Made by a program: the position numbers and the translations under genes. Below are positions 1-64,000 of a stretch of 64,000 nt of DNA, one piece after another. How positions within the stretch are numbered: position 1 is the first letter of the stretch; each line of letters opens with the position of its first letter. Location: NCBI GenBank assembly GCA_024690825.1, contig JAILOK010000094.1, forward strand, positions 1 to 64,000, written 5' to 3'. The notes below the pieces were generated by a model. It was not told the DNA's origin and made no database searches. It saw only the letters and a program-made list of their open reading frames with translations. This DNA comes from Lachnospiraceae bacterium. Its GTDB lineage: Bacteria > Bacillota > Clostridia > Lachnospirales > Lachnospiraceae.

Positions 1-153
1 TGTGAGGATGCTGTTATTATCTTAGCGAATGCTCAATATACAGCAAATCCGCACACGGATGTGCGGATAGGGGCAAATGCGGAGCGAAGCGGAGCCAGAC
101 ATGGATGTCGGGTTGCCCCGGTTGCGTGACCGGCCACAGACCGTATCATGAGC
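1..153. other. Hairpin-rich intergenic segment downstream of the molybdenum operon
   Basis: No convincing gene is visible. The segment holds several perfect inverted repeats. A 7-bp stem with a cgga loop lies at 49-66. A GGGGCAA/TTGCCCC pair at 70-76 and 113-119 encloses a GACAT-gg-ATGTC hairpin at 98-109. A CCGG pair follows near 119-134. No stem is followed by a long T-run on the minus strand, so a standard intrinsic terminator is not obvious. The style resembles other structured intergenic patches in this window. Confidence 0.4.
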
Positions 154-263
154 TTAGATAATAAAGCGTCCGAACAACCGCACCATAATATACGTACCCC
201 ATCCGGATGCCAATAATATCAAACCTGCGAGCAAAACATATACCTGCGTCCCGGCCAACTCTT

Positions 264-1133
264 TTATACAGCTCTGTAGTCCCCGTGGATGCCTCCGGTC
301 TTGGAGGTCAGTCTGATATCTGTCAGCACGATGTCCCGCTGAACCGCCTTGCACATATCGTAGACAGTCATTGCCGCAACGGAACAGGCACAGATGGCTT
401 CCATTTCAACGCCGGTCTTCCCGGTACATTTGACGAAGGATTCGATCTCGACAGCCTTATCCTCTTCATTCAGACGGAGCCTTACATCACACTTTTCGGT
501 TATTATGGGATGACACATCGGGATCAGATCAGGAGTCCTCTTTGAGCCCATGATGCCTGCGATCTGGGCAACGGTAAGCACATCGCCCTTTTTGATGCTC
601 CCGCTTTTGATAAGTTCAAAAGTCTTTTCGTTCACCAGAACCTTTGCCGAAGCACACGCCGTTCTTTCGGTAATATCCTTGTATGAGACATCCACCATCC
701 TGGCATTTCCCTCATCATCAAAATGCGTCAGGACATTCCCGTCATCTGTCTGTATTTTTTTTGCTATCCAATCCGCAAGTTCCTCTGCGTTCATGGTATT
801 TGATTCCATATCGATCTTTGGAATATCCGCAGCCTTGTAACCCTCGACCAGGACGATATCGAAACCGGAAGCCGAACTAATCATCTCATTTAAGGTTCTC
901 GGTCTTTCGCTGATCTTTGCGGACCGGGTATGGGACGATATCATGACCTCATCCGCTCCGGCCTGCGTGAAACGATAGGTGTCCTTTCCTTCCCTGTCCA
1001 TCGTAAACTCGTGGACATCATGCTTTATCACAGCGACCTTAAAACCTTTCTTTTTAAGATGGGGTATCAGCGCCTCAATGAGGGTAGTCTTCCCGCTGCC
1101 CGAGTATCCCGAAAAACCTAATACAAACGCCAT
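264..1133 (-). CDS. MobB-MoaC fusion: GTP-binding molybdopterin-guanine dinucleotide factor joined to cyclic pyranopterin monophosphate synthase
   Basis: 289 residues with two domains. Residues 1-130 are MobB-like: a P-loop GYSGSGKTT close to the N terminus, then the VIKHD..EF segment and a VLVEGYK strand typical of MobB. Residues 132-289 are a complete MoaC with PMCHPI, KTGVEMEA and the DMCK motif, which carries the catalytic Asp and Lys. MoaC converts the 3',8-cyclo-GTP made by MoaA into cPMP; MobB assists GMP attachment in bis-MGD formation. The two steps sit at opposite ends of the pathway, so the fusion joins early and late reactions in one cytoplasmic protein. It is the last large gene of a minus-strand operon, 2 bp after the preceding stop. 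Domain identities are clear; the value of the fusion is inference. Confidence 0.93.
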   Translation of the reverse strand: MAFVLGFSGYSGSGKTTLIEALIPHLKKKGFKVAVIKHDVHEFTMDREGKDTYRFTQAGADEVMISSHTRSAKISERPRTLNEMISSASGFDIVLVEGYKAADIPKIDMESNTMNAEELADWIAKKIQTDDGNVLTHFDDEGNARMVDVSYKDITERTACASAKVLVNEKTFELIKSGSIKKGDVLTVAQIAGIMGSKRTPDLIPMCHPIITEKCDVRLRLNEEDKAVEIESFVKCTGKTGVEMEAICACSVAAMTVYDMCKAVQRDIVLTDIRLTSKTGGIHGDYRAV

Positions 1134-1135
1134 GT

Positions 1136-2158
1136 TTAATACCTCCCGAAGGTACAGTTCGGATAATGACAGTTACTGCACATCTGGCATAGACCGCCGT
1201 CACCGAGCCTTATAAGATCTTCCTTTGTAAGCTTTAATCCGGTAAATATCTGCGGCAGCAGGACATCAAAGATCGTGGTCGGAAGACTGATGGCGGCACC
1301 CGGCACGCCGAGTACCGGTATATCTCCTATATATGCTGCAAGAGTCATGTTTCCGGGCTGGGACGGAACGCCGTGGCTTAATATTTCCGCTCCCAAAGCC
1401 TTGATGGCTCCGGGTGTAAGGTCGTCGGGATCTACGGACATGCCTCCCGTGAAAATGAGGAAATCCGCCCCTTCTTCCATCAGTTCCTTTGCCGCATTTA
1501 TTATCATCTGCATGTCATCATCGCAGATCTTTATGCCCGTTATGGAGCCTGGGAAATAAGAAAGCTTCTTTCTGACCACAGGTTCAAACCTGTCTTTTAT
1601 GCGTCCTTCATAAACCTCAGAGCCGGTGATGATGATACCGGATTTAAGATCTTTGTAAGGCAGAAGTTCGAGCAGATGCGACGCTGCGCAGAGTTTTTCT
1701 GCCTCATCTATCTGTGCTTTATCCGTAAACAGAGGCACGATCCTCATGGAAGCAAGCCGGTCTCCCTCCTCCACCCTGTAATGATCGGGAAGAGTTGTTA
1801 TGGTTATATCCCCGATGCTGTTTATCTTTTTGAGAAGCTTCGTATCAACCTTAAGCATTCCTTTTATATCGGAAACGAGCAGCATCTTGCCTTCGGAGGG
1901 TCCTTCAAAATGAGCGCCCTCTATCTTTGTCATATCCGCCAAAGCCCTGGCGCAGTCCTCCTCATGAAGCATTCCGGGATCGATGTCTCCCGCAAACACT
2001 GTCTTTTTCCCGATATCAAGAAGCTTCGGTATATCCTCTTCCTCTATGACATGACCGCGTCTGAAAAGCGGCCCCTTGAAGCCGTCAAACATAGCCGTGA
2101 TGTCATGGCCAAGTGCCATCCCGACGGCATCTTCAACCTTTATCTTTTTCATGCTCAT
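1136..2158 (-). CDS. MoeA/MogA-like molybdopterin-binding protein with cysteine-rich C terminus
   Basis: 340 residues. The C-terminal half (about 165-315) is a MoCF_biosynth (MogA/MoeA domain III) fold with GIIITGSEV, FTGGMSVDPDDLTPGA and VLGVPGAA, which bind molybdopterin in this family. The N-terminal half is a divergent MoeA-like region. The end is unusual: a CxxCxxCxxxxC cluster in the last 16 residues, suited to a metal or Fe-S site. The start overlaps the moeA stop by 4 bp (ATGA), so translation is coupled. It probably acts in Mo insertion or cofactor handling beside true MoeA. A competence-damage CinA-like protein is less likely given the neighbours. Confidence 0.85.
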   Translation of the reverse strand: MSMKKIKVEDAVGMALGHDITAMFDGFKGPLFRRGHVIEEEDIPKLLDIGKKTVFAGDIDPGMLHEEDCARALADMTKIEGAHFEGPSEGKMLLVSDIKGMLKVDTKLLKKINSIGDITITTLPDHYRVEEGDRLASMRIVPLFTDKAQIDEAEKLCAASHLLELLPYKDLKSGIIITGSEVYEGRIKDRFEPVVRKKLSYFPGSITGIKICDDDMQMIINAAKELMEEGADFLIFTGGMSVDPDDLTPGAIKALGAEILSHGVPSQPGNMTLAAYIGDIPVLGVPGAAISLPTTIFDVLLPQIFTGLKLTKEDLIRLGDGGLCQMCSNCHYPNCTFGRY

Positions 2159-3372
2159 ATCAAAAATCCTTCCACAGTCTCACCTGTCTTTAACGGCGCA
2201 GTCCCCTCCGGAATACATGCATAGGCATTGCAGAGAGCCGCAGAGCTTATCACTATATTTCCCTGCTCACGGCGCGGCTCAAAGACTGCCATGCCTTCTT
2301 CTATCGAAAATACTCCCCTTATGAAACGCATTCCCTTTCCGGTCTTTTTAATATCTTTCTTAAGCATCATCCTGATCATCTTATGATCATGATCGTCAAG
2401 TCCGGCAAGCTTCCTTAATGCCGGATAACAGATGCACTGGAGGTTTGTAAGTGCCGATGCGGGATTGCCGGAAAGCGCGAGCATCAGCCTTCCATGCTTG
2501 ACTCCGTAGGCGCAGGCCATTCCGGGTTTCATTGCGATACCATTTACAATGATCTCGTATCCGGCCTCCTCCATCGCCTTTGGCACCAGATCAAAATCTC
2601 CTGCAGACACTCCGCCGGTCGATATGATGATATCGCTGATGAGCTCTGCCGTAAGGATCTTATTATACAGATCCTCCACATCATCCTGCGCATGTCCCGC
2701 GGAAACGGCATCGAAACCGATACGCCTTAAAGCGCCCGAAATCGTATATCTGTTGGAATTTCTGATCTTTCCGGGCTGCAGCGGTTCATTTATGTCAACC
2801 ACCTCGTCCCCTGTTGACAAAAGCGCTGCAACAGGTCTTTTGTATACCGGTATCTCCGTCATCCCGAGGGAGGCTGCGATCCCTGAAACAGCGGGATCAG
2901 CAGGTGTTCCCTTCTTTGCAAGAAGTGCTCCGTTTGCAATATCCTCGCCGGCTTTTATTATATTGTCACCGGCAAAATACTGCTGTTTTATGTCAACCGA
3001 TTCATCGGTAAAATCCGTGTCCTCGTATTTACATACGGCATCGGCACCCTCAGGTATCGGAGCACCCGTCATGAGTCTGACCGCCGTACCGCTTTCCACC
3101 TGCTTTTGCGCAACCTGCCCTGCCCTTATGTTTTCGATCACCTTTAATGTGACTTTGTTTTTTTCATCCGCGCCGGCGGTATCTTCTGCCCTGAAGGCAT
3201 AGCCGTCATAGGGGGAGCGGGCAAAATTCGGCACATTCTGATCGGATACTATATCCTCTGCCAGAACCCTGCCATACAGATCCTCCGGAGACACTTTTTC
3301 CTTACCAACATGGTCCGCGTATTTCAGCAGTATCCGCACTGCCTCTCCATACTCTGTTCTTCTCATGATCAT
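2155..3372 (-). CDS. moeA: Molybdopterin molybdenumtransferase MoeA
   Basis: 405 residues, the normal length. It shows the MoeA N-terminal pattern (VLAEDIVSDQNVPNFARSPYDGYA), the TGAPIPEGADAV motif, the domain III stretch STGGVSAGDFDLVPK and GNPASALTNL. The enzyme inserts molybdate into adenylated molybdopterin in the cytoplasm. It lies between modB upstream and the MoeA-like gene, which it overlaps by 4 bp, so uptake and insertion are probably co-transcribed. Confidence 0.95.
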   Translation of the reverse strand: MIMRRTEYGEAVRILLKYADHVGKEKVSPEDLYGRVLAEDIVSDQNVPNFARSPYDGYAFRAEDTAGADEKNKVTLKVIENIRAGQVAQKQVESGTAVRLMTGAPIPEGADAVCKYEDTDFTDESVDIKQQYFAGDNIIKAGEDIANGALLAKKGTPADPAVSGIAASLGMTEIPVYKRPVAALLSTGDEVVDINEPLQPGKIRNSNRYTISGALRRIGFDAVSAGHAQDDVEDLYNKILTAELISDIIISTGGVSAGDFDLVPKAMEEAGYEIIVNGIAMKPGMACAYGVKHGRLMLALSGNPASALTNLQCICYPALRKLAGLDDHDHKMIRMMLKKDIKKTGKGMRFIRGVFSIEEGMAVFEPRREQGNIVISSAALCNAYACIPEGTAPLKTGETVEGFLI

Positions 3373-3417
3373 TTTCCCTCGTAACCGGTTTTCCGTATGC
3401 TAAGTATCGATACAAAT

Positions 3418-4077
3418 CTACCTGCTTTTCTTACGTTCAAATATATTTATCGCAAGAAGCACCACAGCCGATATCGCAATATTTATCAATACCCACCTAA
3501 GCGCCAGTGCATCGTTATCGGTTCTCCACAGCTGATAAACAGTCGTGGATATTGTCGCAGTCCTTCCGGGCGTATATCCTGCTATCATCGTGGTGGCACC
3601 GTATTCTCCGAGTGCTCTTGCAAAGGCAAGGACAGTTCCTGCTATGATACCCGCCCTGCAACAGGGAAGGGTTATCCTGAAAAATATATACGGTCTGCCA
3701 AGTCCCAGAGTCTGCCCGGCCAGAGTCAGATTTTCATCGTAGGCTTCAAAGGCTCCTCTTGCCGTCCTGTACATGAGCGGAAAAATAACGACGCTTGTTG
3801 CAAATATCGCTGAGTACCAGGTCATGGTAAGCTTTGCATCAAATATTCTTAAAAACCATGCACCCGCCGGTCTTTTTGGGCCGAGGACGCGCAAAAGCAG
3901 ATAGCCCACGACAGTAGGCGGCAATACCAGAGGCAGAGTGAAGATGCAGTCAAGTATCCCTTTTAATACCCGCGGGAGCTTTACTACAAGACATGCAGCG
4001 GCTATGCCAAGCACGAAAATGATGCCCGTACTTATCAGGGCTATCCTTATGGAATTGTATAAAGGGTAAAGATCCAT
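3418..4077 (-). CDS. modB: Molybdate ABC transporter permease ModB
   Basis: 219 residues with about five hydrophobic segments. It carries the inner-membrane-component loop ALGEYGATTMIAG, which docks on the ATPase, followed by GRTATISTTVY, both diagnostic of ModB. It forms the channel for molybdate or tungstate with ModA and ModC. The start follows the modA stop by 1 bp. modC is not adjacent: it lies about 3.8 kb upstream in the same cluster, beyond an ABC exporter and mobA. Confidence 0.95.
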   Translation of the reverse strand: MDLYPLYNSIRIALISTGIIFVLGIAAACLVVKLPRVLKGILDCIFTLPLVLPPTVVGYLLLRVLGPKRPAGAWFLRIFDAKLTMTWYSAIFATSVVIFPLMYRTARGAFEAYDENLTLAGQTLGLGRPYIFFRITLPCCRAGIIAGTVLAFARALGEYGATTMIAGYTPGRTATISTTVYQLWRTDNDALALRWVLINIAISAVVLLAINIFERKKSR

Positions 4078-4078
4078 A

Positions 4079-4927
4079 TTATTTTATGCAGGTAAATCCG
4101 ACGCTTTCAAATATTCTGCTGCTTTCGTCTCCCGTCAGATGATCAAGGAAGGCCTTTGCTTCATCGGCATGCTTTGATCCCTTCAATACCGCTGCCGGAT
4201 AGATGACCTGTCCGCACATTTCGGGAGTTGCGGTATCAACAGATTTAAGCCCTGCCGAATATGCATCGGTGGAGTAAATGATGCCGCAGTCGACCGCTGC
4301 TTCCTTTATCTGTGTCGTGACCTCCTTGACATTGCTTCCGTAGGTGATCACGCCGTTCTTTGCAAGTTCTGACTCATCAAGTTCGTAAAAGGCCAGGATC
4401 TTCTGCGTATACTGGCCTACCGGGACATCCTCATTTCCCATTGCCATAAGGATGCTTTTATCCTTAAGCCCCTTTACCAGATCATCATATGAATTTATAT
4501 TCTTTGGATTGTCATCGGGAATTGCAAGCACTACCTTGTTTTCCAGGATATCGATGCGGGTATCGTGATCGATGAAGTCAAGACCGTCGGGATTTTTTTC
4601 GTCCCCTGCGGTGATATCAAGCTGGTCCATCTGCTTTGGTGCTGCCGAGATGAAGATATCGCAGTCAGCTCCTTCTTCTATCTGGGTCTTCAGGGTGCCT
4701 GATGAATCGAGATTGCAGGTTATCCTGATGCCGGGGTTTGCGGCTTCATATTCCTTTACTATCTGCTCGAGAGTCTCGGTCATTGATGCTGCCGCAAATA
4801 CTATGATCTCTGTGGACGGTGTTTCTGCTGCAGCCGGCTGCGTGGTCGTTGCCGTGCTCTGTGCGCATCCCATGAGTGAACACACTGTCAGAGACAGCAC
4901 TGCAAGTAATGCTGTTGCTTTTTTCAT
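4079..4927 (-). CDS. modA: Molybdate-binding lipoprotein ModA
   Basis: 282 residues from the ATG at 4927, chosen because an AAGGAG site lies just upstream and the protein then begins with a lipoprotein signal (MKKATALLAVLSL, then a lipobox ending in Cys). The longer open frame to 5101 would be untranslated leader. ModA motifs are clear: VFAAASMTETL, SSGTLKTQIEEGADCDIF, and C-terminal VIYPAAVLKGSK..AKAFLDHL. It captures molybdate or tungstate outside the membrane for ModB/ModC. A long structured leader precedes it. Confidence 0.94.
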   Translation of the reverse strand: MKKATALLAVLSLTVCSLMGCAQSTATTTQPAAAETPSTEIIVFAAASMTETLEQIVKEYEAANPGIRITCNLDSSGTLKTQIEEGADCDIFISAAPKQMDQLDITAGDEKNPDGLDFIDHDTRIDILENKVVLAIPDDNPKNINSYDDLVKGLKDKSILMAMGNEDVPVGQYTQKILAFYELDESELAKNGVITYGSNVKEVTTQIKEAAVDCGIIYSTDAYSAGLKSVDTATPEMCGQVIYPAAVLKGSKHADEAKAFLDHLTGDESSRIFESVGFTCIK

Positions 4928-5097
4928 TTTTTCTTTCTCCTTTTCAATGATGGAAGGCTGATGACTTTCGCTATCAACCCCGGGTCCTGAACATATTGTC
5001 CGGACCGGCCTTAAGACCATGGATCTCTCTTTAGGTTCTAAGGCTCGAAGATTTAATGGGTTACAGTTATATATTCTATGATCAGAACCGTGATATT
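4928..5097 (-). promoter_or_regulatory. modA leader with promoter-like sequence, imperfect palindrome and two hairpins
   Basis: On the minus strand, 5070-5096 contains an imperfect palindrome with half sites of the form CxGTTxT and AxAACxG, overlapping AT-rich -10-like sequence. Further down are two stems. One pairs GGTCC with GGACC, with an inner GGAC/GTTC helix. The other pairs GGTTGAT with ATCAGCC around a loop containing GCGAAAGT. The Moco riboswitch consensus as I recall it is not matched. An operator for a ModE-like or tungstate/molybdate regulator, plus a structured leader, is an inference only. Confidence 0.35.
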
Positions 5098-7218
5098 TCA
5101 ACCGTTCGATTCTTTATTCTTCCCGGTGATCTCTTCTTTGTACAAAAGCCGGTAGGATTCGCAGCTGTTTAACAGTTCCTCGTGCGTCCCTTCGGCAATG
5201 ATGCGGCCGTCTTCCATGTACATGATGTGATCGGCATTGATGACAGTGGAAAGACGGTGTGCGATCAGTATCACCGTCCGGTCAGCAGATATGCTGTCGA
5301 TGGCCTTCTGGATCTTTGACTGAGTGACATTGTCAAGAGCGGAGGTAGCCTCGTCAAACAGGATGACACGATAATCTTTTAATAAACTCCTTGCGATCGC
5401 AAGGCGCTGGCGCTGGCCTCCGGAAAGATTGACGCCGCCTTCGCCTATGATGGTATCATAACCGTTTTGCATGGCCTCGATATCATCATCAATACAGGCA
5501 AGTTTACAGACATGCTTCATCTCTTCCTCTGTCATATCCTCTTTGGCAAGCTGCAGGTTTTCCCTGACTGAAAGATGAAAGATATAAGGAGACTGGCTGA
5601 CAACGGTCATATTGTCACGGATGGAATCACGGTCAAGATCACGGATATCAGTATCGTCCAAAAGGATCCTGCCCTTCTGCTGGTCATACAGGCGGCACAT
5701 CAGATTAAAGACTGTTGACTTGCCGCAGCCGCTCTTTCCGACCAGTGCAGCCATCTCGCCGGCTTTGATGGTAAAACTCATATTATTTAAGACCTTGGGT
5801 GCCGGAACAGTTGGATTGCCGGATGGATATGCGAAGGTGACATTGTCAAAGACTATCTCACCCTTCGGATGCGAAAGTGTTTCGGATCCGAAGCGCTCTT
5901 TGGGAAACTCCGGGTTGATGACAAGCGCACAGACACGCTCGACTGAGAGGTTGAAGTCCTTGACGAACTCCATGAATTCTCCGGCCAGGGTCACAGCCCT
6001 CACATCAAGACTGGAAAAATAATTGTAGATGACGATGACCATCGCCGGTTCCTGAAAATGATATTTTATAGCCAGTGCAAGCATTATGATGAAAAGAAAA
6101 GTGCCCACTTCTCCCACCTGCCATCTTGCAAGCTTCATCGACCAGGAACGTCCCTGCATGATAAGGCGCTTGTCATTTGCGTTCTGTACACGCTCTCTGG
6201 CCTCCCTGCAAAAGGACTCTTCGCTGTTTAAAAGCTTTACGTCCCTGGCTCCGCGGATGGTCTCACTTACAAAACCTGAGAATTTTTCGTTTGCGGTACG
6301 GTAGATGCGGTCATCCTCACACAGCCTTCGGGTACGGTATATCTCCATCATCGATTCGATCAGAAGGAGGATGAAGGTCAGCAGAAAGCCTATCGGACTG
6401 ACCACAAGAATTGCAAGCAGGATGCCGATATAGTTCAGCATCTGCGTGATCATGTCCGCGATCCGGTTAAAGCCTGTGGCAAGCCTTGAAGTATCGTTTG
6501 TCAGACGCTGGATGAAAAGACCGCTGCCCTTTTCGTCCAGACAGCTGTTTTTGATACGAAGCGTATTCTGTATCAGATCGTTTTCAAGCAAAGACAGAGT
6601 TCTGCAGTATACCTTGTTGTAGCCTCTGTTGCTCAGGACAAGGAAGATGTTTTTTAACCCCCTCACCACAAGCAGAACCACAGCTATGGCTACGATCTTT
6701 GATATCTCACTTTCCATGTAACCGACGATCACCCTGGCACTTAAAACCGGTGCAACAACACCGAGAACAACGCTTAACAGCTGCAGAAAGATTGAGATGA
6801 ACAGTATGTTTTTCTGACTGCTTACATACTTCCAGGCAAAGCGGTAGTTTTTCGAGGCTGTGTTGTAAAGCGGGAAGCTGTATCTGATACGGTTTTCACG
6901 CGCATCAGATTCCCAGACCGGAAGCACATCCAGTTTTTCCATTATCCGGTCCTGCAAAGGATCATCCCCGCCGAAAGGATCGTATCCGTCACCGGAAACC
7001 TTTAAGATCACCTCAAGATCTCCCTGACATTTTCTGCAATTCAGGAAAACCGGGGTATCCTGCCCCAGTTTTTCCTGATAAAAGAGCAATGCCTCCTCCA
7101 TGGAAAGCCGGTATCTTAAAAGCTGTCCCGGGGCGAGTCCTTCACGCTCCAGATAATGCGATGTTTTTTTGATCGCCTGAGCGATCTCTTCCGGGGTCAG
7201 CAAACCCTTCAGTTTCAT
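5098..7218 (-). CDS. ABC exporter (fused permease-ATPase) with N-terminal extension
   Basis: 706 residues from the ATG at 7218, which has a better placed GAGG site than the GTG at 7224. Residues about 1-125 form a non-transport extension containing an LSMEEALLFYQ segment and a GDGYDPFGG segment, reminiscent of the N and G boxes of RsbW-type HATPase domains. Residues 130-430 are a six-TM exporter domain. The rest is an ATPase with GKSGCGKST, LSGGQRQRLAIARSLL and VILFDEATSALD. It resembles multidrug, lipid or peptide half-transporters that dimerise. The substrate is unknown, and its place inside a molybdenum cluster between mobA and modA is odd. Confidence 0.88.
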   Translation of the reverse strand: MKLKGLLTPEEIAQAIKKTSHYLEREGLAPGQLLRYRLSMEEALLFYQEKLGQDTPVFLNCRKCQGDLEVILKVSGDGYDPFGGDDPLQDRIMEKLDVLPVWESDARENRIRYSFPLYNTASKNYRFAWKYVSSQKNILFISIFLQLLSVVLGVVAPVLSARVIVGYMESEISKIVAIAVVLLVVRGLKNIFLVLSNRGYNKVYCRTLSLLENDLIQNTLRIKNSCLDEKGSGLFIQRLTNDTSRLATGFNRIADMITQMLNYIGILLAILVVSPIGFLLTFILLLIESMMEIYRTRRLCEDDRIYRTANEKFSGFVSETIRGARDVKLLNSEESFCREARERVQNANDKRLIMQGRSWSMKLARWQVGEVGTFLFIIMLALAIKYHFQEPAMVIVIYNYFSSLDVRAVTLAGEFMEFVKDFNLSVERVCALVINPEFPKERFGSETLSHPKGEIVFDNVTFAYPSGNPTVPAPKVLNNMSFTIKAGEMAALVGKSGCGKSTVFNLMCRLYDQQKGRILLDDTDIRDLDRDSIRDNMTVVSQSPYIFHLSVRENLQLAKEDMTEEEMKHVCKLACIDDDIEAMQNGYDTIIGEGGVNLSGGQRQRLAIARSLLKDYRVILFDEATSALDNVTQSKIQKAIDSISADRTVILIAHRLSTVINADHIMYMEDGRIIAEGTHEELLNSCESYRLLYKEEITGKNKESNG

Positions 7219-7242
7219 AGTCACATCCTCACATGAAATATC

Positions 7243-7809
7243 TTATTTCCACAGGGACTGGGCTTTTTCAAAATCCTTCGGCTCGTTGCAGTTGACCAGC
7301 AGATCCGCATCGCCCTTGTAATCTACCTTCTTTACCTCCGAGTTGGCGGACATCCTGCGGATGCTGAAATCATCATTCTTTATCAGTTCTTCCGCGCGCG
7401 CTTCAAGAGAAGTGTCATACACGGCGATCAGAGGCTCGATATGCTCTCCGTGGCTTAAAACGGTTGCGGGACCTGTATGAGCCTCTATCAGTTCACTTAA
7501 TACCTCAGCGGGCACAAGAGGGTTATCTGCGCTGACAACAAGGCAGGAGGAGTTCTTTGCCGCCTTAAGGCATGCATGTATGCCGCCAAGCGGTCCCTTG
7601 CCTGCATATACATCTGCAACAGATCTTGCCCCGTCCATCTCTTTTCCGTATCCCGAGAGCATGATGTCCGTGATGCCGAGCTTCTTCATTTTCTCAACCT
7701 GGATCTCAACCAAAGTCTTTCCGCCAAGCTTCAGCTCCGTCTTGTCGGTGCCCATCCTTTCGCTTGCTCCTCCGGCCATGATGATCGCGCTTACATTTTC
7801 TGTTTTCAT
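7243..7809 (-). CDS. mobA: Molybdenum cofactor guanylyltransferase MobA
   Basis: 188 residues. The N-terminal nucleotidyltransferase signature AGGASERMGTDKTELKLGG is intact, followed by the VVSADNPLVP segment that holds the metal-binding Asp. MobA attaches GMP to Mo-molybdopterin to give the guanine dinucleotide form needed by formate dehydrogenase. The start has a GAGGAAG site. It lies between modC and an ABC exporter, and works with the MobB half of the fusion protein at 264-1133. Confidence 0.93.
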   Translation of the reverse strand: MKTENVSAIIMAGGASERMGTDKTELKLGGKTLVEIQVEKMKKLGITDIMLSGYGKEMDGARSVADVYAGKGPLGGIHACLKAAKNSSCLVVSADNPLVPAEVLSELIEAHTGPATVLSHGEHIEPLIAVYDTSLEARAEELIKNDDFSIRRMSANSEVKKVDYKGDADLLVNCNEPKDFEKAQSLWK

Positions 7810-7846
7810 TTTTCTTCCTCCATTCTTTTTTATTCTTTATATCAAT

Positions 7847-8887
7847 TTAATTTTTTAACAGCAGTATCTTTTCCGGCGGCACGATTAAGTGTTCCGGGAT
7901 CTGAAACCTTTCGTTATCTCCAAGCCCCCTTGACACCTTCCACCAGAGCCCGTTTTCGAGTGTCACATACCATTCAAACGGAAGTTTTGAGACTGCGGCA
8001 CTCCCGCAGGAGATCACATTTTCTCCGGAATCCGATGCATGAAGATCATGCGCCCTTATTCCTATATGGGTAATATCACCGCCTGTTTTTTCTCCCGTGG
8101 CAAGCTCGATACCGTTCCAGTCGATTGCCCTTACCCTGTGATCATTTATTATTTCTATCCTGCTTATATTCTTGCAGCCTGTGAGTCTTGCCGATGCGAC
8201 AGTTCCCGGATGCGCAAATACTTCTTCCGTACGGCCTTTTGCGATCACCTTTCCTTCCTGCATCAATACCAGATAGTCACAGAGCTGGTAGATCTCGTCC
8301 CTGTCATGGCTTACGAGGATGAAGGTCCTGTCGTATTCTTCAAGGATCCCGGCAAGCTTCAGCCTCATCCCCTCACGGAGATGTGCATCCATGGCGGAAA
8401 ACGGCTCATCAAGAAGCAGGAGCCCCGGGTCACATGCAAGCATGCGGGCAAGCGCCGTTCTCTGCTTTTCACCGCCCGAAAGATCTTTGGGAAGGCGGCT
8501 CCTTGCATGCAGGAGTCCGTATTTTTTTAAAATGCTTTCGACATCCTCATCATTTCCCTGTCTGCCGGCTTTTTTTCTTCCGCGGAATGCCGCCCTGATA
8601 TTTTCTTCAACGGTCATGTCCGGAAACAGGGCGTAATCCTGAAAAAGATAACCGACATTTCTTTTCTGCGGCTTTATATCCGTTTTGGTTTTTCTGTCAA
8701 AAAGAACAACATCATCAAAGACTATGCTGCCTTCATCAGGACGGACAAGGCCCGCTGTTGATTTCAATGTCAGACTCTTTCCGCTGCCGGAAGCGCCAAG
8801 GATCCCGATCCTCTTTGAAGCAGTCCCGAAGGATACATCCAGAGAAAAATCTTTATATGTTTTTTTAATACAAACTTCTAACGACAT
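7847..8887 (-). CDS. modC: Molybdate ABC transporter ATPase ModC
   Basis: 346 residues. The ATPase domain has Walker A GASGSGKS, signature LSGGEKQRTALAR and Walker B LLLLDEPFSAMDAHLR. The last ~110 residues form a TOBE/Mop-like regulatory domain that can bind molybdate. It energises ModB. The ATG at 8887 lacks a good ribosome binding site, and a short element with 14-bp terminal inverted repeats begins only 25 bp upstream, so the leader may have been remodelled by that insertion. Confidence 0.93.
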   Translation of the reverse strand: MSLEVCIKKTYKDFSLDVSFGTASKRIGILGASGSGKSLTLKSTAGLVRPDEGSIVFDDVVLFDRKTKTDIKPQKRNVGYLFQDYALFPDMTVEENIRAAFRGRKKAGRQGNDEDVESILKKYGLLHARSRLPKDLSGGEKQRTALARMLACDPGLLLLDEPFSAMDAHLREGMRLKLAGILEEYDRTFILVSHDRDEIYQLCDYLVLMQEGKVIAKGRTEEVFAHPGTVASARLTGCKNISRIEIINDHRVRAIDWNGIELATGEKTGGDITHIGIRAHDLHASDSGENVISCGSAAVSKLPFEWYVTLENGLWWKVSRGLGDNERFQIPEHLIVPPEKILLLKN

Positions 8888-8912
8888 ATCATGCTATTAT
8901 CCAGTCTATATT

Positions 8913-9047
8913 GTCATTAACTTAAGCAATGCTGCTCTTCGCCAGGCTCCCGTCGGGCCCCTCCGTCCCCTCGCTCCTCCGTCGGCTCGTGTCCGGGTCA
9001 CCTCCCGACTCGCGCCTGTGTTGTAAATATCGACTTAAGTTAATGAC
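8913..9047. mobile_element. Small insertion-like element with 14-bp terminal inverted repeats
   Basis: GTCATTAACTTAAG at 8913-8926 is repeated as its exact complement CTTAAGTTAATGAC at 9034-9047. They enclose about 107 bp that is much richer in G+C than the neighbourhood and has the short stem CCCGTCGGG. No real coding frame is present. Size and terminal repeats fit a MITE-like or dispersed non-coding element. Target-site duplication is not evident. It occupies the gap between modC and the MOSC-MogA gene. Confidence 0.55.
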
Positions 9048-9062
9048 TATCGTAATCATTGG

Positions 9063-10013
9063 TCAGGTTCTCGCACATTCTGACGCACTGCCCCTGAGTA
9101 TTTTGATGCCGTGTTCAAGGGCATCAAGGATGAATCCGAGACTTTCCTCCACAGCCTTCGGGCTCCCGGGAAGGTTGACTATGATGGTCTTTCCCCTTAT
9201 CACCGAAACACCTCTTGAGAGCATTGCCCTGTCGGTGATCCCGGCCGATCTCATCCTGATATATTCCGCGATCCCCGGCGCATTTCGGTGAGCCACCTCC
9301 ATTGTGGCTTCGGGAGTATTGTCTCTTAAGGAGAAACCCGTGCCGCCGCTTGTTATGATAAGATCTGCCTCTCTTCCGTCGCTTAAGCGTATCAGTTCAT
9401 TTTTGAGCTTCACCTTTTCGTCGGGAATGACAAGAGTCTCTATTATCTCATAGCCGTTCTTTTTTAATATCTCACAGGCCTTCGGCCCGGAAAGATCTTC
9501 TCTTTCTCCTTTTGAAGCTTTGTCGCTCAGGATAATGACCGCCGCCTGAAAGGGTCTGTTCTCATCGGGATATTCCACCGTGACTGCATCTCCCTTTCTT
9601 ACCGTGCCGCCTTTAAGCACCTCGGCAAACACTCCTTCTCTCGGCATGATGCAGTCGCCCATCCTTTGATAAACCTGACAATGGGTGTGGCATTCCTTGC
9701 CCCTTTGTGTCATGCGAAGGCACACCTCATCTCCCACCTTGAGCACCGATCCTACCGGAAGGTTTTTGCAGTCGATATCTTCCACCACGAGATTTTCACC
9801 GAAGTCTCCGTTTGTGACCCCGGCTCCTTTTTCATTAAACTCATCCACTCTCATGGCTGACAGCAGGCTTACCTGTCTGTGCCAGTCCCCGGCGTGGGCA
9901 TCGTTTTCTATCCCTCTTCCTTCCACAAACACGGCGGAGGGCACTTCATGCTTTGCCGTGCCTCTTTTTTCACTGATACATACAGCTCTGATCTTTCCTT
10001 CCAAAATCCTCAT
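9063..10013 (-). CDS. MOSC domain-MogA/MoaB fusion protein
   Basis: 316 residues. Residues 1-148 form a MOSC domain with GIENDAHAGDWHRQVSLLS, GDFGENLVVE and a Cys-rich GKECHTHCQVYQ stretch; MOSC domains bind or transfer Mo cofactor sulfur. Residues 150-316 are MogA/MoaB: AAVIILSDKASKGEREDLSGP, ITSGGTGFSLRDNTPEAT and NLPGSPKAVEESL, which adenylate molybdopterin. The fusion joins cofactor activation to sulfuration or delivery. The start overlaps the moaA stop (ATGA). This arrangement is known from other anaerobes as far as I recall. Confidence 0.93.
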   Translation of the reverse strand: MRILEGKIRAVCISEKRGTAKHEVPSAVFVEGRGIENDAHAGDWHRQVSLLSAMRVDEFNEKGAGVTNGDFGENLVVEDIDCKNLPVGSVLKVGDEVCLRMTQRGKECHTHCQVYQRMGDCIMPREGVFAEVLKGGTVRKGDAVTVEYPDENRPFQAAVIILSDKASKGEREDLSGPKACEILKKNGYEIIETLVIPDEKVKLKNELIRLSDGREADLIITSGGTGFSLRDNTPEATMEVAHRNAPGIAEYIRMRSAGITDRAMLSRGVSVIRGKTIIVNLPGSPKAVEESLGFILDALEHGIKILRGSASECART

Positions 10014-10999
10014 CCTCCGATCGCTGCCATCACATGCTTCTCCGATATCCGTTTAAGATTATCAAATGAGTGCTGTGCGGGTTTACATAATATTGCTTCT
10101 TCTATCCCTGCTCTTAATGCCTTTTTCTTATCTTCTTCAGAAAGCCCGCTTCTTATTATGCTTTTAAGATCCACACCCGTTTCAAAGCAGAGGCAGCTTT
10201 TCATGTAACCTAAGGTCGTAAGGCGCACCCGGTTGCAGCTTTGGCAGAACACCCCGTGTATCGCGCTGATAAATCCAACGCTTCCTTTGTATCCGGGTAT
10301 CCTGTAATAAACCGCAGGTCCGTTGCCGTGGCTTTCATTATCTTTTGTCATATCCGGGTATCTTTCCCGTATCGCGGGGATCAGTATATCATGCCCTATC
10401 GCGCGGAAATCTTTTCCGAAGCCTATGGGCATCATCTCGATGAACCTGACATCCACCGGGTTATCTTTTGCAAATCCGATCATGCTGAAAACATCGGACA
10501 GATCCTGCGATCCGTCTATATCGGGGCAGACCGAATTGATCTTTATTTTAATGCCCGACTGAAGCGCCGCCCAGAGTCCTTCAAGCACACGGTCCAGTTC
10601 ATCCCTGCCCGTTAAAGATCTGTATCTTTCCCTGTCCGGAGTATCGATGCTTATATTGATCCCGTCGATACCCGCATCTTTTATTTCAGCCAGATTATCT
10701 TTTAAGAGAACTCCGTTTGTGGTCAGTGTAACCTGCTCTATCCCCGGGATCCTTTTTATCATCCTTATGAGATCACATGCTCCGCGCCTTACGAGCGGCT
10801 CTCCGCCTGTGATCTTTATCTTTTTTATCCCGAGTTTTGCAGCCTCCGTAACGATGCTTATGATCTCCTCAAAGGTAAGGATCTCGCTCATCTTAAAGGA
10901 TTCAATATCCTCCGGCATGCAGTATCTGCATCTAAGATTGCATCTGTCCGTTATCGATATTCGAAGATAATCAATCTCCCGTCCGTATCTGTCCTGCAT
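10010..10999 (-). CDS. moaA: GTP 3',8-cyclase MoaA
   Basis: 329 residues from the ATG at 10999, giving the canonical beginning MQDRYGREIDYLRISITDRCN with a GGGGA site upstream; ATGs at 11002 and 11011 are alternatives. It has the radical SAM CNLRCRYC motif, a second cluster CQSCNRVR followed by a third Cys in SCLCF, and the C-terminal GG pair needed for activity. MoaA rearranges GTP to 3',8-cyclo-GTP, the first step of molybdopterin synthesis. It overlaps the end of fdhD by about 29 bp. Confidence 0.95.
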   Translation of the reverse strand: MQDRYGREIDYLRISITDRCNLRCRYCMPEDIESFKMSEILTFEEIISIVTEAAKLGIKKIKITGGEPLVRRGACDLIRMIKRIPGIEQVTLTTNGVLLKDNLAEIKDAGIDGINISIDTPDRERYRSLTGRDELDRVLEGLWAALQSGIKIKINSVCPDIDGSQDLSDVFSMIGFAKDNPVDVRFIEMMPIGFGKDFRAIGHDILIPAIRERYPDMTKDNESHGNGPAVYYRIPGYKGSVGFISAIHGVFCQSCNRVRLTTLGYMKSCLCFETGVDLKSIIRSGLSEEDKKKALRAGIEEAILCKPAQHSFDNLKRISEKHVMAAIGG

Positions 11000-11696
11000 C
11001 ATCTTCCCCATTGATCACTATAAAGCTGTCAGGCCATGCCCAGCAGACAAGCTTAAGTCCCGCTTCCTTTGCAGCCTTTACGGATGCATCCGTCGGCACG
11101 GCTTTGCTTACAAGAACACCAAGACCTGCCTTTGTCATCTTATCTGCCACATCCTTTGGAACCCTGCCCGAAGTGAAAAGCAAGCATTCACGCATCGGGA
11201 TATCGTTTAACAATGCGTAACCGATGGCCTTATCAAGCATGTTGTGTCTGCTGATATCCTCGGTAATAAAAACGATCTCATCTTTATGCATGAGCATGCA
11301 GACATGGGTTCCGTCAGTTTTTGAATGAAGTCCCTTATTATCTTTAAAATATGCGGTAAGCTTAAATATCTGTTCCGCAGTAAAATGAACAGGTCCTTCG
11401 CATCTCCTGCCCGAAGCTGCGGTCTTATCATCTTTGATCGCAACCCGTGCTCTGTCCCTTTTATCGGACATATAAAATTCCGTTACATCGGAAGCGCTTT
11501 CTATATAATCTTCCGAAAAAAGAAACCCGTAGACAAGTTCCTTTATATCAGTATCCGTACATACTATTGTGCGCAGAATCCTACCTTCTGCGCACACTTC
11601 TATTAAATGTTCCCTGATTATATTTTTTGTGGTCCGTATCCTTTCCCCGTCTGATGTCACCTTGAGGACGGGGATTTCCGCGACATTGTCTTTCAT
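10971..11696 (-). CDS. fdhD: Formate dehydrogenase accessory sulfurtransferase FdhD
   Basis: 241 residues with FdhD features: VYGFLFSEDYI near the N terminus, EDISRHNMLDKAIGYAL and FTSGRVPKDVADKM. FdhD passes sulfur from a cysteine desulfurase to the Mo-bisMGD of formate dehydrogenase. The CxxC usually quoted for E. coli FdhD is not seen; a single Cys in SGRRCEGP sits near that place. The start shares one base with the fdhA stop (TGATG), so the two are translationally coupled. Confidence 0.92.
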   Translation of the reverse strand: MKDNVAEIPVLKVTSDGERIRTTKNIIREHLIEVCAEGRILRTIVCTDTDIKELVYGFLFSEDYIESASDVTEFYMSDKRDRARVAIKDDKTAASGRRCEGPVHFTAEQIFKLTAYFKDNKGLHSKTDGTHVCMLMHKDEIVFITEDISRHNMLDKAIGYALLNDIPMRECLLFTSGRVPKDVADKMTKAGLGVLVSKAVPTDASVKAAKEAGLKLVCWAWPDSFIVINGEDDAGQIRTGD

Positions 11697-14395
11697 CAGA
11701 TCTTTCCTATGTTCACCGCGCAGACCTTGTACTCGGGAATGCGTGCAAATTCATCCAGGGCTGCATTCGTAAGCATGTTTACCGGCGAATCCGGGAAATG
11801 GAACGGCATCCATGTCTCACCTTCGGAAACCTTTCTGCCGACGCGGGCCGTTGCCGTGATCTCGCCTCTCCGGCTTTTAATCTTTATCTTTTCTCCGTTT
11901 TTGATCCCGAGTCTGTCGGCATCTTTATAATTTACCTCTATAAAGCCTTCGCCTGATATTTCCATGAGTCCCGGTGAACGCGAGGTCATGGCTGCCGCAT
12001 TGTAGTGATAGAGGATGCGGCCGGTCGTGAGCATGAACGGATATTCTTCATCAGGAAGCTCGTTTGCAGGCTTGTACTCTACGCTGTAAAGCAGTGCCCT
12101 TCCCCTTGCCGGATGACCCACATGCATAATGGGAGTTCCCGGATGATCCTTACCTTTGCAGGGCCATTGCAGTGTCTCGCCGCTATCAAGTCTTTCATGC
12201 GAGATACCCGCAAAGCTCGGAGTCACAGAGGCGATCTCATCCATGATCTCGGCTGCAGTCAGATACGGCTGGGGATAGCCCATGGCATTCATGAGGTCGA
12301 TCAGTATATCCGTGTCAAGCCTCATATCGCCTTCTAAAGTGACCGCTTTTCTGATCCTCTGGACACGCCTTTCGGTATTGGTAAATGTTCCTTCTTTTTC
12401 GGCAAAGCTCACACCCGGAAGGATCACATCCGCATACTCTGCGGTCTTTGTCATAAAGAGCTCCTGAACCACAAAGAATTCAAGGCTTTCAAGCGCTTTT
12501 ATTATATGATGCGTATCCGGATCGGAAACGACCGGATCCTCTCCGAAGATGTAAAGTCCTTTGATCTTTCCCTCGATCGCGGCAGGGAACACCTCGGTTG
12601 CCTTCAACCCCGGGGTGGGATTGAGTTCCATTCCCCATGCTTTTTCAAATTTCTTTCTGACTTCTTCGTTGTCAACCTTCTGGTAACCCGGATAGTCTGT
12701 GGGCATGGCGCCCATGTCGCAGGCTCCCTGCACATTGTTCTGTCCGCGCAGGGGATTGACTCCGCAGCCGCTCTTTCCGATCTTGCCGCAAAGAACAGCC
12801 ATATCGGACATGCACATAACTCCCTCGGTTCCCGTAGAATGCTCCGTGACGCCAAGGCAGTAGATGATAGGAGCCTTCTTTGCCGTTGCATACATGCGGG
12901 CTGCCTCTATGAGCCTGTCGGGATCTATGTGGCAGATCTCACCGACCCTTTCGGGCGTATATTCTTCTACCAGTTTTTTCAGTTCTTCAAAGCCTTCCGC
13001 ATTTTCCTCAATGTATTCATGATCTATGAGATCCTCTTTGATCATGACATGCATCATGCCGTTTGCAAAAGCCACATTTGTACCGGGCCTGATCTTGAGG
13101 TGGATGTCGGCCTGCTTTGCAAGCCCGATGTCTCTGGGATCCACCACGATGAGCCTTGTGCCGTTCTTCACCGCGCGTCTTATCTGCATGCCGACGACAG
13201 GATGCGCTTCCTCGGGATTGGAACCCACAAGCAGTATGCAGTCTACATCATGGGTTATATCATGTATGGGATTTGTCATGGCGCCAGACCCCAGTGTTTT
13301 TGCAAGTCCCGCCACTGTCGCAGAGTGACATACTCTTGCGCAGTTGTCCGTATTATTGGTCCCAAAACAGGTACGCACCATCTTCTGGACCATGTAGATA
13401 TCTTCGTTTGCCGAGCGCGAGCAGGCAAAACCTGCCAGGGCTTCGCTTCCGTATTTTTCCTTTATCTCCATGAAGCGTTTTGCCGTATAGCTTATGGCCT
13501 CTTCCCATGTCGCTTCCTTAAATTCTCCGGTCTTTTTATCCTTTATGAGAGGCTTTGTGATGCGGTCGTTTGAATGTATGAAATCAAAGCTTCCCGAGCG
13601 TCCCTTGACACAGAGTCTGCTGTGGTTTGAGGGACCCTTGGACGGCTCTACATTTACTACCTTATTATCCTTTACGACCAGATAGAACTGACAGCCTGTT
13701 GCACAGTGAGGACAGGTGGTAAGAACCTTTTTAACCTCCCACTCCCTGTACTTTGCTTCACGCTTCAGGGTCAGCGCACCGGTTGGACATACGCTTGCGC
13801 AGTTTCCGCAGGATTCGCAGCCGGTCTCTTTATAATCGCTTCCAAACGGCGCATCCACAACATGGAAGGTTCCTGCACGGCTGTTATTTAAAGCACCGTT
13901 GCACGCTATGTTATGGCATACCCCGATACATCTGAGACAATGGATACATTTGCTCGGATCGTAACTGATGTATGGATTGGAATCAAAAACAGGCAGTTTC
14001 CTTTCGATGGTATGACGGGTCCCGATATGATCTGCATGTTTCACATCGTAGCGGTTGCACATATCCTGAAGCTCGCAGCTTCCGTTTTTGGGACAGCTCA
14101 TGCAGTCAAGATTATGGTTGGAAAGCAGGAGCTTTAACATGCTTTTCCTGTATTCTTCCAGATCCTCCGTATGTGTTGTGACTGTCATGCCGTCCTTTGC
14201 CCTTGTTCTGCAGGCCGGAAGGAAATTTTCAAAACCTTTAACTTCGACCACGCAGAGCCTGCAGGAGCCCGCGTTGCTTACTCCCTCCAAAAAACAGAGC
14301 GTAGGTATGTATATATCATTTGCCCTTGCGATATCAAGGATCGTTGAGCCTTCTTTGGCTTCATATTCTTTTCCGTTTATCTTTACAGTGATCAT
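11696..14395 (-). CDS. fdhA: Formate dehydrogenase catalytic subunit, NuoG-like, cysteine form
   Basis: 899 residues from the ATG at 14395, which overlaps the upstream stop (ATGA). Order of domains: [2Fe-2S] ferredoxin-like (about 1-75, CFLEGVSNAGSCRLC), His/Cys cluster segment (CMSCPKNGSCELQ), two 4Fe-4S motifs (CIHCLRCIGVC, CESCGNCASVCPTGAL), the molybdopterin oxidoreductase core starting with CPHCATGCQF, and a C-terminal dinucleotide-binding domain. The active-site stretch reads NCARVCHSATV, so the Mo ligand is Cys, not selenocysteine. It oxidises formate or reduces CO2 in the cytoplasm. The FdhB-like neighbour implies NAD(P)H linkage. Confidence 0.94.
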   Translation of the reverse strand: MITVKINGKEYEAKEGSTILDIARANDIYIPTLCFLEGVSNAGSCRLCVVEVKGFENFLPACRTRAKDGMTVTTHTEDLEEYRKSMLKLLLSNHNLDCMSCPKNGSCELQDMCNRYDVKHADHIGTRHTIERKLPVFDSNPYISYDPSKCIHCLRCIGVCHNIACNGALNNSRAGTFHVVDAPFGSDYKETGCESCGNCASVCPTGALTLKREAKYREWEVKKVLTTCPHCATGCQFYLVVKDNKVVNVEPSKGPSNHSRLCVKGRSGSFDFIHSNDRITKPLIKDKKTGEFKEATWEEAISYTAKRFMEIKEKYGSEALAGFACSRSANEDIYMVQKMVRTCFGTNNTDNCARVCHSATVAGLAKTLGSGAMTNPIHDITHDVDCILLVGSNPEEAHPVVGMQIRRAVKNGTRLIVVDPRDIGLAKQADIHLKIRPGTNVAFANGMMHVMIKEDLIDHEYIEENAEGFEELKKLVEEYTPERVGEICHIDPDRLIEAARMYATAKKAPIIYCLGVTEHSTGTEGVMCMSDMAVLCGKIGKSGCGVNPLRGQNNVQGACDMGAMPTDYPGYQKVDNEEVRKKFEKAWGMELNPTPGLKATEVFPAAIEGKIKGLYIFGEDPVVSDPDTHHIIKALESLEFFVVQELFMTKTAEYADVILPGVSFAEKEGTFTNTERRVQRIRKAVTLEGDMRLDTDILIDLMNAMGYPQPYLTAAEIMDEIASVTPSFAGISHERLDSGETLQWPCKGKDHPGTPIMHVGHPARGRALLYSVEYKPANELPDEEYPFMLTTGRILYHYNAAAMTSRSPGLMEISGEGFIEVNYKDADRLGIKNGEKIKIKSRRGEITATARVGRKVSEGETWMPFHFPDSPVNMLTNAALDEFARIPEYKVCAVNIGKI

Positions 14396-16224
14396 TCGCC
14401 TCTGCCTCCCTCCATGGTTCCGCATCCGTAGTGGTCGCAGCGAAGACATCTGCCAGACTCACGCGCAGCTTCTTCGCATGTCATGGACATCTCCACAAAG
14501 TCGAAATTATTCATTCTTTCTGCCGGATCCTTTTCCTCTATTTCCGCACGTCCCGTGGGAATACAGGGATTCGGATATGCCGGAGGGATCAGGGGCTTGC
14601 CCTGTATCTTATGGTGATATCCGAGATATTCATCGATATTTGCCGCTGCCACCTGTCCTGCGGCAATGGCGTTTATCGCAGTGGAGGGTCCGGTCACGCA
14701 GTCGCCTCCTGAGAAGACTCCGTCCATTTCCGACACCATGCAGGTTTCATCCGCGATGATGCGTCCCCTGTTTACAGGCACGCCTTCTTTTTCAAAATCC
14801 TCCACATCACTTCTCTGTCCGACTCCAAGGATCAGATAATCACATTTGAAACGATACGGATAATTGCTAGAGTGCTCGGTCGTCATCATGCCGTATTCGT
14901 CGTATTCCGCAACTATCTCGGGCTGCAGCCAGACTGAAACCACCTCGTTCGTCTCTTTGTCCGTCTCTATATGAAGGAAGGATAAAAGTGTCCTGAATTT
15001 CACTCCTTCCTGAGTAGCGCTCCTGATCTCCTCGGGCAGTGCGGTATAGTCGTCTCTTTTTCTCGTAAATACATGTATGGTCTCGGCATTTAAGCGTACT
15101 GCCGTCCTGGCCGCATCCATGGCTACATTTCCGCCTCCGATAAGAACTACTTTCTTTCCGGTAAGATCCGGAGCCTTGCCGTTTGCCACAAGCTGCAGGA
15201 AGTCCGCAGCGGGAATGACATTTTTCGCATCGGCATTGTCCATGGGCATCCGGTTTCCGAGCTGGGCTCCCAGCCCTAAGAACACGGCATCATATTTTTC
15301 CTTCAGTTCCTTAAAGGTTATATCCCGGCCGACCTTCGTCCTGTAATTCACTTTGATATCGCCTGCACTTAAGATCGCTTTGATATCCTCGTCAAGCCTT
15401 TCCTTTGGCAGACGGTATTCGGGTATGCCGTATCTGAGCATTCCTCCGAGTTTTTCATGCTCCTCAAAGATCTCGGCCTCATGTCCCATGAGCGTGAGGA
15501 AATAAGCTGCCGTCATGCCCGCCGGTCCGCCTCCGACTATCGCGACCTTCTTTCCTGTCTTCACATTTGCTTTTGGAGTCTCAACCGTGTCGGCATGCGA
15601 CTGATCTACCGCATATTTCTTTAACCCTCTTATATTTAAGGGTGCATCCACAAGTGCTCTCCTGCACTTTCTCTCGCAGGGATGCTCGCATATCATGGCG
15701 CAGGCTGTAGGGAACGGATTGCGGTCACGGATCACCTTTACCGCGCCCTCGTAGTTTTCTTCTTTTATCATTGCGATGTAACCGGGTACATCCACATGAG
15801 CGGGACACAGCGTGATACACGGCACCGTCTGTACTACGTTCTCGGCACATCTTCCGTGCTCTATATGGCTTTCATATTCGTCGGCAAACTCGCTTAAGGA
15901 ATCAAGGATGAGGTTTGCGCCCACAACACCCACGGCGCAGTCTGCCGTCCTGGCGATCATCCTGCACTTTTCCTCCATGAGCTTCAGTGTTTCCTTTGTG
16001 GCATCCCCGTTCAGGATGGATTTGAGATAATAATCCACCTCCGCCAGTCCGTCCCTGCAGGGCACGCATTTGCCGCATGACTGGTTCATCGATATATGCA
16101 GAAGCGACCTGTAAAGTGCCAGAGGACACATGCCCGGCGGGTAGGAGGTCATCCTCGACCTGAACTTCCGGAGGGCCACATCTATCCTCTCATTCATATT
16201 CCCGCGCTTCGTCAGTTTTTTCAT
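14392..16224 (-). CDS. NAD(P)-linked FDH flavoprotein subunit: NuoF-type Fe-S tail fused to GltD/NfnB-like oxidoreductase
   Basis: 610 residues. Residues about 35-115 match the C-terminal 4Fe-4S part of NuoF (SCGKCVPCRDG and a later Cys in TADCAVG). The FMN/NADH part of NuoF is absent. Residues 130-600 resemble the glutamate synthase small subunit: CITLCPAHVDVPGYI, ICEHPCERKCRR, FAD motif GGGPAGMTAAYFL, NADPH motif IGGGNVAMDAARTA and GVFSGGDCVTGPSTA. A further CLRCDHYGC lies at the end. It should pass electrons between FdhA and NAD(P)H. It heads the operon, with a TATAAT promoter upstream. Confidence 0.9.
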   Translation of the reverse strand: MKKLTKRGNMNERIDVALRKFRSRMTSYPPGMCPLALYRSLLHISMNQSCGKCVPCRDGLAEVDYYLKSILNGDATKETLKLMEEKCRMIARTADCAVGVVGANLILDSLSEFADEYESHIEHGRCAENVVQTVPCITLCPAHVDVPGYIAMIKEENYEGAVKVIRDRNPFPTACAMICEHPCERKCRRALVDAPLNIRGLKKYAVDQSHADTVETPKANVKTGKKVAIVGGGPAGMTAAYFLTLMGHEAEIFEEHEKLGGMLRYGIPEYRLPKERLDEDIKAILSAGDIKVNYRTKVGRDITFKELKEKYDAVFLGLGAQLGNRMPMDNADAKNVIPAADFLQLVANGKAPDLTGKKVVLIGGGNVAMDAARTAVRLNAETIHVFTRKRDDYTALPEEIRSATQEGVKFRTLLSFLHIETDKETNEVVSVWLQPEIVAEYDEYGMMTTEHSSNYPYRFKCDYLILGVGQRSDVEDFEKEGVPVNRGRIIADETCMVSEMDGVFSGGDCVTGPSTAINAIAAGQVAAANIDEYLGYHHKIQGKPLIPPAYPNPCIPTGRAEIEEKDPAERMNNFDFVEMSMTCEEAARESGRCLRCDHYGCGTMEGGRGE

Positions 16225-16266
16225 ATCAACATCGATTCCTTTCTTAAAGAAACAGTCAGATAGTTA

Positions 16267-16295
16267 ATTATACCACAAAATTCTTTTTTTTTCAG
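16267..16295 (-). promoter_or_regulatory. Promoter of the formate dehydrogenase-molybdenum operon
   Basis: Minus-strand -10 TATAAT at 16267-16272 and -35 CTGAAA at 16290-16295, 17 bp apart, about 45 bp before the first start codon. It lies back to back with the SPFH promoter. A single promoter here could drive the tightly packed genes as far as 264. Confidence 0.6.
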
Positions 16296-16312
16296 GTGAT
16301 CGTATCCGCGTA

Positions 16313-16351
16313 TTGACATTTCGAAATCTTAGTGATATCTTTTTGATATCA
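16313..16351 (+). promoter_or_regulatory. SPFH gene promoter with palindromic operator
   Basis: TTGACA at 16313-16318 and TATCTT at 16336-16341 are 17 bp apart. A perfect 7-bp inverted repeat, TGATATC-N5-GATATCA (16333-16351), overlaps the -10 and the likely start of transcription, where a repressor would block the promoter. The small ribbon-helix-helix protein encoded two genes downstream is an obvious candidate to bind it, but this is inference. Confidence 0.6.
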
Positions 16352-16383
16352 TAATAAATGTAACACAAAAGGAGGAACCTGTC

Positions 16384-17418
16384 ATGCAGGAAAATGTAAA
16401 CAGTAATGTTCAGGAAAAAGTGCTCGAGGGGCACAGGAACGGTGGTCTGGTGTTGACGCTTGTGATCATAGCTTATCTCTTCTCGTTCATATTGTTTCTC
16501 TTTGGAGTAGCAGCATCCGGCCTGCTGGCTTTTGTGTCGGTGCTCTGGATGACATTCGGATGGATACTTCTTTTGGGACTGAAGGTCTTAAAACCCAATG
16601 AAGCCCTGGTACTTACTCTTTTCGGAAGATATGTCGGGACCATAAAAGGCGACGGATTTTTCTGGGTCAATCCCTTCTGCACTGCCTTTAATCCCGCCGC
16701 AGCTACAAGGCTGGAACAGAGCGGCGATGCTCCGGGCAGCAAGAGAGGCTCCGCTTCTGCAGCTGTTGAGACCGTAACAGTCTCATCGCAGATCAACGGT
16801 CTGTCAAAAAAGATATCGCTGAAGGTTATGACCCTGTCCAATAACAGACAGAAAGTAAATGATGTCCTCGGCAATCCCGTTGAAGTTGCAGTAGCCGTCA
16901 TGTGGAAGGTGACAGATACCGCAAAGGCAGTTTTTGAAGTAGATAATTATAAAGAATATCTCTCGCTTCAATGCGACAGCGCAGTAAGAAATGTGGTAAA
17001 AAAATACCCTTATGACGTGACTGACAATGTGGATACTACAGGCGACGGAAACTCTGATGACGGAAGCCTGCGCGGTTCGACGGAGATAGTTGCGGCAAGG
17101 ATCAGGGAAGAAATCCAGGAAAAGGTTAGTGATGCAGGTCTTGAGATCGTGGATGCAAGGATCACATACCTTGCGTACGCACCCGAGATCGCTGCCGCCA
17201 TGCTTCAAAGACAGCAGGCCGCAGCCGTAGTCGATGCCAGGAAACTGATCGTTGACGGTGCCGTAGGCATGGTCGAGCTTGCTCTTGAAAGACTCAATGA
17301 AAAGCACACCGTGGAGCTTGATGAAGAGCGCAAAGCTGCCATGGTTTCAAATCTTCTGGTAGTGCTGTGCGGCAATCACGATGCACAGCCTGTGGTCAAT
17401 TCAGGGAGTCTTTATTGA
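16384..17418 (+). CDS. SPFH/band 7 domain membrane protein
   Basis: 344 residues with an AAAGGAGGA site. Two adjacent N-terminal hydrophobic segments (about 19-70) are followed by [30 protein letters not shown], the typical entry to a band 7 domain, and a long helical region rich in Ala and Glu that ends with an Ala/Gln-rich stretch. Such proteins oligomerise in membrane microdomains and scaffold other proteins. The stop codon overlaps the start of a DNA-binding protein gene (TGATG), so both are made together. Confidence 0.9.
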
Positions 17419-17600
17419 TGGCCGACAAGAAACAGGTACCCTTACGTCTTTCTGAGAAACTGTATAATGAGATCGCTGCCTGGGCGGATGATGATTTCCG
17501 CTCAGTCAACGGTCAGATCGAATATCTCCTGACCCAGTGCGTCAGGCAGAGAAAAAAGGACGGGAAATATACACCGGATACAAAATATGAAAAGATATAA
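17418..17600 (+). CDS. Arc-like ribbon-helix-helix protein
   Basis: 60 residues starting at the ATG that overlaps the SPFH stop. The sequence [20 protein letters not shown]...[10 protein letters not shown] has the beta strand-helix-helix pattern of Arc/MetJ-type repressors. It is basic at the C terminus. It may bind the palindrome in the promoter of its own operon. I recall the same SPFH plus small RHH pair from other Firmicutes, but could not check this. Confidence 0.8.
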
Positions 17601-17654
17601 AAAGATAAACAAACCGATTTCCGTTATTGTATGAATTTTTCAGGAGACAAACAG

Positions 17655-18200
17655 ATGAAATATGATCAGAAAATCATTTTGAAAAACGGCAGGGAAGCAT
17701 TGATCAGAAACGGCGATCGCTCAGATGGAAAAACTGTTTATGAGGTTTTTAACCTTACTCACGGAGAAACCGATTATATGCTTTCATATCCTGATGAAAA
17801 CAGCTTTGATCCGGATGAAGAAGCAGAGTATCTCGAAAATAAAACGAAGAGTCCCAACGAAATCGAACTTGTTGCCCTGGTGGACGGAATGATTGCCGGA
17901 ACCGCGGGGATAGAGGCTGTGGGAACAAAATACAAACTGAAACACAGGGCGGATTTCGGCATCGGTATTTTGAAGGAATACTGGGGACTCGGACTCGGAA
18001 GAGCGCTTACGGAAGCCTGTATCAAATGTGCAAAGAACGCCGGATACCTGCAGCTGGAATTAAATGTCGTTGCCGAAAACAAAAGAGCGATATCCCTGTA
18101 CCGGTCTTTGGGATTTAAGGAATACGGCCGGAATCCTCTGGGGTTCAACTCGCGTACCGGCGGATTTCAGGAACTGGTCTATATGTCGTTAAGACTGTAA
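17655..18200 (+). CDS. GNAT family N-acetyltransferase
   Basis: 181 residues from the ATG at 17655 with an AGGAGA site. The acetyl-CoA binding motif is GILKEYWGLGLGRALTEACI, followed by LELNVVAENKRAISLYRSLGFKEYG, typical of RimI/PhnO-like GNAT enzymes. The acceptor is unknown. Its stop touches the stop of the convergent adaptor gene with no spacer. Confidence 0.9.
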   Translation: MKYDQKIILKNGREALIRNGDRSDGKTVYEVFNLTHGETDYMLSYPDENSFDPDEEAEYLENKTKSPNEIELVALVDGMIAGTAGIEAVGTKYKLKHRADFGIGILKEYWGLGLGRALTEACIKCAKNAGYLQLELNVVAENKRAISLYRSLGFKEYGRNPLGFNSRTGGFQELVYMSLRL

Positions 18201-19709
18201 TCACATTTCTTCCTTTACTGTCTCACCTTCATAGTCGGCAGCATCGGGATCCATTACCACATGACCGCCCGGGTTTATGCCCTCTTTGATTTCCGTATAG
18301 GTGCCGTCGGAAAGTCCTGTCGTGATATACTTCTTTTCAAGGGTCTTCCCGTTTACCACATATACATAGCTTCCCCCGTCATCGGTATATATACATTCCG
18401 ACGGTATCCTGACCACTCCCGCGGACTGCTTTAACTCAAGCGTTACATCGGCATCCAGTCCGACTATCATATCCTTATCGGTATCAATGCCTATCTCCAC
18501 TATGACCTTTGCCTTGCCCGAGGCATCATTCTCGGCGGACTGGTTTATCTTTTCAACCGTACCTTCATAAACGGAATCTCCGATCCTTACCTCAGCCTTC
18601 TGCCCCTCACTTATACTGTCTATGTCATACTTGGACACCATCATCTTTACCTTATAGCCAGAGGCAGACTGCATATATAATACCGGGACTCCCTTTTCAA
18701 CATAAGCCCCCACATCCACAAGGCATTCCGTTATGATCCCGTCTGCGGGAGATACAGTGCCTCCCAGTGCTCTGTCAAGCTCCCTCTGTGCTTTATCAAG
18801 TGAGAGTTTGTTCTGCTCAACCTGCTGCTCATCGGAATAAATCTCGGTATAAGCAGTCAGCATGGACTGGGCCGTATCCTTATCCGTTCTTGCTTCCGAC
18901 CAGAGGCGGGTAACCGTCTCAAGCTGATTCTGATACAGCGTATACTGTTTATAGGTCTCCGGATCCATGCATTCCTGCGGCAGACACAGACTTGCCCTCT
19001 GGGCATCGCAGATCTTATCGTTCAGCTTTTTGATATCATCCTGATAATCCTGAGCCTTGCTTACCAGCTCATCCACTTCCTTTTCCTTCTTTGGATCCTT
19101 TTTCTCCGAATCTCCCCCCTTCAGTTCTATACCCTTAAGGTCTGCTTCAACCTTTGCAAGGTCTGCCTGCTTATCGGAGATCTCGGTCTGCATCTTTAAT
19201 ATATCATTCTGATACACCTTCTGCTGCTCCCTGATCTCGTAGGACTTCTGCTGGTCACTTATATTTATCGCCATAATGCTGCTCTCTAAGAGTGCATATA
19301 CCGTCTTGCAGTTTTCTATGTCCGAAACGGCCTTATTATATTTCGCCTGATATTTCGCCCTGTTTTCAGAGGCCGCGTCAAGTATCTTCTCGCTGTAGTC
19401 CACATCGGTTTCAGCGATCTCAACCTGATCCTGCTGTGTCTCTCCTTCGTATCCCAGCAGCAGGTCGCCCTTCTTAACCCTGTCTCCCCGACCGGCATAC
19501 TTTGCACTCACTGTACCCGCCACATCCGAATAGACCGTGATCCCTCTGTCACCCTCCAGTTTTCCGGTACCTTTTAAGGTCGGTGATATATCCCCGGTAT
19601 CCGCAGCCACCACCCTGACCGGATCCGGCGTCAGATAATATATCAGGCCGCCGGCAGCAGCTGCCGCAACAGCGATTATGATAATGATAAGCTTCAGATG
19701 TTTTTTCAT
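18201..19709 (-). CDS. HlyD/MacA-like membrane fusion protein
   Basis: 502 residues. One N-terminal TM helix (about 5-26), a biotinyl-lipoyl-like strand set (GTGKLEGDRGITVYSDVAGTV), a long coiled coil (about 90-310), the second lipoyl half (GGTVSPADGIITECLVDVGAYVEKG) and a beta-barrel. It bridges the ABC permease to the cell envelope in tripartite exporters. The ATG directly follows the permease stop and has an AAGGAG site inside the permease end, so the genes are coupled. Confidence 0.9.
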   Translation of the reverse strand: MKKHLKLIIIIIAVAAAAAGGLIYYLTPDPVRVVAADTGDISPTLKGTGKLEGDRGITVYSDVAGTVSAKYAGRGDRVKKGDLLLGYEGETQQDQVEIAETDVDYSEKILDAASENRAKYQAKYNKAVSDIENCKTVYALLESSIMAINISDQQKSYEIREQQKVYQNDILKMQTEISDKQADLAKVEADLKGIELKGGDSEKKDPKKEKEVDELVSKAQDYQDDIKKLNDKICDAQRASLCLPQECMDPETYKQYTLYQNQLETVTRLWSEARTDKDTAQSMLTAYTEIYSDEQQVEQNKLSLDKAQRELDRALGGTVSPADGIITECLVDVGAYVEKGVPVLYMQSASGYKVKMMVSKYDIDSISEGQKAEVRIGDSVYEGTVEKINQSAENDASGKAKVIVEIGIDTDKDMIVGLDADVTLELKQSAGVVRIPSECIYTDDGGSYVYVVNGKTLEKKYITTGLSDGTYTEIKEGINPGGHVVMDPDAADYEGETVKEEM

Positions 19710-22046
19710 TTATTCCACTCCTTTTAAGGCTTCGACCATATTGATATCCTTAACCTTTGATGATATGGCGGCATTCACGATAAGTGACAGCACAAAAGCA
19801 AGAAAAAACGCATAGATATAAGGTCCCGGAGAAAGCTGTAATATACTGTCCGCATCCGGATCCGAGGCTCCCTCAAGCACGCCCAGAACCTTTATGCCAA
19901 GCATCAGACCGACAGCGGTACCTGTTCCCGTGATAAAGATATTCTGCTGCTGAAGTATCCACCTGATCTTTGCGGTTGTAAAGCCCAGAACCTTAAGTGT
20001 TGCTATTTCACGGGTTTTTTCCACAAACGATAGAACTCCCATATTATACATGACAACGATCCCGATCACGACCGATACTATCATCGTATAGACCACGCTC
20101 TCGTTCATGCTCTCCGTCTTGTCTCTGGCCGCGCGCATGTATTCCTCCTTCGAGGTTACATTTGCCACTTCCGGCCTTTCCGTCTCATAGTTTTTCGGCA
20201 CTGTCATATCGGTGTATACGATATTGGGCTTAAATTCCTGTTTTAACCCCTCATAAAACTCCCTTGTCATGACTATGCCCTGAGTACCCGGAGACTTATA
20301 TACCGCTGTGGCACGTGCCTCAATATATTCTTTCTTATCGGGAAATTTAAATTTTATAACCTCACCTTTTTTAAGATCAAGCACCTCTGCGGCTTTGGCG
20401 CTTATGGCCATCCCGTTTTCGGGAAGTTCCATATAGTTTCCGTTCTCGTCCTGGAAACGGTAAAGATTTCCTTTGTCCACCACTACAAGGTTATAAAGCC
20501 TGGAGCTACCGTTACCTTCTATCTCCACCTGCTCCTTCTCAACCATCTGTCCCCTGTATTGTCTGGCATAGTCATAAACCGTGACATAGTCCGCATCCGG
20601 ACTGAAACCTATGGTATAAGCTGCCGGATTCAGTTCATTATACTCCCAATGCTCACTCCTGTGACTGAGTTCGTCCGAACCGAAGGCGGCAACCATCAGT
20701 GAAGAACACATAATAACTCCGAGTATCCCGGTCACCGTTCGCAGCCTGTTGTTATTCACATCCCTCAAGTTCCATCTGGCGGCAAAGCCAAGTTTTTTCC
20801 AGAGGAATGTTTTTTCGATAAACCCTGCTCCCGCGAAAGCAGGAGGCTCCGGCTTTAAGATCTCGGATGCATTCTTTGAAAGAAGCCTTCTGCACGCAAA
20901 ATAGTTTGTCAGTCCGGCAAGGACCGATATCCCGGCCGTAAGCAGGAAGGGCAGGATCGACAGCTTCATCCGGGCATAAGGATTGGAATAAAACATATTC
21001 ATGTTTGCGTGCAGCTGAACGCCCAGTGTCCAGTATCCCACAACGGCTCCTGCAGTGCTTCCAAGAAGTGTTATCACCACCGCATACGATATATAATGCC
21101 ACATTACCGCTTCTCTTGAAAAACCCAGAGCCTTAAGGGCTCCTATAAGAGTGCGCTGTCTGGTCACAAGCCTTGTCATTGTGGTCATAACCCCCAAAAG
21201 AGCTATGAACACAAAAAGTCCGGGGAATATCGTTTCCATCATGAGGTTGTATTCCATCTCCCCCTTCATGGAATCGTATCCGATCTCTTCCGTTTTTTTG
21301 ATCACGGAAAGCGCAGTTTTTGAAATCGTCCCCATGATGTCAACTTTTGCGGAATCAAGAGCCGCTTCTTCCTCTCCGGTAAGAAAGAACTGGTTGTCCA
21401 CGGAATTTAAGTCCACATATATGCGGTCATAAGTCAGACTCTCTCCCGGATACTCTCCTCCGTCAAGATAGGCAAATCCGTATTCTCCGTACTCGGGCTC
21501 GGCATAGGTTTCATCGATCATGAAATACATATGCTCGGGATTATCCATGATACCGCGGACTGTTTCAGTAAACTCCGTACCGTCCAGGATAAGCGAGAGC
21601 GAATCTCCCACCCGGATATTTTTTGCGCCGGCAAAGTTCCTGTCGATCCATATGCCCGGATCTCCCGGATCATAGGGTTCTCCCTCCGTAAGGAGCATTT
21701 GGGACACATTATTATCCCCGATAAAATTAAATTCGAGTTTGGCTTCAGTGCCCGAAGACAATCTTACTTTTCCGTTCATCGCAGTGCGAAGCTCGGCCGT
21801 TTCCACATCCGGAAGGTTTTTTACCGCAATAAGATCTTCCCCGGTAAAACCTTCGGAGGCCAGCATCATGTCTAAAAAATTCGTTGAACGGTAATATGTA
21901 TCGACCCCGTCTCCGAAGCCCCTGGTATCCGAGTCAAAGGCTTCAAAAACAAACAGCGCCACAAAACACATTATGAAAATGGATAGGAACTGGATTATAT
22001 TCTGCCGCAGATCACGCAGCATTTTTTTCCTGAAGTTTTTTGTCAT
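19710..22046 (-). CDS. FtsX/MacB-type ABC transporter permease
   Basis: 778 residues. An N-terminal TM segment is followed by an extracytoplasmic domain (about 40-270), three TM helices, a second soluble domain and a last group of three TM helices (FtsX repeats around 285-380 and 665-765). The segment TRQRTLIGALKALGFSREAVMWHY and the later EIATLKVLGFTTAKIRWIL are the paired FtsX cytoplasmic loops. It acts with the adaptor and the ATPase next to it, probably exporting a peptide, lipid or drug. Confidence 0.91.
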   Translation of the reverse strand: MTKNFRKKMLRDLRQNIIQFLSIFIMCFVALFVFEAFDSDTRGFGDGVDTYYRSTNFLDMMLASEGFTGEDLIAVKNLPDVETAELRTAMNGKVRLSSGTEAKLEFNFIGDNNVSQMLLTEGEPYDPGDPGIWIDRNFAGAKNIRVGDSLSLILDGTEFTETVRGIMDNPEHMYFMIDETYAEPEYGEYGFAYLDGGEYPGESLTYDRIYVDLNSVDNQFFLTGEEEAALDSAKVDIMGTISKTALSVIKKTEEIGYDSMKGEMEYNLMMETIFPGLFVFIALLGVMTTMTRLVTRQRTLIGALKALGFSREAVMWHYISYAVVITLLGSTAGAVVGYWTLGVQLHANMNMFYSNPYARMKLSILPFLLTAGISVLAGLTNYFACRRLLSKNASEILKPEPPAFAGAGFIEKTFLWKKLGFAARWNLRDVNNNRLRTVTGILGVIMCSSLMVAAFGSDELSHRSEHWEYNELNPAAYTIGFSPDADYVTVYDYARQYRGQMVEKEQVEIEGNGSSRLYNLVVVDKGNLYRFQDENGNYMELPENGMAISAKAAEVLDLKKGEVIKFKFPDKKEYIEARATAVYKSPGTQGIVMTREFYEGLKQEFKPNIVYTDMTVPKNYETERPEVANVTSKEEYMRAARDKTESMNESVVYTMIVSVVIGIVVMYNMGVLSFVEKTREIATLKVLGFTTAKIRWILQQQNIFITGTGTAVGLMLGIKVLGVLEGASDPDADSILQLSPGPYIYAFFLAFVLSLIVNAAISSKVKDINMVEALKGVE

Positions 22047-22051
22047 ATCAC

Positions 22052-22765
22052 TTACCAGTTGATCTCTTCAGCATCCTTTGGTTCGTCATTTATTATTATC
22101 TTTTCTATCGTGCCATTCTTCACATACACAACTTTGTCGGCAATTTCCGCAAAAAGACTGTTGTGCGTTACCATGACCACGGTCTTCCCGTAAACTCTGC
22201 TCTGGTCCTGGATTATCTTCAAAACCTCGCGTCCGGTATTTGTATCAAGAGCGCCTGTCGGTTCATCGCAAAGCAGGAGCCTCGGCATCTTTGCCACGGC
22301 TCTTGCAATGGAAACTCTCTGCTGCTGTCCTCCCGACAACTGGGAAGGGAAATTATCTTTTCTTTCCGCAAGTCCCACCATCTCAAGAGCTTTTAAGGGA
22401 TCCATGATCTCCACTCCCAGATCACTCATCAGATCCACATTTTCAAGCGCCGTAAGGGTCGGGACCAGATTGTAGAACTGAAAGACTATACCTACATCTT
22501 TTGCCCTGAATCTCCCAAGCCTTTTATCATCCATCGCAGTCAGCTCTTCACCGCCGAAATATATCTTTCCGCCGGTGGCGGCATCGAGTCCCCCGAGGAG
22601 ATTGAGCAGCGTACTTTTTCCTGCGCCGCTGGGTCCCAAAAGAACAGTCAGCTCGCCCTCTTTTATCTCGAGATTGACATCATGGAGGGCTTCGTAAACT
22701 ACGGAGCCTGTCCTGTAGATCTTACCCACATTTTCAAAAACGATCAATGGTCTTGTTTCTTCCAT
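22052..22765 (-). CDS. MacB/LolD-type ABC transporter ATPase
   Basis: 237 residues with Walker A GPSGAGKST, LSGGQQQRVSIARAV and Walker B LLLCDEPTGALDTNTG, the set typical of MacB/LolD ATPases that drive FtsX-like permeases. It is first in the three-gene unit ATPase-permease-adaptor. Confidence 0.94.
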   Translation of the reverse strand: MEETRPLIVFENVGKIYRTGSVVYEALHDVNLEIKEGELTVLLGPSGAGKSTLLNLLGGLDAATGGKIYFGGEELTAMDDKRLGRFRAKDVGIVFQFYNLVPTLTALENVDLMSDLGVEIMDPLKALEMVGLAERKDNFPSQLSGGQQQRVSIARAVAKMPRLLLCDEPTGALDTNTGREVLKIIQDQSRVYGKTVVMVTHNSLFAEIADKVVYVKNGTIEKIIINDEPKDAEEINW

Positions 22766-22828
22766 ATCCTACCCAACTATCTCTTCTGCGTCACAAACCG
22801 ATCTTCATCACGGCCTATGCTGCGCTTT

Positions 22829-23752
22829 TCATATCCCCAGTATCATCGACAAAAGCGGCATCGTGGCAACGGACATGATCGTGGAAAGTGCCACTCCGCG
22901 TGAAGCCAGTTCGTAATCTCCGCCATATTCTCCTGCAAGCATGGCAGTCATGGCTCCGACCGGTGTTGCAAGCATCACGAGCGCAACTCCCAAAAGCATG
23001 GGATCCTTTATCCCGCAAAGCTTTACGAGCACTATCCCGATGACAGGCCAGACCAGAAGTTTTAATAAACAAAAGATGATAAGCCTCACATCCCCGAAGA
23101 GCTTCTTAACATCCATTTTTACTATGGAAGCGCCTATTACCAGCATGGAGAGCGGAGCTGTGAGATTTGCGATGTACTTTACAAAAGTCTCTATAAAAAC
23201 AGGTACCTGTATATGGGAAAGGTACAGGATGACCGCAAAGATACAGGAGACCACTCCCGCATTAAAGATCTTTTTAAGTACTGCAGTGATCCCTTTTCCT
23301 CCCGCGCTTCCGCCGAGGGCTCCTATTGCCCAGGTGTAGAGAAGAACATTGCAGGGGATCATGAAAAAAGAAGCATAAAGCAGCGCTTTTAATCCGTAGA
23401 CTGCCGATACCACGGGGAAGCCCATAAATCCTATATTTGAAAAGACCGTCATCACACAGTAGGTGTTTGATTTTTCCTTCGGCGCCCTTATTATAAAGGA
23501 CATCAGGAAGGATGAGATAATAAGAAAAACATAGACACCGACAGAAAGCGCTGCCGCAGTTAAAAGGCTCGTGCCCTTAAGCGTGTCAGTCTGGTTGATT
23601 CCGGCCGTCAGCACCAGTGCGGGATTTGCCACATTTATGACAAGTCTTGAAAGTCCCGAGCAGTCCGAATCCGAAAGGATTCCCTTCTTTCTGCTTACGA
23701 ATCCCGTGATCATCAGCAGAAACAATATTACCATCTGTTTTAAAAGAATCAT
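22829..23752 (-). CDS. AEC family transporter (auxin efflux carrier type)
   Basis: 307 residues, about ten hydrophobic segments. The N-terminal GFVSRKKGILSDSDCSGLSRLVINVANPALVL and the C-terminal AMTAMLAGEYGGDYELASRGVALSTIMSV are typical of the AEC/BART superfamily. Bacterial members move malonate, malate or other organic acids; the substrate is not predictable here. The start overlaps the upstream acetyltransferase stop (ATGA). Confidence 0.9.
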   Translation of the reverse strand: MILLKQMVILFLLMITGFVSRKKGILSDSDCSGLSRLVINVANPALVLTAGINQTDTLKGTSLLTAAALSVGVYVFLIISSFLMSFIIRAPKEKSNTYCVMTVFSNIGFMGFPVVSAVYGLKALLYASFFMIPCNVLLYTWAIGALGGSAGGKGITAVLKKIFNAGVVSCIFAVILYLSHIQVPVFIETFVKYIANLTAPLSMLVIGASIVKMDVKKLFGDVRLIIFCLLKLLVWPVIGIVLVKLCGIKDPMLLGVALVMLATPVGAMTAMLAGEYGGDYELASRGVALSTIMSVATMPLLSMILGI

Positions 23753-24198
23753 TGATTGTACCTTACTATATTACCTTCGTTAAGCGTGAAGTCGTAATAA
23801 TTAAGGTCCTCCCTCTGCTTCCAGCCTATCTCCTTCCAGAAGGCATTTCCGACATCGTTTTTTGTAAATGCAATAAGGGCCACCTTGTTGACGCCTTCTG
23901 CGTGCAGTTTTTCCATGCAGGCTACGGTCATGGCTTTTCCTATCCCGCGTCTGCGGTATTCGGTCTTCACGCATACATGATAAAGTGTCGCCCTCCTGCC
24001 GTCGTGTCCGCAAAGAATCGCTCCGACTATGTGATCGTCTTCGATGGCGACAACGGAAAGTCCCGGATTCCTCTCCAGGAACTTTTTTACCCCGTCGTAT
24101 GAATCGTCGATGCTCCTCATGGCAAAGCCTTTGATCGAAAGCCAGAGTTCCTTCACCTGTTCATAATCTTCAATCGTCATTTCACGGATCAGCATCAC
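23749..24198 (-). CDS. GNAT family N-acetyltransferase
   Basis: 149 residues. The CoA-binding motif VKTEYRRRGIGKAMTVACMEKL and the C-terminal ALIAFTKNDVGNAFWKEIGWK are clear. It overlaps argC upstream and the AEC gene downstream by 4 bp each, so it sits in an argC-led operon. Despite that, it looks like a generic GNAT rather than an ArgA-type N-acetylglutamate synthase, which is longer. Confidence 0.88.
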   Translation of the reverse strand: MMLIREMTIEDYEQVKELWLSIKGFAMRSIDDSYDGVKKFLERNPGLSVVAIEDDHIVGAILCGHDGRRATLYHVCVKTEYRRRGIGKAMTVACMEKLHAEGVNKVALIAFTKNDVGNAFWKEIGWKQREDLNYYDFTLNEGNIVRYNQ

Positions 24199-25235
24199 GG
24201 TACCATAGGGATCACATCAAGTCCCTCTTTCTCATCAAATCCGCACATCACATTCATGTTCTGCACCGCCTGTCCGGCAGCTCCCTTGACCAGATTGTCA
24301 AGCGCACCCATCATGACCACGCGGCCGTTTCTTTCGTCTGTTTTAAATCCTATGTCGGTGAAATTGCTGCCTTCGACAAACCTTGTCTCGGGGCACATAT
24401 TATCATCAAGAACCCTGATAAAATATTCTTTTCCGTAGTACTTTTCGTAAGCCGCCCTGATATCATCCGCGGAATAAGAACCTGCAAGCTTTGCAGTCTC
24501 CGTCACAAGGATACCGCGGTTCATAGGCACCAGATGCGGTGTGAATGTAAGCGTAAGTTCAGAACCGTATGCATATCCAAGCTGCTCCTCGATCTCGGGA
24601 GTATGCCTGTGTGTTGTGACCCCATATGCCTTTGCCGATTCATTCACTTCGCAGTAAAGATTTGCAACCTTACCGCTTCGTCCCGCGCCGGATACACCTG
24701 AGAGCGCATTTATTACGAGCGTTCCGGGGTCGATCATCTTTTCCTTTACGAGAGGGTAAGCCGTAAGTATGGAGCAGGTGGTATAGCATCCCGGATTTGC
24801 AAGCAGTCTTGTATCCTTAACATCATCACGGTTTATCTCGGTCAGGCCGTAGACAGCCTGTTTTATAAGCTCCGGTGACCTGTGTTCGATGCCGTACCAT
24901 TTCTCATAAACCTTCACATCCTTGATGCGGTAATCAGCCGAAAGATCGATCACCTTGCACTTCTTTAAGATGTTGTCATTCAGCACTCCGGCAAGGTATC
25001 CCTGCGGTGTTGCGGTAAATATTATGTCAACCGAGTCCGCAAGCTTTTCAAGTTCATCCGCAGTACATTCCTTATCTATCAGTTCAAAGAAATTTCTGTA
25101 TATATCCCGGTATCTCTGTCCTGCAAAACTTTTTGAGACAAGCCATTCTATCTGCACTTCCTTATGTCCAAGCAATAGCCGCACTATCTCATTTCCGGCA
25201 TATCCCGTAGATCCGACGATCCCGACCTTAAGCAT
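24195..25235 (-). CDS. argC: N-acetyl-gamma-glutamyl-phosphate reductase ArgC
   Basis: 346 residues. NADP site GIVGSTGYAGNEIVRLL at the N terminus, catalytic Cys in LANPGCYTTCSIL and the SGVSGAGR..K segment identify ArgC. It reduces acetylglutamyl phosphate in arginine synthesis. Other arginine genes are not adjacent; argG is 2.6 kb away on the opposite strand with a similar promoter motif. Confidence 0.96.
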   Translation of the reverse strand: MLKVGIVGSTGYAGNEIVRLLLGHKEVQIEWLVSKSFAGQRYRDIYRNFFELIDKECTADELEKLADSVDIIFTATPQGYLAGVLNDNILKKCKVIDLSADYRIKDVKVYEKWYGIEHRSPELIKQAVYGLTEINRDDVKDTRLLANPGCYTTCSILTAYPLVKEKMIDPGTLVINALSGVSGAGRSGKVANLYCEVNESAKAYGVTTHRHTPEIEEQLGYAYGSELTLTFTPHLVPMNRGILVTETAKLAGSYSADDIRAAYEKYYGKEYFIRVLDDNMCPETRFVEGSNFTDIGFKTDERNGRVVMMGALDNLVKGAAGQAVQNMNVMCGFDEKEGLDVIPMVP

Positions 25236-25267
25236 ATTTCTACTTCCTTTCGCTTTTTTGACACTTC

Positions 25268-25296
25268 ATATTACCTTTATTTACCGTATTATTCAA
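25268..25296 (-). promoter_or_regulatory. argC promoter with ARG-box-like motif
   Basis: -35 TTGAAT (25291-25296) and -10 TAATAT (25268-25273), 17 bp apart on the minus strand. The stretch TTGAATAATACGGTAAATAA (25277-25296) resembles ArgR operators, whose core is TGAATAAT. The same first ten bases start the -35 region of argG, which supports co-regulation. Confidence 0.55.
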
Positions 25297-25409
25297 GAGA
25301 AAGTTTAGCCCTTCGGACATTTTTATCGTATAATAAAACAGATAGATACCGGACCTGACAGAACATATCAGTTATCAGTTTTAGTCGACATTATCCATTC
25401 AAGATAGGA

Positions 25410-25557
25410 GTGAAAAGATTTTAAAGACGATGCCCAGGCAAACGGAAAATGTCCTCATTGCGGATCATTCCTGAAGAAAAACGGTGTTTACTACAGATGT
25501 ACAGACTGTAGAATACTGTTCGATAAATACGGAAACGAGATCGGCGGAGATGACTGA
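25410..25557 (+). pseudogene. Zinc-ribbon micro-ORF interrupted by a +1 frameshift
   Basis: After an AGGAG site at about 25407, GTG AAA AGA TTT meets TAA at 25422. Skipping one T of the TTTT run (25419-25422) opens a frame to the TGA at 25555 that codes for about 48 residues with CPHCG and CTDC, a zinc-ribbon pair. The zinc-ribbon frame has no start codon of its own. Either this is a one-base indel in a homopolymer (mutation or sequencing error) or a +1 frameshift site of the slippery UUU-stop type. The rest of the 385-bp gap between argC and the Dabb gene holds only the argC promoter and a TATAAT at 25329 on the plus strand. Confidence 0.45.
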
Positions 25558-25621
25558 GACAGCAGGCCATTTTGACCTGCTGTCTTACTTTATCCTTGAT
25601 CAGTTTACGGATGATCAGCTG

Positions 25622-25924
25622 TCATACCTCATAATCCATGCAGGTTCTCTGAGCCGTAAAAGGGCGGACCTTCGTATCGGCTGCTTCCACATGAGCAGGA
25701 TGCACTGAATAACCCCTGAGGGATTCCGCATCCTCAAATAATGAATCCAGCATCACATCACAGTTGGAAGAAGCTAAAGGCTCCGTATTGACCCTGATCT
25801 CCTTGAGACCCGGCACCTTACCCATAAGTCCCTCAAGACTGCTTTTTATCCCTGCTTTTATCTCCGCTTTCTTTTCATCGGAATATTCATTCTTAAGATT
25901 CCATAAGATCACATGTCTTACCAT
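25622..25924 (-). CDS. Dabb (stress-responsive alpha/beta barrel) domain protein
   Basis: 100 residues from the ATG at 25924, preceded by GGGGAGGA. MVRHVILWNLKNE at the start, the middle VPGLKEIRVN and C-terminal YSVHPAHVEAADTKVRPF follow the Dabb dimeric ferredoxin-like fold. The exact role is unknown for most members. The longer frame to 26014 lacks a ribosome site and is rejected. Confidence 0.87.
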   Translation of the reverse strand: MVRHVILWNLKNEYSDEKKAEIKAGIKSSLEGLMGKVPGLKEIRVNTEPLASSNCDVMLDSLFEDAESLRGYSVHPAHVEAADTKVRPFTAQRTCMDYEV

Positions 25925-26014
25925 GGTTTTTTCCTCCCCGCAATGTGCTTTCGACCGAACCAAACTAACCGCATCCGACTCTCGCCGGACGGGATTACTC
26001 TGACAACTTTTCAT

Positions 26015-27670
26015 TTACGGCTTTTCAACAGAGAAAGCTATCGGCACCGCATCGGCATATTCGTCAAAGAGCTTTGTAAGATACGAATCATCCTCGACGG
26101 CCTTTTCTTTTCCCTTTTCGTCAGTGTAGAAATATGTGGAATTTCCTTCGGTATCAAATTCCTCTCTGGCTTCTTCCGCCACGATCAGCTTTCCGTCTTT
26201 AACCGTGTTCTTTCTTACTAAGTGATGTCCGCCGATGTAAAGATATCCATCCTTCAGTGAAAGAGGATAAGCCGTTCCCTGTGAAAAAACCTGTCCCAGG
26301 TAAACGATCCTGTCATTGCCATAGATAAACAGTGATGAATCAATGGCGTTTTTTGTATCGTCTTCACCTGTATAGGTTCCGGTTGATGCGAAGAAAACAT
26401 CCGTATCTCCCACCTTCTCGTTGGCATATCCCATACCGGGCTTAAAATCACTGAGCATCTGGGTGAATGTATCGTATTTTGAAAGATCGACCTTTGAATA
26501 ATCAATGGGAATCACATCCGAAAACGGTGTGAAATCAAGTTTCAGGCACTGTTCAGCGGCTCGCTCGACCCACATGTTATAATCTTCCTCCGTGCACTCA
26601 TTCCACTTGTCTTCTTCATCACTTAAAGTATCAGCCTCAAACCACGGTTTTTCTTCATTTTCGTATCCGTCATACTTTACGCCGTACTGAAGGAAAAGCT
26701 CATTGGTTCCGGGAGTTATGGTATAAACCTTAAATCCGTTTTCCATTGCTCCGCCTGAAAAATAGTTTGCAACTCCTCCGAATTCCATGGCACGGTAGCT
26801 GTTCCTTGCCGTTCCGCTGACGACAAGTGTTGGCTGCCTGTCAACCATAGTGTAGATATCATATACCACACTGGGCTCATCACTGTCATCGATGATACCC
26901 ACAAGGAGCTCATCCACGCCGTCATTGGAAATATCCCTGTAAGCAAATCCCATTTCGTCATAGGCCTTTTCACCTTCCGACTTTGCAAGGGCATAAAACT
27001 CGGGACTTAAGCCAGCTTCTTCAAATTGGTTTGCATCCCATCCTTCATTAAAGGCAGTTACATACTGTGAAACTGTGTAGGGATACAGTTCTTCTCCCTT
27101 CATGCCTGCTCCGGGCATATATGTGGCTCCGTTATTCCCCTGAATGCCTGCAATGATATCATCTGCGGAATTGTAAAGCTTATCATAATCTTCAGGCATT
27201 TTTTCATTTGTTTCATAGTCCCACTGAACATCCGAAGGACCGCTTTTGCAGACATCATAAATCCCCCCGTCGGCAGCTGCCACCTCTCCGACTTTAGTGT
27301 ACATTCCGCCGGCTGTAATATCCTTATCAGCATTGGCAATGACAGAAAAGGCAAATCCGCCAAATCCCGCCTCGTTACTGGCCTTGTCATATACGCTGAT
27401 CTCGTTGCCGTCTATTCTTGCAAGGAACTTTCCCTTGAACTCATCAGGCATAGTCAATGTAATAAGATCGGTTGAAAGAACGGTATCTTCCAGATAATCT
27501 CCGTGATCCTGCTCCGGTTCCGCGTCAGTTTCCGAAGCCTCTGAAGTTTCAGGAGCCTCCTGCGCTGTCTCCTCCTGCTTGGCTGCAGTTTCCGGAACAT
27601 CCACCCGGGCTGTACATGCCGTAAGCGCGAACACAATTCCTGCCATTAACAAAATATCTCTCTTCTTCAT
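26015..27670 (-). CDS. Large secreted lipoprotein of unknown function
   Basis: 551 residues from the ATG at 27670 with a GAGGAG site. The N terminus is a lipoprotein signal (MKKRDILLMAGIVFALTAC), followed by a Glu/Thr/Ala-rich linker. The body includes a YRDISNDGVDELLVGIID stretch that resembles an EF-hand-like or FG-GAP-type calcium loop found in many clostridial surface lipoproteins, and late beta-rich segments (SLFIYGNDRIVYLGQVF). No catalytic motif is recognised. Its 3' neighbour is the Dabb gene on the same strand. Confidence 0.75.
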   Translation of the reverse strand: MKKRDILLMAGIVFALTACTARVDVPETAAKQEETAQEAPETSEASETDAEPEQDHGDYLEDTVLSTDLITLTMPDEFKGKFLARIDGNEISVYDKASNEAGFGGFAFSVIANADKDITAGGMYTKVGEVAAADGGIYDVCKSGPSDVQWDYETNEKMPEDYDKLYNSADDIIAGIQGNNGATYMPGAGMKGEELYPYTVSQYVTAFNEGWDANQFEEAGLSPEFYALAKSEGEKAYDEMGFAYRDISNDGVDELLVGIIDDSDEPSVVYDIYTMVDRQPTLVVSGTARNSYRAMEFGGVANYFSGGAMENGFKVYTITPGTNELFLQYGVKYDGYENEEKPWFEADTLSDEEDKWNECTEEDYNMWVERAAEQCLKLDFTPFSDVIPIDYSKVDLSKYDTFTQMLSDFKPGMGYANEKVGDTDVFFASTGTYTGEDDTKNAIDSSLFIYGNDRIVYLGQVFSQGTAYPLSLKDGYLYIGGHHLVRKNTVKDGKLIVAEEAREEFDTEGNSTYFYTDEKGKEKAVEDDSYLTKLFDEYADAVPIAFSVEKP

Positions 27671-27792
27671 GCTGTTTCTCCTCTCTTTAAGCAATCCATC
27701 ATATTATAGATCAAAAAACTCTTCCGTACAAACAACCCTGAAAAGATCTAAAGCAATCTCCTGATATCAATTTTTGTTCCGCCCCGCATCCC

Positions 27793-27821
27793 TTGAATAA
27801 TAGTGTTTATCGGTGTATATT
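27793..27821 (+). promoter_or_regulatory. argG promoter with ARG-box-like motif
   Basis: TTGAAT at 27793-27798 and TATATT at 27816-27821 with a 17-bp spacer. The stretch TTGAATAATAGTGTTTAT mirrors the argC promoter in both sequence and position, fitting ArgR control. Confidence 0.6.
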
Positions 27822-27859
27822 ATTTCCAGCAAATTTTTCTAATAATAAGGAGTCAAACC

Positions 27860-29278
27860 ATGGCAAAGAAAGAAAAAGTGATCCTCGCCTATTCAGGCGG
27901 ACTTGATACCACGGTCATCATTCCGTGGCTGAAAGAAAACTACAATTATGAAGTCATCTGCGTATGCATAGACTGCGGACAGGGAAACGAGCTGGACGGA
28001 CTTGATGAGCGGGCAAAGCTTTCCGGAGCATCAAAGCTTTACATCGAAGATGTGACCGATGAGTTCTGTGAAGAATATGTTCTTCCCTGCGTTCAGGCAC
28101 ACGCCGTTTATGAAAACAAATATCTTTTAGGAACATCGATGGCGCGCCCCGTCATCGCAAAAAGACTTGTTGAGATAGCAAGGAAGGAAGGCGCCACCGC
28201 CATCTGCCACGGCGCCACAGGCAAGGGAAATGATCAGATCAGATTTGAGCTCGGCATCAAAGCCCTGGCTCCCGATCTTCACATCATCGCCGCATGGCGC
28301 GATCCCAAATGGACACTTGATTCACGCGAGGCCGAGATCGCCTATGCCAGAAAGCACGGGATCCATCTTCCCTTCTCTGCTTCAAATTCATACAGCCGCG
28401 ACCGCAACCTCTGGCATATAAGCCATGAGGGACTTGAGCTTGAAGATCCCGCAGCGGAACCCAACTACAATAAGCTCCTGGTCCTTGGCGTATCACCCGA
28501 AAAAGCTCCCGCAAAGGGCGAATATGTGACCATGGATTTTGAAAAGGGTGTACCCGTCAGCGTAAACGGCACGAAGATGAAGCTGGCTGATATAATAAAA
28601 ACCCTCAACGTCCTCGGCGGCAAGCACGGTATCGGAATCGTGGATATCGTTGAGAACAGGGTCGTAGGCATGAAGAGCCGCGGCGTATACGAGACCCCCG
28701 GCGGCACGATCCTTTACGCGGCACACGAACAGCTTGAAGAACTGATCCTCGACCGCGAGACTCTCCGTATCAAGAAAAAGATCGGCGAGGAGCTTGCGCA
28801 GACCGTATATGAAGGCAAATGGTTCACTCCTCTTCGCGAGGCACTCTGCGCCTTCATCACATCAACCCAGGAGTATGTGACGGGAACCGTGAAGTTCAAG
28901 CTCTACAAGGGCAATATAATAAAAGCCGGCGAGACTTCTCCCTATTCTCTCTACAACGAGAGCATCGCAAGCTTCACCACCGGTGACATGTACGACCATC
29001 ATGATGCCGAAGGTTTCATAACACTCTTCGGTCTTTCAACAAAGGTACGCGCCATGAAGATGGCTGAAGCTTCAAAGAAGGGCACCGCAGCAAAGGCAGC
29101 GCCTGTTAAGAGTAAAGCGCCTGCAAAGAAGGCCGCTGCAAAAAAAGCGGCTCCCGCAAAAAAGGCTGCGGCCAAAAAAGCCGCACCTGCAAAAAAGGCA
29201 GCTCCCGCAAAGAAGCCGGCAGCAAAGAAGGCAGCTCCCAAAAAGAACACCGCAAGGAATACGCGCAAGAAAAAATAA
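27860..29278 (+). CDS. argG: Argininosuccinate synthase ArgG with Lys/Ala-rich C-terminal tail
   Basis: 472 residues from the ATG at 27860 with an AAGGAG site. The core (about 1-400) is a normal type I ArgG: LAYSGGLDTTV (PPi loop), GATGKGNDQIRFE, and the C-terminal GDMYDHHDAEGFI. It ligates citrulline and aspartate using ATP. The family usually ends near 400 residues; here about 75 extra residues consist almost only of Ala, Lys and Pro in repeated AAKKAAPAKK-like units, as in histone H1-like proteins. The codons vary, so the tail is not a recent DNA expansion. The tail may bind nucleic acid or acidic partners. Confidence 0.95.
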   Translation: MAKKEKVILAYSGGLDTTVIIPWLKENYNYEVICVCIDCGQGNELDGLDERAKLSGASKLYIEDVTDEFCEEYVLPCVQAHAVYENKYLLGTSMARPVIAKRLVEIARKEGATAICHGATGKGNDQIRFELGIKALAPDLHIIAAWRDPKWTLDSREAEIAYARKHGIHLPFSASNSYSRDRNLWHISHEGLELEDPAAEPNYNKLLVLGVSPEKAPAKGEYVTMDFEKGVPVSVNGTKMKLADIIKTLNVLGGKHGIGIVDIVENRVVGMKSRGVYETPGGTILYAAHEQLEELILDRETLRIKKKIGEELAQTVYEGKWFTPLREALCAFITSTQEYVTGTVKFKLYKGNIIKAGETSPYSLYNESIASFTTGDMYDHHDAEGFITLFGLSTKVRAMKMAEASKKGTAAKAAPVKSKAPAKKAAAKKAAPAKKAAAKKAAPAKKAAPAKKPAAKKAAPKKNTARNTRKKK

Positions 29279-29998
29279 ATGTCAATTTTCATAGCAATAC
29301 TTGACGATAATCCCGCTGACAGAAAGCAGTCCGAACGGCTGCTTTCCCGTGAGCGGGATGTCCGTGTCAAACAGAACGAGGTCATCTATTTCGACACCTA
29401 CGGAAGCAGGGATGCGATCCTTTCCTGCGCTGCGAAATATGACCTTTTTTTGATCGATATTTCCAATTCAACGCCTGACGGATTCATGACCGCCGTACAC
29501 CTCATAAATAACGGCGCCGCAGGCCGGATGGTGCTTGCTTCATCAAAGATCGACTATAAGGCAAAATACGGAAGATACGAAGATTTCATCTTCATAGATA
29601 AACCGCTGCTTCAGAAACACTTCACCGAGCTTGTGGACATCGCAAAGGAGCATAAGGAAAAACAGGTTCCGCGTCTTGAGTTTCGCGGCGAAAAAGACAC
29701 CATCTATGTGACAAAAGACGAGATCATATATCTCAAAGAAGAAGGACATATGACAGCCATATTTCTGACAAAAAACAGGACCTTCAATATGGCCGGCGGC
29801 ATACGCAGGGTTTCCTTCGAACTTTCCACGGAAGAATTCATCCAAACCGATGACAAAACCGTAATAAACATGGCCCGCGCCGCATCCCTTGAAAAAAATG
29901 CCTTCAGGATGTCAAACGGGGCCATGATCAGATTCAATATATTCAACAGATCGAGAATTACAAAAGCCTGGGAAAAATACTCAGCTTCGAAAGAATAG
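29279..29998 (+). CDS. LytTR-type response regulator
   Basis: 239 residues. Residues 1-120 form a receiver domain (acidic pair in AILDDNPAD, phospho-acceptor Asp in LFLIDIS, Lys in FIDKPLL). The C-terminal 110 residues have the LytTR pattern DEIIYLKEEGHMTAIFL and RVSFELSTEEFIQTDDKTVINM. No histidine kinase is adjacent. The ATG follows the argG TAA with no gap and without a clear ribosome site, so it probably depends on coupling to argG translation. Confidence 0.88.
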   Translation: MSIFIAILDDNPADRKQSERLLSRERDVRVKQNEVIYFDTYGSRDAILSCAAKYDLFLIDISNSTPDGFMTAVHLINNGAAGRMVLASSKIDYKAKYGRYEDFIFIDKPLLQKHFTELVDIAKEHKEKQVPRLEFRGEKDTIYVTKDEIIYLKEEGHMTAIFLTKNRTFNMAGGIRRVSFELSTEEFIQTDDKTVINMARAASLEKNAFRMSNGAMIRFNIFNRSRITKAWEKYSASKE

Positions 29999-29999
29999 T

Positions 30000-31325
30000 T
30001 CAGACGACATTTTCTAAGGGATCTTCACTTAGAACGTTGGTATAGTACTCTTCAAGTTCAGGCCTTGCTGCTTCATAATAAGCTTTCAGGTCGGGATCAA
30101 ACTGTGTTCCCATACCTTCCAGGATTATCTGATCTGCGCGTTCAAAAGAATAGCTCTCCTTGTAAACACGCTTGCTTACCAATGCATCATACACATCAGC
30201 GATAGCCATGATACGGGCTTCTAACGGTATTTCTTCTCCCTTCAGTCCTTCAGGGTAACCCGATCCGTCCATACGCTCATGGTGGTAATGAGCGATGTTT
30301 TCCGCAATTCTTCGAAAATCAGCGTCATCTGTATCTTTCAGGATCTCACGAACAACACGGGCTCCTTCCGCTGCATGGGCCTTCATTTTTTCGAATTCCT
30401 CAGGCGTAAAACGTCCCGGTTTGCGAAGGATCTCATCATCAACCGCAATCTTTCCAAGGTCATGCATCGGTGCGGCTTTGATAAGATCATTGCAGAAATC
30501 GTCGGATAACTGAAGAGTATTTCCCGATCTGATCGAGTCTGTAAGGATCCGTACAACTTCGCTTGTTCTTCGGATATGTCCGCCCGTAGAATTATCACGG
30601 TTTTCAACCATGGTTGCCATCCCAATGATAAACCGGTCATTCAGGGTAACGATCCGTCTTGTTTTTTCCTCTACTTCCTTTTTAAGAGCGTCATTGAATT
30701 TTGTCTGAATGTCTGCCAGCTTTTCTGCAGAATCCGTATACAGATATCTTTCGAACCGTCCATTGTTGATAAATCGTGAGGAAATAATCCCGGTAAAACA
30801 GAAAACTATCAATGTACGAAGTTCCCATTGATAAACAGTGTTTTCAAAATATATCTGACCAAAGATCATGTATGTAATGACCATGATCGTCTCTAAAATA
30901 ATGGAAGCTATCATCGGTTCAATGAATAACATAGGCACCAGGACGGCCAGAACATACCCAAAGAAGAGCTTTGTTGGATCAGACTGAAAAACTATCAGAA
31001 CGGCGACGCCCACTTCCAGGAAACACAACTCCATAATATACTTGACCGGCGCTACGATGACAGGATATTTTTTTGCGGGAACCGCGGAGCAGACCAGTGA
31101 AAATGCGCATATAAAAAGAGCGTATGGGAATATTTTCATAAGAGCACTGTACTGATCAGGTCCGTATACGATAAACGCTACAGCCCAGAACAATAATGTA
31201 ACGATCGAATGGGAGATGTTATTCTTCCTGTTTGCCTCGTTAACAGCACTTTTGATGCTGATATATTCCTCACGCGTAAGACCGCCGTAAAGCAGGTCTT
31301 TTTTTATTACATTCAATAATTGCAT
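30000..31325 (-). CDS. Membrane-bound HD-GYP domain protein (likely c-di-GMP phosphodiesterase)
   Basis: 441 residues. The N-terminal half (about 35-190) has six hydrophobic helices. The C-terminal half is HD-GYP: MHDLGKIAVDDEILRKPGRFT, HAAEGARVV, HYHHERMDGSGYPEGLKGEEIPLEARIMAIADVYDAL. The HD pair and GYP are intact, so c-di-GMP hydrolysis is expected. The stop lies 1 bp from the LytTR gene stop on the other strand. Confidence 0.92.
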   Translation of the reverse strand: MQLLNVIKKDLLYGGLTREEYISIKSAVNEANRKNNISHSIVTLLFWAVAFIVYGPDQYSALMKIFPYALFICAFSLVCSAVPAKKYPVIVAPVKYIMELCFLEVGVAVLIVFQSDPTKLFFGYVLAVLVPMLFIEPMIASIILETIMVITYMIFGQIYFENTVYQWELRTLIVFCFTGIISSRFINNGRFERYLYTDSAEKLADIQTKFNDALKKEVEEKTRRIVTLNDRFIIGMATMVENRDNSTGGHIRRTSEVVRILTDSIRSGNTLQLSDDFCNDLIKAAPMHDLGKIAVDDEILRKPGRFTPEEFEKMKAHAAEGARVVREILKDTDDADFRRIAENIAHYHHERMDGSGYPEGLKGEEIPLEARIMAIADVYDALVSKRVYKESYSFERADQIILEGMGTQFDPDLKAYYEAARPELEEYYTNVLSEDPLENVV

Positions 31326-31351
31326 AAAAACAGCCTCTCAAAAAACACTTC

Positions 31352-31504
31352 TTATTTTTCGTTTATATCCTTCCGCAGCAGATACCGGAAACCCTGTATG
31401 ATATCATTGTCTGACAGACGACGGAGCTTGGGGTCTTCCTTCTCTTGTTTTACCTGTATTGGCTGCAGGGAAGTATTCCTTTTCCCGTTTTTATCATCCT
31501 TCAT
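31352..31504 (-). CDS. Possible small basic protein upstream of the HD-GYP gene
   Basis: 50 residues from the ATG at 31504, rich in Lys and Arg, with a segment LSDNDIIQGFRYLL. Only a weak ribosome site is visible. An upstream ATG at 31543 lies inside a terminator loop and is unlikely. Spacing to the HD-GYP gene (about 26 bp) would allow co-transcription. No family is recognised. Confidence 0.3.
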   Translation of the reverse strand: MKDDKNGKRNTSLQPIQVKQEKEDPKLRRLSDNDIIQGFRYLLRKDINEK

Positions 31505-31523
31505 AATGTATACTATACCTATA

Positions 31524-31563
31524 TAAAAATCCACCCCCGACATCTTAAGCCTGTCGAGGGCGG
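31524..31563 (-). terminator. Intrinsic terminator after the S1-domain gene
   Basis: Arms at 31531-31542 and 31552-31563 pair over 12 bp, with two G-T wobbles in the RNA, and are followed on the minus strand by ATTTTTATAT. It lies 15 bp past the S1 gene stop. Confidence 0.75.
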
Positions 31564-31577
31564 ACGGATAATCCTTA

Positions 31578-32300
31578 TCAAAGTTTGATATTCTTCAGCA
31601 GTCCCGCCATGCTGGTGGTGAGCTCCTCGCTCTTCGGCAGTTCGATCTTTTCGGTTTCCGCCTCTTCCGGATTTTCGAGCAGATCCTTGATCGAAAGAGA
31701 GATCTTTCCGTCCTTCATCTCAACGATCTTTGCGGTGACCTCCTCGCCTTCCTTTAATTTCACACCAGGATGTTTGATCCTCTCATTGCATATCCTTGAG
31801 ATATGAACAAGTCCCGAGATACCGTTTCCGAGATCGACGAAGGCGCCGTAGGGCATGAGGCTTTCAACCTTTCCTGTCACGATATCTCCGACATGGAAGC
31901 TGTTCCTCTTCTCTTCAAGTTCCTTTTCAGCCTGCTCCTTTAAGATCACCTTTGCCGAAAGCACAAGCTTCTTTCTGTTCGGATCAACGGTGATGACCCT
32001 GACTTTGAGTGTCTTTCCGAGGTATTCGTCAAGGTTTTCGACAAAATCAAGCGAGATCTGCGAAGCCGGGATGAATGCGCGGATCTCCTCAACATAGGCT
32101 ATGAGTCCTCCGTTTACCATGCCGCCGACCTTTACTTCGAAATCTTCGCCCGAATCCTTCATCTCCTTGACATGCTGCCATGCGGCGGCATTTACGGCTT
32201 CTTCTTCGCCTTCCACCTTGCCTGACATCACATCGCCGTTTTCAAGCCTCTCCATAGATTCGTCAAGTTCCTTTTTGAAATCATCCATTGTTTCTGCCAT
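31578..32300 (-). CDS. S1 RNA-binding domain protein
   Basis: 240 residues. It contains two clear S1 motifs (about 55-118 with EVKVGGMVNGGLIAYVEEIRAFIPASQISLDFVENLDEYLGKTLKVRVI, and 138-205 with GDIVTGKVESLMPYGAFVDLGNGISGLVHISRI) after a short remnant of a third (ENGDVMSGKV). This is the small S1-like protein of clostridia, shorter than full RpsA. It likely binds mRNA or ribosomes. Confidence 0.88.
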   Translation of the reverse strand: MAETMDDFKKELDESMERLENGDVMSGKVEGEEEAVNAAAWQHVKEMKDSGEDFEVKVGGMVNGGLIAYVEEIRAFIPASQISLDFVENLDEYLGKTLKVRVITVDPNRKKLVLSAKVILKEQAEKELEEKRNSFHVGDIVTGKVESLMPYGAFVDLGNGISGLVHISRICNERIKHPGVKLKEGEEVTAKIVEMKDGKISLSIKDLLENPEEAETEKIELPKSEELTTSMAGLLKNIKL

Positions 32301-32365
32301 TTTTACTCTCCTTCTTTATCATTAAGATCCTCGGGTTTTCACTGCCTTGACCCGGAGATTTTTTA

Positions 32366-33967
32366 TTACTGTACCGCGGCTCCTATCCCTGCAAGCGGAT
32401 CGACCGCAGGCTGCGCAGCCTGTCCGCCGTTTGTCAGATCCAACCCCGGCAGCACCTGGTCTGTCGTGGTCTGAGCAGGCTGTTCGTTATTCTGGCTGTT
32501 ATTGTTTCCCGCATTCTGGTCGGCGTTTTCATTTTCTGCGCCGTTACGCAGATAACCCCTCGCGCTGTCAAGAAATTCCGAATCGGGAAAATTGTTTACA
32601 AGTGCGGAAAACAATTCGGTCGCCTTGTCCGAATCACCTATATTCCTGTAGGAAGATGCCAGATAATAAAGGACTTTGTCGTTTGTCGGATCTACATTGA
32701 AGGAATTCTGCAGATTGGTGATGGCCTCGTTATAATTCTCGCCCTCATAGGCCTGCATGCCCTTGCTCGTATATTCCTCTGCCGCCTTCTTTGATACATC
32801 CGAATTAAGATAGGCATACAGAGCCTTGAACGCATCGGAATAAACGATCTCACTGTCTTCTTCCTCCGTATCGCCCGAAGTCAGACCCGAAAGGATCCCG
32901 GATGTTGCGATCACATCATCCGGATGCTCGATATAATTAAGAGCGGCCTTTGCAAGGATATCATATCTTTCGACTACGCTCCCTCCGCCCGAAAGCGTCT
33001 CTATCCTGTCGTTTAAGTCTCTGTTTTCCTGAGTGAGCGCGCTGACTCTTTTATTAAGTTCATCTATATCTGCACTTTTTTCGGTCAGTTCGTTGCTCAC
33101 CTGAACCATCTCGTCGCTGTTTTCGGCAGCCGAGGATCTGATGCGGGCAGGCAGGACCAGAAACCACATCAAAGCGATCCCGACCGCAAGACCTATCAGG
33201 ATATTAAGAAAGGTGGAGGATCCGCCGCGTTCCGGGGTATTTAGGGGCTGGATGATCGTCTCGTTTCCGCTCTGGTAGACTATGGAATCGTTTGCCGCCC
33301 TTGCGTGTGACGATCCGCGTGATCCGTGGGGAAGCGCATTTCCGTCCCTTTCTTCAAGGGCTGCTTCCGCCTCCCGCAGGTAGGATAATAAGAGCGTATT
33401 GTTCTTGTCTATCTTCCTGCCGTTCTCAAGTGTTTTTCTTGCACGCCCGAATTCTCCCGTGCGAATATACAGAAGTCCCAAAAGCTGATAGGCAACTATC
33501 AGATTGGAATTCATCTGCAGTACTTTTTTTAACTGGATTATGGCCAGATCATAGCTTTCCTGATGACAGTAGGAAAGTGCCTGATTATACTTCTTTAATG
33601 ACTGGTTGATACCGGTCAGACGGGTGGGATTTGACTGGATCTCTTCAATAAAATCATCCGCCACGTTTCTCTCGGGCTTGATGTTCTTGCTGATGACCCA
33701 CTCGGAAAGGGCAGCCACTGCCTCTCCCATTTCAAAATAGACAAGCCCGAGGAGATTTCTGGCATCGATATTGTTTCTGTTGCATTTCAAGCTCTGACGC
33801 AAAGATTCAACCGCGCCCGAAAGATCCCTTACCTGCGCTTTTTTGAGCCCGTCGTTGTAATACATGTTCGACAGGCGCATTATCCTTCTGTAGATTCGTA
33901 TGTCGGTGCCGCAGTTTGTACAAAAATCGTTTCCTGACAGTACGGCGCCGCAGTTAAAACACCTCAT
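32366..33967 (-). CDS. Membrane-anchored zinc-ribbon and TPR protein
   Basis: 533 residues. A zinc ribbon lies at 1-22 (CFNCG and CTNCG); TPR units span about 30-210; a single TM helix is near 250-270 (FLNILIGLAVGIALMWFLVL). A short coiled coil follows (about 285-325), then more TPR units (400-475) and an Asn/Gln/Ala-rich tail. The first TPR set and zinc ribbon should be cytoplasmic and the second set outside. It probably scaffolds an envelope or cell-division complex. It starts 13 bp after a small ORF that follows fapA. Confidence 0.8.
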   Translation of the reverse strand: MRCFNCGAVLSGNDFCTNCGTDIRIYRRIMRLSNMYYNDGLKKAQVRDLSGAVESLRQSLKCNRNNIDARNLLGLVYFEMGEAVAALSEWVISKNIKPERNVADDFIEEIQSNPTRLTGINQSLKKYNQALSYCHQESYDLAIIQLKKVLQMNSNLIVAYQLLGLLYIRTGEFGRARKTLENGRKIDKNNTLLLSYLREAEAALEERDGNALPHGSRGSSHARAANDSIVYQSGNETIIQPLNTPERGGSSTFLNILIGLAVGIALMWFLVLPARIRSSAAENSDEMVQVSNELTEKSADIDELNKRVSALTQENRDLNDRIETLSGGGSVVERYDILAKAALNYIEHPDDVIATSGILSGLTSGDTEEEDSEIVYSDAFKALYAYLNSDVSKKAAEEYTSKGMQAYEGENYNEAITNLQNSFNVDPTNDKVLYYLASSYRNIGDSDKATELFSALVNNFPDSEFLDSARGYLRNGAENENADQNAGNNNSQNNEQPAQTTTDQVLPGLDLTNGGQAAQPAVDPLAGIGAAVQ

Positions 33968-33980
33968 ATGGCCGCCTTAT

Positions 33981-34127
33981 TCACTCCTCATAGATTCGGC
34001 TCGCCTCCGCAAGCTGTATCATAAGATCCACGACATCTATGACATCGGTGTTGTGTATGTATGTTTCAGCATCCTCAACCTCAAGTGAGGGATGGAATTT
34101 TTTCAGTTCTTCCTCGAAATCTATCAT
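33981..34127 (-). CDS. 48-residue acidic protein of unknown function
   Basis: ATG at 34127 with a GAGGA site 8 bp upstream; stop at 33981-33983. The product starts MIDFEEELKKFHPSLEVED and continues through a TDVIDVVDLMIQLAEAS helix. It is strongly acidic and helical. It sits between fapA and the TPR gene on the same strand, and its 3' end supplies the region just before the TPR start. No family is recognised; the ribosome site and codon pattern support a real gene. Confidence 0.6.
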   Translation of the reverse strand: MIDFEEELKKFHPSLEVEDAETYIHNTDVIDVVDLMIQLAEASRIYEE

Positions 34128-34210
34128 AGTTATAATCCTCTGACAAAATTTTATGATATCTTATATAGTCGATTTTATCAAGAAAGCATTGAAGATCAGT
34201 TTGGGCCATT

Positions 34211-34249
34211 GTCCTAAGGCATCCACCGCTACGCGGTCCCCCTTAGGAC
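34211..34249. terminator. Long hairpin at the 3' end of fapA
   Basis: GTCCTAAGG (34211-34219) pairs with CCTTAGGAC (34241-34249), with an inner CCGC/GCGG stem. The outer arm reaches the fapA stop codon. There is no T-run on the minus strand, so it may act as a 3' end stabiliser rather than a strong intrinsic terminator. Confidence 0.4.
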
Positions 34250-35655
34250 TAACCGTAATTCACCACCGGGTGTACCTCGAGATCTCCGTTCTCATTCTTG
34301 CGGAACTGCACATGCCTCTTTTCTTCATCAGCCACGGTATACTGCTGTCCGTCAACCTGTACTACGACTCCCCCGTAAACCGTATCCGTCACATAGACCA
34401 TGGCATTCTTTGCCTTGTCAAAAAGTGCAGTCAGTTCATCATATCTTTTCTGGGCGCTGTTTAAAACTGCCATCTTCTCAATGCGGCTCTTTACCATCTC
34501 ACCCTTCTTTTTAACTTCCATTTCGCTGGCAGTTCCCAGTCTTATGTTTCTTTCAATGATCTCCTCTTCAGCTATCAGTTTTTTGATCGCTTCCTTTGCT
34601 GTCTTTATCTGCTGTTCGTAAACGATCCTCTGCCCTGACACGCTGTCTCTGATACCGCAGGCAACCACCGTTCTGATGAAGACATCGTTACCCGCAAATT
34701 TGGTCTCTACGCCCATCATACCGTATACATTTCCCGCAACAATACTGCCGGTTTTTGCAGTTGTACGTACCATGCCCTTGGCAACGACTTTACTGTCGAG
34801 GATATAGTTTGCATTCACATCTCCGTCGGCATGTATATTCGCATATTCTATGAAATCCGCATTTACCGTTCCGTGGGCAGAGACCTGACTCTTCTCGGCG
34901 CCGAGGATCCCTCCCTTGACTATCACATCCGTTCCGGCGACGATATTTGCTCCCTCAAGGGTTCCGTCTACGGTAACGCTTTTTGTCGCGGTCACGGTAA
35001 CACCTGTCTTTACGCTTCCGTGTATGATCACATCGCCCTTGAAATCTATATTACCGAAAACATTATCTATATCATTTGAAAATTCCTGGACATCCGTGAT
35101 CTTTATCGTGGAATTCGTGACCTCAACACGGCCCTGTATCATCGCCCTGTAGATCATGTTGTCCGGATTGTATTCCACATTCGTGCAGGCAAGCGGCCTT
35201 AGGTCCTTTGCAGGTTTTGCGGGCAGAAGCTTTGCCTTCACATCCGATCCCGCCGTTCCCTTTACTGCCGCATGATACATGGCTATGATGTCATTCGTAT
35301 CCACACAGGTTATGACATTAACGCTCGTATAATCCACCGACCCGTCTTCCCTGATGGCCGGTTTCTGGTTTTTCTGTATGTCAAAGATGAACTCGAAATA
35401 CCCGTCCTTGCCCTCTTCAGGCGCTTTGCCCGTGGCAACAAGGACCTCCCTGTCGTAGATCCCTTTTTTGATCATGGCATTGATCCTGGATGAATCAAGG
35501 CCGTAAACAACCCCGTTCAAGCTCAGAATATCCTCTATATCGGAATAGGAATACTCTTTTCCTTCACCGGGCGCCTCAAGCTTCAGCCAGGCTTCCATGT
35601 TGTTATTTCTTAAAAAGACCTGATTTTTAGGTTTATATTCGACTTCATCAGCCAT
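34249..35655 (-). CDS. FapA/DUF342 family polymer-forming protein
   Basis: 468 residues. An N-terminal FapA domain (AWLKLEAPGEGKEYSYSDIEDILSLNGVVYGLD) is followed by a right-handed beta-helix of hexapeptide-like turns (about 185-330: GDVIIHGSVKTGVTVTATKSVTVDGTLEGANIVAGTDVIVKGG). A C-terminal coiled coil and basic end (about 345-420) come next. Members of this group influence cell polarity or flagellar assembly in other bacteria. No flagellar gene is nearby. It ends at a hairpin and is followed by the 48-residue ORF. Confidence 0.88.
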   Translation of the reverse strand: MADEVEYKPKNQVFLRNNNMEAWLKLEAPGEGKEYSYSDIEDILSLNGVVYGLDSSRINAMIKKGIYDREVLVATGKAPEEGKDGYFEFIFDIQKNQKPAIREDGSVDYTSVNVITCVDTNDIIAMYHAAVKGTAGSDVKAKLLPAKPAKDLRPLACTNVEYNPDNMIYRAMIQGRVEVTNSTIKITDVQEFSNDIDNVFGNIDFKGDVIIHGSVKTGVTVTATKSVTVDGTLEGANIVAGTDVIVKGGILGAEKSQVSAHGTVNADFIEYANIHADGDVNANYILDSKVVAKGMVRTTAKTGSIVAGNVYGMMGVETKFAGNDVFIRTVVACGIRDSVSGQRIVYEQQIKTAKEAIKKLIAEEEIIERNIRLGTASEMEVKKKGEMVKSRIEKMAVLNSAQKRYDELTALFDKAKNAMVYVTDTVYGGVVVQVDGQQYTVADEEKRHVQFRKNENGDLEVHPVVNYG

Positions 35656-35656
35656 A

Positions 35657-38299
35657 TCACAAAAGCTCCAGTCTTTCCTTCACTTCCTTCAGCATCTTTT
35701 CGTAATTGCTGCGTTTTTCCTTTTCCTCTTCAATCTTTGCTGCCGGCGCCTTGCTTAAAAACTTCTCATTTGAAAGCATCGAATCCGATCTTTTAAGCTC
35801 GCCTTCAAGTCTTTTTACCTCTTTTTCAAGCCGCGCCTTTTCCTCACTTATGTCAACCAGTTCCGCAAAAGGCATATAAAGCGCCGCATTCGGAACAACT
35901 ACGGATACGGCATCATCAGGGATACCGGCCTTATCCTTCTGATATGTGACCTCCGCCGCGCTTACAAGGACCTTGAAGAAATCTTCCGATGCCTTAAACG
36001 CATTCAGAATATCTTCCTTTTCCGATACAACGGTGACATCAGCCTTCCTTCCCGGTGAAACATTCATTGTGGAGCGGACATTTCTGATACCCTTTACCGC
36101 TTCCTTTACAAGCTCCACATCCTTTTCCTCTGCGGCATATCCGTATTTCTCATCATATACCGGGAAATCGGAGATCATAATGGACTCGGGAAGCTTATCA
36201 TCCTTCGTCGCGTCTTTTATTATGCAGTATATCTCCTCGGTGACAAACGGCATGTAGGGATGAAGGAGCTTGAGGGCAGTAATAAGTACGGTCTTTAAGG
36301 TGAACCTTGCCGCATTTCCCGCCGCCTCGTTCTCCGCGCGCAGTCTTGGCTTTACCATCTCTATATACCAGTCGCAGTATTCGTCCCAGATGAAATCGTA
36401 GATCTTTCCGGCCGCAATTCCGAGTTCATACTTTTCCATGTTCTCGGTCACTTCGCGGACCGTATTGTTCATCCTTGAAAGGATCCATCTGTCGGCAGCC
36501 TCCAGATCGTTTTCCGCGGGCTCCTTTATGGTCTTTCCTTCAAGATTCATGAGCACGAATCTCGAAGCGTTCCAGATCTTGTTTGCAAAATTCCTTGATG
36601 CCTCTATCCTGTCATAGGAAAACCTCATGTCGTTTCCGGGCGCATTTCCGGTGATCAGGGTAAACCTTAAAGCATCGGCTCCGTATTTTTCTATCACCTC
36701 GAGCGGATCTATGCCGTTTCCGAGTGACTTTGACATCTTCCTTCCCTTTTCGTCACGAACAAGTCCGTGGAATAAAACCGTTTTGAACGGCCTTTTGCCC
36801 ATCTGCTCGTAGCCTGAAAAGACCATCCTTATGACCCAGAAAAAGATGATGTCATAGCCTGTGACAAGCACATCGGTAGGATAGAAGTATTTAAGCTCCG
36901 GCGTATCCTCGGGCCAGCCCAGTGTCGAAAAAGGCCACAGCGCCGATGAGAACCAGGTGTCGAGTGTATCGGGATCCTGTACCATGTTCGTGCTTCCGCA
37001 CTTCGGACATTTGTCGACATCGGTGCGTGATACGACAAGCTCCCCGCAGTCTTTGCAGGTATATGCAGGTATCCTGTGTCCCCACCAGAGCTGCCTTGAT
37101 ATGCACCAGTCGCGGATATTGTCTGTCCAGTTGAAATAGGTCTTTGCAAGGCTTGCGGGAACGAGGGTGATGTCTCCTTCCTTCACTCCCTTTACGGCAG
37201 GCTTTATGAGTTCATCCATCTTTACGAACCACTGCTGTTTTACGAGCGGCTCGATCGTGGTCTTGCATCTGTCATGGGTTCCGACATTATGCGTATAGTC
37301 CTCGATCTTTACAAGGAGACCCATCTCATCGAGTTCCTTTACGATGGCTTCTCTTGCCTCGTACCTGTCCATTCCGGCATATTTTCCGCCGTTTTCATTT
37401 ATTGTGCCGTCGTCGTTCATGATATTGATGATCTCAAGATCATGACGCTTTCCGACTTCAAAGTCATTAGGGTCGTGGCCGGGGGTGATCTTTACGACAC
37501 CAGTACCGAATTCCATATCGACATAGTCATCGGCAACCACCGGCATCTCCCTGTTCATGATAGGAAGCATTACCTTCTTTCCGATGAGGTCTTTGTATCT
37601 TTCATCCTCGGGATTTACGGCTATTGCCGTATCTCCGAGCATCGTCTCGGGACGGGTCGTTGCAAACTCGAGGAAATCGTCCGTTCCTATTATGGGATAC
37701 TTGATATGCCACAGATGGCTTGCCTGGTCTTTGTACTCAACCTCGGCATCAGATATCGTGGTAAGGCAGACCGGGCACCAGTTTATGATCTTTGCACCCT
37801 TGTAGATGAGGCCTTTGTCATACATCCTGCAAAAGACCTCTTTGACGGCCTTGTTGCAGCCCTCATCCATCGTGAAGCGCTCTCTGTCCCAGTCACAGGA
37901 GGAGCCGAGTTTTTTGAGCTGTCCGACGATCGCTCCGCCATACTCCTTCTTCCACTCCCAGGCGCGCTCGAGGAATTTTTCGCGTCCGAGTTCATGCTTG
38001 TCTATGCCCTCTTTTTTTAGTTCATCGGTGATCCTTACTTCCGTCGCGATGCTTGCATGATCGGTCCCGGGCTGCCAGAGCGCGTTGTAGCCCTGCATCC
38101 TCTTAAACCTGATGATGATATCCTGCATGGTCTCGTCAAGCGCATGTCCCATATGCAGTCTTCCGGTGATATTCGGCGGCGGGATCACTATGGTGAAGGG
38201 CTTTTTGCTCTCATCAACCTCCGCATGAAAATATTTCTTTTCGACCCATTTACTGTAGAGTCTGTCTTCCATTCCTTTCGGATCGTAGTTCTTTTCCAT
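35657..38299 (-). CDS. valS: Valyl-tRNA synthetase ValS
   Basis: 880 residues from the ATG at 38299 with a GAGGAG site. It has the class I signatures PPNITGRLHMGHAL (HIGH) and GRKMSKSLGNGIDPLEVI (KMSKS), a CP1 editing domain, a Cys4 zinc knuckle (CKDCGELVV and CPKCGSTN), and the C-terminal coiled coil typical of ValS. It charges tRNA-Val. No T-box leader is evident; only a hairpin overlaps the promoter. Confidence 0.97.
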   Translation of the reverse strand: MEKNYDPKGMEDRLYSKWVEKKYFHAEVDESKKPFTIVIPPPNITGRLHMGHALDETMQDIIIRFKRMQGYNALWQPGTDHASIATEVRITDELKKEGIDKHELGREKFLERAWEWKKEYGGAIVGQLKKLGSSCDWDRERFTMDEGCNKAVKEVFCRMYDKGLIYKGAKIINWCPVCLTTISDAEVEYKDQASHLWHIKYPIIGTDDFLEFATTRPETMLGDTAIAVNPEDERYKDLIGKKVMLPIMNREMPVVADDYVDMEFGTGVVKITPGHDPNDFEVGKRHDLEIINIMNDDGTINENGGKYAGMDRYEAREAIVKELDEMGLLVKIEDYTHNVGTHDRCKTTIEPLVKQQWFVKMDELIKPAVKGVKEGDITLVPASLAKTYFNWTDNIRDWCISRQLWWGHRIPAYTCKDCGELVVSRTDVDKCPKCGSTNMVQDPDTLDTWFSSALWPFSTLGWPEDTPELKYFYPTDVLVTGYDIIFFWVIRMVFSGYEQMGKRPFKTVLFHGLVRDEKGRKMSKSLGNGIDPLEVIEKYGADALRFTLITGNAPGNDMRFSYDRIEASRNFANKIWNASRFVLMNLEGKTIKEPAENDLEAADRWILSRMNNTVREVTENMEKYELGIAAGKIYDFIWDEYCDWYIEMVKPRLRAENEAAGNAARFTLKTVLITALKLLHPYMPFVTEEIYCIIKDATKDDKLPESIMISDFPVYDEKYGYAAEEKDVELVKEAVKGIRNVRSTMNVSPGRKADVTVVSEKEDILNAFKASEDFFKVLVSAAEVTYQKDKAGIPDDAVSVVVPNAALYMPFAELVDISEEKARLEKEVKRLEGELKRSDSMLSNEKFLSKAPAAKIEEEKEKRSNYEKMLKEVKERLELL

Positions 38300-38322
38300 A
38301 AAAAACTCCTCACACACTAAAA

Positions 38323-38378
38323 AATGACATCAAAACATAGTTTAATGTCATTATACCACAATATATAGAAAAATGAAA
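38323..38378 (-). promoter_or_regulatory. valS promoter with overlapping inverted repeat
   Basis: -10 TATAAT at 38350-38355, with a weak -35 TTTCAT at 38373-38378 (17-bp spacer). The inverted repeat AATGACAT/ATGTCATT (38323-38352) starts inside the -10, covers the transcript start and is followed by a run of T. It may be a 5' mRNA stem, an operator, or the terminator of the upstream membrane-protein gene. Confidence 0.5.
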
Positions 38379-38394
38379 TATTTTATGTAAACTA

Positions 38395-39621
38395 TTATTT
38401 GAGATATCTCAGCTTCAGATCCGTTTTGTAAAAGTCCTTTGTGGTGCAGCCGGCTCTGCCGCCTCCGGCGCAGGCGCAGGCACACGCACAGGCACAGGCA
38501 CACGAACTGTGGGCACAGGAGCTGTGATGGCTGCTGCCTCTCGAACTCGAACTGTGCGATGACCTCGAAGATGTGTAGACCGGACGCGGTACCGGAACCA
38601 CATGAACCCTCATGTAGGTATTGGGAGAATCATTATACTTAAACTCTCCCTCCGTGGCATATTTCTTCCGCTCTTCGGGCGGCAGTTCCTTTTCCTCCAC
38701 GACCTCCTCGCTCTTAACGAGGCTCCTGCCGCAGTATTCACACTTCGTCTGGTTTTCCCCGCGGACAGATCCGCAGCCCGGACAGGAATCAAAGTAAACG
38801 ATCTTCGTCCTGGTTATCTTCTTTCCGGCAGTTCCGGAGCGGAAGTTTGCCCTCGCATCATAGGCCGTTTTTATTATGAGAGCAAAAATGCTCCTGAATA
38901 TCAGACCCGGTATGATGATCGTCACAAAAGCCCCGATGATCGTGAAGATCAGATCAAACGGACCATCCGTCCTGCCGCCGGTCTCGTCAACCTTTTTGCT
39001 GAGGTCAAAGCCGTAAGCATCATTGGGATAGGTCACCTTTACGGTCATCTTGTCCCCGGGAGCCATGTCTTTTTCCATCCAGACAAGCGAGCCCACGATC
39101 TCAAGACAGTACGGATCCCAGCTGTAAGCCTTGTCCGCCTTCCATCTGACCGTCAGCTCGTCCACCGGCGCCTCATCAAACCAGCCCGGCGTGAAGGCAT
39201 AGACCGTATAGCCTTCCTCAAGCATATCAACCTGATACAGATAGTCCTGCACGATGCTGAATTCAAAGATCACCGTCTCTCCGGCATAATAATCCCTGTC
39301 AAGATCGATCCTTACATATGACCCGCCGGAGGAGGTATATCCGATGCCTCTTATATTATCCGTAAGCGCCTCAAGATCCGAATAATGGCTGTTGGGTATA
39401 CCGATCTTTACCCAGCTTAAAGGCCCTTCCGAATCGGAGTCGAGCACCTTCCATTCGATGTGATATTTCATCGTGACGGTTGCATCATCATTTACCGATG
39501 CATTGATCTCATAATCAACGATCTCGTCAAGGGGAGATGCAAAAACGGGGACCGTAAAAAGAACCGTCACCGCCGCCAGTATAATAAGAACGGGTATGGA
39601 TCTCTTCAATATCTTCATCAT
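38395..39621 (-). CDS. DUF2207-like membrane protein with Ser/His-rich region and (Cys-Ala)6 tail
   Basis: 408 residues from the ATG at 39621, which overlaps the radical SAM stop (ATGA). A signal/TM helix (8-27) is followed by an extracellular beta-rich domain of about 190 residues (YEINASVNDDATVTMKYHIEWKV at its start, as in DUF2207). A second TM helix lies at about 223-250. The cytoplasmic end has a zinc ribbon (Cys 280, 283, 294, 297), a Ser/His stretch (about 350-369) with one Cys-Ala, then six Cys-Ala repeats (374-385), GGGRAGC and a basic end. The repeat uses TGT and TGC and two Ala codons, so it is kept at protein level. The tail faces the cytoplasm, where the adjacent radical SAM enzyme could modify it. 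Function is unproven. Confidence 0.8.
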   Translation of the reverse strand: MMKILKRSIPVLIILAAVTVLFTVPVFASPLDEIVDYEINASVNDDATVTMKYHIEWKVLDSDSEGPLSWVKIGIPNSHYSDLEALTDNIRGIGYTSSGGSYVRIDLDRDYYAGETVIFEFSIVQDYLYQVDMLEEGYTVYAFTPGWFDEAPVDELTVRWKADKAYSWDPYCLEIVGSLVWMEKDMAPGDKMTVKVTYPNDAYGFDLSKKVDETGGRTDGPFDLIFTIIGAFVTIIIPGLIFRSIFALIIKTAYDARANFRSGTAGKKITRTKIVYFDSCPGCGSVRGENQTKCEYCGRSLVKSEEVVEEKELPPEERKKYATEGEFKYNDSPNTYMRVHVVPVPRPVYTSSRSSHSSSSRGSSHHSSCAHSSCACACACACACAGGGRAGCTTKDFYKTDLKLRYLK

Positions 39622-40991
39622 ATGCCGCACCCCTTTCTCAACGGACAGTTCCCCGTCATCTGCGCAGAAAAGCGCCGCCTTTCCCTGCATTTTTCACTTT
39701 CCCATATCTTTTCCCAGTCATCTTCCCGCATGTCGCCGAGCACATCATCCGAAAGCCAGCTCTGGCAGGGTACAGCCTTTCCGCCGGGAGTGACTGCCAT
39801 ATTTGAAAGGCATGCTCCGCAGGACGGTGTCGATATCCCAAGTTTTTCAAATAGCTCCTGATCAACCCAGCCGGGCGAGGTGAAGCTTATCTCCATCCCG
39901 TTTGCAAAGCAGTATTCAACGGCTTTTGTAAGCACTTCACTCATCTTTTCCTTTGAAAGCTGCAGACTCTCCGATTCGGGTTTTTCCGCATTTCCCGTAG
40001 TGATAAGTCCCGAACAGGTGACATAGGTGACGCCAAGTTCATGAAGGAATTCCAGGGTTTTTACATAGTCCTCGTTCAGGGTGCAAAGCGGCGTGTTAAC
40101 GCTGACACTCATATCAAGAGAAAGAGCATTTTTTATTCCGTCGCAAGTCCTGTCATAGCCGTCTGCCCCGACGAGTTTATTATGGATCTCTTTATCATGC
40201 GAATAGAAAGTGATCTGGACGCTGTCAAGGGAAGCCGCTTTGAGCGCGTGGCAGTACTCGGGCGTAAGCTTTATCCCGTTGGTGTTGAGCCTTGTCACAA
40301 ACCACTGCGCATGATTGATGAGCGTGACCAGGTCGTCCCTCATGGTAGGTTCTCCTCCGGTGAAGGTGACCTGCGGCACTCCGATATTTTTAAGTTTGTC
40401 TATGATGTTCTTCCAGTCTTCCGTTGAAAGCTCCCGCTCTCCCGCATGCTCCTGTCCTGCGGCATAGCAGTGGAGGCAGCGCAGATTGCAGTTCCATTTA
40501 TTTTCTTTTGTCATGGCGGATACCATCAGATCCATCCTGTGGGGAGCGCGCATGTAGGGCGCGTATTCTCCCATGGTCATAAACCCGATCTTCTCATCGG
40601 GTTCCTCCCTGTATGCGATCTTTTTGAAGGTATCCATGATCCTTGTGATATCGCCTGAAATGATCTTTTTTGAAAGCAGCGGATATACCCTGCGGACTCT
40701 TTTGCAGGTCTCCTTCACGATCTTTTGTGTCTCTTCCTCCGTGACCGGCCGTCCGCTGTATTTGTTGACCTCGTCTATGAACTCGGAAAGCAGTATTGTC
40801 CACGATACATTAACGGGTATGATATCCTGCCCGTTTATAATGGCGGCAGCCGGTCCGATCTCCCCGCCTTCGACCTTCGGCGGGATGAGATGGATCCTTA
40901 CCACTCCCGGTCCGTCCGGGTTAAGAGTGGTATGTTTTACGCCGTTATAATTTTCCTGAGCGTATTTAAGTACCCGTTTTGAAATCCTCAT
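39618..40991 (-). CDS. Radical SAM/SPASM enzyme, candidate peptide-modifying maturase
   Basis: 457 residues. About 165 residues of unassigned N-terminal domain come first. Next is a radical SAM core with CNLRCLHC (Cys 168, 172, 175) and the TFTGGEPTMRDD motif. The C terminus is SPASM-like and Cys-rich (SCGACLSN..., VPCQSWLSDD..LGDM, EKC, GNCPLRKGCGI), with places for one or two auxiliary clusters. Such enzymes usually modify ribosomal peptides or proteins, for example by thioether or C-C links. The neighbour encoded with a 4-bp overlap has a (Cys-Ala)6 tail and is the natural substrate candidate. thiT lies 30 bp upstream on the same strand. Confidence 0.9.
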   Translation of the reverse strand: MRISKRVLKYAQENYNGVKHTTLNPDGPGVVRIHLIPPKVEGGEIGPAAAIINGQDIIPVNVSWTILLSEFIDEVNKYSGRPVTEEETQKIVKETCKRVRRVYPLLSKKIISGDITRIMDTFKKIAYREEPDEKIGFMTMGEYAPYMRAPHRMDLMVSAMTKENKWNCNLRCLHCYAAGQEHAGERELSTEDWKNIIDKLKNIGVPQVTFTGGEPTMRDDLVTLINHAQWFVTRLNTNGIKLTPEYCHALKAASLDSVQITFYSHDKEIHNKLVGADGYDRTCDGIKNALSLDMSVSVNTPLCTLNEDYVKTLEFLHELGVTYVTCSGLITTGNAEKPESESLQLSKEKMSEVLTKAVEYCFANGMEISFTSPGWVDQELFEKLGISTPSCGACLSNMAVTPGGKAVPCQSWLSDDVLGDMREDDWEKIWESEKCRERRRFSAQMTGNCPLRKGCGI

Positions 40992-41021
40992 TTCAACTGC
41001 CTTTCTTATTTTGGGTGTTTT

Positions 41022-41714
41022 TTATTCTCCCCTTGCCATTTTGGTGACCACCTTCAGGGCATCCTTAACAAGCGGAAAATTTATTATTATCAGCGTGATC
41101 GCAGCCTCGGCAAGTATATATGCATAATTATACGCTATCGGATAGACTGCCGCCAGCTTTGGCGGAAAATTGTCAGGCATGTAATCCATCCAGTAAAGAT
41201 AACCGCCCAGGGACTGTATTGCTCCGCGCGCGATCACCGAGACGATGTAGCCGGTCACCAAAGCGTTCTTTTTCATTCTGTAAAACAGGCCCGACAGTCC
41301 CAGTGCCGTAAAGGCAAAGAAATAATCAAGACACGCCTGGAGCGGATCCATAATATAGCTTCCGCCACCCTGTATGAACTGAAGACAGCCGTAAACAAAG
41401 CCTGCGATAAGTCCAACCTTTGGTCCGTACCAGTATCCTATGAGTACCACAAAAAGCATTGAACACAGTGTCACCGAGCCTCCCCACGGCATCCTGAAGA
41501 TCCTCAGATATGAAAGAACAAAGGCAAGAGCAACAGACAATGAGGTAAAGCAAAGCACCCTGGCATCCATGGCCGTACTCTTCTTTGGATCCTTCTTTCT
41601 CGATCTTTGAAAACCGGTGAAAAACAACAGCAGAACAGCAACTACGATGAGAGTGATGGCTCCCGCTCCGGTAAGCGAATAGTAGCCATCCTCAGAATTT
41701 AAGAAAAAAGACAT
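41022..41714 (-). CDS. thiT: Thiamine ECF transporter S component ThiT
   Basis: 230 residues with about six or seven hydrophobic helices. WGGSVTLCSMLFVVLIGYWYGPKVGLIAGFVYGCLQFI and DYFFAFTALGLSGLFY are the ThiT signature regions that contact thiamine. It has an additional N-terminal TM helix (about 15-35) before the usual start of the family. A TPP riboswitch lies just upstream, as expected for thiamine uptake. The energising ECF module is not in this window. Confidence 0.93.
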   Translation of the reverse strand: MSFFLNSEDGYYSLTGAGAITLIVVAVLLLFFTGFQRSRKKDPKKSTAMDARVLCFTSLSVALAFVLSYLRIFRMPWGGSVTLCSMLFVVLIGYWYGPKVGLIAGFVYGCLQFIQGGGSYIMDPLQACLDYFFAFTALGLSGLFYRMKKNALVTGYIVSVIARGAIQSLGGYLYWMDYMPDNFPPKLAAVYPIAYNYAYILAEAAITLIIINFPLVKDALKVVTKMARGE

Positions 41715-41728
41715 GATACACTCCTTGT

Positions 41729-41804
41729 CTCCCTACGCCGGAATTACCCGGATCAGGTGTTTAGGGTATTTCTCAGCCCGGCAGATACACCGGACACCCC
41801 TGAC
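41729..41804 (-). promoter_or_regulatory. TPP riboswitch
   Basis: On the minus strand the sequence runs from AGGGGTG through GGCTGAGA and ACCTGATCCGGGTAAT to CCGGCGTAGGGA, the THI-box pattern with all conserved blocks. The thiT ribosome site (AAGGAG, 41721-41726) begins two bases after the 3' end of the aptamer, so control is likely by sequestering the ribosome site. No intrinsic terminator lies between aptamer and gene. Confidence 0.96.
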
Positions 41805-41854
41805 TTTACGGTTACCATATGAAGATACAACCAGCCGTCCATGTTGTCAAATGT

Positions 41855-41914
41855 TGACAGCAGAACCGTCCCCCTGTCACAGTGTATGTGTCAGAAGAAC
41901 CGTCCCCCTGACAC
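41855..41914. repeat. Two tandem REP-like hairpins with conserved AGAACCGTCCCC loop
   Basis: Hairpin A (41855-41879) has TGACAG/CTGTCA arms, and hairpin B (41888-41914) has GTGTCAG/CTGACAC arms. Both surround nearly the same loop with AGAACCGTCCCC. Arm sequences differ in a paired way, keeping the stems. A related pair sits at 48020-48088. Such elements are scattered in clostridial genomes and may be mobilised by REP-associated Y1 transposases; no transposase is in this window. Confidence 0.75.
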
Positions 41915-42370
41915 CTTCAGTCCCTCAAAATCGTTCTGGCGCAGGGCTTCATAGAGGATTACAGCGACTGAGTTGGCAAGATTTAACGAACGTTCGTCTT
42001 CAAACATCGGGATCCGTATACAGCGGGTCCTGTTTGCTTTCAGGATATCCTCGGGGATCCCGGCGCTTTCCTTTCCGAACATAATAAAATCGTCCATGCC
42101 GAAACTCACATCCGCGTAGGTCCTGCCGGCCTTTGTCGTGGCATACCAGATCTTCGCGTCCTTATTGCGATGAATGAAGTCGTCATAGTTTACATAATCT
42201 GACACATCGAGCCTGTCCCAGTAATCCATGCCGGCGCGTTTCAGTCCCCTCTCATTTAAGATAAATCCGAAGGGCCTTATAAGATGCAGCCTTGTGTTTG
42301 AAGCCACGCAGGTCCTGCCGATATTTCCGGTATTTTCCGGTATCTCCGGTTCAAGAAGAACTATATTCAT
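41891..42370 (-). CDS. trmL: tRNA (cytidine(34)-2'-O)-methyltransferase TrmL, 3' end in a repeat
   Basis: 159 residues from the ATG at 42370 with an AGGTGA site. It has the SPOUT signatures of TrmL: MNIVLLEPEIPENTGNIGRTC, LHLIRPFGF, MFGKESAGIPEDIL and IPMFEDERSLNLANSVAVILYEALRQ. It methylates the wobble base of tRNA-Leu isoacceptors. The last residues (SGGRFF) and the stop codon come from REP-like hairpin B, so the original 3' end was replaced. The core is complete, so function is likely kept. Confidence 0.93.
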   Translation of the reverse strand: MNIVLLEPEIPENTGNIGRTCVASNTRLHLIRPFGFILNERGLKRAGMDYWDRLDVSDYVNYDDFIHRNKDAKIWYATTKAGRTYADVSFGMDDFIMFGKESAGIPEDILKANRTRCIRIPMFEDERSLNLANSVAVILYEALRQNDFEGLKVSGGRFF

Positions 42371-42495
42371 GTCCGCTTCACCTTTCATTTTTCTATATAG
42401 TACCATATATTGCCCGATCACTCACCGATGTGTTGAAAAAAAGCGGGATTTGTGCGTTAATATGTGGAGGAGCAGTATGCTCAGCGGAGGGTTAT

Positions 42496-45400
42496 ATGGA
42501 AAAGAAGCACAGGGATGAAGGACCCGATCCGGTATCCTTTTCAAATATCGCAACCACGCTTGCGAGGGATTATGACAGTATTTATGTGATCGATCCCGAA
42601 AACTACAACTATGTCAAATATTCGATATCAGGATCAGATAATGAACTTGTTGTCAGGTCATCGGGAGACGATTTCTTTTCCGATATACCCGAAAATGTCG
42701 AAAAACTGGTTTATAAGGATGATCAGGAATCCTTCCTGAATTCCCTGAGGAAACCTGTTTTTCTGAAGGCAATAAAGAAGGAAAAGTCTGTTATCGTGCA
42801 GTACAGACTTATGGTGAAGGGAGTTCCCAGACACTATGCCTTCAAGGCAATGGAGGGTTCAAACGGACTCATCCTCATCGGCGTTCTGAATATAGATGAA
42901 GCAATGATCCGCGAAAAGAAACGCCAGGCCGGGGAAAAGATCTATCTTGAGATAACCGAGTCTCTGGCTTCTTTATATGAAGTCATCTATCACATAGATA
43001 TCAATACCGGGCATTATACCGAATACAGCGCAAGCGCCGGTTTTTCAAAACTGGGACTGAAGAAGGACGGCAAGGATTTCTTCAAAGACATAAAAAAGAA
43101 TCTCTATCATGTCACCGATCAGGCATATGTTGAAACGGTACTGAACTTCCTCGACAGGGACAATCTGATAAAAAACCTGAATGTAAAGCCTTATATATCT
43201 CTTGACTACAGGCAGATCCTTGATGACAAAATGCAGGATGTAACGCTCGTGGCATTCCGTCAGAAGGGAAATCCCGAAAAGATTATCGTGGCCGTGATAA
43301 ATCTGAACGACCACAGGATGTCTGACAGACAGGAAGAGATCTATTCAAATGTGGCGCATGCCCTGGCCAGCAGATACGAGGTGATCTTTCAGATCAATAC
43401 CGATACAAATGAATATATACAGTATAATGCTGACGGGGATAATAAGATCCTTGAAAATGTCAGAACCGGCAGGGATTTCTTTGTCGATGCAAAATCCGAT
43501 ATCAAAAAAATAATAGCCCCGGATGACAGGGACATGCTGCTTGCCGAGATGGAAAAGAAGCCGCTTCTCGAAAATCTTGACAGGTATGGCGCGATCACCC
43601 TGACCTACAGACATCTGGAGGGGGATGACACCAGATATATGTCACTTTTTGCCGTCAGGCCCAAAAAAGATGACAGACATATCATTATCGGACTTATTGA
43701 TGTTGATGAACAGCTTAAAAAGCAAAGATCATTGACGACCCAAAGCGATTCCTTCGTTGATATGGCCATGACGCTGGCACAGAGATTCGAAGTGATCTAC
43801 CGGGTAAATATCGAAACCGACGAATATTCGGAGTATAGTCTGAACGAACGATATACCCAGCTTAAAAACGGAAAGAGGGGAGTCAGATTTTTTGATGAAA
43901 CAGGCGAGTACATGAAAAACGAGGTATATCCGGATGATTATCCCATGATATCAAGAGTAATGGGAAAGGATAATCTCATAAAAAGCCTGAAAAAAACCGG
44001 GAAGGAATGCTTTACCTACAGAGTAATGCTAGACGGCAGACCTCAGTATATGATGCTCTTTGTTGTGCAGCCCCGGAAGGACTCAAAGCATATAATAATA
44101 GCTGCCGCAAATGTTGATGCCGCAAGAAAAAGAGAACTTGACCTGACCGCATTCGCCGATGGCATGGATCCTGCCAATAAAGACCTGCTCACCAATGTCA
44201 GAAATAAAAGAGCCTATGTGTATCTTGAGTCCGAGCTTGATGAACTCATAGCATCCGATGAAAAACCGGAATTTGCGGTAGTTACCTGTGATGTGAACGA
44301 TCTGAAAAAAATAAATGATACAAAGGGGCACGAGACAGGTGATGAATATATCAGAAAAGCCTGTAATATGATCTGCTCGATCTTTGAGCACAGCCCCGTT
44401 TTCAGGATCGGCGGGGATGAGTTCGCTATCATCTTAAGGGATCAGGATTATGAAAAACGCGAAAGCCTGATATCAAACCTTTTGTATGAAAGAGAAAAAA
44501 GCCGCAAAAATTCCGAGGTGACCATAGCCTACGGAATATCCGATTATGATCCCGATAAGGATATGCGGGTCGCTGATGTATTTAAGAGAGCCGACTCTGC
44601 AAGAAAAGAAAATAAAAAACAGTTCAAAAAAGGAAAGAAGCTGGTAAATTCGGCAGAGCCCGTCCTCCTCTACCGCGACAGGCCCGAGAGGTTTTACAGT
44701 TTATTTGAAGACCTTGTCAGACAGATGACCACCCAGAGCGGATCGGATATGAGAAAAATAGAAAAGCTGCTTTCCGATATCGCCATAATGTTCCGTCTGT
44801 CAAAGGGTGTCACGACTATATATAAAAATGTGGACGAAGAGAGAAAAGGCACGGGTGAAACATTGTGTTCCTTTGACATGAAAGTGAAGGATGTTCCGGT
44901 ATGTACCGTCAGAACCGTTTCAAGCATAATGGCGATAGTCACGATGACCTTATATATGCCTGAAGATATAGAACCGCTTTCCGAAGAGGAGCTTGGCAAG
45001 GTTAAGCTTGTGATGTCTTCCGTAGTATCCTTTGTAAGCCGCAACAGGATGAGGAATATCGTAGACAGGATGGCATTTTATGATGATGACGGATACCGCA
45101 ATTACAGAGGGTATACCTATTACATGATGGAGATCAGCCCCGAGGACAGGGCGGTCGCTTATTATAATCTGAGGCAGTTCGGCATAATAAACAGCGAGTA
45201 TGGCAAGAAAAGTGCGGACCTGATAATGAAAAAGCATTATGAGGGCTTAAAGGAGCTGATAGGCGACAGGGGATCGGTATTCAGGCTCGGAGGCGATTCC
45301 TTCCTGGCTGTCTTCGGACAGGAACAGCTTGATCCCGTAACGGGATACCTGACTCATGCCGATATATATCTTGACAGATCCGGCGGCAGAACGATACCAC

Positions 45401-46347
45401 TTGCAACAAGAGCCGGCATATATATAATACCTTCCGGCAAAAAAATGGCCGAATCCGGCGAATATGTCGGAAAAGCCGCCATGGCCTATAAAACAGCCCA
45501 GGATCTCGGCGATGAAGCTGTATATTTCTATGATGAAAAGATGGGCAGCAAGGTGATGAAGGGTGATAAGATCCGCAAAGACTTCCCCGGAGCGATTGAA
45601 AGGGAGGAATTTAAGGTTTATTATCAGCCCAAGGTTGACATAAATTCCGGGGAAATGGTCGGCGCCGAGTCGCTGTGCAGATGGATCAAAAATGAAAAGC
45701 TTATCCCTCCCGGAGATTTTATTCCCGTTCTTGAACGGACGGATGATATCTGCCGGCTTGATTTTTACATGCTCGAGCATGTGTGCATGGATCTTCGAAG
45801 ATGGCTTGACGAGGGAAAGAAATGTCCCAGGATATCGGTGAACTTCTCAAGAAGACATATGGCCGATCCGAGGTTTGACGAAACCATTACAGGTATCGTT
45901 GACAAATATGATATACCCCGGCACCTGATAGAGATCGAGCTTACCGAGACCACGACCGATGTGGAATTTGCCGACTTAAAGCGTGTGGTTGCCGCATTGC
46001 AGAAGGTCGGCATGTACACAGCCGTCGACGATTTCGGCATCGGATACTCTTCGCTCACACTGATCAAGGATATTCCCTGGAACATCCTCAAGGTGGACAA
46101 GAGCTTCCTTCCCGAGGAGGGTTCGGACAAGGATGAAAATGAAGAGATCATGTACAGATATGTTGTGCATATGACAAAAGAACTCGGCATCGAATGTGTC
46201 ACCGAAGGTGTCGAGACTGTCGAGCAGGTGAGGATCCTGCGCGAGAACGGCTGCGACATAGCTCAGGGATATCTCTTCGACAGACCGTTGCCCGTTTCCG
46301 AATTTGAGACAAGGCTTGATGATCACAGTTATAAAATATATTTATAA
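42496..46347 (+). CDS. Four-sensor GGDEF-GGDEF-EAL c-di-GMP protein
   Basis: 1283 residues from the ATG at 42496 with a GGAGGG site. Four related sensor modules of about 133-139 residues start near residues 22, 157, 290 and 428; each begins with an LAxxYEVIY-type helix-strand and an acidic turn. GGDEF 1 (about 560-700) is complete (CDVNDLKKINDTKGHETGDEY, IGGDEFAII at ~638) without an obvious RxxD inhibitory site. GGDEF 2 is degenerate (LGGDSF near 931). EAL (about 1030-1275) reads ESL but keeps ELTET, DDFGIGYSSL, LKVDK and TEGVET, so hydrolysis is possible. No TM helix is evident. A sugar transferase gene follows after 27 bp. Confidence 0.9.
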   Translation: MEKKHRDEGPDPVSFSNIATTLARDYDSIYVIDPENYNYVKYSISGSDNELVVRSSGDDFFSDIPENVEKLVYKDDQESFLNSLRKPVFLKAIKKEKSVIVQYRLMVKGVPRHYAFKAMEGSNGLILIGVLNIDEAMIREKKRQAGEKIYLEITESLASLYEVIYHIDINTGHYTEYSASAGFSKLGLKKDGKDFFKDIKKNLYHVTDQAYVETVLNFLDRDNLIKNLNVKPYISLDYRQILDDKMQDVTLVAFRQKGNPEKIIVAVINLNDHRMSDRQEEIYSNVAHALASRYEVIFQINTDTNEYIQYNADGDNKILENVRTGRDFFVDAKSDIKKIIAPDDRDMLLAEMEKKPLLENLDRYGAITLTYRHLEGDDTRYMSLFAVRPKKDDRHIIIGLIDVDEQLKKQRSLTTQSDSFVDMAMTLAQRFEVIYRVNIETDEYSEYSLNERYTQLKNGKRGVRFFDETGEYMKNEVYPDDYPMISRVMGKDNLIKSLKKTGKECFTYRVMLDGRPQYMMLFVVQPRKDSKHIIIAAANVDAARKRELDLTAFADGMDPANKDLLTNVRNKRAYVYLESELDELIASDEKPEFAVVTCDVNDLKKINDTKGHETGDEYIRKACNMICSIFEHSPVFRIGGDEFAIILRDQDYEKRESLISNLLYEREKSRKNSEVTIAYGISDYDPDKDMRVADVFKRADSARKENKKQFKKGKKLVNSAEPVLLYRDRPERFYSLFEDLVRQMTTQSGSDMRKIEKLLSDIAIMFRLSKGVTTIYKNVDEERKGTGETLCSFDMKVKDVPVCTVRTVSSIMAIVTMTLYMPEDIEPLSEEELGKVKLVMSSVVSFVSRNRMRNIVDRMAFYDDDGYRNYRGYTYYMMEISPEDRAVAYYNLRQFGIINSEYGKKSADLIMKKHYEGLKELIGDRGSVFRLGGDSFLAVFGQEQLDPVTGYLTHADIYLDRSGGRTIPLATRAGIYIIPSGKKMAESGEYVGKAAMAYKTAQDLGDEAVYFYDEKMGSKVMKGDKIRKDFPGAIEREEFKVYYQPKVDINSGEMVGAESLCRWIKNEKLIPPGDFIPVLERTDDICRLDFYMLEHVCMDLRRWLDEGKKCPRISVNFSRRHMADPRFDETITGIVDKYDIPRHLIEIELTETTTDVEFADLKRVVAALQKVGMYTAVDDFGIGYSSLTLIKDIPWNILKVDKSFLPEEGSDKDENEEIMYRYVVHMTKELGIECVTEGVETVEQVRILRENGCDIAQGYLFDRPLPVSEFETRLDDHSYKIYL

Positions 46348-46374
46348 AACCGCGTTTTACAAAAGGAAAAGATA

Positions 46375-47790
46375 ATGTTACTCCGATCGAGACAGATAAG
46401 GATCAACCTGCTGCTGCTTGTTGATATGATAAGTGTTCTGCTTGCTTATTTTGCTGCAGGTATCATAAGATTTGATGAAAATAAAGGGTGGTTTTCAACC
46501 TATCTGTACATGACCACCCTTCTTATTTTTGAGGTCGTCTGCATAGTCGTTTTTTTCGCATCCAGGAAGAAGCAGGAAAACTTCCTTGCATCCGGAAAAT
46601 TCCAGAATGCCGTGATATGCCTGCAAAATACAGCCCTGCTTGCAGTCTTTGGCGTGTTCTACCTCTTTGCGACCCAGACAGCGGGACTCATATCCCGTTA
46701 CTTCGTCGGTTTCTTCTTTGTAGGTTATTTCATCATCTCCTATTGTCTGAGGATGCTTTACGGACTCTTTCTTTTGAAGGTTGCGGGAAGCGGCATAAAT
46801 GCCACAAATGTCATGCTTGTCGCATTAAAGAATGAGGCCGCGCAGATAATCCGCAGTATCAGGGACAGGAAAGGAAATCTGATCAATATATCCTGCATCA
46901 CCATAATCGATTATGACTGTGTAGGAAAAAGCATTGAGGGAATACCCGTCGTCGGGAATAAGGACGATTACCTTGATACCCACAGGGAAAATGTCTATGA
47001 TGAGGTTTTCATTCATATTCCGTATGATTTTGAATTCGAACTCAAAAAACTGATCCTGGGATTTGAGGAGATGGGCGTGACCGTCAACTTAAATATTGAG
47101 ATCTATAATCTGGACGCCCAGGAAAAGACCATCAGGAGCTTCGGTCATTACAGCGTTATCTCCTACATGCCGGTCAGATTCTCGGCTTTTGATCTTTTCA
47201 TAAAAAGAGCCATGGACATTTTGGGAAGCCTCGTGGGACTGGTGATATGCTTCATCTGTTTTCTGATCTTCGGACCCGTGATAAAGCTGACTTCGCCCGG
47301 GCCCATATTCTTTGCACAGACACGTGTCGGCATAAACGGCAGAAGGTTCAAGATCTACAAGTTCCGCTCAATGTATCAGGATGCCGAAAAAAGGAAGGCT
47401 GAACTGATGGGTGATAACGAAATGAGCGGTCTGATGTTCAAGATGAAGGATGATCCGAGGATCACGCCCGTAGGACGGTTTTTAAGAAAGAGCTCCATAG
47501 ACGAGCTTCCGCAGTTCTGGAATGTGCTTAAGGGTGACATGAGCCTCGTCGGCACCAGACCGCCGACGGTGGATGAATATGAACAGTATGAATCCTATCA
47601 CATGAGAAGACTGTCGATCAGGCCCGGGATCACCGGACTCTGGCAAGTGTCCGGCAGAAGCGATATCACGGATTTTGAAGAGGTGGTAAAGCTTGACCTC
47701 AGGTACATAGACAGATGGTCCCTCCTGCTTGATATCAGGCTGATCTTTGCAACAGTGGGTATAGTGCTGTTCGGAAGGGGCGCGAGATAA
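46375..47790 (+). CDS. Polyprenyl-phosphate sugar-1-phosphate transferase (WcaJ/WbaP type)
   Basis: 471 residues. Four N-terminal TM helices and a Rossmann-like CoA-binding domain (about 140-260) precede the bacterial sugar transferase domain (RAMDILGSLVGL, TSPGPIFFAQTRVGINGRRFKIYKFRSM, DELPQFWNVLKGDMSLVGTRPP, RPGITGLWQVSGRS). The enzyme starts a lipid-linked exopolysaccharide or glycan. It stands alone without a polysaccharide cluster, but is downstream of the c-di-GMP gene and before a strong terminator. Confidence 0.92.
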   Translation: MLLRSRQIRINLLLLVDMISVLLAYFAAGIIRFDENKGWFSTYLYMTTLLIFEVVCIVVFFASRKKQENFLASGKFQNAVICLQNTALLAVFGVFYLFATQTAGLISRYFVGFFFVGYFIISYCLRMLYGLFLLKVAGSGINATNVMLVALKNEAAQIIRSIRDRKGNLINISCITIIDYDCVGKSIEGIPVVGNKDDYLDTHRENVYDEVFIHIPYDFEFELKKLILGFEEMGVTVNLNIEIYNLDAQEKTIRSFGHYSVISYMPVRFSAFDLFIKRAMDILGSLVGLVICFICFLIFGPVIKLTSPGPIFFAQTRVGINGRRFKIYKFRSMYQDAEKRKAELMGDNEMSGLMFKMKDDPRITPVGRFLRKSSIDELPQFWNVLKGDMSLVGTRPPTVDEYEQYESYHMRRLSIRPGITGLWQVSGRSDITDFEEVVKLDLRYIDRWSLLLDIRLIFATVGIVLFGRGAR

Positions 47791-47835
47791 CTCTGCAGGC
47801 TCGATCAGTGCTTTGCACATCCGGCTCTGAATAGT

Positions 47836-47870
47836 AAAAAAAAGAAACGGCGCAACCGCCGTTTCTTTTT
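47836..47870. terminator. Bidirectional intrinsic terminator
   Basis: GAAACGGCG-caac-CGCCGTTTC (47844-47865) is flanked by an A-run upstream and TTTTT downstream, so it can stop transcription from both sides. It ends the sugar transferase transcript. The remaining 150 bp up to 48019 are AT-rich and show only a short palindrome near 47970; no gene is seen. Confidence 0.9.
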
Positions 47871-48019
47871 AGGAGAGTATATTGGGGAGAATATCTAATC
47901 AAAAACCTGTAAGCTGATAGCTTCCCTGTTCGTTGATCGTAATCTGATTATAAAATTCAAATATGTTCAAATCGTGAACATGTCCTAAAAATCGTCTAAA
48001 ATTTATAAACAAATCAGAA

Positions 48020-48088
48020 AAAAGATGACAGAGGGACGGTTCTGGTGTCATCTTTTGTGACACCAGAACCGTCCCTCTGTCATCTTTT
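48020..48088. repeat. Perfect 31-bp inverted repeat of the REP-like family
   Basis: Arms at 48020-48050 and 48058-48088 are exact complements around a 7-bp spacer. Each arm holds the AGAACCGTCCC-type core and its own TGACA/TGTCA stem. The right arm ends at the stop codon of the ABC permease gene. This is the same repeat family as at 41855-41914. Confidence 0.8.
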
Positions 48089-49044
48089 CATCGTCGGTCG
48101 TGGTCTATGAATTCCAGAAATACTACGGTGACGACGGCAAACACAACGATAAACAGGATAAGATGAGCCCAGCAGTCTGCGAGATTTTGGATAGTGGCGG
48201 CAAAATCATCACGCCGGTTTGCTTCACCGAGCTTTTCAAGGATCGAATCCCTCATGCCCTGTTTTTCCGCCTCTACAAGGGCATCCTGAAGGCTGATCCC
48301 GCCGTATTGAATGGCGGATCCGCTGTGTACGAGCTTATTCCATACGACCGTGGCGGGAAGATCATTGTAATCCGCCAGAACGCACAGTCCCTGCACGCCC
48401 CATCTTGAGATCATAAGATCCGATACATCACCCAGCATATGGGGGAGTTCAAAAAATCCCGCAAATACAAGCTGTACAATAAGCAGAAACGGCATCACGG
48501 TCATGGCTGTCATGGGTGTATGCACGATGGCAGAGACCATCAGCGCCAGAATGTCTGCAGCATAAGTGATGAGAAACAGTGTAATAAAATACTCCGTCAG
48601 AAAAGATGATGTGATCACACCTGCCGAAGGATATTTCACCCCCATCTGTCCGCAGACAAATATGGTGATAAATGCCTGGGCGGCGCATAACATCATCTGG
48701 TATATGAGCTGTGCGGTGATATATGAGGTTATATGCATGCCTGCGCGGTGTTCGCGCTTTATTATCGGTCTTTCGCGGCATATGGACTGTATGGAATTAA
48801 AGAATCCGTTCCAGATGCACACGCAGGTGATCGCAAAGGATGCCTGAAAGGTCCCCTCCATGCTCACAAACAGTCCGCTTCCTATCGCCATTGAGACCAT
48901 GGCCGCTATTATCGCCGACATTGGAATAACCTTCCAGTCACTCTGCAGTATGAACAGTCTGAAGAACTTTCCGAGATAAATGAATACCTGTCCGAACCGT
49001 CCCCTGTACTTTAATTTCTTTACCTTAGCATCATCCATGATCAC
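48088..49044 (-). CDS. ABC-2 type transporter permease
   Basis: 318 residues with about six hydrophobic segments (AAMVSMAIGSGLFVSM, LTEYFITLFLITYAADILALMVSAIV, MTAMTVMPFLLIVQLVFAGFFELP and a C-terminal one), the pattern of ABC2 membrane domains of the ABCG group. The start overlaps the stop of the ATPase gene by 4 bp. It contributes the channel to the system; the substrate is unknown. Confidence 0.83.
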   Translation of the reverse strand: MIMDDAKVKKLKYRGRFGQVFIYLGKFFRLFILQSDWKVIPMSAIIAAMVSMAIGSGLFVSMEGTFQASFAITCVCIWNGFFNSIQSICRERPIIKREHRAGMHITSYITAQLIYQMMLCAAQAFITIFVCGQMGVKYPSAGVITSSFLTEYFITLFLITYAADILALMVSAIVHTPMTAMTVMPFLLIVQLVFAGFFELPHMLGDVSDLMISRWGVQGLCVLADYNDLPATVVWNKLVHSGSAIQYGGISLQDALVEAEKQGMRDSILEKLGEANRRDDFAATIQNLADCWAHLILFIVVFAVVTVVFLEFIDHDRR

Positions 49045-50387
49045 ACCGCCTTTTTATTGAGAAGCCCGCTGTACTTTTCCACGAATTCATCAGCTCTTCC
49101 TTCACCGCCCTCATCCTTCTGATTTACGGAAAGCAGTATATCTTCCATGGATTCCTTGCCGAAAAATGAATATGCATCCTTTATGGGGCCGTAAAAACCG
49201 AGTCTTCCGGTTCTTGCCGCATCCTTGGCAAGAACTATGACATCATCAAACAGATCCGACACCCTGTCGGGCGTATGCGTGATCACGATGACTATCTTGC
49301 CCTCATCCGCTATACTCCGAAGACTCTTAAAAAGGTTCCTGGCAACTATGCCGTCAAGACCCGAATCCGGTTCATCCAGGATAAAGAGCGTGGGATCGGA
49401 TATCAGTTCCGTTGCTATCGAAAGACGCTTCCTCTGGCCTCCCGAGAGCTTCCCCACCTGGGAATTTTTGACGGAATTCAACCCGAATTTTTCAAGCACA
49501 TCATCGATCCTCTTTTTCCTGTCCGCTCTTTTCATATTTTTCGGAAGTCTTATGGCCGCGGCATTGGTGACGGTCCTGTAGACCGTATCGCTAAGTCTCA
49601 TGAGGTCCTGCTGGGGCACAAAGCCCAGATCGTACTTCATGCTCTCGTAGTTATTATAGAGATCGCGTCCGTTTAAGATTATCTCCGCGTTCGCTTTCTC
49701 ATAGCCGGTGACCGCATTCAAGAAGGTGGTCTTGCCGGCACCCGATCCACCGAGAAGAAGCACCATGTGCCCTGTAGGGATGGACATATGGATATCCTTT
49801 AAGAGCACCTTTTTCTTCATAGCGTCCGTCACAGTCCTGTCCGTAAGGTTTATGGTCAGTCCGTGTTGTATCGCCTCCACGGCAGCTCCGCTTATTGCCG
49901 CCGCTTTTTCATAATCCATATCCGGTATCCTGTGGTTCGGTCTGAACTTAGGACTCAGTCCCCAGATAAGAGCGGTAACAGAGGGGAAAAGCAGCCACAT
50001 GAAAACCCATCCTCTTTTTCTTTCAAACACCCTGCAAAGTCCGAGGAATATACATATGCCGAAGAGTATCACCGCAAACACCAGCGCAGCGTACACCAGC
50101 GTCCAGAATTTACGCATGACTGACCCTTCCGCAAAAAGATTTGAAAGCGTCAGGGCAAGATATCTGCATACAACCAGAAGACAGAAGGTCCTGCCATCCT
50201 CTTCCCTTTCGGCGATGATCGCAGTATGGTACTCACAGACTCCCGGGATGAATGCATACCAGCCCCTTACTTTATCCTTCCTGAAAAGAAAAAAGAGCCC
50301 CAGGGCCTCTATAAAGGAGGCTCCTGCCGTAAAAAACCCCGAAAAGACCACCAGACCTTTCATGGATATATTTGCGAGATCTCCCAT
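49041..50387 (-). CDS. ABCG-like ATPase with N-terminal membrane segment
   Basis: 448 residues. About four hydrophobic helices occupy residues 10-155. The ATPase domain follows with Walker A GGSGAGKTT, signature LSGGQRKRLSIATELI and Walker B LFILDEPDSGLDG, the set seen in the ABCG/White subfamily. It pairs with the permease gene it overlaps. GGAGG precedes the start. Confidence 0.87.
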   Translation of the reverse strand: MGDLANISMKGLVVFSGFFTAGASFIEALGLFFLFRKDKVRGWYAFIPGVCEYHTAIIAEREEDGRTFCLLVVCRYLALTLSNLFAEGSVMRKFWTLVYAALVFAVILFGICIFLGLCRVFERKRGWVFMWLLFPSVTALIWGLSPKFRPNHRIPDMDYEKAAAISGAAVEAIQHGLTINLTDRTVTDAMKKKVLLKDIHMSIPTGHMVLLLGGSGAGKTTFLNAVTGYEKANAEIILNGRDLYNNYESMKYDLGFVPQQDLMRLSDTVYRTVTNAAAIRLPKNMKRADRKKRIDDVLEKFGLNSVKNSQVGKLSGGQRKRLSIATELISDPTLFILDEPDSGLDGIVARNLFKSLRSIADEGKIVIVITHTPDRVSDLFDDVIVLAKDAARTGRLGFYGPIKDAYSFFGKESMEDILLSVNQKDEGGEGRADEFVEKYSGLLNKKAV

Positions 50388-50441
50388 TTTTCCACCTCCG
50401 TAAAATCTGCAAGCCGTTTTATCCGGCCCGGTTAAATCACC

Positions 50442-51836
50442 TTACCGCTTATCGGAAAGCCACCCTCCGTACCCGACAGGTATGGCTGTATACTGCAGCA
50501 GATATCCTTCCTCCTGCTTTTCAAGCACCTTGCAGTAAAGATCTCCCCCGGCTTCGATCTGAATATTGTCAAATATCTCAAGCTTCGTGTCAGTAGAAAA
50601 CAGAGCCCTGTCATCCGTGATGGCTGTTATTCCGCCAAAGCATGTTCCCTCAAGCTTGTGTTTTCCGTCAAGCCTGAAAAAGCATACCGGTGCGGGTTTC
50701 TTTAAGGGAACCGGCTTTTTGCTGACTGCCATTGCATATATATCATACGGTTTTCCTATACCGGTTACCTGTGATAATAAAAGCTCTTTCTGCGCACCCT
50801 TCGGATATACAGTGAGTTCTTTTGCTATCTCAAGCTCCGCTTCGACCGCATCCCTCGTAGCCGGCGGGATCAGTATCTGACCGCCTATAGTATAACTCTC
50901 TATACGGCCGCACAGATTAACCACAGCTCCGGCAACACCGTATTTTGTCCTTTTCTCCGAACCGATGTTTCCGACTATGACCTCTCCGGTATTGATACCG
51001 ATACCCATTTCAAGAGGAGGATATCCCCTGTCCATATTCCATTTGTTAACATCCTCCATTCTGGACTGCATTCTCAATGCAGCCGCGACAGCTCTTGCGG
51101 CATGGTCTTCGTAAAAAACAGGAGCTCCGTATATGGCAAGAATACCGTCTCCAATAAACTCGATTATCGTTCCGCCCTGTTCCTGGATGGCAGCTGTCAT
51201 CTCCTCCAGATAATGGTTCAAAAGAGCGATGAGATCGGCCGGATCCATCCGCTCGGAAAGAGCGGTAAACCCCATGAGATCGCTCATCATCACGGTCAGC
51301 GTTCTCTTTTCCCCGCCAAGCTTCAGCCCGTCCGGAGTCTCCAGAAGAGTCTTTACTATCTCGTCGGAAAGGAACCTGCCAAAGGTTTCGGAAAGCAGCT
51401 TGTTGCGAAGCTCCAGCTGGTCGTTCAGCGCCTTTATCTTTTTCATGGACTTGACTGCATCACGCAGTTCCATCATCTCACTGACATCCGAAAAAACGGC
51501 GATAATGCCCTTCTGCTCCTCTCCGTCAATGTAAAACGAAGTCATCATGCGCAGAGTCAGGATCTTATCGCCTTTTTTATAATTCAGTATGGAGTCATGC
51601 TGCCTTTCCCTGTCATAGATGCTGTCGATCACCGCCTGACTGAACTCATCGTTTTCCGGATCGTTAAAAAAAAGCGCGGCAAAACTCTTTCCCGACAGTT
51701 CCTCCTCCGGTATCCCGAGTATCTTTGACGCGGTAGCATTTGTATATAATATAAACCCGTTAAATCCTATAAGCATTATCCCTTCGGAAATGTCCGAAAG
51801 TATGTGCTTCTGTATAACCTCTATAGACTCATCCAT
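50442..51836 (-). CDS. PAS-class III nucleotidyl cyclase with guanylate-type specificity residues
   Basis: 464 residues. A PAS domain (about 10-120) is joined by a coiled coil (125-165) to a class III cyclase domain (178-345). Metal-binding Asp186 and Asp230, Asn307 and Arg311 are present, so catalysis is expected. At the purine-contacting positions it has Glu226 (in EFIGDG) where adenylate cyclases have Lys, and Gly300 (in KYGVAG) where they have Asp or Thr. Glu is the guanylate cyclase choice. A beta-rich C-terminal domain (about 385-464) is unassigned. Product is cGMP or cAMP; cGMP is favoured. Confidence 0.85.
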   Translation of the reverse strand: MDESIEVIQKHILSDISEGIMLIGFNGFILYTNATASKILGIPEEELSGKSFAALFFNDPENDEFSQAVIDSIYDRERQHDSILNYKKGDKILTLRMMTSFYIDGEEQKGIIAVFSDVSEMMELRDAVKSMKKIKALNDQLELRNKLLSETFGRFLSDEIVKTLLETPDGLKLGGEKRTLTVMMSDLMGFTALSERMDPADLIALLNHYLEEMTAAIQEQGGTIIEFIGDGILAIYGAPVFYEDHAARAVAAALRMQSRMEDVNKWNMDRGYPPLEMGIGINTGEVIVGNIGSEKRTKYGVAGAVVNLCGRIESYTIGGQILIPPATRDAVEAELEIAKELTVYPKGAQKELLLSQVTGIGKPYDIYAMAVSKKPVPLKKPAPVCFFRLDGKHKLEGTCFGGITAITDDRALFSTDTKLEIFDNIQIEAGGDLYCKVLEKQEEGYLLQYTAIPVGYGGWLSDKR

Positions 51837-51858
51837 CTGTCATCGCCTTCCGTTATCT

Positions 51859-52638
51859 TCAATATCCGAACAGTCTTTTATCTTTGAGAAGCCTTACGGC
51901 GCGCGCGGTTGACACCAGGCCGTTCACTTCAAGCGTAATAAAAACATCTCTGTCAAGGCCCTTCCAGAGTTCATTGACCTCTTTCCAGTCTATATTTCCA
52001 TCTCCTAAGGGGACATGATCATCATAGGTGCCGTGATTATCGGAAAGATGCAGATATCCTATCCACTCTCCAACTTCTTCAAACCACTGTTTTATGCTGA
52101 TATGAGAATAATTGGCATGACCTATGTCAAGACAAACGCCGACCCTTCTGTCGCTGATGCGGCTCATGATCTCAGCTATCGGACCGGCATCAATATCGGG
52201 ACTGTTTTCTATGAAAATATTAAGATCGTATTCCGAGGCAAGTTCCTGATAGAAATCAGCGCATCTCTTTGCCCACACGCCAAGATAGATCCCCCGAAGG
52301 AACGGAAAGCAGCTTGAATGGAACACAACATTTTCCGCTCCGATCATCTTTGCCGTCTCACAGCTTTTCCTGCATTTCTGCCTGGAAAGCTCGCGGAAAT
52401 CAGGATCGCCGCTCGCGGGATTTACATCGATGAAAAAACCGTGTATCGATGTCGTCCGCCCGCAGGATCCGTACCATTCCCTGTATTCATCAAACAGCCC
52501 GCTCTCATTAAGAGCAGGCTGTGTTGAAAAATCCAATGCTTCGTATTTCAGGTCCTCTTTTGATGCAAGGACATCCCATTCCTCACGGAATTCGAACCTT
52601 GGCTGAACCTGTATTACGGTTTTGTGTTTATCAGTCAT
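51859..52638 (-). CDS. Sugar phosphate isomerase/epimerase-like TIM barrel protein
   Basis: 259 residues of AP-endonuclease family 2/xylose-isomerase-like type: SIHGFFIDVNPASGD, VVFHSSCFP, NIFIENSPD, VGVCLDIGHANYS, YLHLSDNHGTYDDHVPLGDGNIDW and FITLEVN carry the expected metal ligands (Glu, Asp, His). The substrate is not known. It overlaps the cNMP-binding protein gene by 8 bp and ends 22 bp before the cyclase gene, linking it to that signalling cluster. Confidence 0.86.
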   Translation of the reverse strand: MTDKHKTVIQVQPRFEFREEWDVLASKEDLKYEALDFSTQPALNESGLFDEYREWYGSCGRTTSIHGFFIDVNPASGDPDFRELSRQKCRKSCETAKMIGAENVVFHSSCFPFLRGIYLGVWAKRCADFYQELASEYDLNIFIENSPDIDAGPIAEIMSRISDRRVGVCLDIGHANYSHISIKQWFEEVGEWIGYLHLSDNHGTYDDHVPLGDGNIDWKEVNELWKGLDRDVFITLEVNGLVSTARAVRLLKDKRLFGY

Positions 52639-53602
52639 ATAATTTCTGTGTATATCCCTTTACTTCTGACTTAAGAGCATCACTTACATCACCCTTGCCC
52701 TGAACATCATAGATCTTTGAAAGTATGCCGCAGGCTGCGATGTATTCCTTTGTAAGCTTTCTGAGCCTGTAAGAAATGTGCTCGAGGATCATCTCCACCT
52801 TGGGCGGATTCTGATTGAACAGTTCCTTCAGATCGGAAGAGCTGATGATCTCAACAGTTGTTTCATCCTCCATTGCAACAGCGGTTCCGCTTCTCTTTAC
52901 ATTATCTATCATGCCGAGTTCTCCGAAGAACTCATTGAAGGAAAGCTTTGTGAGAAGCTTCTCATCCGCTGTTCCGAATGCCTTGTAGATCCCTACAGAT
53001 CCGGAATGAACATCATACATGCAGTCGCCGGTCTCGCCCTCTTTGAAGATGACGGTTCCCTTCTTGTATTTTTCTATCTTTGTCGTATATCCATCGGCAT
53101 GGCCGCTCTGTGTAAGCTTGCGGAGTGTCTCCTGACTGATGGCATCCTTTGCCTTGCTCCTGCTGTATATTATCGCAAACTTCTTGATCTTTTCTGCCAG
53201 AGTCCCGCTCTTTGCAGCTCCGTCATTTGCGCCAAGTTCTGCTATAGTGGCACTTACATCGCTGTAGTCAGCCGTAAGATCACGGAGACGTCCGCCGAGG
53301 CTCTTCATGATAGCGATCACGCGGTCGGGATCATTTTTGAAATATTCACTGATCTGTCCGGATCCGATCTCGATTACCGTGGTATCCTCCTTTGCAACGG
53401 CCGTCGCGCTTCTGGGATATGCCTCGATAACAGCCATCTCGCCGAAGAATTCATCTTTTCCGAGAACTACAAGGATCTGCTCATCACTCTCTCCGTATCC
53501 GGCGACGATGGATACAACTCCTCCTTTTATCTGATACAGAGTATCTCCTGTATCTCCCTCACGAAAAATAATTTCACCCTTCTTAAACTGCTTCTCTGTC
53601 AT
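52631..53602 (-). CDS. Tandem cyclic-nucleotide-binding domain protein without output domain
   Basis: 323 residues from the ATG at 53602 with an AAAGGTGG site; a TTG at 53626 is an alternative. Two CNB domains are seen (about 1-115 and 165-290). Their phosphate-binding loops read FGEMAVIEAYPRSAT and FGELGMIDNVKRSGT, each with Glu and Arg that hold the ribose and phosphate, and a Ser next to the Arg. No HTH, kinase or enzyme domain follows, only helices. It may act as a regulator through partners. A cyclase gene is two genes downstream. Confidence 0.86.
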   Translation of the reverse strand: MTEKQFKKGEIIFREGDTGDTLYQIKGGVVSIVAGYGESDEQILVVLGKDEFFGEMAVIEAYPRSATAVAKEDTTVIEIGSGQISEYFKNDPDRVIAIMKSLGGRLRDLTADYSDVSATIAELGANDGAAKSGTLAEKIKKFAIIYSRSKAKDAISQETLRKLTQSGHADGYTTKIEKYKKGTVIFKEGETGDCMYDVHSGSVGIYKAFGTADEKLLTKLSFNEFFGELGMIDNVKRSGTAVAMEDETTVEIISSSDLKELFNQNPPKVEMILEHISYRLRKLTKEYIAACGILSKIYDVQGKGDVSDALKSEVKGYTQKLYD

Positions 53603-53726
53603 CAGCTGTGTACCACCTTTCCACAATTTATTTTAGTCAGCATTCATAAGAACACAAACTTTATATACCAACGATTTTATCATACTTTTATTCGTTTTGC
53701 ATGTCAACTTGAAAAGCATTTTTCTT

Positions 53727-54719
53727 TCACTCTCCGTAAAGATCACTCATGGCTTTCAGCTCACTTCCGAATCTTTTTACGACCTCTTTGGGTCCGAGTA
53801 TGCTGACGCCGGTTCCCAGCGCGAATATCCAGCCGAAGAACTGGTCGCTTAATGCCACATCCACGGCAGTCTGTGACCATCCCTTCTTTTTTGCGGGGCG
53901 TATGGAAATTTCCGTTCCGAACCTGTCGATGAACACTCCTGCCAGTCTGTTGTCAAATGCGATACTGACCTTCACGGGATCCCCGCCGAACATTCCGAAA
54001 CTCATTCTGGCATACTTTGCAAGATCAAATGCCTTAAAAACATCCCTGCCGGCCCTCTTTTTATCAAGAACCCGTATGCTCTTCAGTTTGTCGACGCGGA
54101 AGTGTTTGATGCAGTCCGCTTCGTCATCATAGGCGATAAGATAATAATTCTCATCATCCCAGGTCAAAGCCCACGGGCTTACGACATACGCCTCATCCCT
54201 CCGGCGCACCATCTTTTTCTCTTCGTTCCATTTCATGTACTCGAAGCTGATCTGCCTGTTTTCAGCTATGGCGCGGTGCACATCATCCACGAAATAATAA
54301 ATACTCTCATTCATGGTCTTCACCCTGCCCTGCACCACCACCTGGCGCTTGAGCTGGGCAGCTTCATATTCGCTTGCCATACCGGTCAGCTTCTTTATCA
54401 GTTCATTGGATTTCTTCTCAGTGATAAATTTCGATGACTGGATCGCATCCACAAGGAGTTTCAGTTCCGCTATCTCAAACTGCTTGCCGCCGACATGATA
54501 AAAAAAATCACGCCCGATCTTCTCGCCTATCACATCTATCCCCAGGACCCTCAGCGCCTCAAGGTCATCATACAGGCTCTTGCGGTCGGCAGTCACGCCG
54601 TAAGCTTCAAGTTCCCGCCTTATCTCCGGCATCTTTATCATATGCTCGTCATCAGTCTTCTCAAGCATGATCCGGGCCAGATAATACAATTTCAGTTTCT
54701 GATTCGTTCCCTTCGGCAT
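53727..54719 (-). CDS. WYL domain transcriptional regulator
   Basis: 330 residues. An N-terminal winged HTH (KLYYLARIMLEKTDDEHMIKMPEIRRELEAYG and RKSLYDDLEALRVLGIDV) is followed by a WYL domain with PWALTWDDENYYLIAYDDEADCIKHFRVDKL and a WCX-like C terminus. WYL domains bind oligonucleotides or other ligands. AGGAGA precedes the start. The target is unknown; the divergent toxin-antitoxin unit is 260 bp away. Confidence 0.9.
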   Translation of the reverse strand: MPKGTNQKLKLYYLARIMLEKTDDEHMIKMPEIRRELEAYGVTADRKSLYDDLEALRVLGIDVIGEKIGRDFFYHVGGKQFEIAELKLLVDAIQSSKFITEKKSNELIKKLTGMASEYEAAQLKRQVVVQGRVKTMNESIYYFVDDVHRAIAENRQISFEYMKWNEEKKMVRRRDEAYVVSPWALTWDDENYYLIAYDDEADCIKHFRVDKLKSIRVLDKKRAGRDVFKAFDLAKYARMSFGMFGGDPVKVSIAFDNRLAGVFIDRFGTEISIRPAKKKGWSQTAVDVALSDQFFGWIFALGTGVSILGPKEVVKRFGSELKAMSDLYGE

Positions 54720-54806
54720 GGCATCATTCTCCTGTTTTTTATGATCCGATCCATTCGTGTATCTTTTCTATCGCATCCATGCTTTCCTCCAAAGAGGGAT
54801 TCAGCG

Positions 54807-54831
54807 TGACAAATGTGCTCTGACCCCGTCA
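54807..54831. repeat. Short REP-like fragment in the WYL-XRE intergenic gap
   Basis: TGAC/GTCA arms enclose AAATGTGCTCTGACCCC, a motif that recurs in clostridial intergenic repeats as I recall. Next to it, a minus-strand frame ends in EKIHEWIGS and a stop at about 54740, which looks like the 3' remnant of a lost gene. The rest of the 258-bp gap is the toxin-antitoxin control region. Confidence 0.45.
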
Positions 54832-54916
54832 TCATATTCTATCAGATTAGTACTTTTCCAACAACACGGTTATCAGCTGCCAAAAAAGCCGGGATCAAAT
54901 CATCGGAAGATGATGA

Positions 54917-54970
54917 TTGATTTGTGTACGAAATTATCGTATTATGATTACGGAATTATCGTATTAGGAG
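54917..54970 (+). promoter_or_regulatory. Autoregulated promoter of the toxin-antitoxin pair with two operators
   Basis: -35 TTGATT (54917-54922) and -10 TATTAT (54940-54945) are 17 bp apart. Two 22-bp direct repeats, 54927-54948 and 54949-54970, each contain a palindrome of the form TACG-N7-CGTA. The first covers spacer and -10; the second covers the transcript start and ribosome site. Centres are exactly two helical turns apart, suited to cooperative binding by the XRE antitoxin. Confidence 0.8.
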
Positions 54971-54977
54971 GCGTGCC

Positions 54978-55445
54978 ATGTCAGTATCTGTACCCGATAA
55001 GGGGACGAAGACCGTTTTTTCGGAAAATATCCGGTCATTTATGAAAAAAAACAATAAGACAAGGAAAGAACTGTGCAAAGATCTGGATATAAAGTATACG
55101 ACCTTCTGTGACTGGATCAATGCCAGAACTCTTCCCGCCCCCTCGAAGATCAAACAACTTGAAGACTACTTTAAAGTACGGACCGGAGAATTGTTTGTCA
55201 TATCTGATGATGACTCTGCAAAAGATCAGCAGATCTCCCGGTTAGCCGCCTGCGATAAGAAAGCGAGGATTCTTGATATGCACACCCTGGATAATCTTGA
55301 TGACGAACAGGTAAAGGAACTTTTGGACTCAGATTTCGTCTTTTCTCACAGGCGCCTTGAGGATTACATCGACGAATCAGGTAAAGCTCTCAAGATATCC
55401 GGTGAATTGGATTGGGGAGAACCTGCAGGTAGTGAAATATGGTAG
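54978..55445 (+). CDS. XRE-family DNA-binding antitoxin
   Basis: 155 residues with an AGGAGG site. The HTH (about 15-68) reads FSENIRSFMKKNNKTRKELCKDLDIKYTTFCDWINARTLP. The C-terminal part (85-155) is acidic and helical, suitable for toxin binding. Its stop overlaps the toxin start. It is not a MazE- or PemI-type antitoxin, which makes the pairing with a MazF-like toxin less usual. Confidence 0.82.
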   Translation: MSVSVPDKGTKTVFSENIRSFMKKNNKTRKELCKDLDIKYTTFCDWINARTLPAPSKIKQLEDYFKVRTGELFVISDDDSAKDQQISRLAACDKKARILDMHTLDNLDDEQVKELLDSDFVFSHRRLEDYIDESGKALKISGELDWGEPAGSEIW

Positions 55446-55729
55446 AACAGGGCGAAATATTAAAGATCGAAGGATTAAAATTCCGGAAAACGGTTGTTGT
55501 CAGCAAGGACACATATAATAAAACCGGAACGGTAGTTGTCTGCCCTATCGTATCGGAAGATCCGGACTGCACCTTAAAGCAGCGTATCGGCGAAAACGAA
55601 TATGTGATCTGTGACAACATGAAAGTCACAGATCTGAATGCCAGACGCTTTAACTCTGTCGGAAGAGTCTCATACCCCAGCCTTATACGGATCTGCGATA
55701 TGATACAGTCTGTCTTTGACTACTACTAA
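55439..55729 (+). CDS. PemK/MazF-family toxin (mRNA interferase)
   Basis: 96 residues. GEILKIEGLKFRKTVVVSKDTYNKTGTVVVCPIVSE at the N terminus and VKVTDLNARRFNSVGRV-like strands towards the end fit the PemK/MazF SH3-like barrel. It starts 7 bp before the antitoxin stop. It probably cleaves RNA and is held by the upstream XRE protein. A terminator follows 25 bp after. Confidence 0.78.
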   Translation: MVEQGEILKIEGLKFRKTVVVSKDTYNKTGTVVVCPIVSEDPDCTLKQRIGENEYVICDNMKVTDLNARRFNSVGRVSYPSLIRICDMIQSVFDYY

Positions 55730-55754
55730 AAAAGATGGGGTGAGATGGAATCAG

Positions 55755-55777
55755 AAAAAGGTCCGGTGGACCTTTTT
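55755..55777 (+). terminator. Terminator after the toxin gene
   Basis: AAAAAGGTCC-ggt-GGACCTTTTT is a perfect 10-bp hairpin ending in T5. It is the first of a series of hairpins that continues to 56035. Confidence 0.75.
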
Positions 55778-55817
55778 CCCGTCGAACCGACCGACGAGGC
55801 ACTTGTGCCGAGGAGAC

Positions 55818-55953
55818 CTTGCGACGGAAAACGCCAACGGCGTTTTCCTAGTCCCCGAAGGGGAAACCCACGAAGTGAAACTTCGCAGGAGATGGGACTT
55901 GCGACGGAAAACGCTGAAAGCGTTTTCCTAGTCCCCGAAGGGGAAACCCACGA
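55818..55953. repeat. Two direct 56-bp units, each with two perfect hairpins
   Basis: Units at 55818-55873 and 55898-55953 are the same except in the loop of the first hairpin (ccaacg against tgaaa). Each has a GGAAAACGC/GCGTTTTCC stem and a CCCCGAAGGGG stem. Between them lies a CGAAGT-gaa-ACTTCG hairpin. They are offset by 80 bp. No protein-coding sense is convincing in this gap. Confidence 0.8.
55885..55901. other. 17-nt copy of the tRNA-Leu 3' end (att-like)
   Basis: GCAGGAGATGGGACTTG here is identical and in the same orientation as 56042-56058, which is the T-arm and acceptor end of tRNA-Leu. A direct repeat of a tRNA 3' end is the usual trace of integration by a tyrosine recombinase. 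Only 140 bp separate the two copies, so an element, if any, has been lost. Confidence 0.5.
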
Positions 55954-56035
55954 GGCTTAAAAGCCTCGTGGGTTTAGGCACGCCCCGGCGTGCCTAAAAA
56001 ATAAGACCCGGTTTTCAAACCGGGTCTTATTTTTT
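55944..56035. terminator. Three consecutive perfect hairpins ending in a 19-bp bidirectional terminator
   Basis: A 15-bp stem (55944-55975) is followed by a 10-bp TAGGCACGCC-cc-GGCGTGCCTA stem (55975-55996). A 19-bp stem with A6 and T6 ends (55996-56035) comes last. It should terminate tRNA-Leu transcription on the minus strand as well as anything from the left. Confidence 0.85.
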
Positions 56036-56040
56036 TAGTA

Positions 56041-56124
56041 TGCAGGAGATGGGACTTGAACCCACACAACCTTGCGGCCACAGGCACCTGAAGCCTGCGC
56101 GTCTGCCAATTCCGCCACTCCTGC
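56041..56124 (-). tRNA. tRNA-Leu (anticodon CAG)
   Basis: 84 nt on the minus strand. Acceptor stem GCAGGAG/CTCCTGC with discriminator A, class II long variable arm, anticodon loop CTTCAGG with anticodon CAG, T arm GTGGGTTCAAGTCCCAT. The CCA end is not encoded. A TTGACA promoter lies upstream and a 19-bp terminator follows after 5 bp. Confidence 0.96.
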
Positions 56125-56134
56125 TTTCCTGCTT

Positions 56135-56164
56135 ATCCTATCATTTTATTTAATGATCTGTCAA
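56135..56164 (-). promoter_or_regulatory. tRNA-Leu promoter
   Basis: -35 TTGACA at 56159-56164 and -10 TAGGAT at 56135-56140 with an 18-bp spacer on the minus strand, a few bases before the tRNA. Confidence 0.7.
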
Positions 56165-56172
56165 ACAACGAC

Positions 56173-56289
56173 TTTCCGAGTAATTCATGGAAATTACTCG
56201 GAAATCCGGGCTGCGCCCGGACACGCCTTTGGCTGACGCCAAAGCCCGGTCAAATACGGATTCCAAATTTCTGATGAAATTTGAAATCC
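56173..56289. other. Array of four hairpins between rplT and tRNA-Leu
   Basis: Stems at 56173-56204 (13 bp), 56206-56220 (6 bp), 56227-56244 (7 bp) and 56258-56289 (14 bp with one mismatch). The last begins at the rplT stop codon. None is followed by a T-run, so these look like structured spacer repeats more than terminators. Confidence 0.6.
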
Positions 56290-56645
56290 TAGGCAACCTT
56301 GCTCTTTGCAAGTTCGACTAAAGTCTTGAAGCCCTCAGCATCATTTACTGCCATATCGGCAAGCATCTTTCTGTTGATATCAACACCTGCCACCTTGAGT
56401 CCGTGCATGAACTTGCTGTAGCTCAAGCCGTTCATACGGGCTGCAGCATTGATCCTGGTGATCCACAGAGACCTGAAATCTCTCTTTCTCTGCTTCCTGC
56501 CTGCAAATGAAGAAGCCAGAGCCCTCATAACGGACTGCTTAGCTACTCTGTACTGCTTGCTGCGCGCTCCTCTGTAGCCCTTTGCAAGCTTTAATACTCT
56601 GTTATGTCTTTTCTTTGCGTTTACACCGCCTTTTATCCTTGCCAT
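56289..56645 (-). CDS. rplT: 50S ribosomal protein L20
   Basis: 118 residues, normal length, with the L20 signature [37 protein letters not shown]. It is the third gene of the infC-rpmI-rplT operon and in other Firmicutes represses the operon by binding the leader. Confidence 0.98.
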
Positions 56646-56713
56646 ATCATTACCTCATTTCTATACTGATCGTGTTACAATCCGGTTATACTGCCAGCTT
56701 ACACTTCCCTATG

Positions 56714-56911
56714 TCAGATATAAGGAAGGATCTTCTTCATGTTCTTTACATTGGTCGAATCAACGATCGCCGACTTCCTAAGATTTCTCTTGACCTTGGG
56801 TGACTTCTTTGTAAGAATATGGCGCTTATAAGCCTTGTTCCTCTTAAGCTTTCCGCTTCCTGTCAGCTTAAAACGCTTAGCTGCAGATCTGTTTGTTTTC
56901 ATTTTTGGCAT
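56714..56911 (-). CDS. rpmI: 50S ribosomal protein L35
   Basis: 65 residues beginning [21 protein letters not shown], the conserved L35 sequence. Second gene of the operon, 19 bp after infC. Confidence 0.98.
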
Positions 56912-56930
56912 GATCTCTTCCTCCTATAAT

Positions 56931-57437
56931 CTATTTCTTCTCAGTAAGTGTTATGGTCATGGTCCTGCCCTCAACCTTTGCAGGCTTTTCTATGACCGAG
57001 ATATCAGAAAGGATTTCAGCAAAATCATCAAGGATATGCTTGCTTTCGGACATATGCGCCATCTCACGTCCCCTGAACCTTAAAGTCACCTTCACGCGGT
57101 TTCCCTTTGTAAGGAACTTCCTTGCCGCATTAGCCTTGGTATTGAGGTCGTTCGTGTCAATATTCGGCGACAGTCTGATCTCCTTGATCTCAATTGTCTT
57201 TTGCTTCTTTTTCGCATCTTTCTCCCGCCTGACCTGTTCATATCTGAACTTGCCATAATCAACTATCCTGCAAACAGGCGGTTTTGCAGTGGGGGCGATC
57301 TTCACCAGATCAAGTCCTGCTTCCTCGGCGATGGAAAGCGCTTCTTTGGTTGACATGATACCGAGCTGCTCACCGTTCTCTCCGATCACGCGGACCTCTT
57401 TGTCCCTGATCTGCTCATTGATAAATAAATCGCTAAT
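56931..57437 (-). CDS. infC: Translation initiation factor IF-3 with AUU start
   Basis: 168 residues if started at the ATT at 57437, seven bases after a GGAGGG site; this gives the conserved beginning ISDLFINEQIRDKEVRVIG. The ATG-led frame from 57497 runs through the leader attenuator and is rejected. AUU starts allow IF-3 to control its own synthesis, as known for infC elsewhere. The C-terminal domain has TLRFRGREMAHMSESKHILDDF. Confidence 0.95.
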   Translation of the reverse strand: MSDLFINEQIRDKEVRVIGENGEQLGIMSTKEALSIAEEAGLDLVKIAPTAKPPVCRIVDYGKFRYEQVRREKDAKKKQKTIEIKEIRLSPNIDTNDLNTKANAARKFLTKGNRVKVTLRFRGREMAHMSESKHILDDFAEILSDISVIEKPAKVEGRTMTITLTEKK

Positions 57438-57439
57438 CT

Positions 57440-57582
57440 TTTTTCCCTCCGATAAAAATAAAAAAGGTAAACATCCGCGCAGAATATCCACCTTCATCCA
57501 TCGACAAGATAAACGCCTGCAAGCTTAAAATATCAACCGCAGGGTGAGAGTAGTACTCTGCTTTGTTCAAACACAAGTGATA
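57440..57582 (-). promoter_or_regulatory. infC operon leader with attenuator (L20-type)
   Basis: The leader has an AGAGTACTACTCT stem inside a GAACAAAGCAGAGT...CTCACCCTGC block that I recall from other clostridial infC leaders. A CCTGC/GCAGG helix follows. A G-T-rich hairpin (57466-57492) is followed by a T-rich tract (57454-57465). The last two can act as antiterminator and terminator under control of L20. Confidence 0.7.
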
Positions 57583-57611
57583 AGATAACACGGCCTTAGG
57601 GCTGTTGTCAA
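57583..57611 (-). promoter_or_regulatory. infC operon promoter
   Basis: TTGACA at 57606-57611 and TTATCT at 57583-57588 with a 17-bp spacer on the minus strand, starting just outside the end of the EAL gene. Confidence 0.7.
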
Positions 57612-57619
57612 TACCTTAT

Positions 57620-59545
57620 TCAGATCCCGAATCCGCCTTCTATATTCTTTTCCTTCATCAATCTGATAAACTCTTTTGTGGGCACGGGCTTTGAAAAATA
57701 GAAGCCCTGCATGGCATCGCACCCCATCATCTGAAGTCTCCTTGCCATTGCTCTTGATTCGACGCCCTGCGCGATGATGGCCACCTTCTGGTTTCTGAAG
57801 GTTTCTATGACATCAGGCAGCACATCCGAATCACTTTCAAAATAGGTCCAGACCAGGGATTTATCCATCTTTACGAACCTGAAAGGCAGGCTGAAGACAT
57901 TCACTATATTGGAATATCCGATGCCGTAATCATCAAGTATGAACTCGGATCCGGCAGCTATGAGCTTGTCCATATTTTTTCTGACAAAGAAATCGTTTCC
58001 GGTAGTCGCAGTCTCAACTATCTCAAACAGGAATCTGGTCATGGGGATCTCGTATTTTGCGGCCATTTCCATAAATTCCTCTGCCATCATCTCTCTCATG
58101 CACTGATAAACGGAAAGATTGATACTGACCTTCTCTATCCCGTACTGCTCGATATCATACTCACTCAAAAACATGCAGACCTTTTCAAATATCTGTCTGC
58201 CAAGCTCCACCACGGTACCGTTTTCCTCGGCCTTGGTAACGAATTCAACGGGCGATACAAATCCGACTTCTTCGTCGAAAAGTCTTGCCAGAACCTCCGC
58301 AGTCTGCGCTTTCGCCTCCCTTGAATGAAAGATCGGCTGGAGATAGATCTGAATGTTTTTATTATCTATAGCCTTTTCAAGAGCGCGTTCAACCGCCGCA
58401 TCCCTTTCTATGCTGCGGCTGATCTCCTCGTTTATCACCAGTTCACTTTCGGTATGGGACAGTTTATTGCTGATATATTCCAGATTCTTGATCGTGGACT
58501 TAAGCTCCGAGCCGACATATTCATGAGGTATATAGGTTGAGGAGACAGAAAAGATAATATCGTTGTTACCAACCTTCCAGGTCTCTCTGAATCTTTCGGT
58601 CACCACCTTTGATGTCGACTCAAAATCAGATCCGTACAGATCGAGCAGGACAAAACTGTCTGATGCGATCCTGAACACATAGGTCTTGTCATACATGGTC
58701 TGAATATAGGCGACCGCTTTTCTCAATGCCTCATTGGCTCTTTCGGTGCCGTAAACGGACTGGGCGATCCGGAAATTGTTTATGCTCAAGTTTATGAGAT
58801 CATACTTTCTTTTATCTGTGGAATACTCCGAAACGATCTCGTTAAAGGCATCCAGATTAAAAAGACCCGTCTCCTTGTCTATGTACATATCGGGATTCTG
58901 AAGCGACAGATATACGACAACGATCGCAATGCTGGTCACGGCGTTTGCCATGAGCACCCAATTAAATAAAAGCGCCTGGATCAAAACCCCTGAAGCCACG
59001 GCCGCAAGAAAGAATATGACACTCCGAAACTGCAGGGAGCTCATCAGCTTCCGGTATACGACAACATATATCGCCGAAACCACCAGATAAAAGGCGCTTA
59101 AAGAAAACTCCAGATAAAAGGCAGGCCCGTGAACATATCCCAGAACAGGATCGAAATAATACAAAAATCCGGTGAAAGGAGTAGCGACGCCTAAGAAGAC
59201 CGCCATCATGAAAGGCACGCAGAACAACAGAAACGCCGGTTTTCCGATGATGTCCTGCCTGTTCGACTGTGCCAGAAGATACAGAAACAGCGAAAGCATC
59301 AGCATCGCCGAAGATACAAAGAACAGCATGTTTATCAGGTGCAGGATGCCGACCGGATATGCCCTGAAATTCGAGTCCATATATGATGTCAGTATATCAA
59401 GCATCGTCACGAAGGTCACTATAATAAGAGAAAAAACGAAATACTTGTTTTTCCTTGTCGGAAGATGCTTCTTGTTGAAGAAGAAGTATATGAAGATAGA
59501 ATCGATGATCAGCGCAGCGATCTCGAAATCAATATTCCACTTCAA
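57620..59545 (-). CDS. Seven-TM degenerate GGDEF-EAL protein, probable c-di-GMP sensor
   Basis: 641 residues with a TTG start that directly follows the thrS stop; no early Met gives the first TM helix. Seven or so TM helices (1-225) are followed by a GGDEF domain with the site changed to ASDSF (about residue 300) and an EAL domain reading EVL. The EAL part keeps NLSVYQ, EIVET, LDDYGIGYSN and VKMDKS. It has AQGVE where active enzymes have EGVE, replacing the Glu that acts in catalysis. It may bind c-di-GMP without making or degrading it. Confidence 0.87.
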   Translation of the reverse strand: MKWNIDFEIAALIIDSIFIYFFFNKKHLPTRKNKYFVFSLIIVTFVTMLDILTSYMDSNFRAYPVGILHLINMLFFVSSAMLMLSLFLYLLAQSNRQDIIGKPAFLLFCVPFMMAVFLGVATPFTGFLYYFDPVLGYVHGPAFYLEFSLSAFYLVVSAIYVVVYRKLMSSLQFRSVIFFLAAVASGVLIQALLFNWVLMANAVTSIAIVVVYLSLQNPDMYIDKETGLFNLDAFNEIVSEYSTDKRKYDLINLSINNFRIAQSVYGTERANEALRKAVAYIQTMYDKTYVFRIASDSFVLLDLYGSDFESTSKVVTERFRETWKVGNNDIIFSVSSTYIPHEYVGSELKSTIKNLEYISNKLSHTESELVINEEISRSIERDAAVERALEKAIDNKNIQIYLQPIFHSREAKAQTAEVLARLFDEEVGFVSPVEFVTKAEENGTVVELGRQIFEKVCMFLSEYDIEQYGIEKVSINLSVYQCMREMMAEEFMEMAAKYEIPMTRFLFEIVETATTGNDFFVRKNMDKLIAAGSEFILDDYGIGYSNIVNVFSLPFRFVKMDKSLVWTYFESDSDVLPDVIETFRNQKVAIIAQGVESRAMARRLQMMGCDAMQGFYFSKPVPTKEFIRLMKEKNIEGGFGI

Positions 59546-61474
59546 TTATTTTTCCGCTTCCTTTTCGGGTCTTCTGACCCTGTCGTCTATCTCGGCCTTT
59601 ACATTCTTTATAAACACATCGATATCCTGTGATCCTTCATCTCCGGCAAAGCGCGAGCGTACGGATATCTGTCCGGATCCCTTTTCCTTTTCTCCGACGA
59701 TGATCATGTAGGGGATCCTTTCTAGAGTTGCTTCCCTTATCTTGAAGCCGATCTTTTCGGCTCTTTCATCAACCTCAGCCCTGATGCCCGCATCCTTTAA
59801 CTTTTCGCAGACCTCCGTCGCATAATCCATGAACTTGTCGGATATGGGGAGAATGCGTGCCTGTACGGGACAGAGCCATGTCGGGAACTTTCCTGCATAG
59901 TTTTCTATCATCACGCCGATGAAACGCTCCACCGAACCGAATACGACTCTGTGGATCATGACAGGCATATGCTCCGCTCCGTCTGCTCCGATATATTTGA
60001 GTTCGAAATTTAAGGGCAGCTGGAAATCAAGCTGGCAGGTAGCGCACTGCCATGTCCTTCCGAGGCAGTCCTCCACATGGAAATCGATCTTCGGTCCGTA
60101 GAAGGCACCGTCACCCTCATTGATCTCATATTCAAGACCCATGTGCTCTAAGGCCGTCTTAAGTCCGTTGGTTGCCTTTTCCCAGTCCTCATCGGATCCC
60201 ATATGGTCCTCGGGCATGGTCGAAAGTTCTATATGATAGGTAAACTCCAGCTTTTTGTAGACCTCGTCAACAAGCTCCACTATATGCTTTACTTCATCCT
60301 CAACCTGCTCCATGGCAATAAATTCATGGGCATCATCCTGATGGAAAGCCCTTACCCTCATGAGTCCGTGAAGGGCGCCGCTCTTTTCATGACGGTGCAC
60401 GAGTCCTACTTCGGCGTATCTTAAAGGCAGTTCCCTGTAGGAACGGGGCTCGTTTTTGTAAACGAGGATGGAACCGGGACAGTTCATGGGCTTGAGACAG
60501 AAGGTTTCCTCATCTATCTGTGAGGTGTACATGTTCTCGCCGTAGTGATCCCAGTGTCCCGAGGTGATCCAGAGTGACTGGTTGAGCATGACGGGAGTCT
60601 CGATCTCCTGATATCCGTGTCTGTAGTGAACCTCTCTCCAGTACTTCATAAGCTCGTTTCGAAGCACCATGCCGTTTGGCAGGAAGAACGGAAAGCCGGG
60701 GCCCTCGTCGGCAAACATGAAAAGCTTCATCTCTTTGCCGATCTTTCTGTGATCTCTCTTCTTTGCCTCTTCTATCATGAAAAGATAATCGTCAAGCTGT
60801 GACTGCTTCGGGAATGCTGTGCCGTAAATACGCGTGAGCATCTTGTTGTGCTCATTTCCTCTCCAGTAAGCGCCGGCAAGCTTCATGAGCTTAAAGGCCT
60901 TCACGCCCTTGGTTGACATAATATGAGGCCCCGCACAGAGATCGGTGAACTCTCCCTGCTTGTAAAAGCTGATGACAGCATCCTCCGGCAGGTCTTCCAC
61001 AAGCTGAACCTTATAGGGTTCGTTTTCCTTTTTGAAATATTCGATCGCCTCTGCTCTCGGCATTTCGAAACGCTCAAGCTTCAGATCCTCTTTCACGATC
61101 TTTTTCATCTCGGCTTCGATCTTTTCCAGATCGTCTTCCGTGATGGGCTCACTGTAATCCACATCATAATAAAAACCATCATCGATGGAAGGTCCGATCG
61201 CAAGCTGTATGCCCGGATACAGACGCTTTAATGCCTGCGCCATGACATGGGCTGCCGTATGCCTTATCGTTGCAAGTCCTCCCTTGTCATCCGCGGTAAG
61301 GATATTTAAGGTACAGTCCCTGTCTATGACTGTCCTGAAATCCGTCCTTTCCCCGTCGATCTCGACCGCGCACATATTTCTGGCAAGTCCCTCGCTGATA
61401 TCGCGCGCGATATCATATGCGCTCACGGGAGATGCGTACTCTTTTACCGAACCGTCCTTTAATGTGATCTTCAT
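59546..61474 (-). CDS. thrS: Threonyl-tRNA synthetase ThrS
   Basis: 642 residues, full length. TGS domain (1-60), editing-like second domain with HTAAHVMAQAL, class II core with LKPMNCPGSILVYKNEPRSYRELPLR, MRVRAFHQDDAHEF and the C-terminal anticodon domain. It charges tRNA-Thr. No T-box is seen in the 18-bp gap to the SEC-C gene. Confidence 0.97.
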   Translation of the reverse strand: MKITLKDGSVKEYASPVSAYDIARDISEGLARNMCAVEIDGERTDFRTVIDRDCTLNILTADDKGGLATIRHTAAHVMAQALKRLYPGIQLAIGPSIDDGFYYDVDYSEPITEDDLEKIEAEMKKIVKEDLKLERFEMPRAEAIEYFKKENEPYKVQLVEDLPEDAVISFYKQGEFTDLCAGPHIMSTKGVKAFKLMKLAGAYWRGNEHNKMLTRIYGTAFPKQSQLDDYLFMIEEAKKRDHRKIGKEMKLFMFADEGPGFPFFLPNGMVLRNELMKYWREVHYRHGYQEIETPVMLNQSLWITSGHWDHYGENMYTSQIDEETFCLKPMNCPGSILVYKNEPRSYRELPLRYAEVGLVHRHEKSGALHGLMRVRAFHQDDAHEFIAMEQVEDEVKHIVELVDEVYKKLEFTYHIELSTMPEDHMGSDEDWEKATNGLKTALEHMGLEYEINEGDGAFYGPKIDFHVEDCLGRTWQCATCQLDFQLPLNFELKYIGADGAEHMPVMIHRVVFGSVERFIGVMIENYAGKFPTWLCPVQARILPISDKFMDYATEVCEKLKDAGIRAEVDERAEKIGFKIREATLERIPYMIIVGEKEKGSGQISVRSRFAGDEGSQDIDVFIKNVKAEIDDRVRRPEKEAEK

Positions 61475-61492
61475 AATATTTAAGCTCCTCTG

Positions 61493-62002
61493 TCAAGATA
61501 CCCTGCCGCAGCAGTTCTTGTATTTTTTTCCGCTGCCGCAGGGGCAGGGATCATTTCTTCCGATCTTCTTTTCCTCCCTTACGAAAGTATGGGATGCCTT
61601 CTGGAGTTTATACAGCTCCTCCTGTTTTTCCTTTGTGAAGATATCATCCCACGCGGGAAGGCCGTAAAGCCAGTCCGCCTTTGCCTCCACCATGTTCCGG
61701 TAGAGTTTTTCGTTATCGAAATCAAGACTGACCTTTGAATCTTCCTCGAGATTTTCTATATTGTTCGGAACCTTTAATGATTCCTGTATGCCGTCAAGAA
61801 ATCCCGTCATTTCCATGACTGTCAGCCCGTACTTTTCGGCAAGTTCCTTTACCGTGCCCGTGACTGCGGTTTCGGGATCCTTCAGAAGTTCTTCGTATAC
61901 AGCTTTTTCCTTCTGGAAATAATCATCCCAGAAACGCCTTAATGTTCCGGGATCCGTTGTCTGGGAATATGCTTTTTCTCTCCATTTTTCCATCAAAGCC
62001 AT
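61493..62002 (-). CDS. SEC-C motif protein
   Basis: 169 residues from the ATG at 62002 with a GAGGTGA site (a GTG at 62011 is possible). Mostly helical, with a C-terminal SEC-C zinc motif [19 protein letters not shown] as in SecA. Small proteins with this tail are common; the helical part is not assigned. Same strand as thrS, 18 bp upstream. Confidence 0.85.
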
Positions 62003-62062
62003 GATCGTCACCTCGTTATGATTATTTACAAGTCCTTATATTTTATCACAAATCTGTTTTAC

Positions 62063-63829
62063 TTAACAAGAGTCTGTGTCTGACACCTTTTGTATTCCCC
62101 TGATGTCAGGTTCGATGGCCATGGAATAATTGGTGTAATAAATGACATACCCCGGCGCTGCGCCTGCCGGTTTTTTGACATCACGCCGCTGCAGGTAATC
62201 GATCTCCACCTTCTCCTGATCCTTGGCGCTGCTGAAAAAAGCCGCAAGATGTCCCGCCTCGTTGAAGGCCCGGTCCGGTATATCCTCAACCGCAAGTCCC
62301 TTTGTCTTCATAAGGACATGGGACCCCGGAAACTTCTTTGCATGAAACCACCAGTCACTGCCTCCGCCTATCCTGAAGGTGACCTCATCGTTTTGGAGAT
62401 TATTCCTCCCGACATAGATGTCAAAGCCGTCGGACGAGATAAAATGCATGGGCGCGCACTTTCCCTTTGACTTTCCCTTTTCGGCGCGTTTCCTGATATA
62501 ACCCGTCCTTAAAAGTTCCTCCCTTATCTGTGACAGGTCCTGTTCGCTTTCGGCCATGTCAAGAAACGAAAGAACACTCTGAAGATGCGAAAGCTCCATC
62601 CTGGAAGCTTCAAGCTGGCGCGATGCCGCTTCCTTCGTCCGCTTTAATTTCGCATATCTGTCAAAATACCTGTTGGCATTTTCATGAACGGAAAGATCCT
62701 TGTCGAGAGGCACTCTAACCGTTTCACCCGTGTAGAAATCCTCCGCTTCAAAGTAGGATGACCCGTCCTTTACCGAATATCCGTAGGTATTTATAAGCTC
62801 CCCGTAAAGCCTGTATCTGTCAGCCTTTTCCGTACTCTTAAGCTGCTTTTCCTGCAGATCTGTCTTTTTGGAGACCCGTTCTATCGCATTCGTCACTATG
62901 CGTCTTAAGTCAAAGGAACGCGTCCTGGCTTTATTATAGGCGTCTCTTTCCCGGTAGAAATCCTCCACCGTTTCGGAAACAGAGTCCCGGTTTCTCACAT
63001 CAAGACTGCCGTACATCTTCGTTTCGTAAACGGCAAAGTCCAAGGGCTTTCCGTTTTCAAATATGATGCAGGGAGAAAAGACATTACTTCTTATCTCCGA
63101 CATCATGGACTTAAACACTTCAAAGAGCTCAAATCTTTTATCCACGCCTGCCGAAGCCGTAGACATATCAGGATCTATATCCGCCCTTACGCAGAGCTCC
63201 GTCGCAAGAGAAGGCGATATCCCCGTGTAGGATCCGTAAAGAGACTTCATCACGTTCCCGCTTTTTGCAAAGACTGCCGCAATAAAATCGTCCCGTTTTA
63301 TGTCAACCAGAGGATCCGCCTTGACAACAGTTTCCGGAATAAAATATTTCCTTCCCGGAAGTATCTCACGGACAGAACTTACCGTTGACGGTACTCTTTT
63401 CAGGCTGTCTATGACGGTCCCCTCATCATCGGTAAATATGATATTGCTGTGCTTTCCCATGAACTCGGCGATCAGAGTCTTTGTTTTAAGATCCCCCATC
63501 TCATCCCTGTGCTCGATATCCATATTAATGATGCGCTCGAGTGAAGGCTGGAAGATCCTTATTATCCTGCCTCCCTGCAGATGCTTTCGAAGCAGCATGG
63601 TAAAGGCAGGCGCTGTGGCAGGCGCTTCTCTTTTATCTTCCGTCAGAAAGATACGGGGGATCGAGGCCGATGCCGATATCAGAAGCCTCCTTACTCCGCC
63701 GCCCCTTACCTTGACCGCAAGCATAAGCTCGTCGCTTTCCGGCTGTATTATCTTTGAGATATGTCCTTCCGACAACACTTCATTTAATTCATATGCCAGC
63801 GCATGTACGGTTACGCCGTCAAAAGCCAT
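62063..63829 (-). CDS. rqcH: Rqc2 homolog RqcH (NFACT family)
   Basis: 588 residues. NFACT-N domain (MAFDGVTVHALAYELNEVLSEGHISKIIQP), coiled-coil middle (about 285-430) and NFACT-R domain (DIYVGRNNLQNDEVTFRIGGGSDWWFHAKKFPGSHVLMKTKG). RqcH adds Ala tails to stalled nascent chains on 50S subunits; older annotation calls it fibronectin-binding protein. Confidence 0.93.
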   Translation of the reverse strand: MAFDGVTVHALAYELNEVLSEGHISKIIQPESDELMLAVKVRGGGVRRLLISASASIPRIFLTEDKREAPATAPAFTMLLRKHLQGGRIIRIFQPSLERIINMDIEHRDEMGDLKTKTLIAEFMGKHSNIIFTDDEGTVIDSLKRVPSTVSSVREILPGRKYFIPETVVKADPLVDIKRDDFIAAVFAKSGNVMKSLYGSYTGISPSLATELCVRADIDPDMSTASAGVDKRFELFEVFKSMMSEIRSNVFSPCIIFENGKPLDFAVYETKMYGSLDVRNRDSVSETVEDFYRERDAYNKARTRSFDLRRIVTNAIERVSKKTDLQEKQLKSTEKADRYRLYGELINTYGYSVKDGSSYFEAEDFYTGETVRVPLDKDLSVHENANRYFDRYAKLKRTKEAASRQLEASRMELSHLQSVLSFLDMAESEQDLSQIREELLRTGYIRKRAEKGKSKGKCAPMHFISSDGFDIYVGRNNLQNDEVTFRIGGGSDWWFHAKKFPGSHVLMKTKGLAVEDIPDRAFNEAGHLAAFFSSAKDQEKVEIDYLQRRDVKKPAGAAPGYVIYYTNYSMAIEPDIRGIQKVSDTDSC

Positions 63830-63862
63830 ATTATGTCAACCTCCTGTCGGGGATCCAAAAAT

Positions 63863-63891
63863 TTGATAATCCGCTGCAACTGTGGTAAATT
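63863..63891 (+). promoter_or_regulatory. Promoter of the gene at the right edge
   Basis: TTGATA (63863-63868) and TAAATT (63886-63891) with a 17-bp spacer, 30 bp before the ATG at 63921. Confidence 0.45.
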
Positions 63892-63920
63892 ATAGCATAC
63901 TTCAACGGAGGAACAACATA

Positions 63921-64000
63921 ATGTATTTCAGCAAAAATGCCCATTTCCTGTCTGCCGCTCTCAAGATTACTGCCCTGATACGGCTTTCGACTGCCGGGAT
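63921..64000 (+). CDS. Partial gene of unknown function, cut by the window end
   Basis: An ATG with an ACGGAGGA site opens a frame that remains open to the end (MYFSKNAHFLSAALKITALI...). About 26 residues are visible, too few to name a family. It runs divergently from rqcH. Confidence 0.65.
   Translation, partial: MYFSKNAHFLSAALKITALIRLSTAG

Follow-up and report, generated by a model that had tools for sequence, protein, structure and literature searches.

What does a radical SAM enzyme do when its gene runs directly into that of a membrane protein ending in alternating cysteine and alanine? Such a pair lies on the minus strand of the first 64,000 nucleotides of contig JAILOK010000094.1 (Lachnospiraceae bacterium, assembly GCA_024690825.1), the whole of which is referred to here as the window. 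An earlier reading of the window, made from the sequence alone, had proposed two genes with a 4 bp overlap, and the open reading frames agree with it (Table 1). The overlap with the upstream enzyme gene follows from a possible ATG start of the membrane protein gene at 39621; a further in-frame ATG lies upstream at 39690, and its use would lengthen the protein.

Table 1. Features of the enzyme and membrane protein genes, in window coordinates
Feature	Position	Strand	Basis and remarks
Radical SAM/SPASM-Twitch enzyme gene	39618..40991	-	ORF, 457 aa; coding 39621-40991, stop codon ends at 39618
DUF2207-like membrane protein gene, candidate substrate	38395..39621	-	ORF, 408 aa; coding 38398-39621, stop at 38395
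Mid-protein transmembrane stretch	38836..38946	-	About residues 226-262; hydropathy and Lys/Arg bias
Zinc ribbon CPGCG...CEYCG	38692..38796	-	Residues 276-310
Ser/His-rich linker with further Cys (HHSSCAHSS)	38503..38556	-	Alignments; similar in kind, length variable
Tail core CACACACACACAGGGRAGC	38446..38502	-	Residues 374-392; alignment
Segment after the core, TTKDFYKTDLKLRYLK	38398..38445	-	Putative recognition segment; differs between the two enzyme subfamilies

To describe the order of the pair in other genomes, a genome collection was searched with an alignment of the enzyme, which matched at least 496 of 586 candidate stretches at E values up to 1e-3, a loose limit under which other radical SAM proteins may be included. 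The best 80 of the at least 496 matched stretches (62-78% identity) were kept as named loci. Most of them come from MAGs of rumen and gut origin that bear the names Lachnospiraceae, Clostridia or Oscillospiraceae; Coriobacteriaceae and Eggerthellaceae are named once each. A tail frame follows the enzyme in 77 of these best 80 loci, a proportion that describes close relatives because the named loci are the best-scoring ones and lean to rumen MAGs; in the other three the contig ends first, 324, 696 and 387 bases past the enzyme (L048, L092 and L095, respectively). A possible tail-gene start, taken as the nearest one, was found no more than 40 bp from the enzyme stop in 75 loci, 54 of which overlap the enzyme (25 by 4 bases and 15 by 11) and 21 of which start within 40 bp. 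The exceptions were one locus with the tail gene 109 bp away (L112) and one with the tail in a separate 148-aa frame (L111). The two-gene unit of enzyme and tail is present in many gut and rumen bacteria. The wider class was covered by genome samples rather than by the named loci.

Co-occurrence of the two genes was counted in three genome samples, which overlap, so that their totals do not add. Among 145 relatives, searched with the whole membrane protein (a query that might overlook tails borne by a different scaffold), the membrane protein was matched in 13 genomes; 11 of these matches were strong, each with the tail, and two were weak (3e-4 and 9e-4), covering the ribbon region only and carrying no Cys-Ala tail. 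The enzyme, counted at E values up to 1e-40, was found in 11 of the 145, and these were the same 11 genomes that carry the tail. In the order sample (344 genomes, enzyme limit 1e-60) there were nine tail matches and eight enzyme matches, with both in eight genomes; the ninth tail match (G220, 6.6e-4) has no Cys-Ala motif. The class sample (391 genomes, enzyme limit 1e-50) gave 12 tail matches, 11 enzyme matches and 11 genomes with both, the twelfth tail match (G643, 8.7e-4) again being without the motif. With up to four candidates per genome scored, the weakest full-length enzyme match in the class sample was 2.9e-149, and a contig-edge fragment scored 9.8e-64. Positives over the three samples amount to 27 distinct genomes, all of which hold both genes and none of which holds one alone. 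The sequence-only reading had named tail proteins commonly found without the enzyme as the case that would refute a link; at the E-value limits applied this was not observed, the same genomes holding both (11/145, 8/344 and 11/391). Enzyme and tail matches lie on separate contigs in two genomes (G613 and G650); in G650 a partner gene directly after the enzyme runs off the contig end, and the enzyme frame holds two stops. Two tail proteins are found close to one enzyme in L042 and G656. Across 70 loci, distances among the enzymes and among the bodies of their partners showed a moderate correlation (Spearman 0.33; 0 of 999 permutations as high). Co-occurrence of this kind is also compatible with an enzyme that acts on another part of the membrane protein or draws electrons from it.

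The membrane protein was compared in an alignment of 79 relatives, namely the window protein, five from other genomes and 73 of the 77 from named loci (L046, L069, L080 and L111, being near-duplicate, N-containing, cut or partial, were left out). Its predicted domain order is a signal or transmembrane segment, an extracellular domain, a transmembrane segment, a cytosolic zinc ribbon, a Ser/His-rich linker and the Cys-Ala tail; the window protein ends in HHSSCAHSSCACACACACACAGGGRAGCTTKDFYKTDLKLRYLK. Across relatives the size is mostly about 310-450 aa. Hydropathy showed one N-terminal and one mid-protein hydrophobic stretch; of the two transmembrane helices read earlier from the sequence, both stretches are there, and the first may be a cleaved signal peptide instead of a helix. 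The zinc ribbon (CPGC/CEYC) and the Ser/His-rich linker of that reading were both located. The CxxC...CxxC pattern of the ribbon occurs in 78 of the 79 relatives (all but L015), and the tail is kept in members without the ribbon (L015, also L118 to L120). Beside the mid-protein stretch, Lys and Arg residues averaged 5.0 per 25 residues on the tail side versus 1.6 on the other side, with the tail side higher in 71 proteins, equal in five and lower in three. Because this Lys/Arg excess follows the mid-protein stretch, the tail should be cytosolic, on the side of the enzyme, as had been proposed from the window protein. Pfam DUF2207 scored 12.8 bits against the window protein, below its gathering score of 24.4, and was weakly matched by 37 of the 79 relatives at E values up to 0.1 (best relative, 1.1e-4).

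No part of the membrane protein is better conserved than the tail. Mean column entropy over the 79 relatives was 0.15 bits at residues 376-398, compared with 1.18 bits in the zinc ribbon and 1.64 bits in the extracellular domain. The six core Cys columns hold Cys in 474 of 474 alignment cells, the last five spacers hold Ala in 394 of 395, and the GGGRAGC strand is nearly invariant; in the window, the six Cys-Ala units followed by GGGRAGC that had first drawn attention to the protein are contained in CACACACACACAGGGRAGC. Run length varied little among 78 tails (five units in 37, six in 39 and seven in two), and four-unit runs were found in more distant loci (L137, the partial L141 and L130). 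The last five units of these 78 copies are encoded by 76 DNA sequences, which specify two peptides. With runs chosen as Cys followed by Ala or Gly, codon counts were TGT 248 and TGC 185 for Cys, and GCC 244, GCA 85, GCG 75, GCT 27 and GGA 2 for the spacer; codon entropy was 1.26 bits at the third position, and 0.00 and 0.02 bits at positions one and two. The sequence-only reading had remarked that the repeat codons vary, and this mixture of TGT/TGC and GCN codons, with variation at third positions, indicates that selection acts on the protein. An origin of the tail as a slippage repeat was ruled out by the codon mixture. Judged by its codons and its conservation, the tail is the product of neither chance nor slippage. 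Taken with co-occurrence and locus order, tail conservation strongly supports the enzyme-substrate link suggested at the outset, and the two proteins as a putative dedicated pair.

The enzyme comprises an N-terminal domain (about residues 1-160), a radical SAM barrel (C168-C172-C175) and a C-terminal SPASM/Twitch domain (C391, C394, C409, C435 and C449). Pfam matched Radical_SAM (1.9e-24) and SPASM (1.2e-7; 32.4 bits, cut-off 21.5). All three cysteines of the CX3CX2C radical SAM motif are conserved without exception, both in an 80-row alignment and in 10 diverse rows from the two enzyme subfamilies; in these 10 rows they belong to a set of nine invariant cysteines (C168, C172, C175, C326, C391, C394, C409, C435 and C449). 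A C-terminal auxiliary cluster is recognized by the formula CX9-15GX4C, present here as C394-x9-G404-x4-C409. The second auxiliary cluster of a full SPASM domain has the formula CX2CX5CX3C; this motif was not seen in the enzyme, in which C435 and C449 are the only conserved cysteines past C409. This arrangement of cysteines is more in keeping with a single auxiliary cluster (Twitch) than with two. The label “SPASM” given earlier is therefore retained for the auxiliary-cluster cysteines, and SPASM/Twitch is used because the second-cluster motif did not appear in the 10-row alignment. Among solved structures, the best profile match was SkfB (3.7e-18), followed by tetraether lipid synthase (7.5e-15), PqqE (5e-10) and then BtrN and MoaA; further matches were 5wgg (3.5e-8) and 5v1q (8.3e-8), which we take to be the peptide cross-linkers CteB and SuiB. 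These matches rank the likely class of the enzyme and fall short of proving its reaction. Among the 25 of 73 NCBIfam models listed (E values up to 1), none reached its cut-off with the window enzyme; the best was TIGR04055 (113.8 of 500 bits), and the top models were NirJ2 and MoaA, all far under cut-off. Matches other than SkfB (lipid synthase, PqqE, BtrN, MoaA and NirJ2) do not single out thioether chemistry. The secondary-structure order of the N-terminal domain looked RRE-like by eye. An hhalign comparison with 27 PqqD-type rows (30 loci), at least two of which look misframed, gave no support to an RRE-like domain (probability 0.5%), and PqqD was not matched in a Pfam scan of eight enzyme N-terminal pieces. 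A part in a defence system was rejected, as the only matches were viperin-type and to the radical SAM part.

In three genomes (G650, G721 and G729) the enzyme belongs to a divergent subfamily with 45% identity to that of the window. The tails of this subfamily keep the Cys-Ala run and a [G/V]GGRVGCS strand, and the KDFY-type segment that follows the core in subfamily 1 (TKDFYxTxLK) has (S)ERGYQVLHWL in its place. A segment that changes with the enzyme while the core stays constant is as expected of a recognition site, and with three genomes that role is no more than suggestive.

In the gene neighbourhood, 51 of the 77 nearest upstream genes (nearly all on the same strand) and 71 downstream proteins were scanned. 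Among the families listed on each side (25 of 50 upstream and 25 of 82 downstream), no protease, exporter or pathway genes recurred beside the pair; transporters appeared there singly or in pairs and a peptidase once, with no repeat across loci. The commonest were GGDEF upstream (9 of 51 scanned proteins) and polyprenyl synthetase downstream (6 of 71). Since no single gene recurs beside the pair, its product probably stays on the protein. Of the nearest upstream genes on the same strand, 9 of 54 encode GGDEF proteins, compared with 20 of 411 among the other flank genes (Fisher P = 0.003), and of the nearest downstream genes 0 of 71 do; after one lineage was collapsed the enrichment weakened (5/50 versus 14/375, P = 0.06), and a link to c-di-GMP was kept as a lead only. 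The largest flank cluster, present in 30 of 80 loci and on both sides (the next clusters reached 10 and 9 loci), was dismissed as a partner: its frames are joined only loosely, by single linkage, the longest of them is a histidine kinase hybrid, and the cluster therefore appears to gather unlike signalling proteins. No match was found in plasmids. The phage collection gave one match, MT837216 (human faeces, unverified), also with the tail, which is probably a mislabelled bacterial contig because it carries bacterial release factor RF3 and YitT genes. Carriage of the pair by a mobile element or phage was discarded on these grounds. One degenerate pattern of the tail found no exact match in viral contigs.

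A near-unchanging, inward-facing tail beside a radical enzyme makes it very probable that this tail is the substrate, on which the enzyme builds a chemical structure. In our preferred reading, the radical SAM/SPASM-Twitch enzyme would act on the cytosolic C-terminal tail and join the Cys residues of the Cys-Ala run by thioether bonds, the likeliest bond partners being either the alanines between them, joined at the alpha or beta carbon, or positions within GGGRAGC. Docking would be the role of the post-core segment (KDFY... or SERGYQVLHWL), and the modified tail would stay on the membrane protein, neither cut off nor exported. Thioether cross-links are the likeliest product, with about an even chance of being the right one. 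They are preferred because the best solved-structure match, SkfB, is a thioether-forming sactisynthase and because Ala is near-fixed in the tail and is a documented partner in ruminococcin C; from the near-fixed spacers we infer a role for Ala in bonding or recognition, and it is possible, though somewhat less likely than not, that Ala is the thioether partner. Metal binding alone would be expected to admit Ser, Gly or Lys spacers. As a whole, the explanation in which the enzyme cross-links the tail by thioethers and the product remains on the membrane protein seems to us somewhat better than an even bet. A bolder version, which is possible but doubtful, would make the Cys-Ala run a ladder of lanthionine-like or alpha-thioether Cys-Ala bridges, permanently attached as a working part of a membrane receptor; lanthionine would then be reached by a radical mechanism, and cross-linked tails tethered to the membrane would form a class of their own. 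Our best guess for the finished tail is a rigid end structure, shielded from disulphide formation, that may couple an envelope-sensing ectodomain to the cell interior. To our knowledge, radical SAM maturases of this type act mainly on small secreted peptides and on a few enzyme active sites. A widespread, closely paired system that modifies the inner tail of a membrane protein would carry radical SAM maturase chemistry into structural or signalling functions in bacteria of the gut and rumen. The system comprises one enzyme and one short, fixed candidate substrate, and no further genes recur with it.

It is possible, although unlikely, that the Cys-Ala run is instead a tail that binds metal or an Fe-S cluster, and that the enzyme modifies another site or a single tail residue. 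If the strand is extended, alternating Cys would point every thiol to the same side, and the run is adjoined by the His/Ser-rich linker and, in most members, by the zinc ribbon. However, metal-binding CxC strings are generally freer in sequence than a run with Ala in all but one of 395 spacer cells and a nearly fixed GGGRAGC, and metal binding leaves unexplained that the tail was not found without the enzyme. Slightly less likely is some other change to Cys, for example oxidation to formylglycine (the anSME reaction), or epimerisation of residues, in either case without cross-links. Relatives such as anSME and YydG-type enzymes do act on proteins or peptides, but the Cys-Ala motif fits neither an anSME nor a YydG-type target known to us, and cross-linking is the reaction of the best solved-structure match, although the matches ranked after it catalyse other reactions.

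We regard it as very unlikely that the tail is a RiPP precursor core that is later excised and exported, with the rest of the membrane protein acting as an outsized leader. A conserved Cys-rich core is indeed encoded beside a maturase, as in sactipeptides and ranthipeptides, but it sits on a protein mostly of about 310-450 aa in place of a short precursor, leader-removal and export genes do not recur beside it among the families listed, and no neighbour family among these exceeds 9 of 51 upstream or 6 of 71 downstream proteins. In contrast to many antimicrobial cores, this one shows hardly any variation from one species to the next, and a conserved segment comes after it. An enzyme that converts a small molecule, with the Cys-rich tail anchoring it or passing electrons, is equally improbable: its matches do include heme-pathway, MoaA and lipid-synthase families, but pathway genes do not recur nearby among the families listed, and a post-core segment that varies with enzyme subfamily around a constant core fits recognition better.

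What is new, as far as these comparisons reach, is the pairing of a SPASM/Twitch-type enzyme with the tail of a membrane protein; no account of the pair was found in the open-access literature searched. SkfB is a sactisynthase with an RRE, a barrel and a Twitch domain (PMC6231123). It and the related thioether maturases CteB and AlbA resemble the window enzyme in combining a radical SAM barrel with a C-terminal Twitch/SPASM domain of about five Cys, and they act on a Cys-bearing peptide, as is proposed here (PMC6231123). In contrast to these systems, the candidate substrate here is a Cys-Ala core in a membrane-protein tail (whole protein about 310-450 aa), leader-removal and export genes do not recur among the families listed, an RRE was not detected in the N-terminal domain by profile comparison, and the C-terminal Cys pattern of the window enzyme is not CX33CXC. 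RumMC1/2 likewise come from gut Firmicutes, and alanine is among the thioether partners in their product, ruminococcin C (PMC6779426); that product is a secreted hairpin antimicrobial peptide, whereas the tail here is tethered. The Asp-Cys repeat and TVGG repeat RiPP systems also place a radical SAM enzyme beside a repetitive core, but with small peptides and other repeats (PMC9062424); the network in that paper was restricted to enzymes of 340-450 aa, a filter that the 457-aa enzyme of the window would not pass. On the side of the membrane protein, DUF2207 (PF09972) proteins such as SMU.243 of Streptococcus mutans, a member linked to stress tolerance and biofilm formation, have a large extracellular N-terminal part and a Gly/Ser-rich C-terminal part on the inner side (printed as “intercellular”, which we take as intracellular), the same tail orientation as given here for the window protein (PMC10457818). 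The window protein differs from them in its Cys-Ala tail and in what appears to be a radical SAM enzyme dedicated to it.

The gene immediately upstream of the enzyme gene in the window encodes a ThiT-like ECF thiamine transporter subunit, and a GGDEF-domain gene lies two genes away from the enzyme-tail protein pair. Of 54 same-strand cases in related loci, 9 had a GGDEF gene as the closest upstream neighbour of the pair, a count that in part represents a single lineage.

At locus L187 (genome G656), one enzyme was accompanied by a tandem pair of tail proteins upstream, the second with Tyr in place of one Cys in the Cys-Ala run. At L042 a single enzyme gene was flanked on either side by tail proteins in opposite orientations. 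The tail gene of L186, from second-subfamily genome G729, was split by frames resembling transposase (judged by eye). The pair was also contained in a record from human faeces named Bacteriophage sp. (MT837216.1; L130); because RF3 and YitT genes adjoin the pair there, this record is probably a bacterial contig under the wrong label.

Coordinates of neighbouring genes and variant tail loci
Feature	Location	Strand
ThiT-like ECF thiamine transporter subunit	window 41022-41714	-
GGDEF-domain protein, up to 1351 aa	window 42292-46347	+
Tandem tail proteins	L187 1282-4575	
Flanking tail protein	L042 38-1300	-
Flanking tail protein	L042 2907-4151	+
Interrupted tail gene	L186 1663-4592
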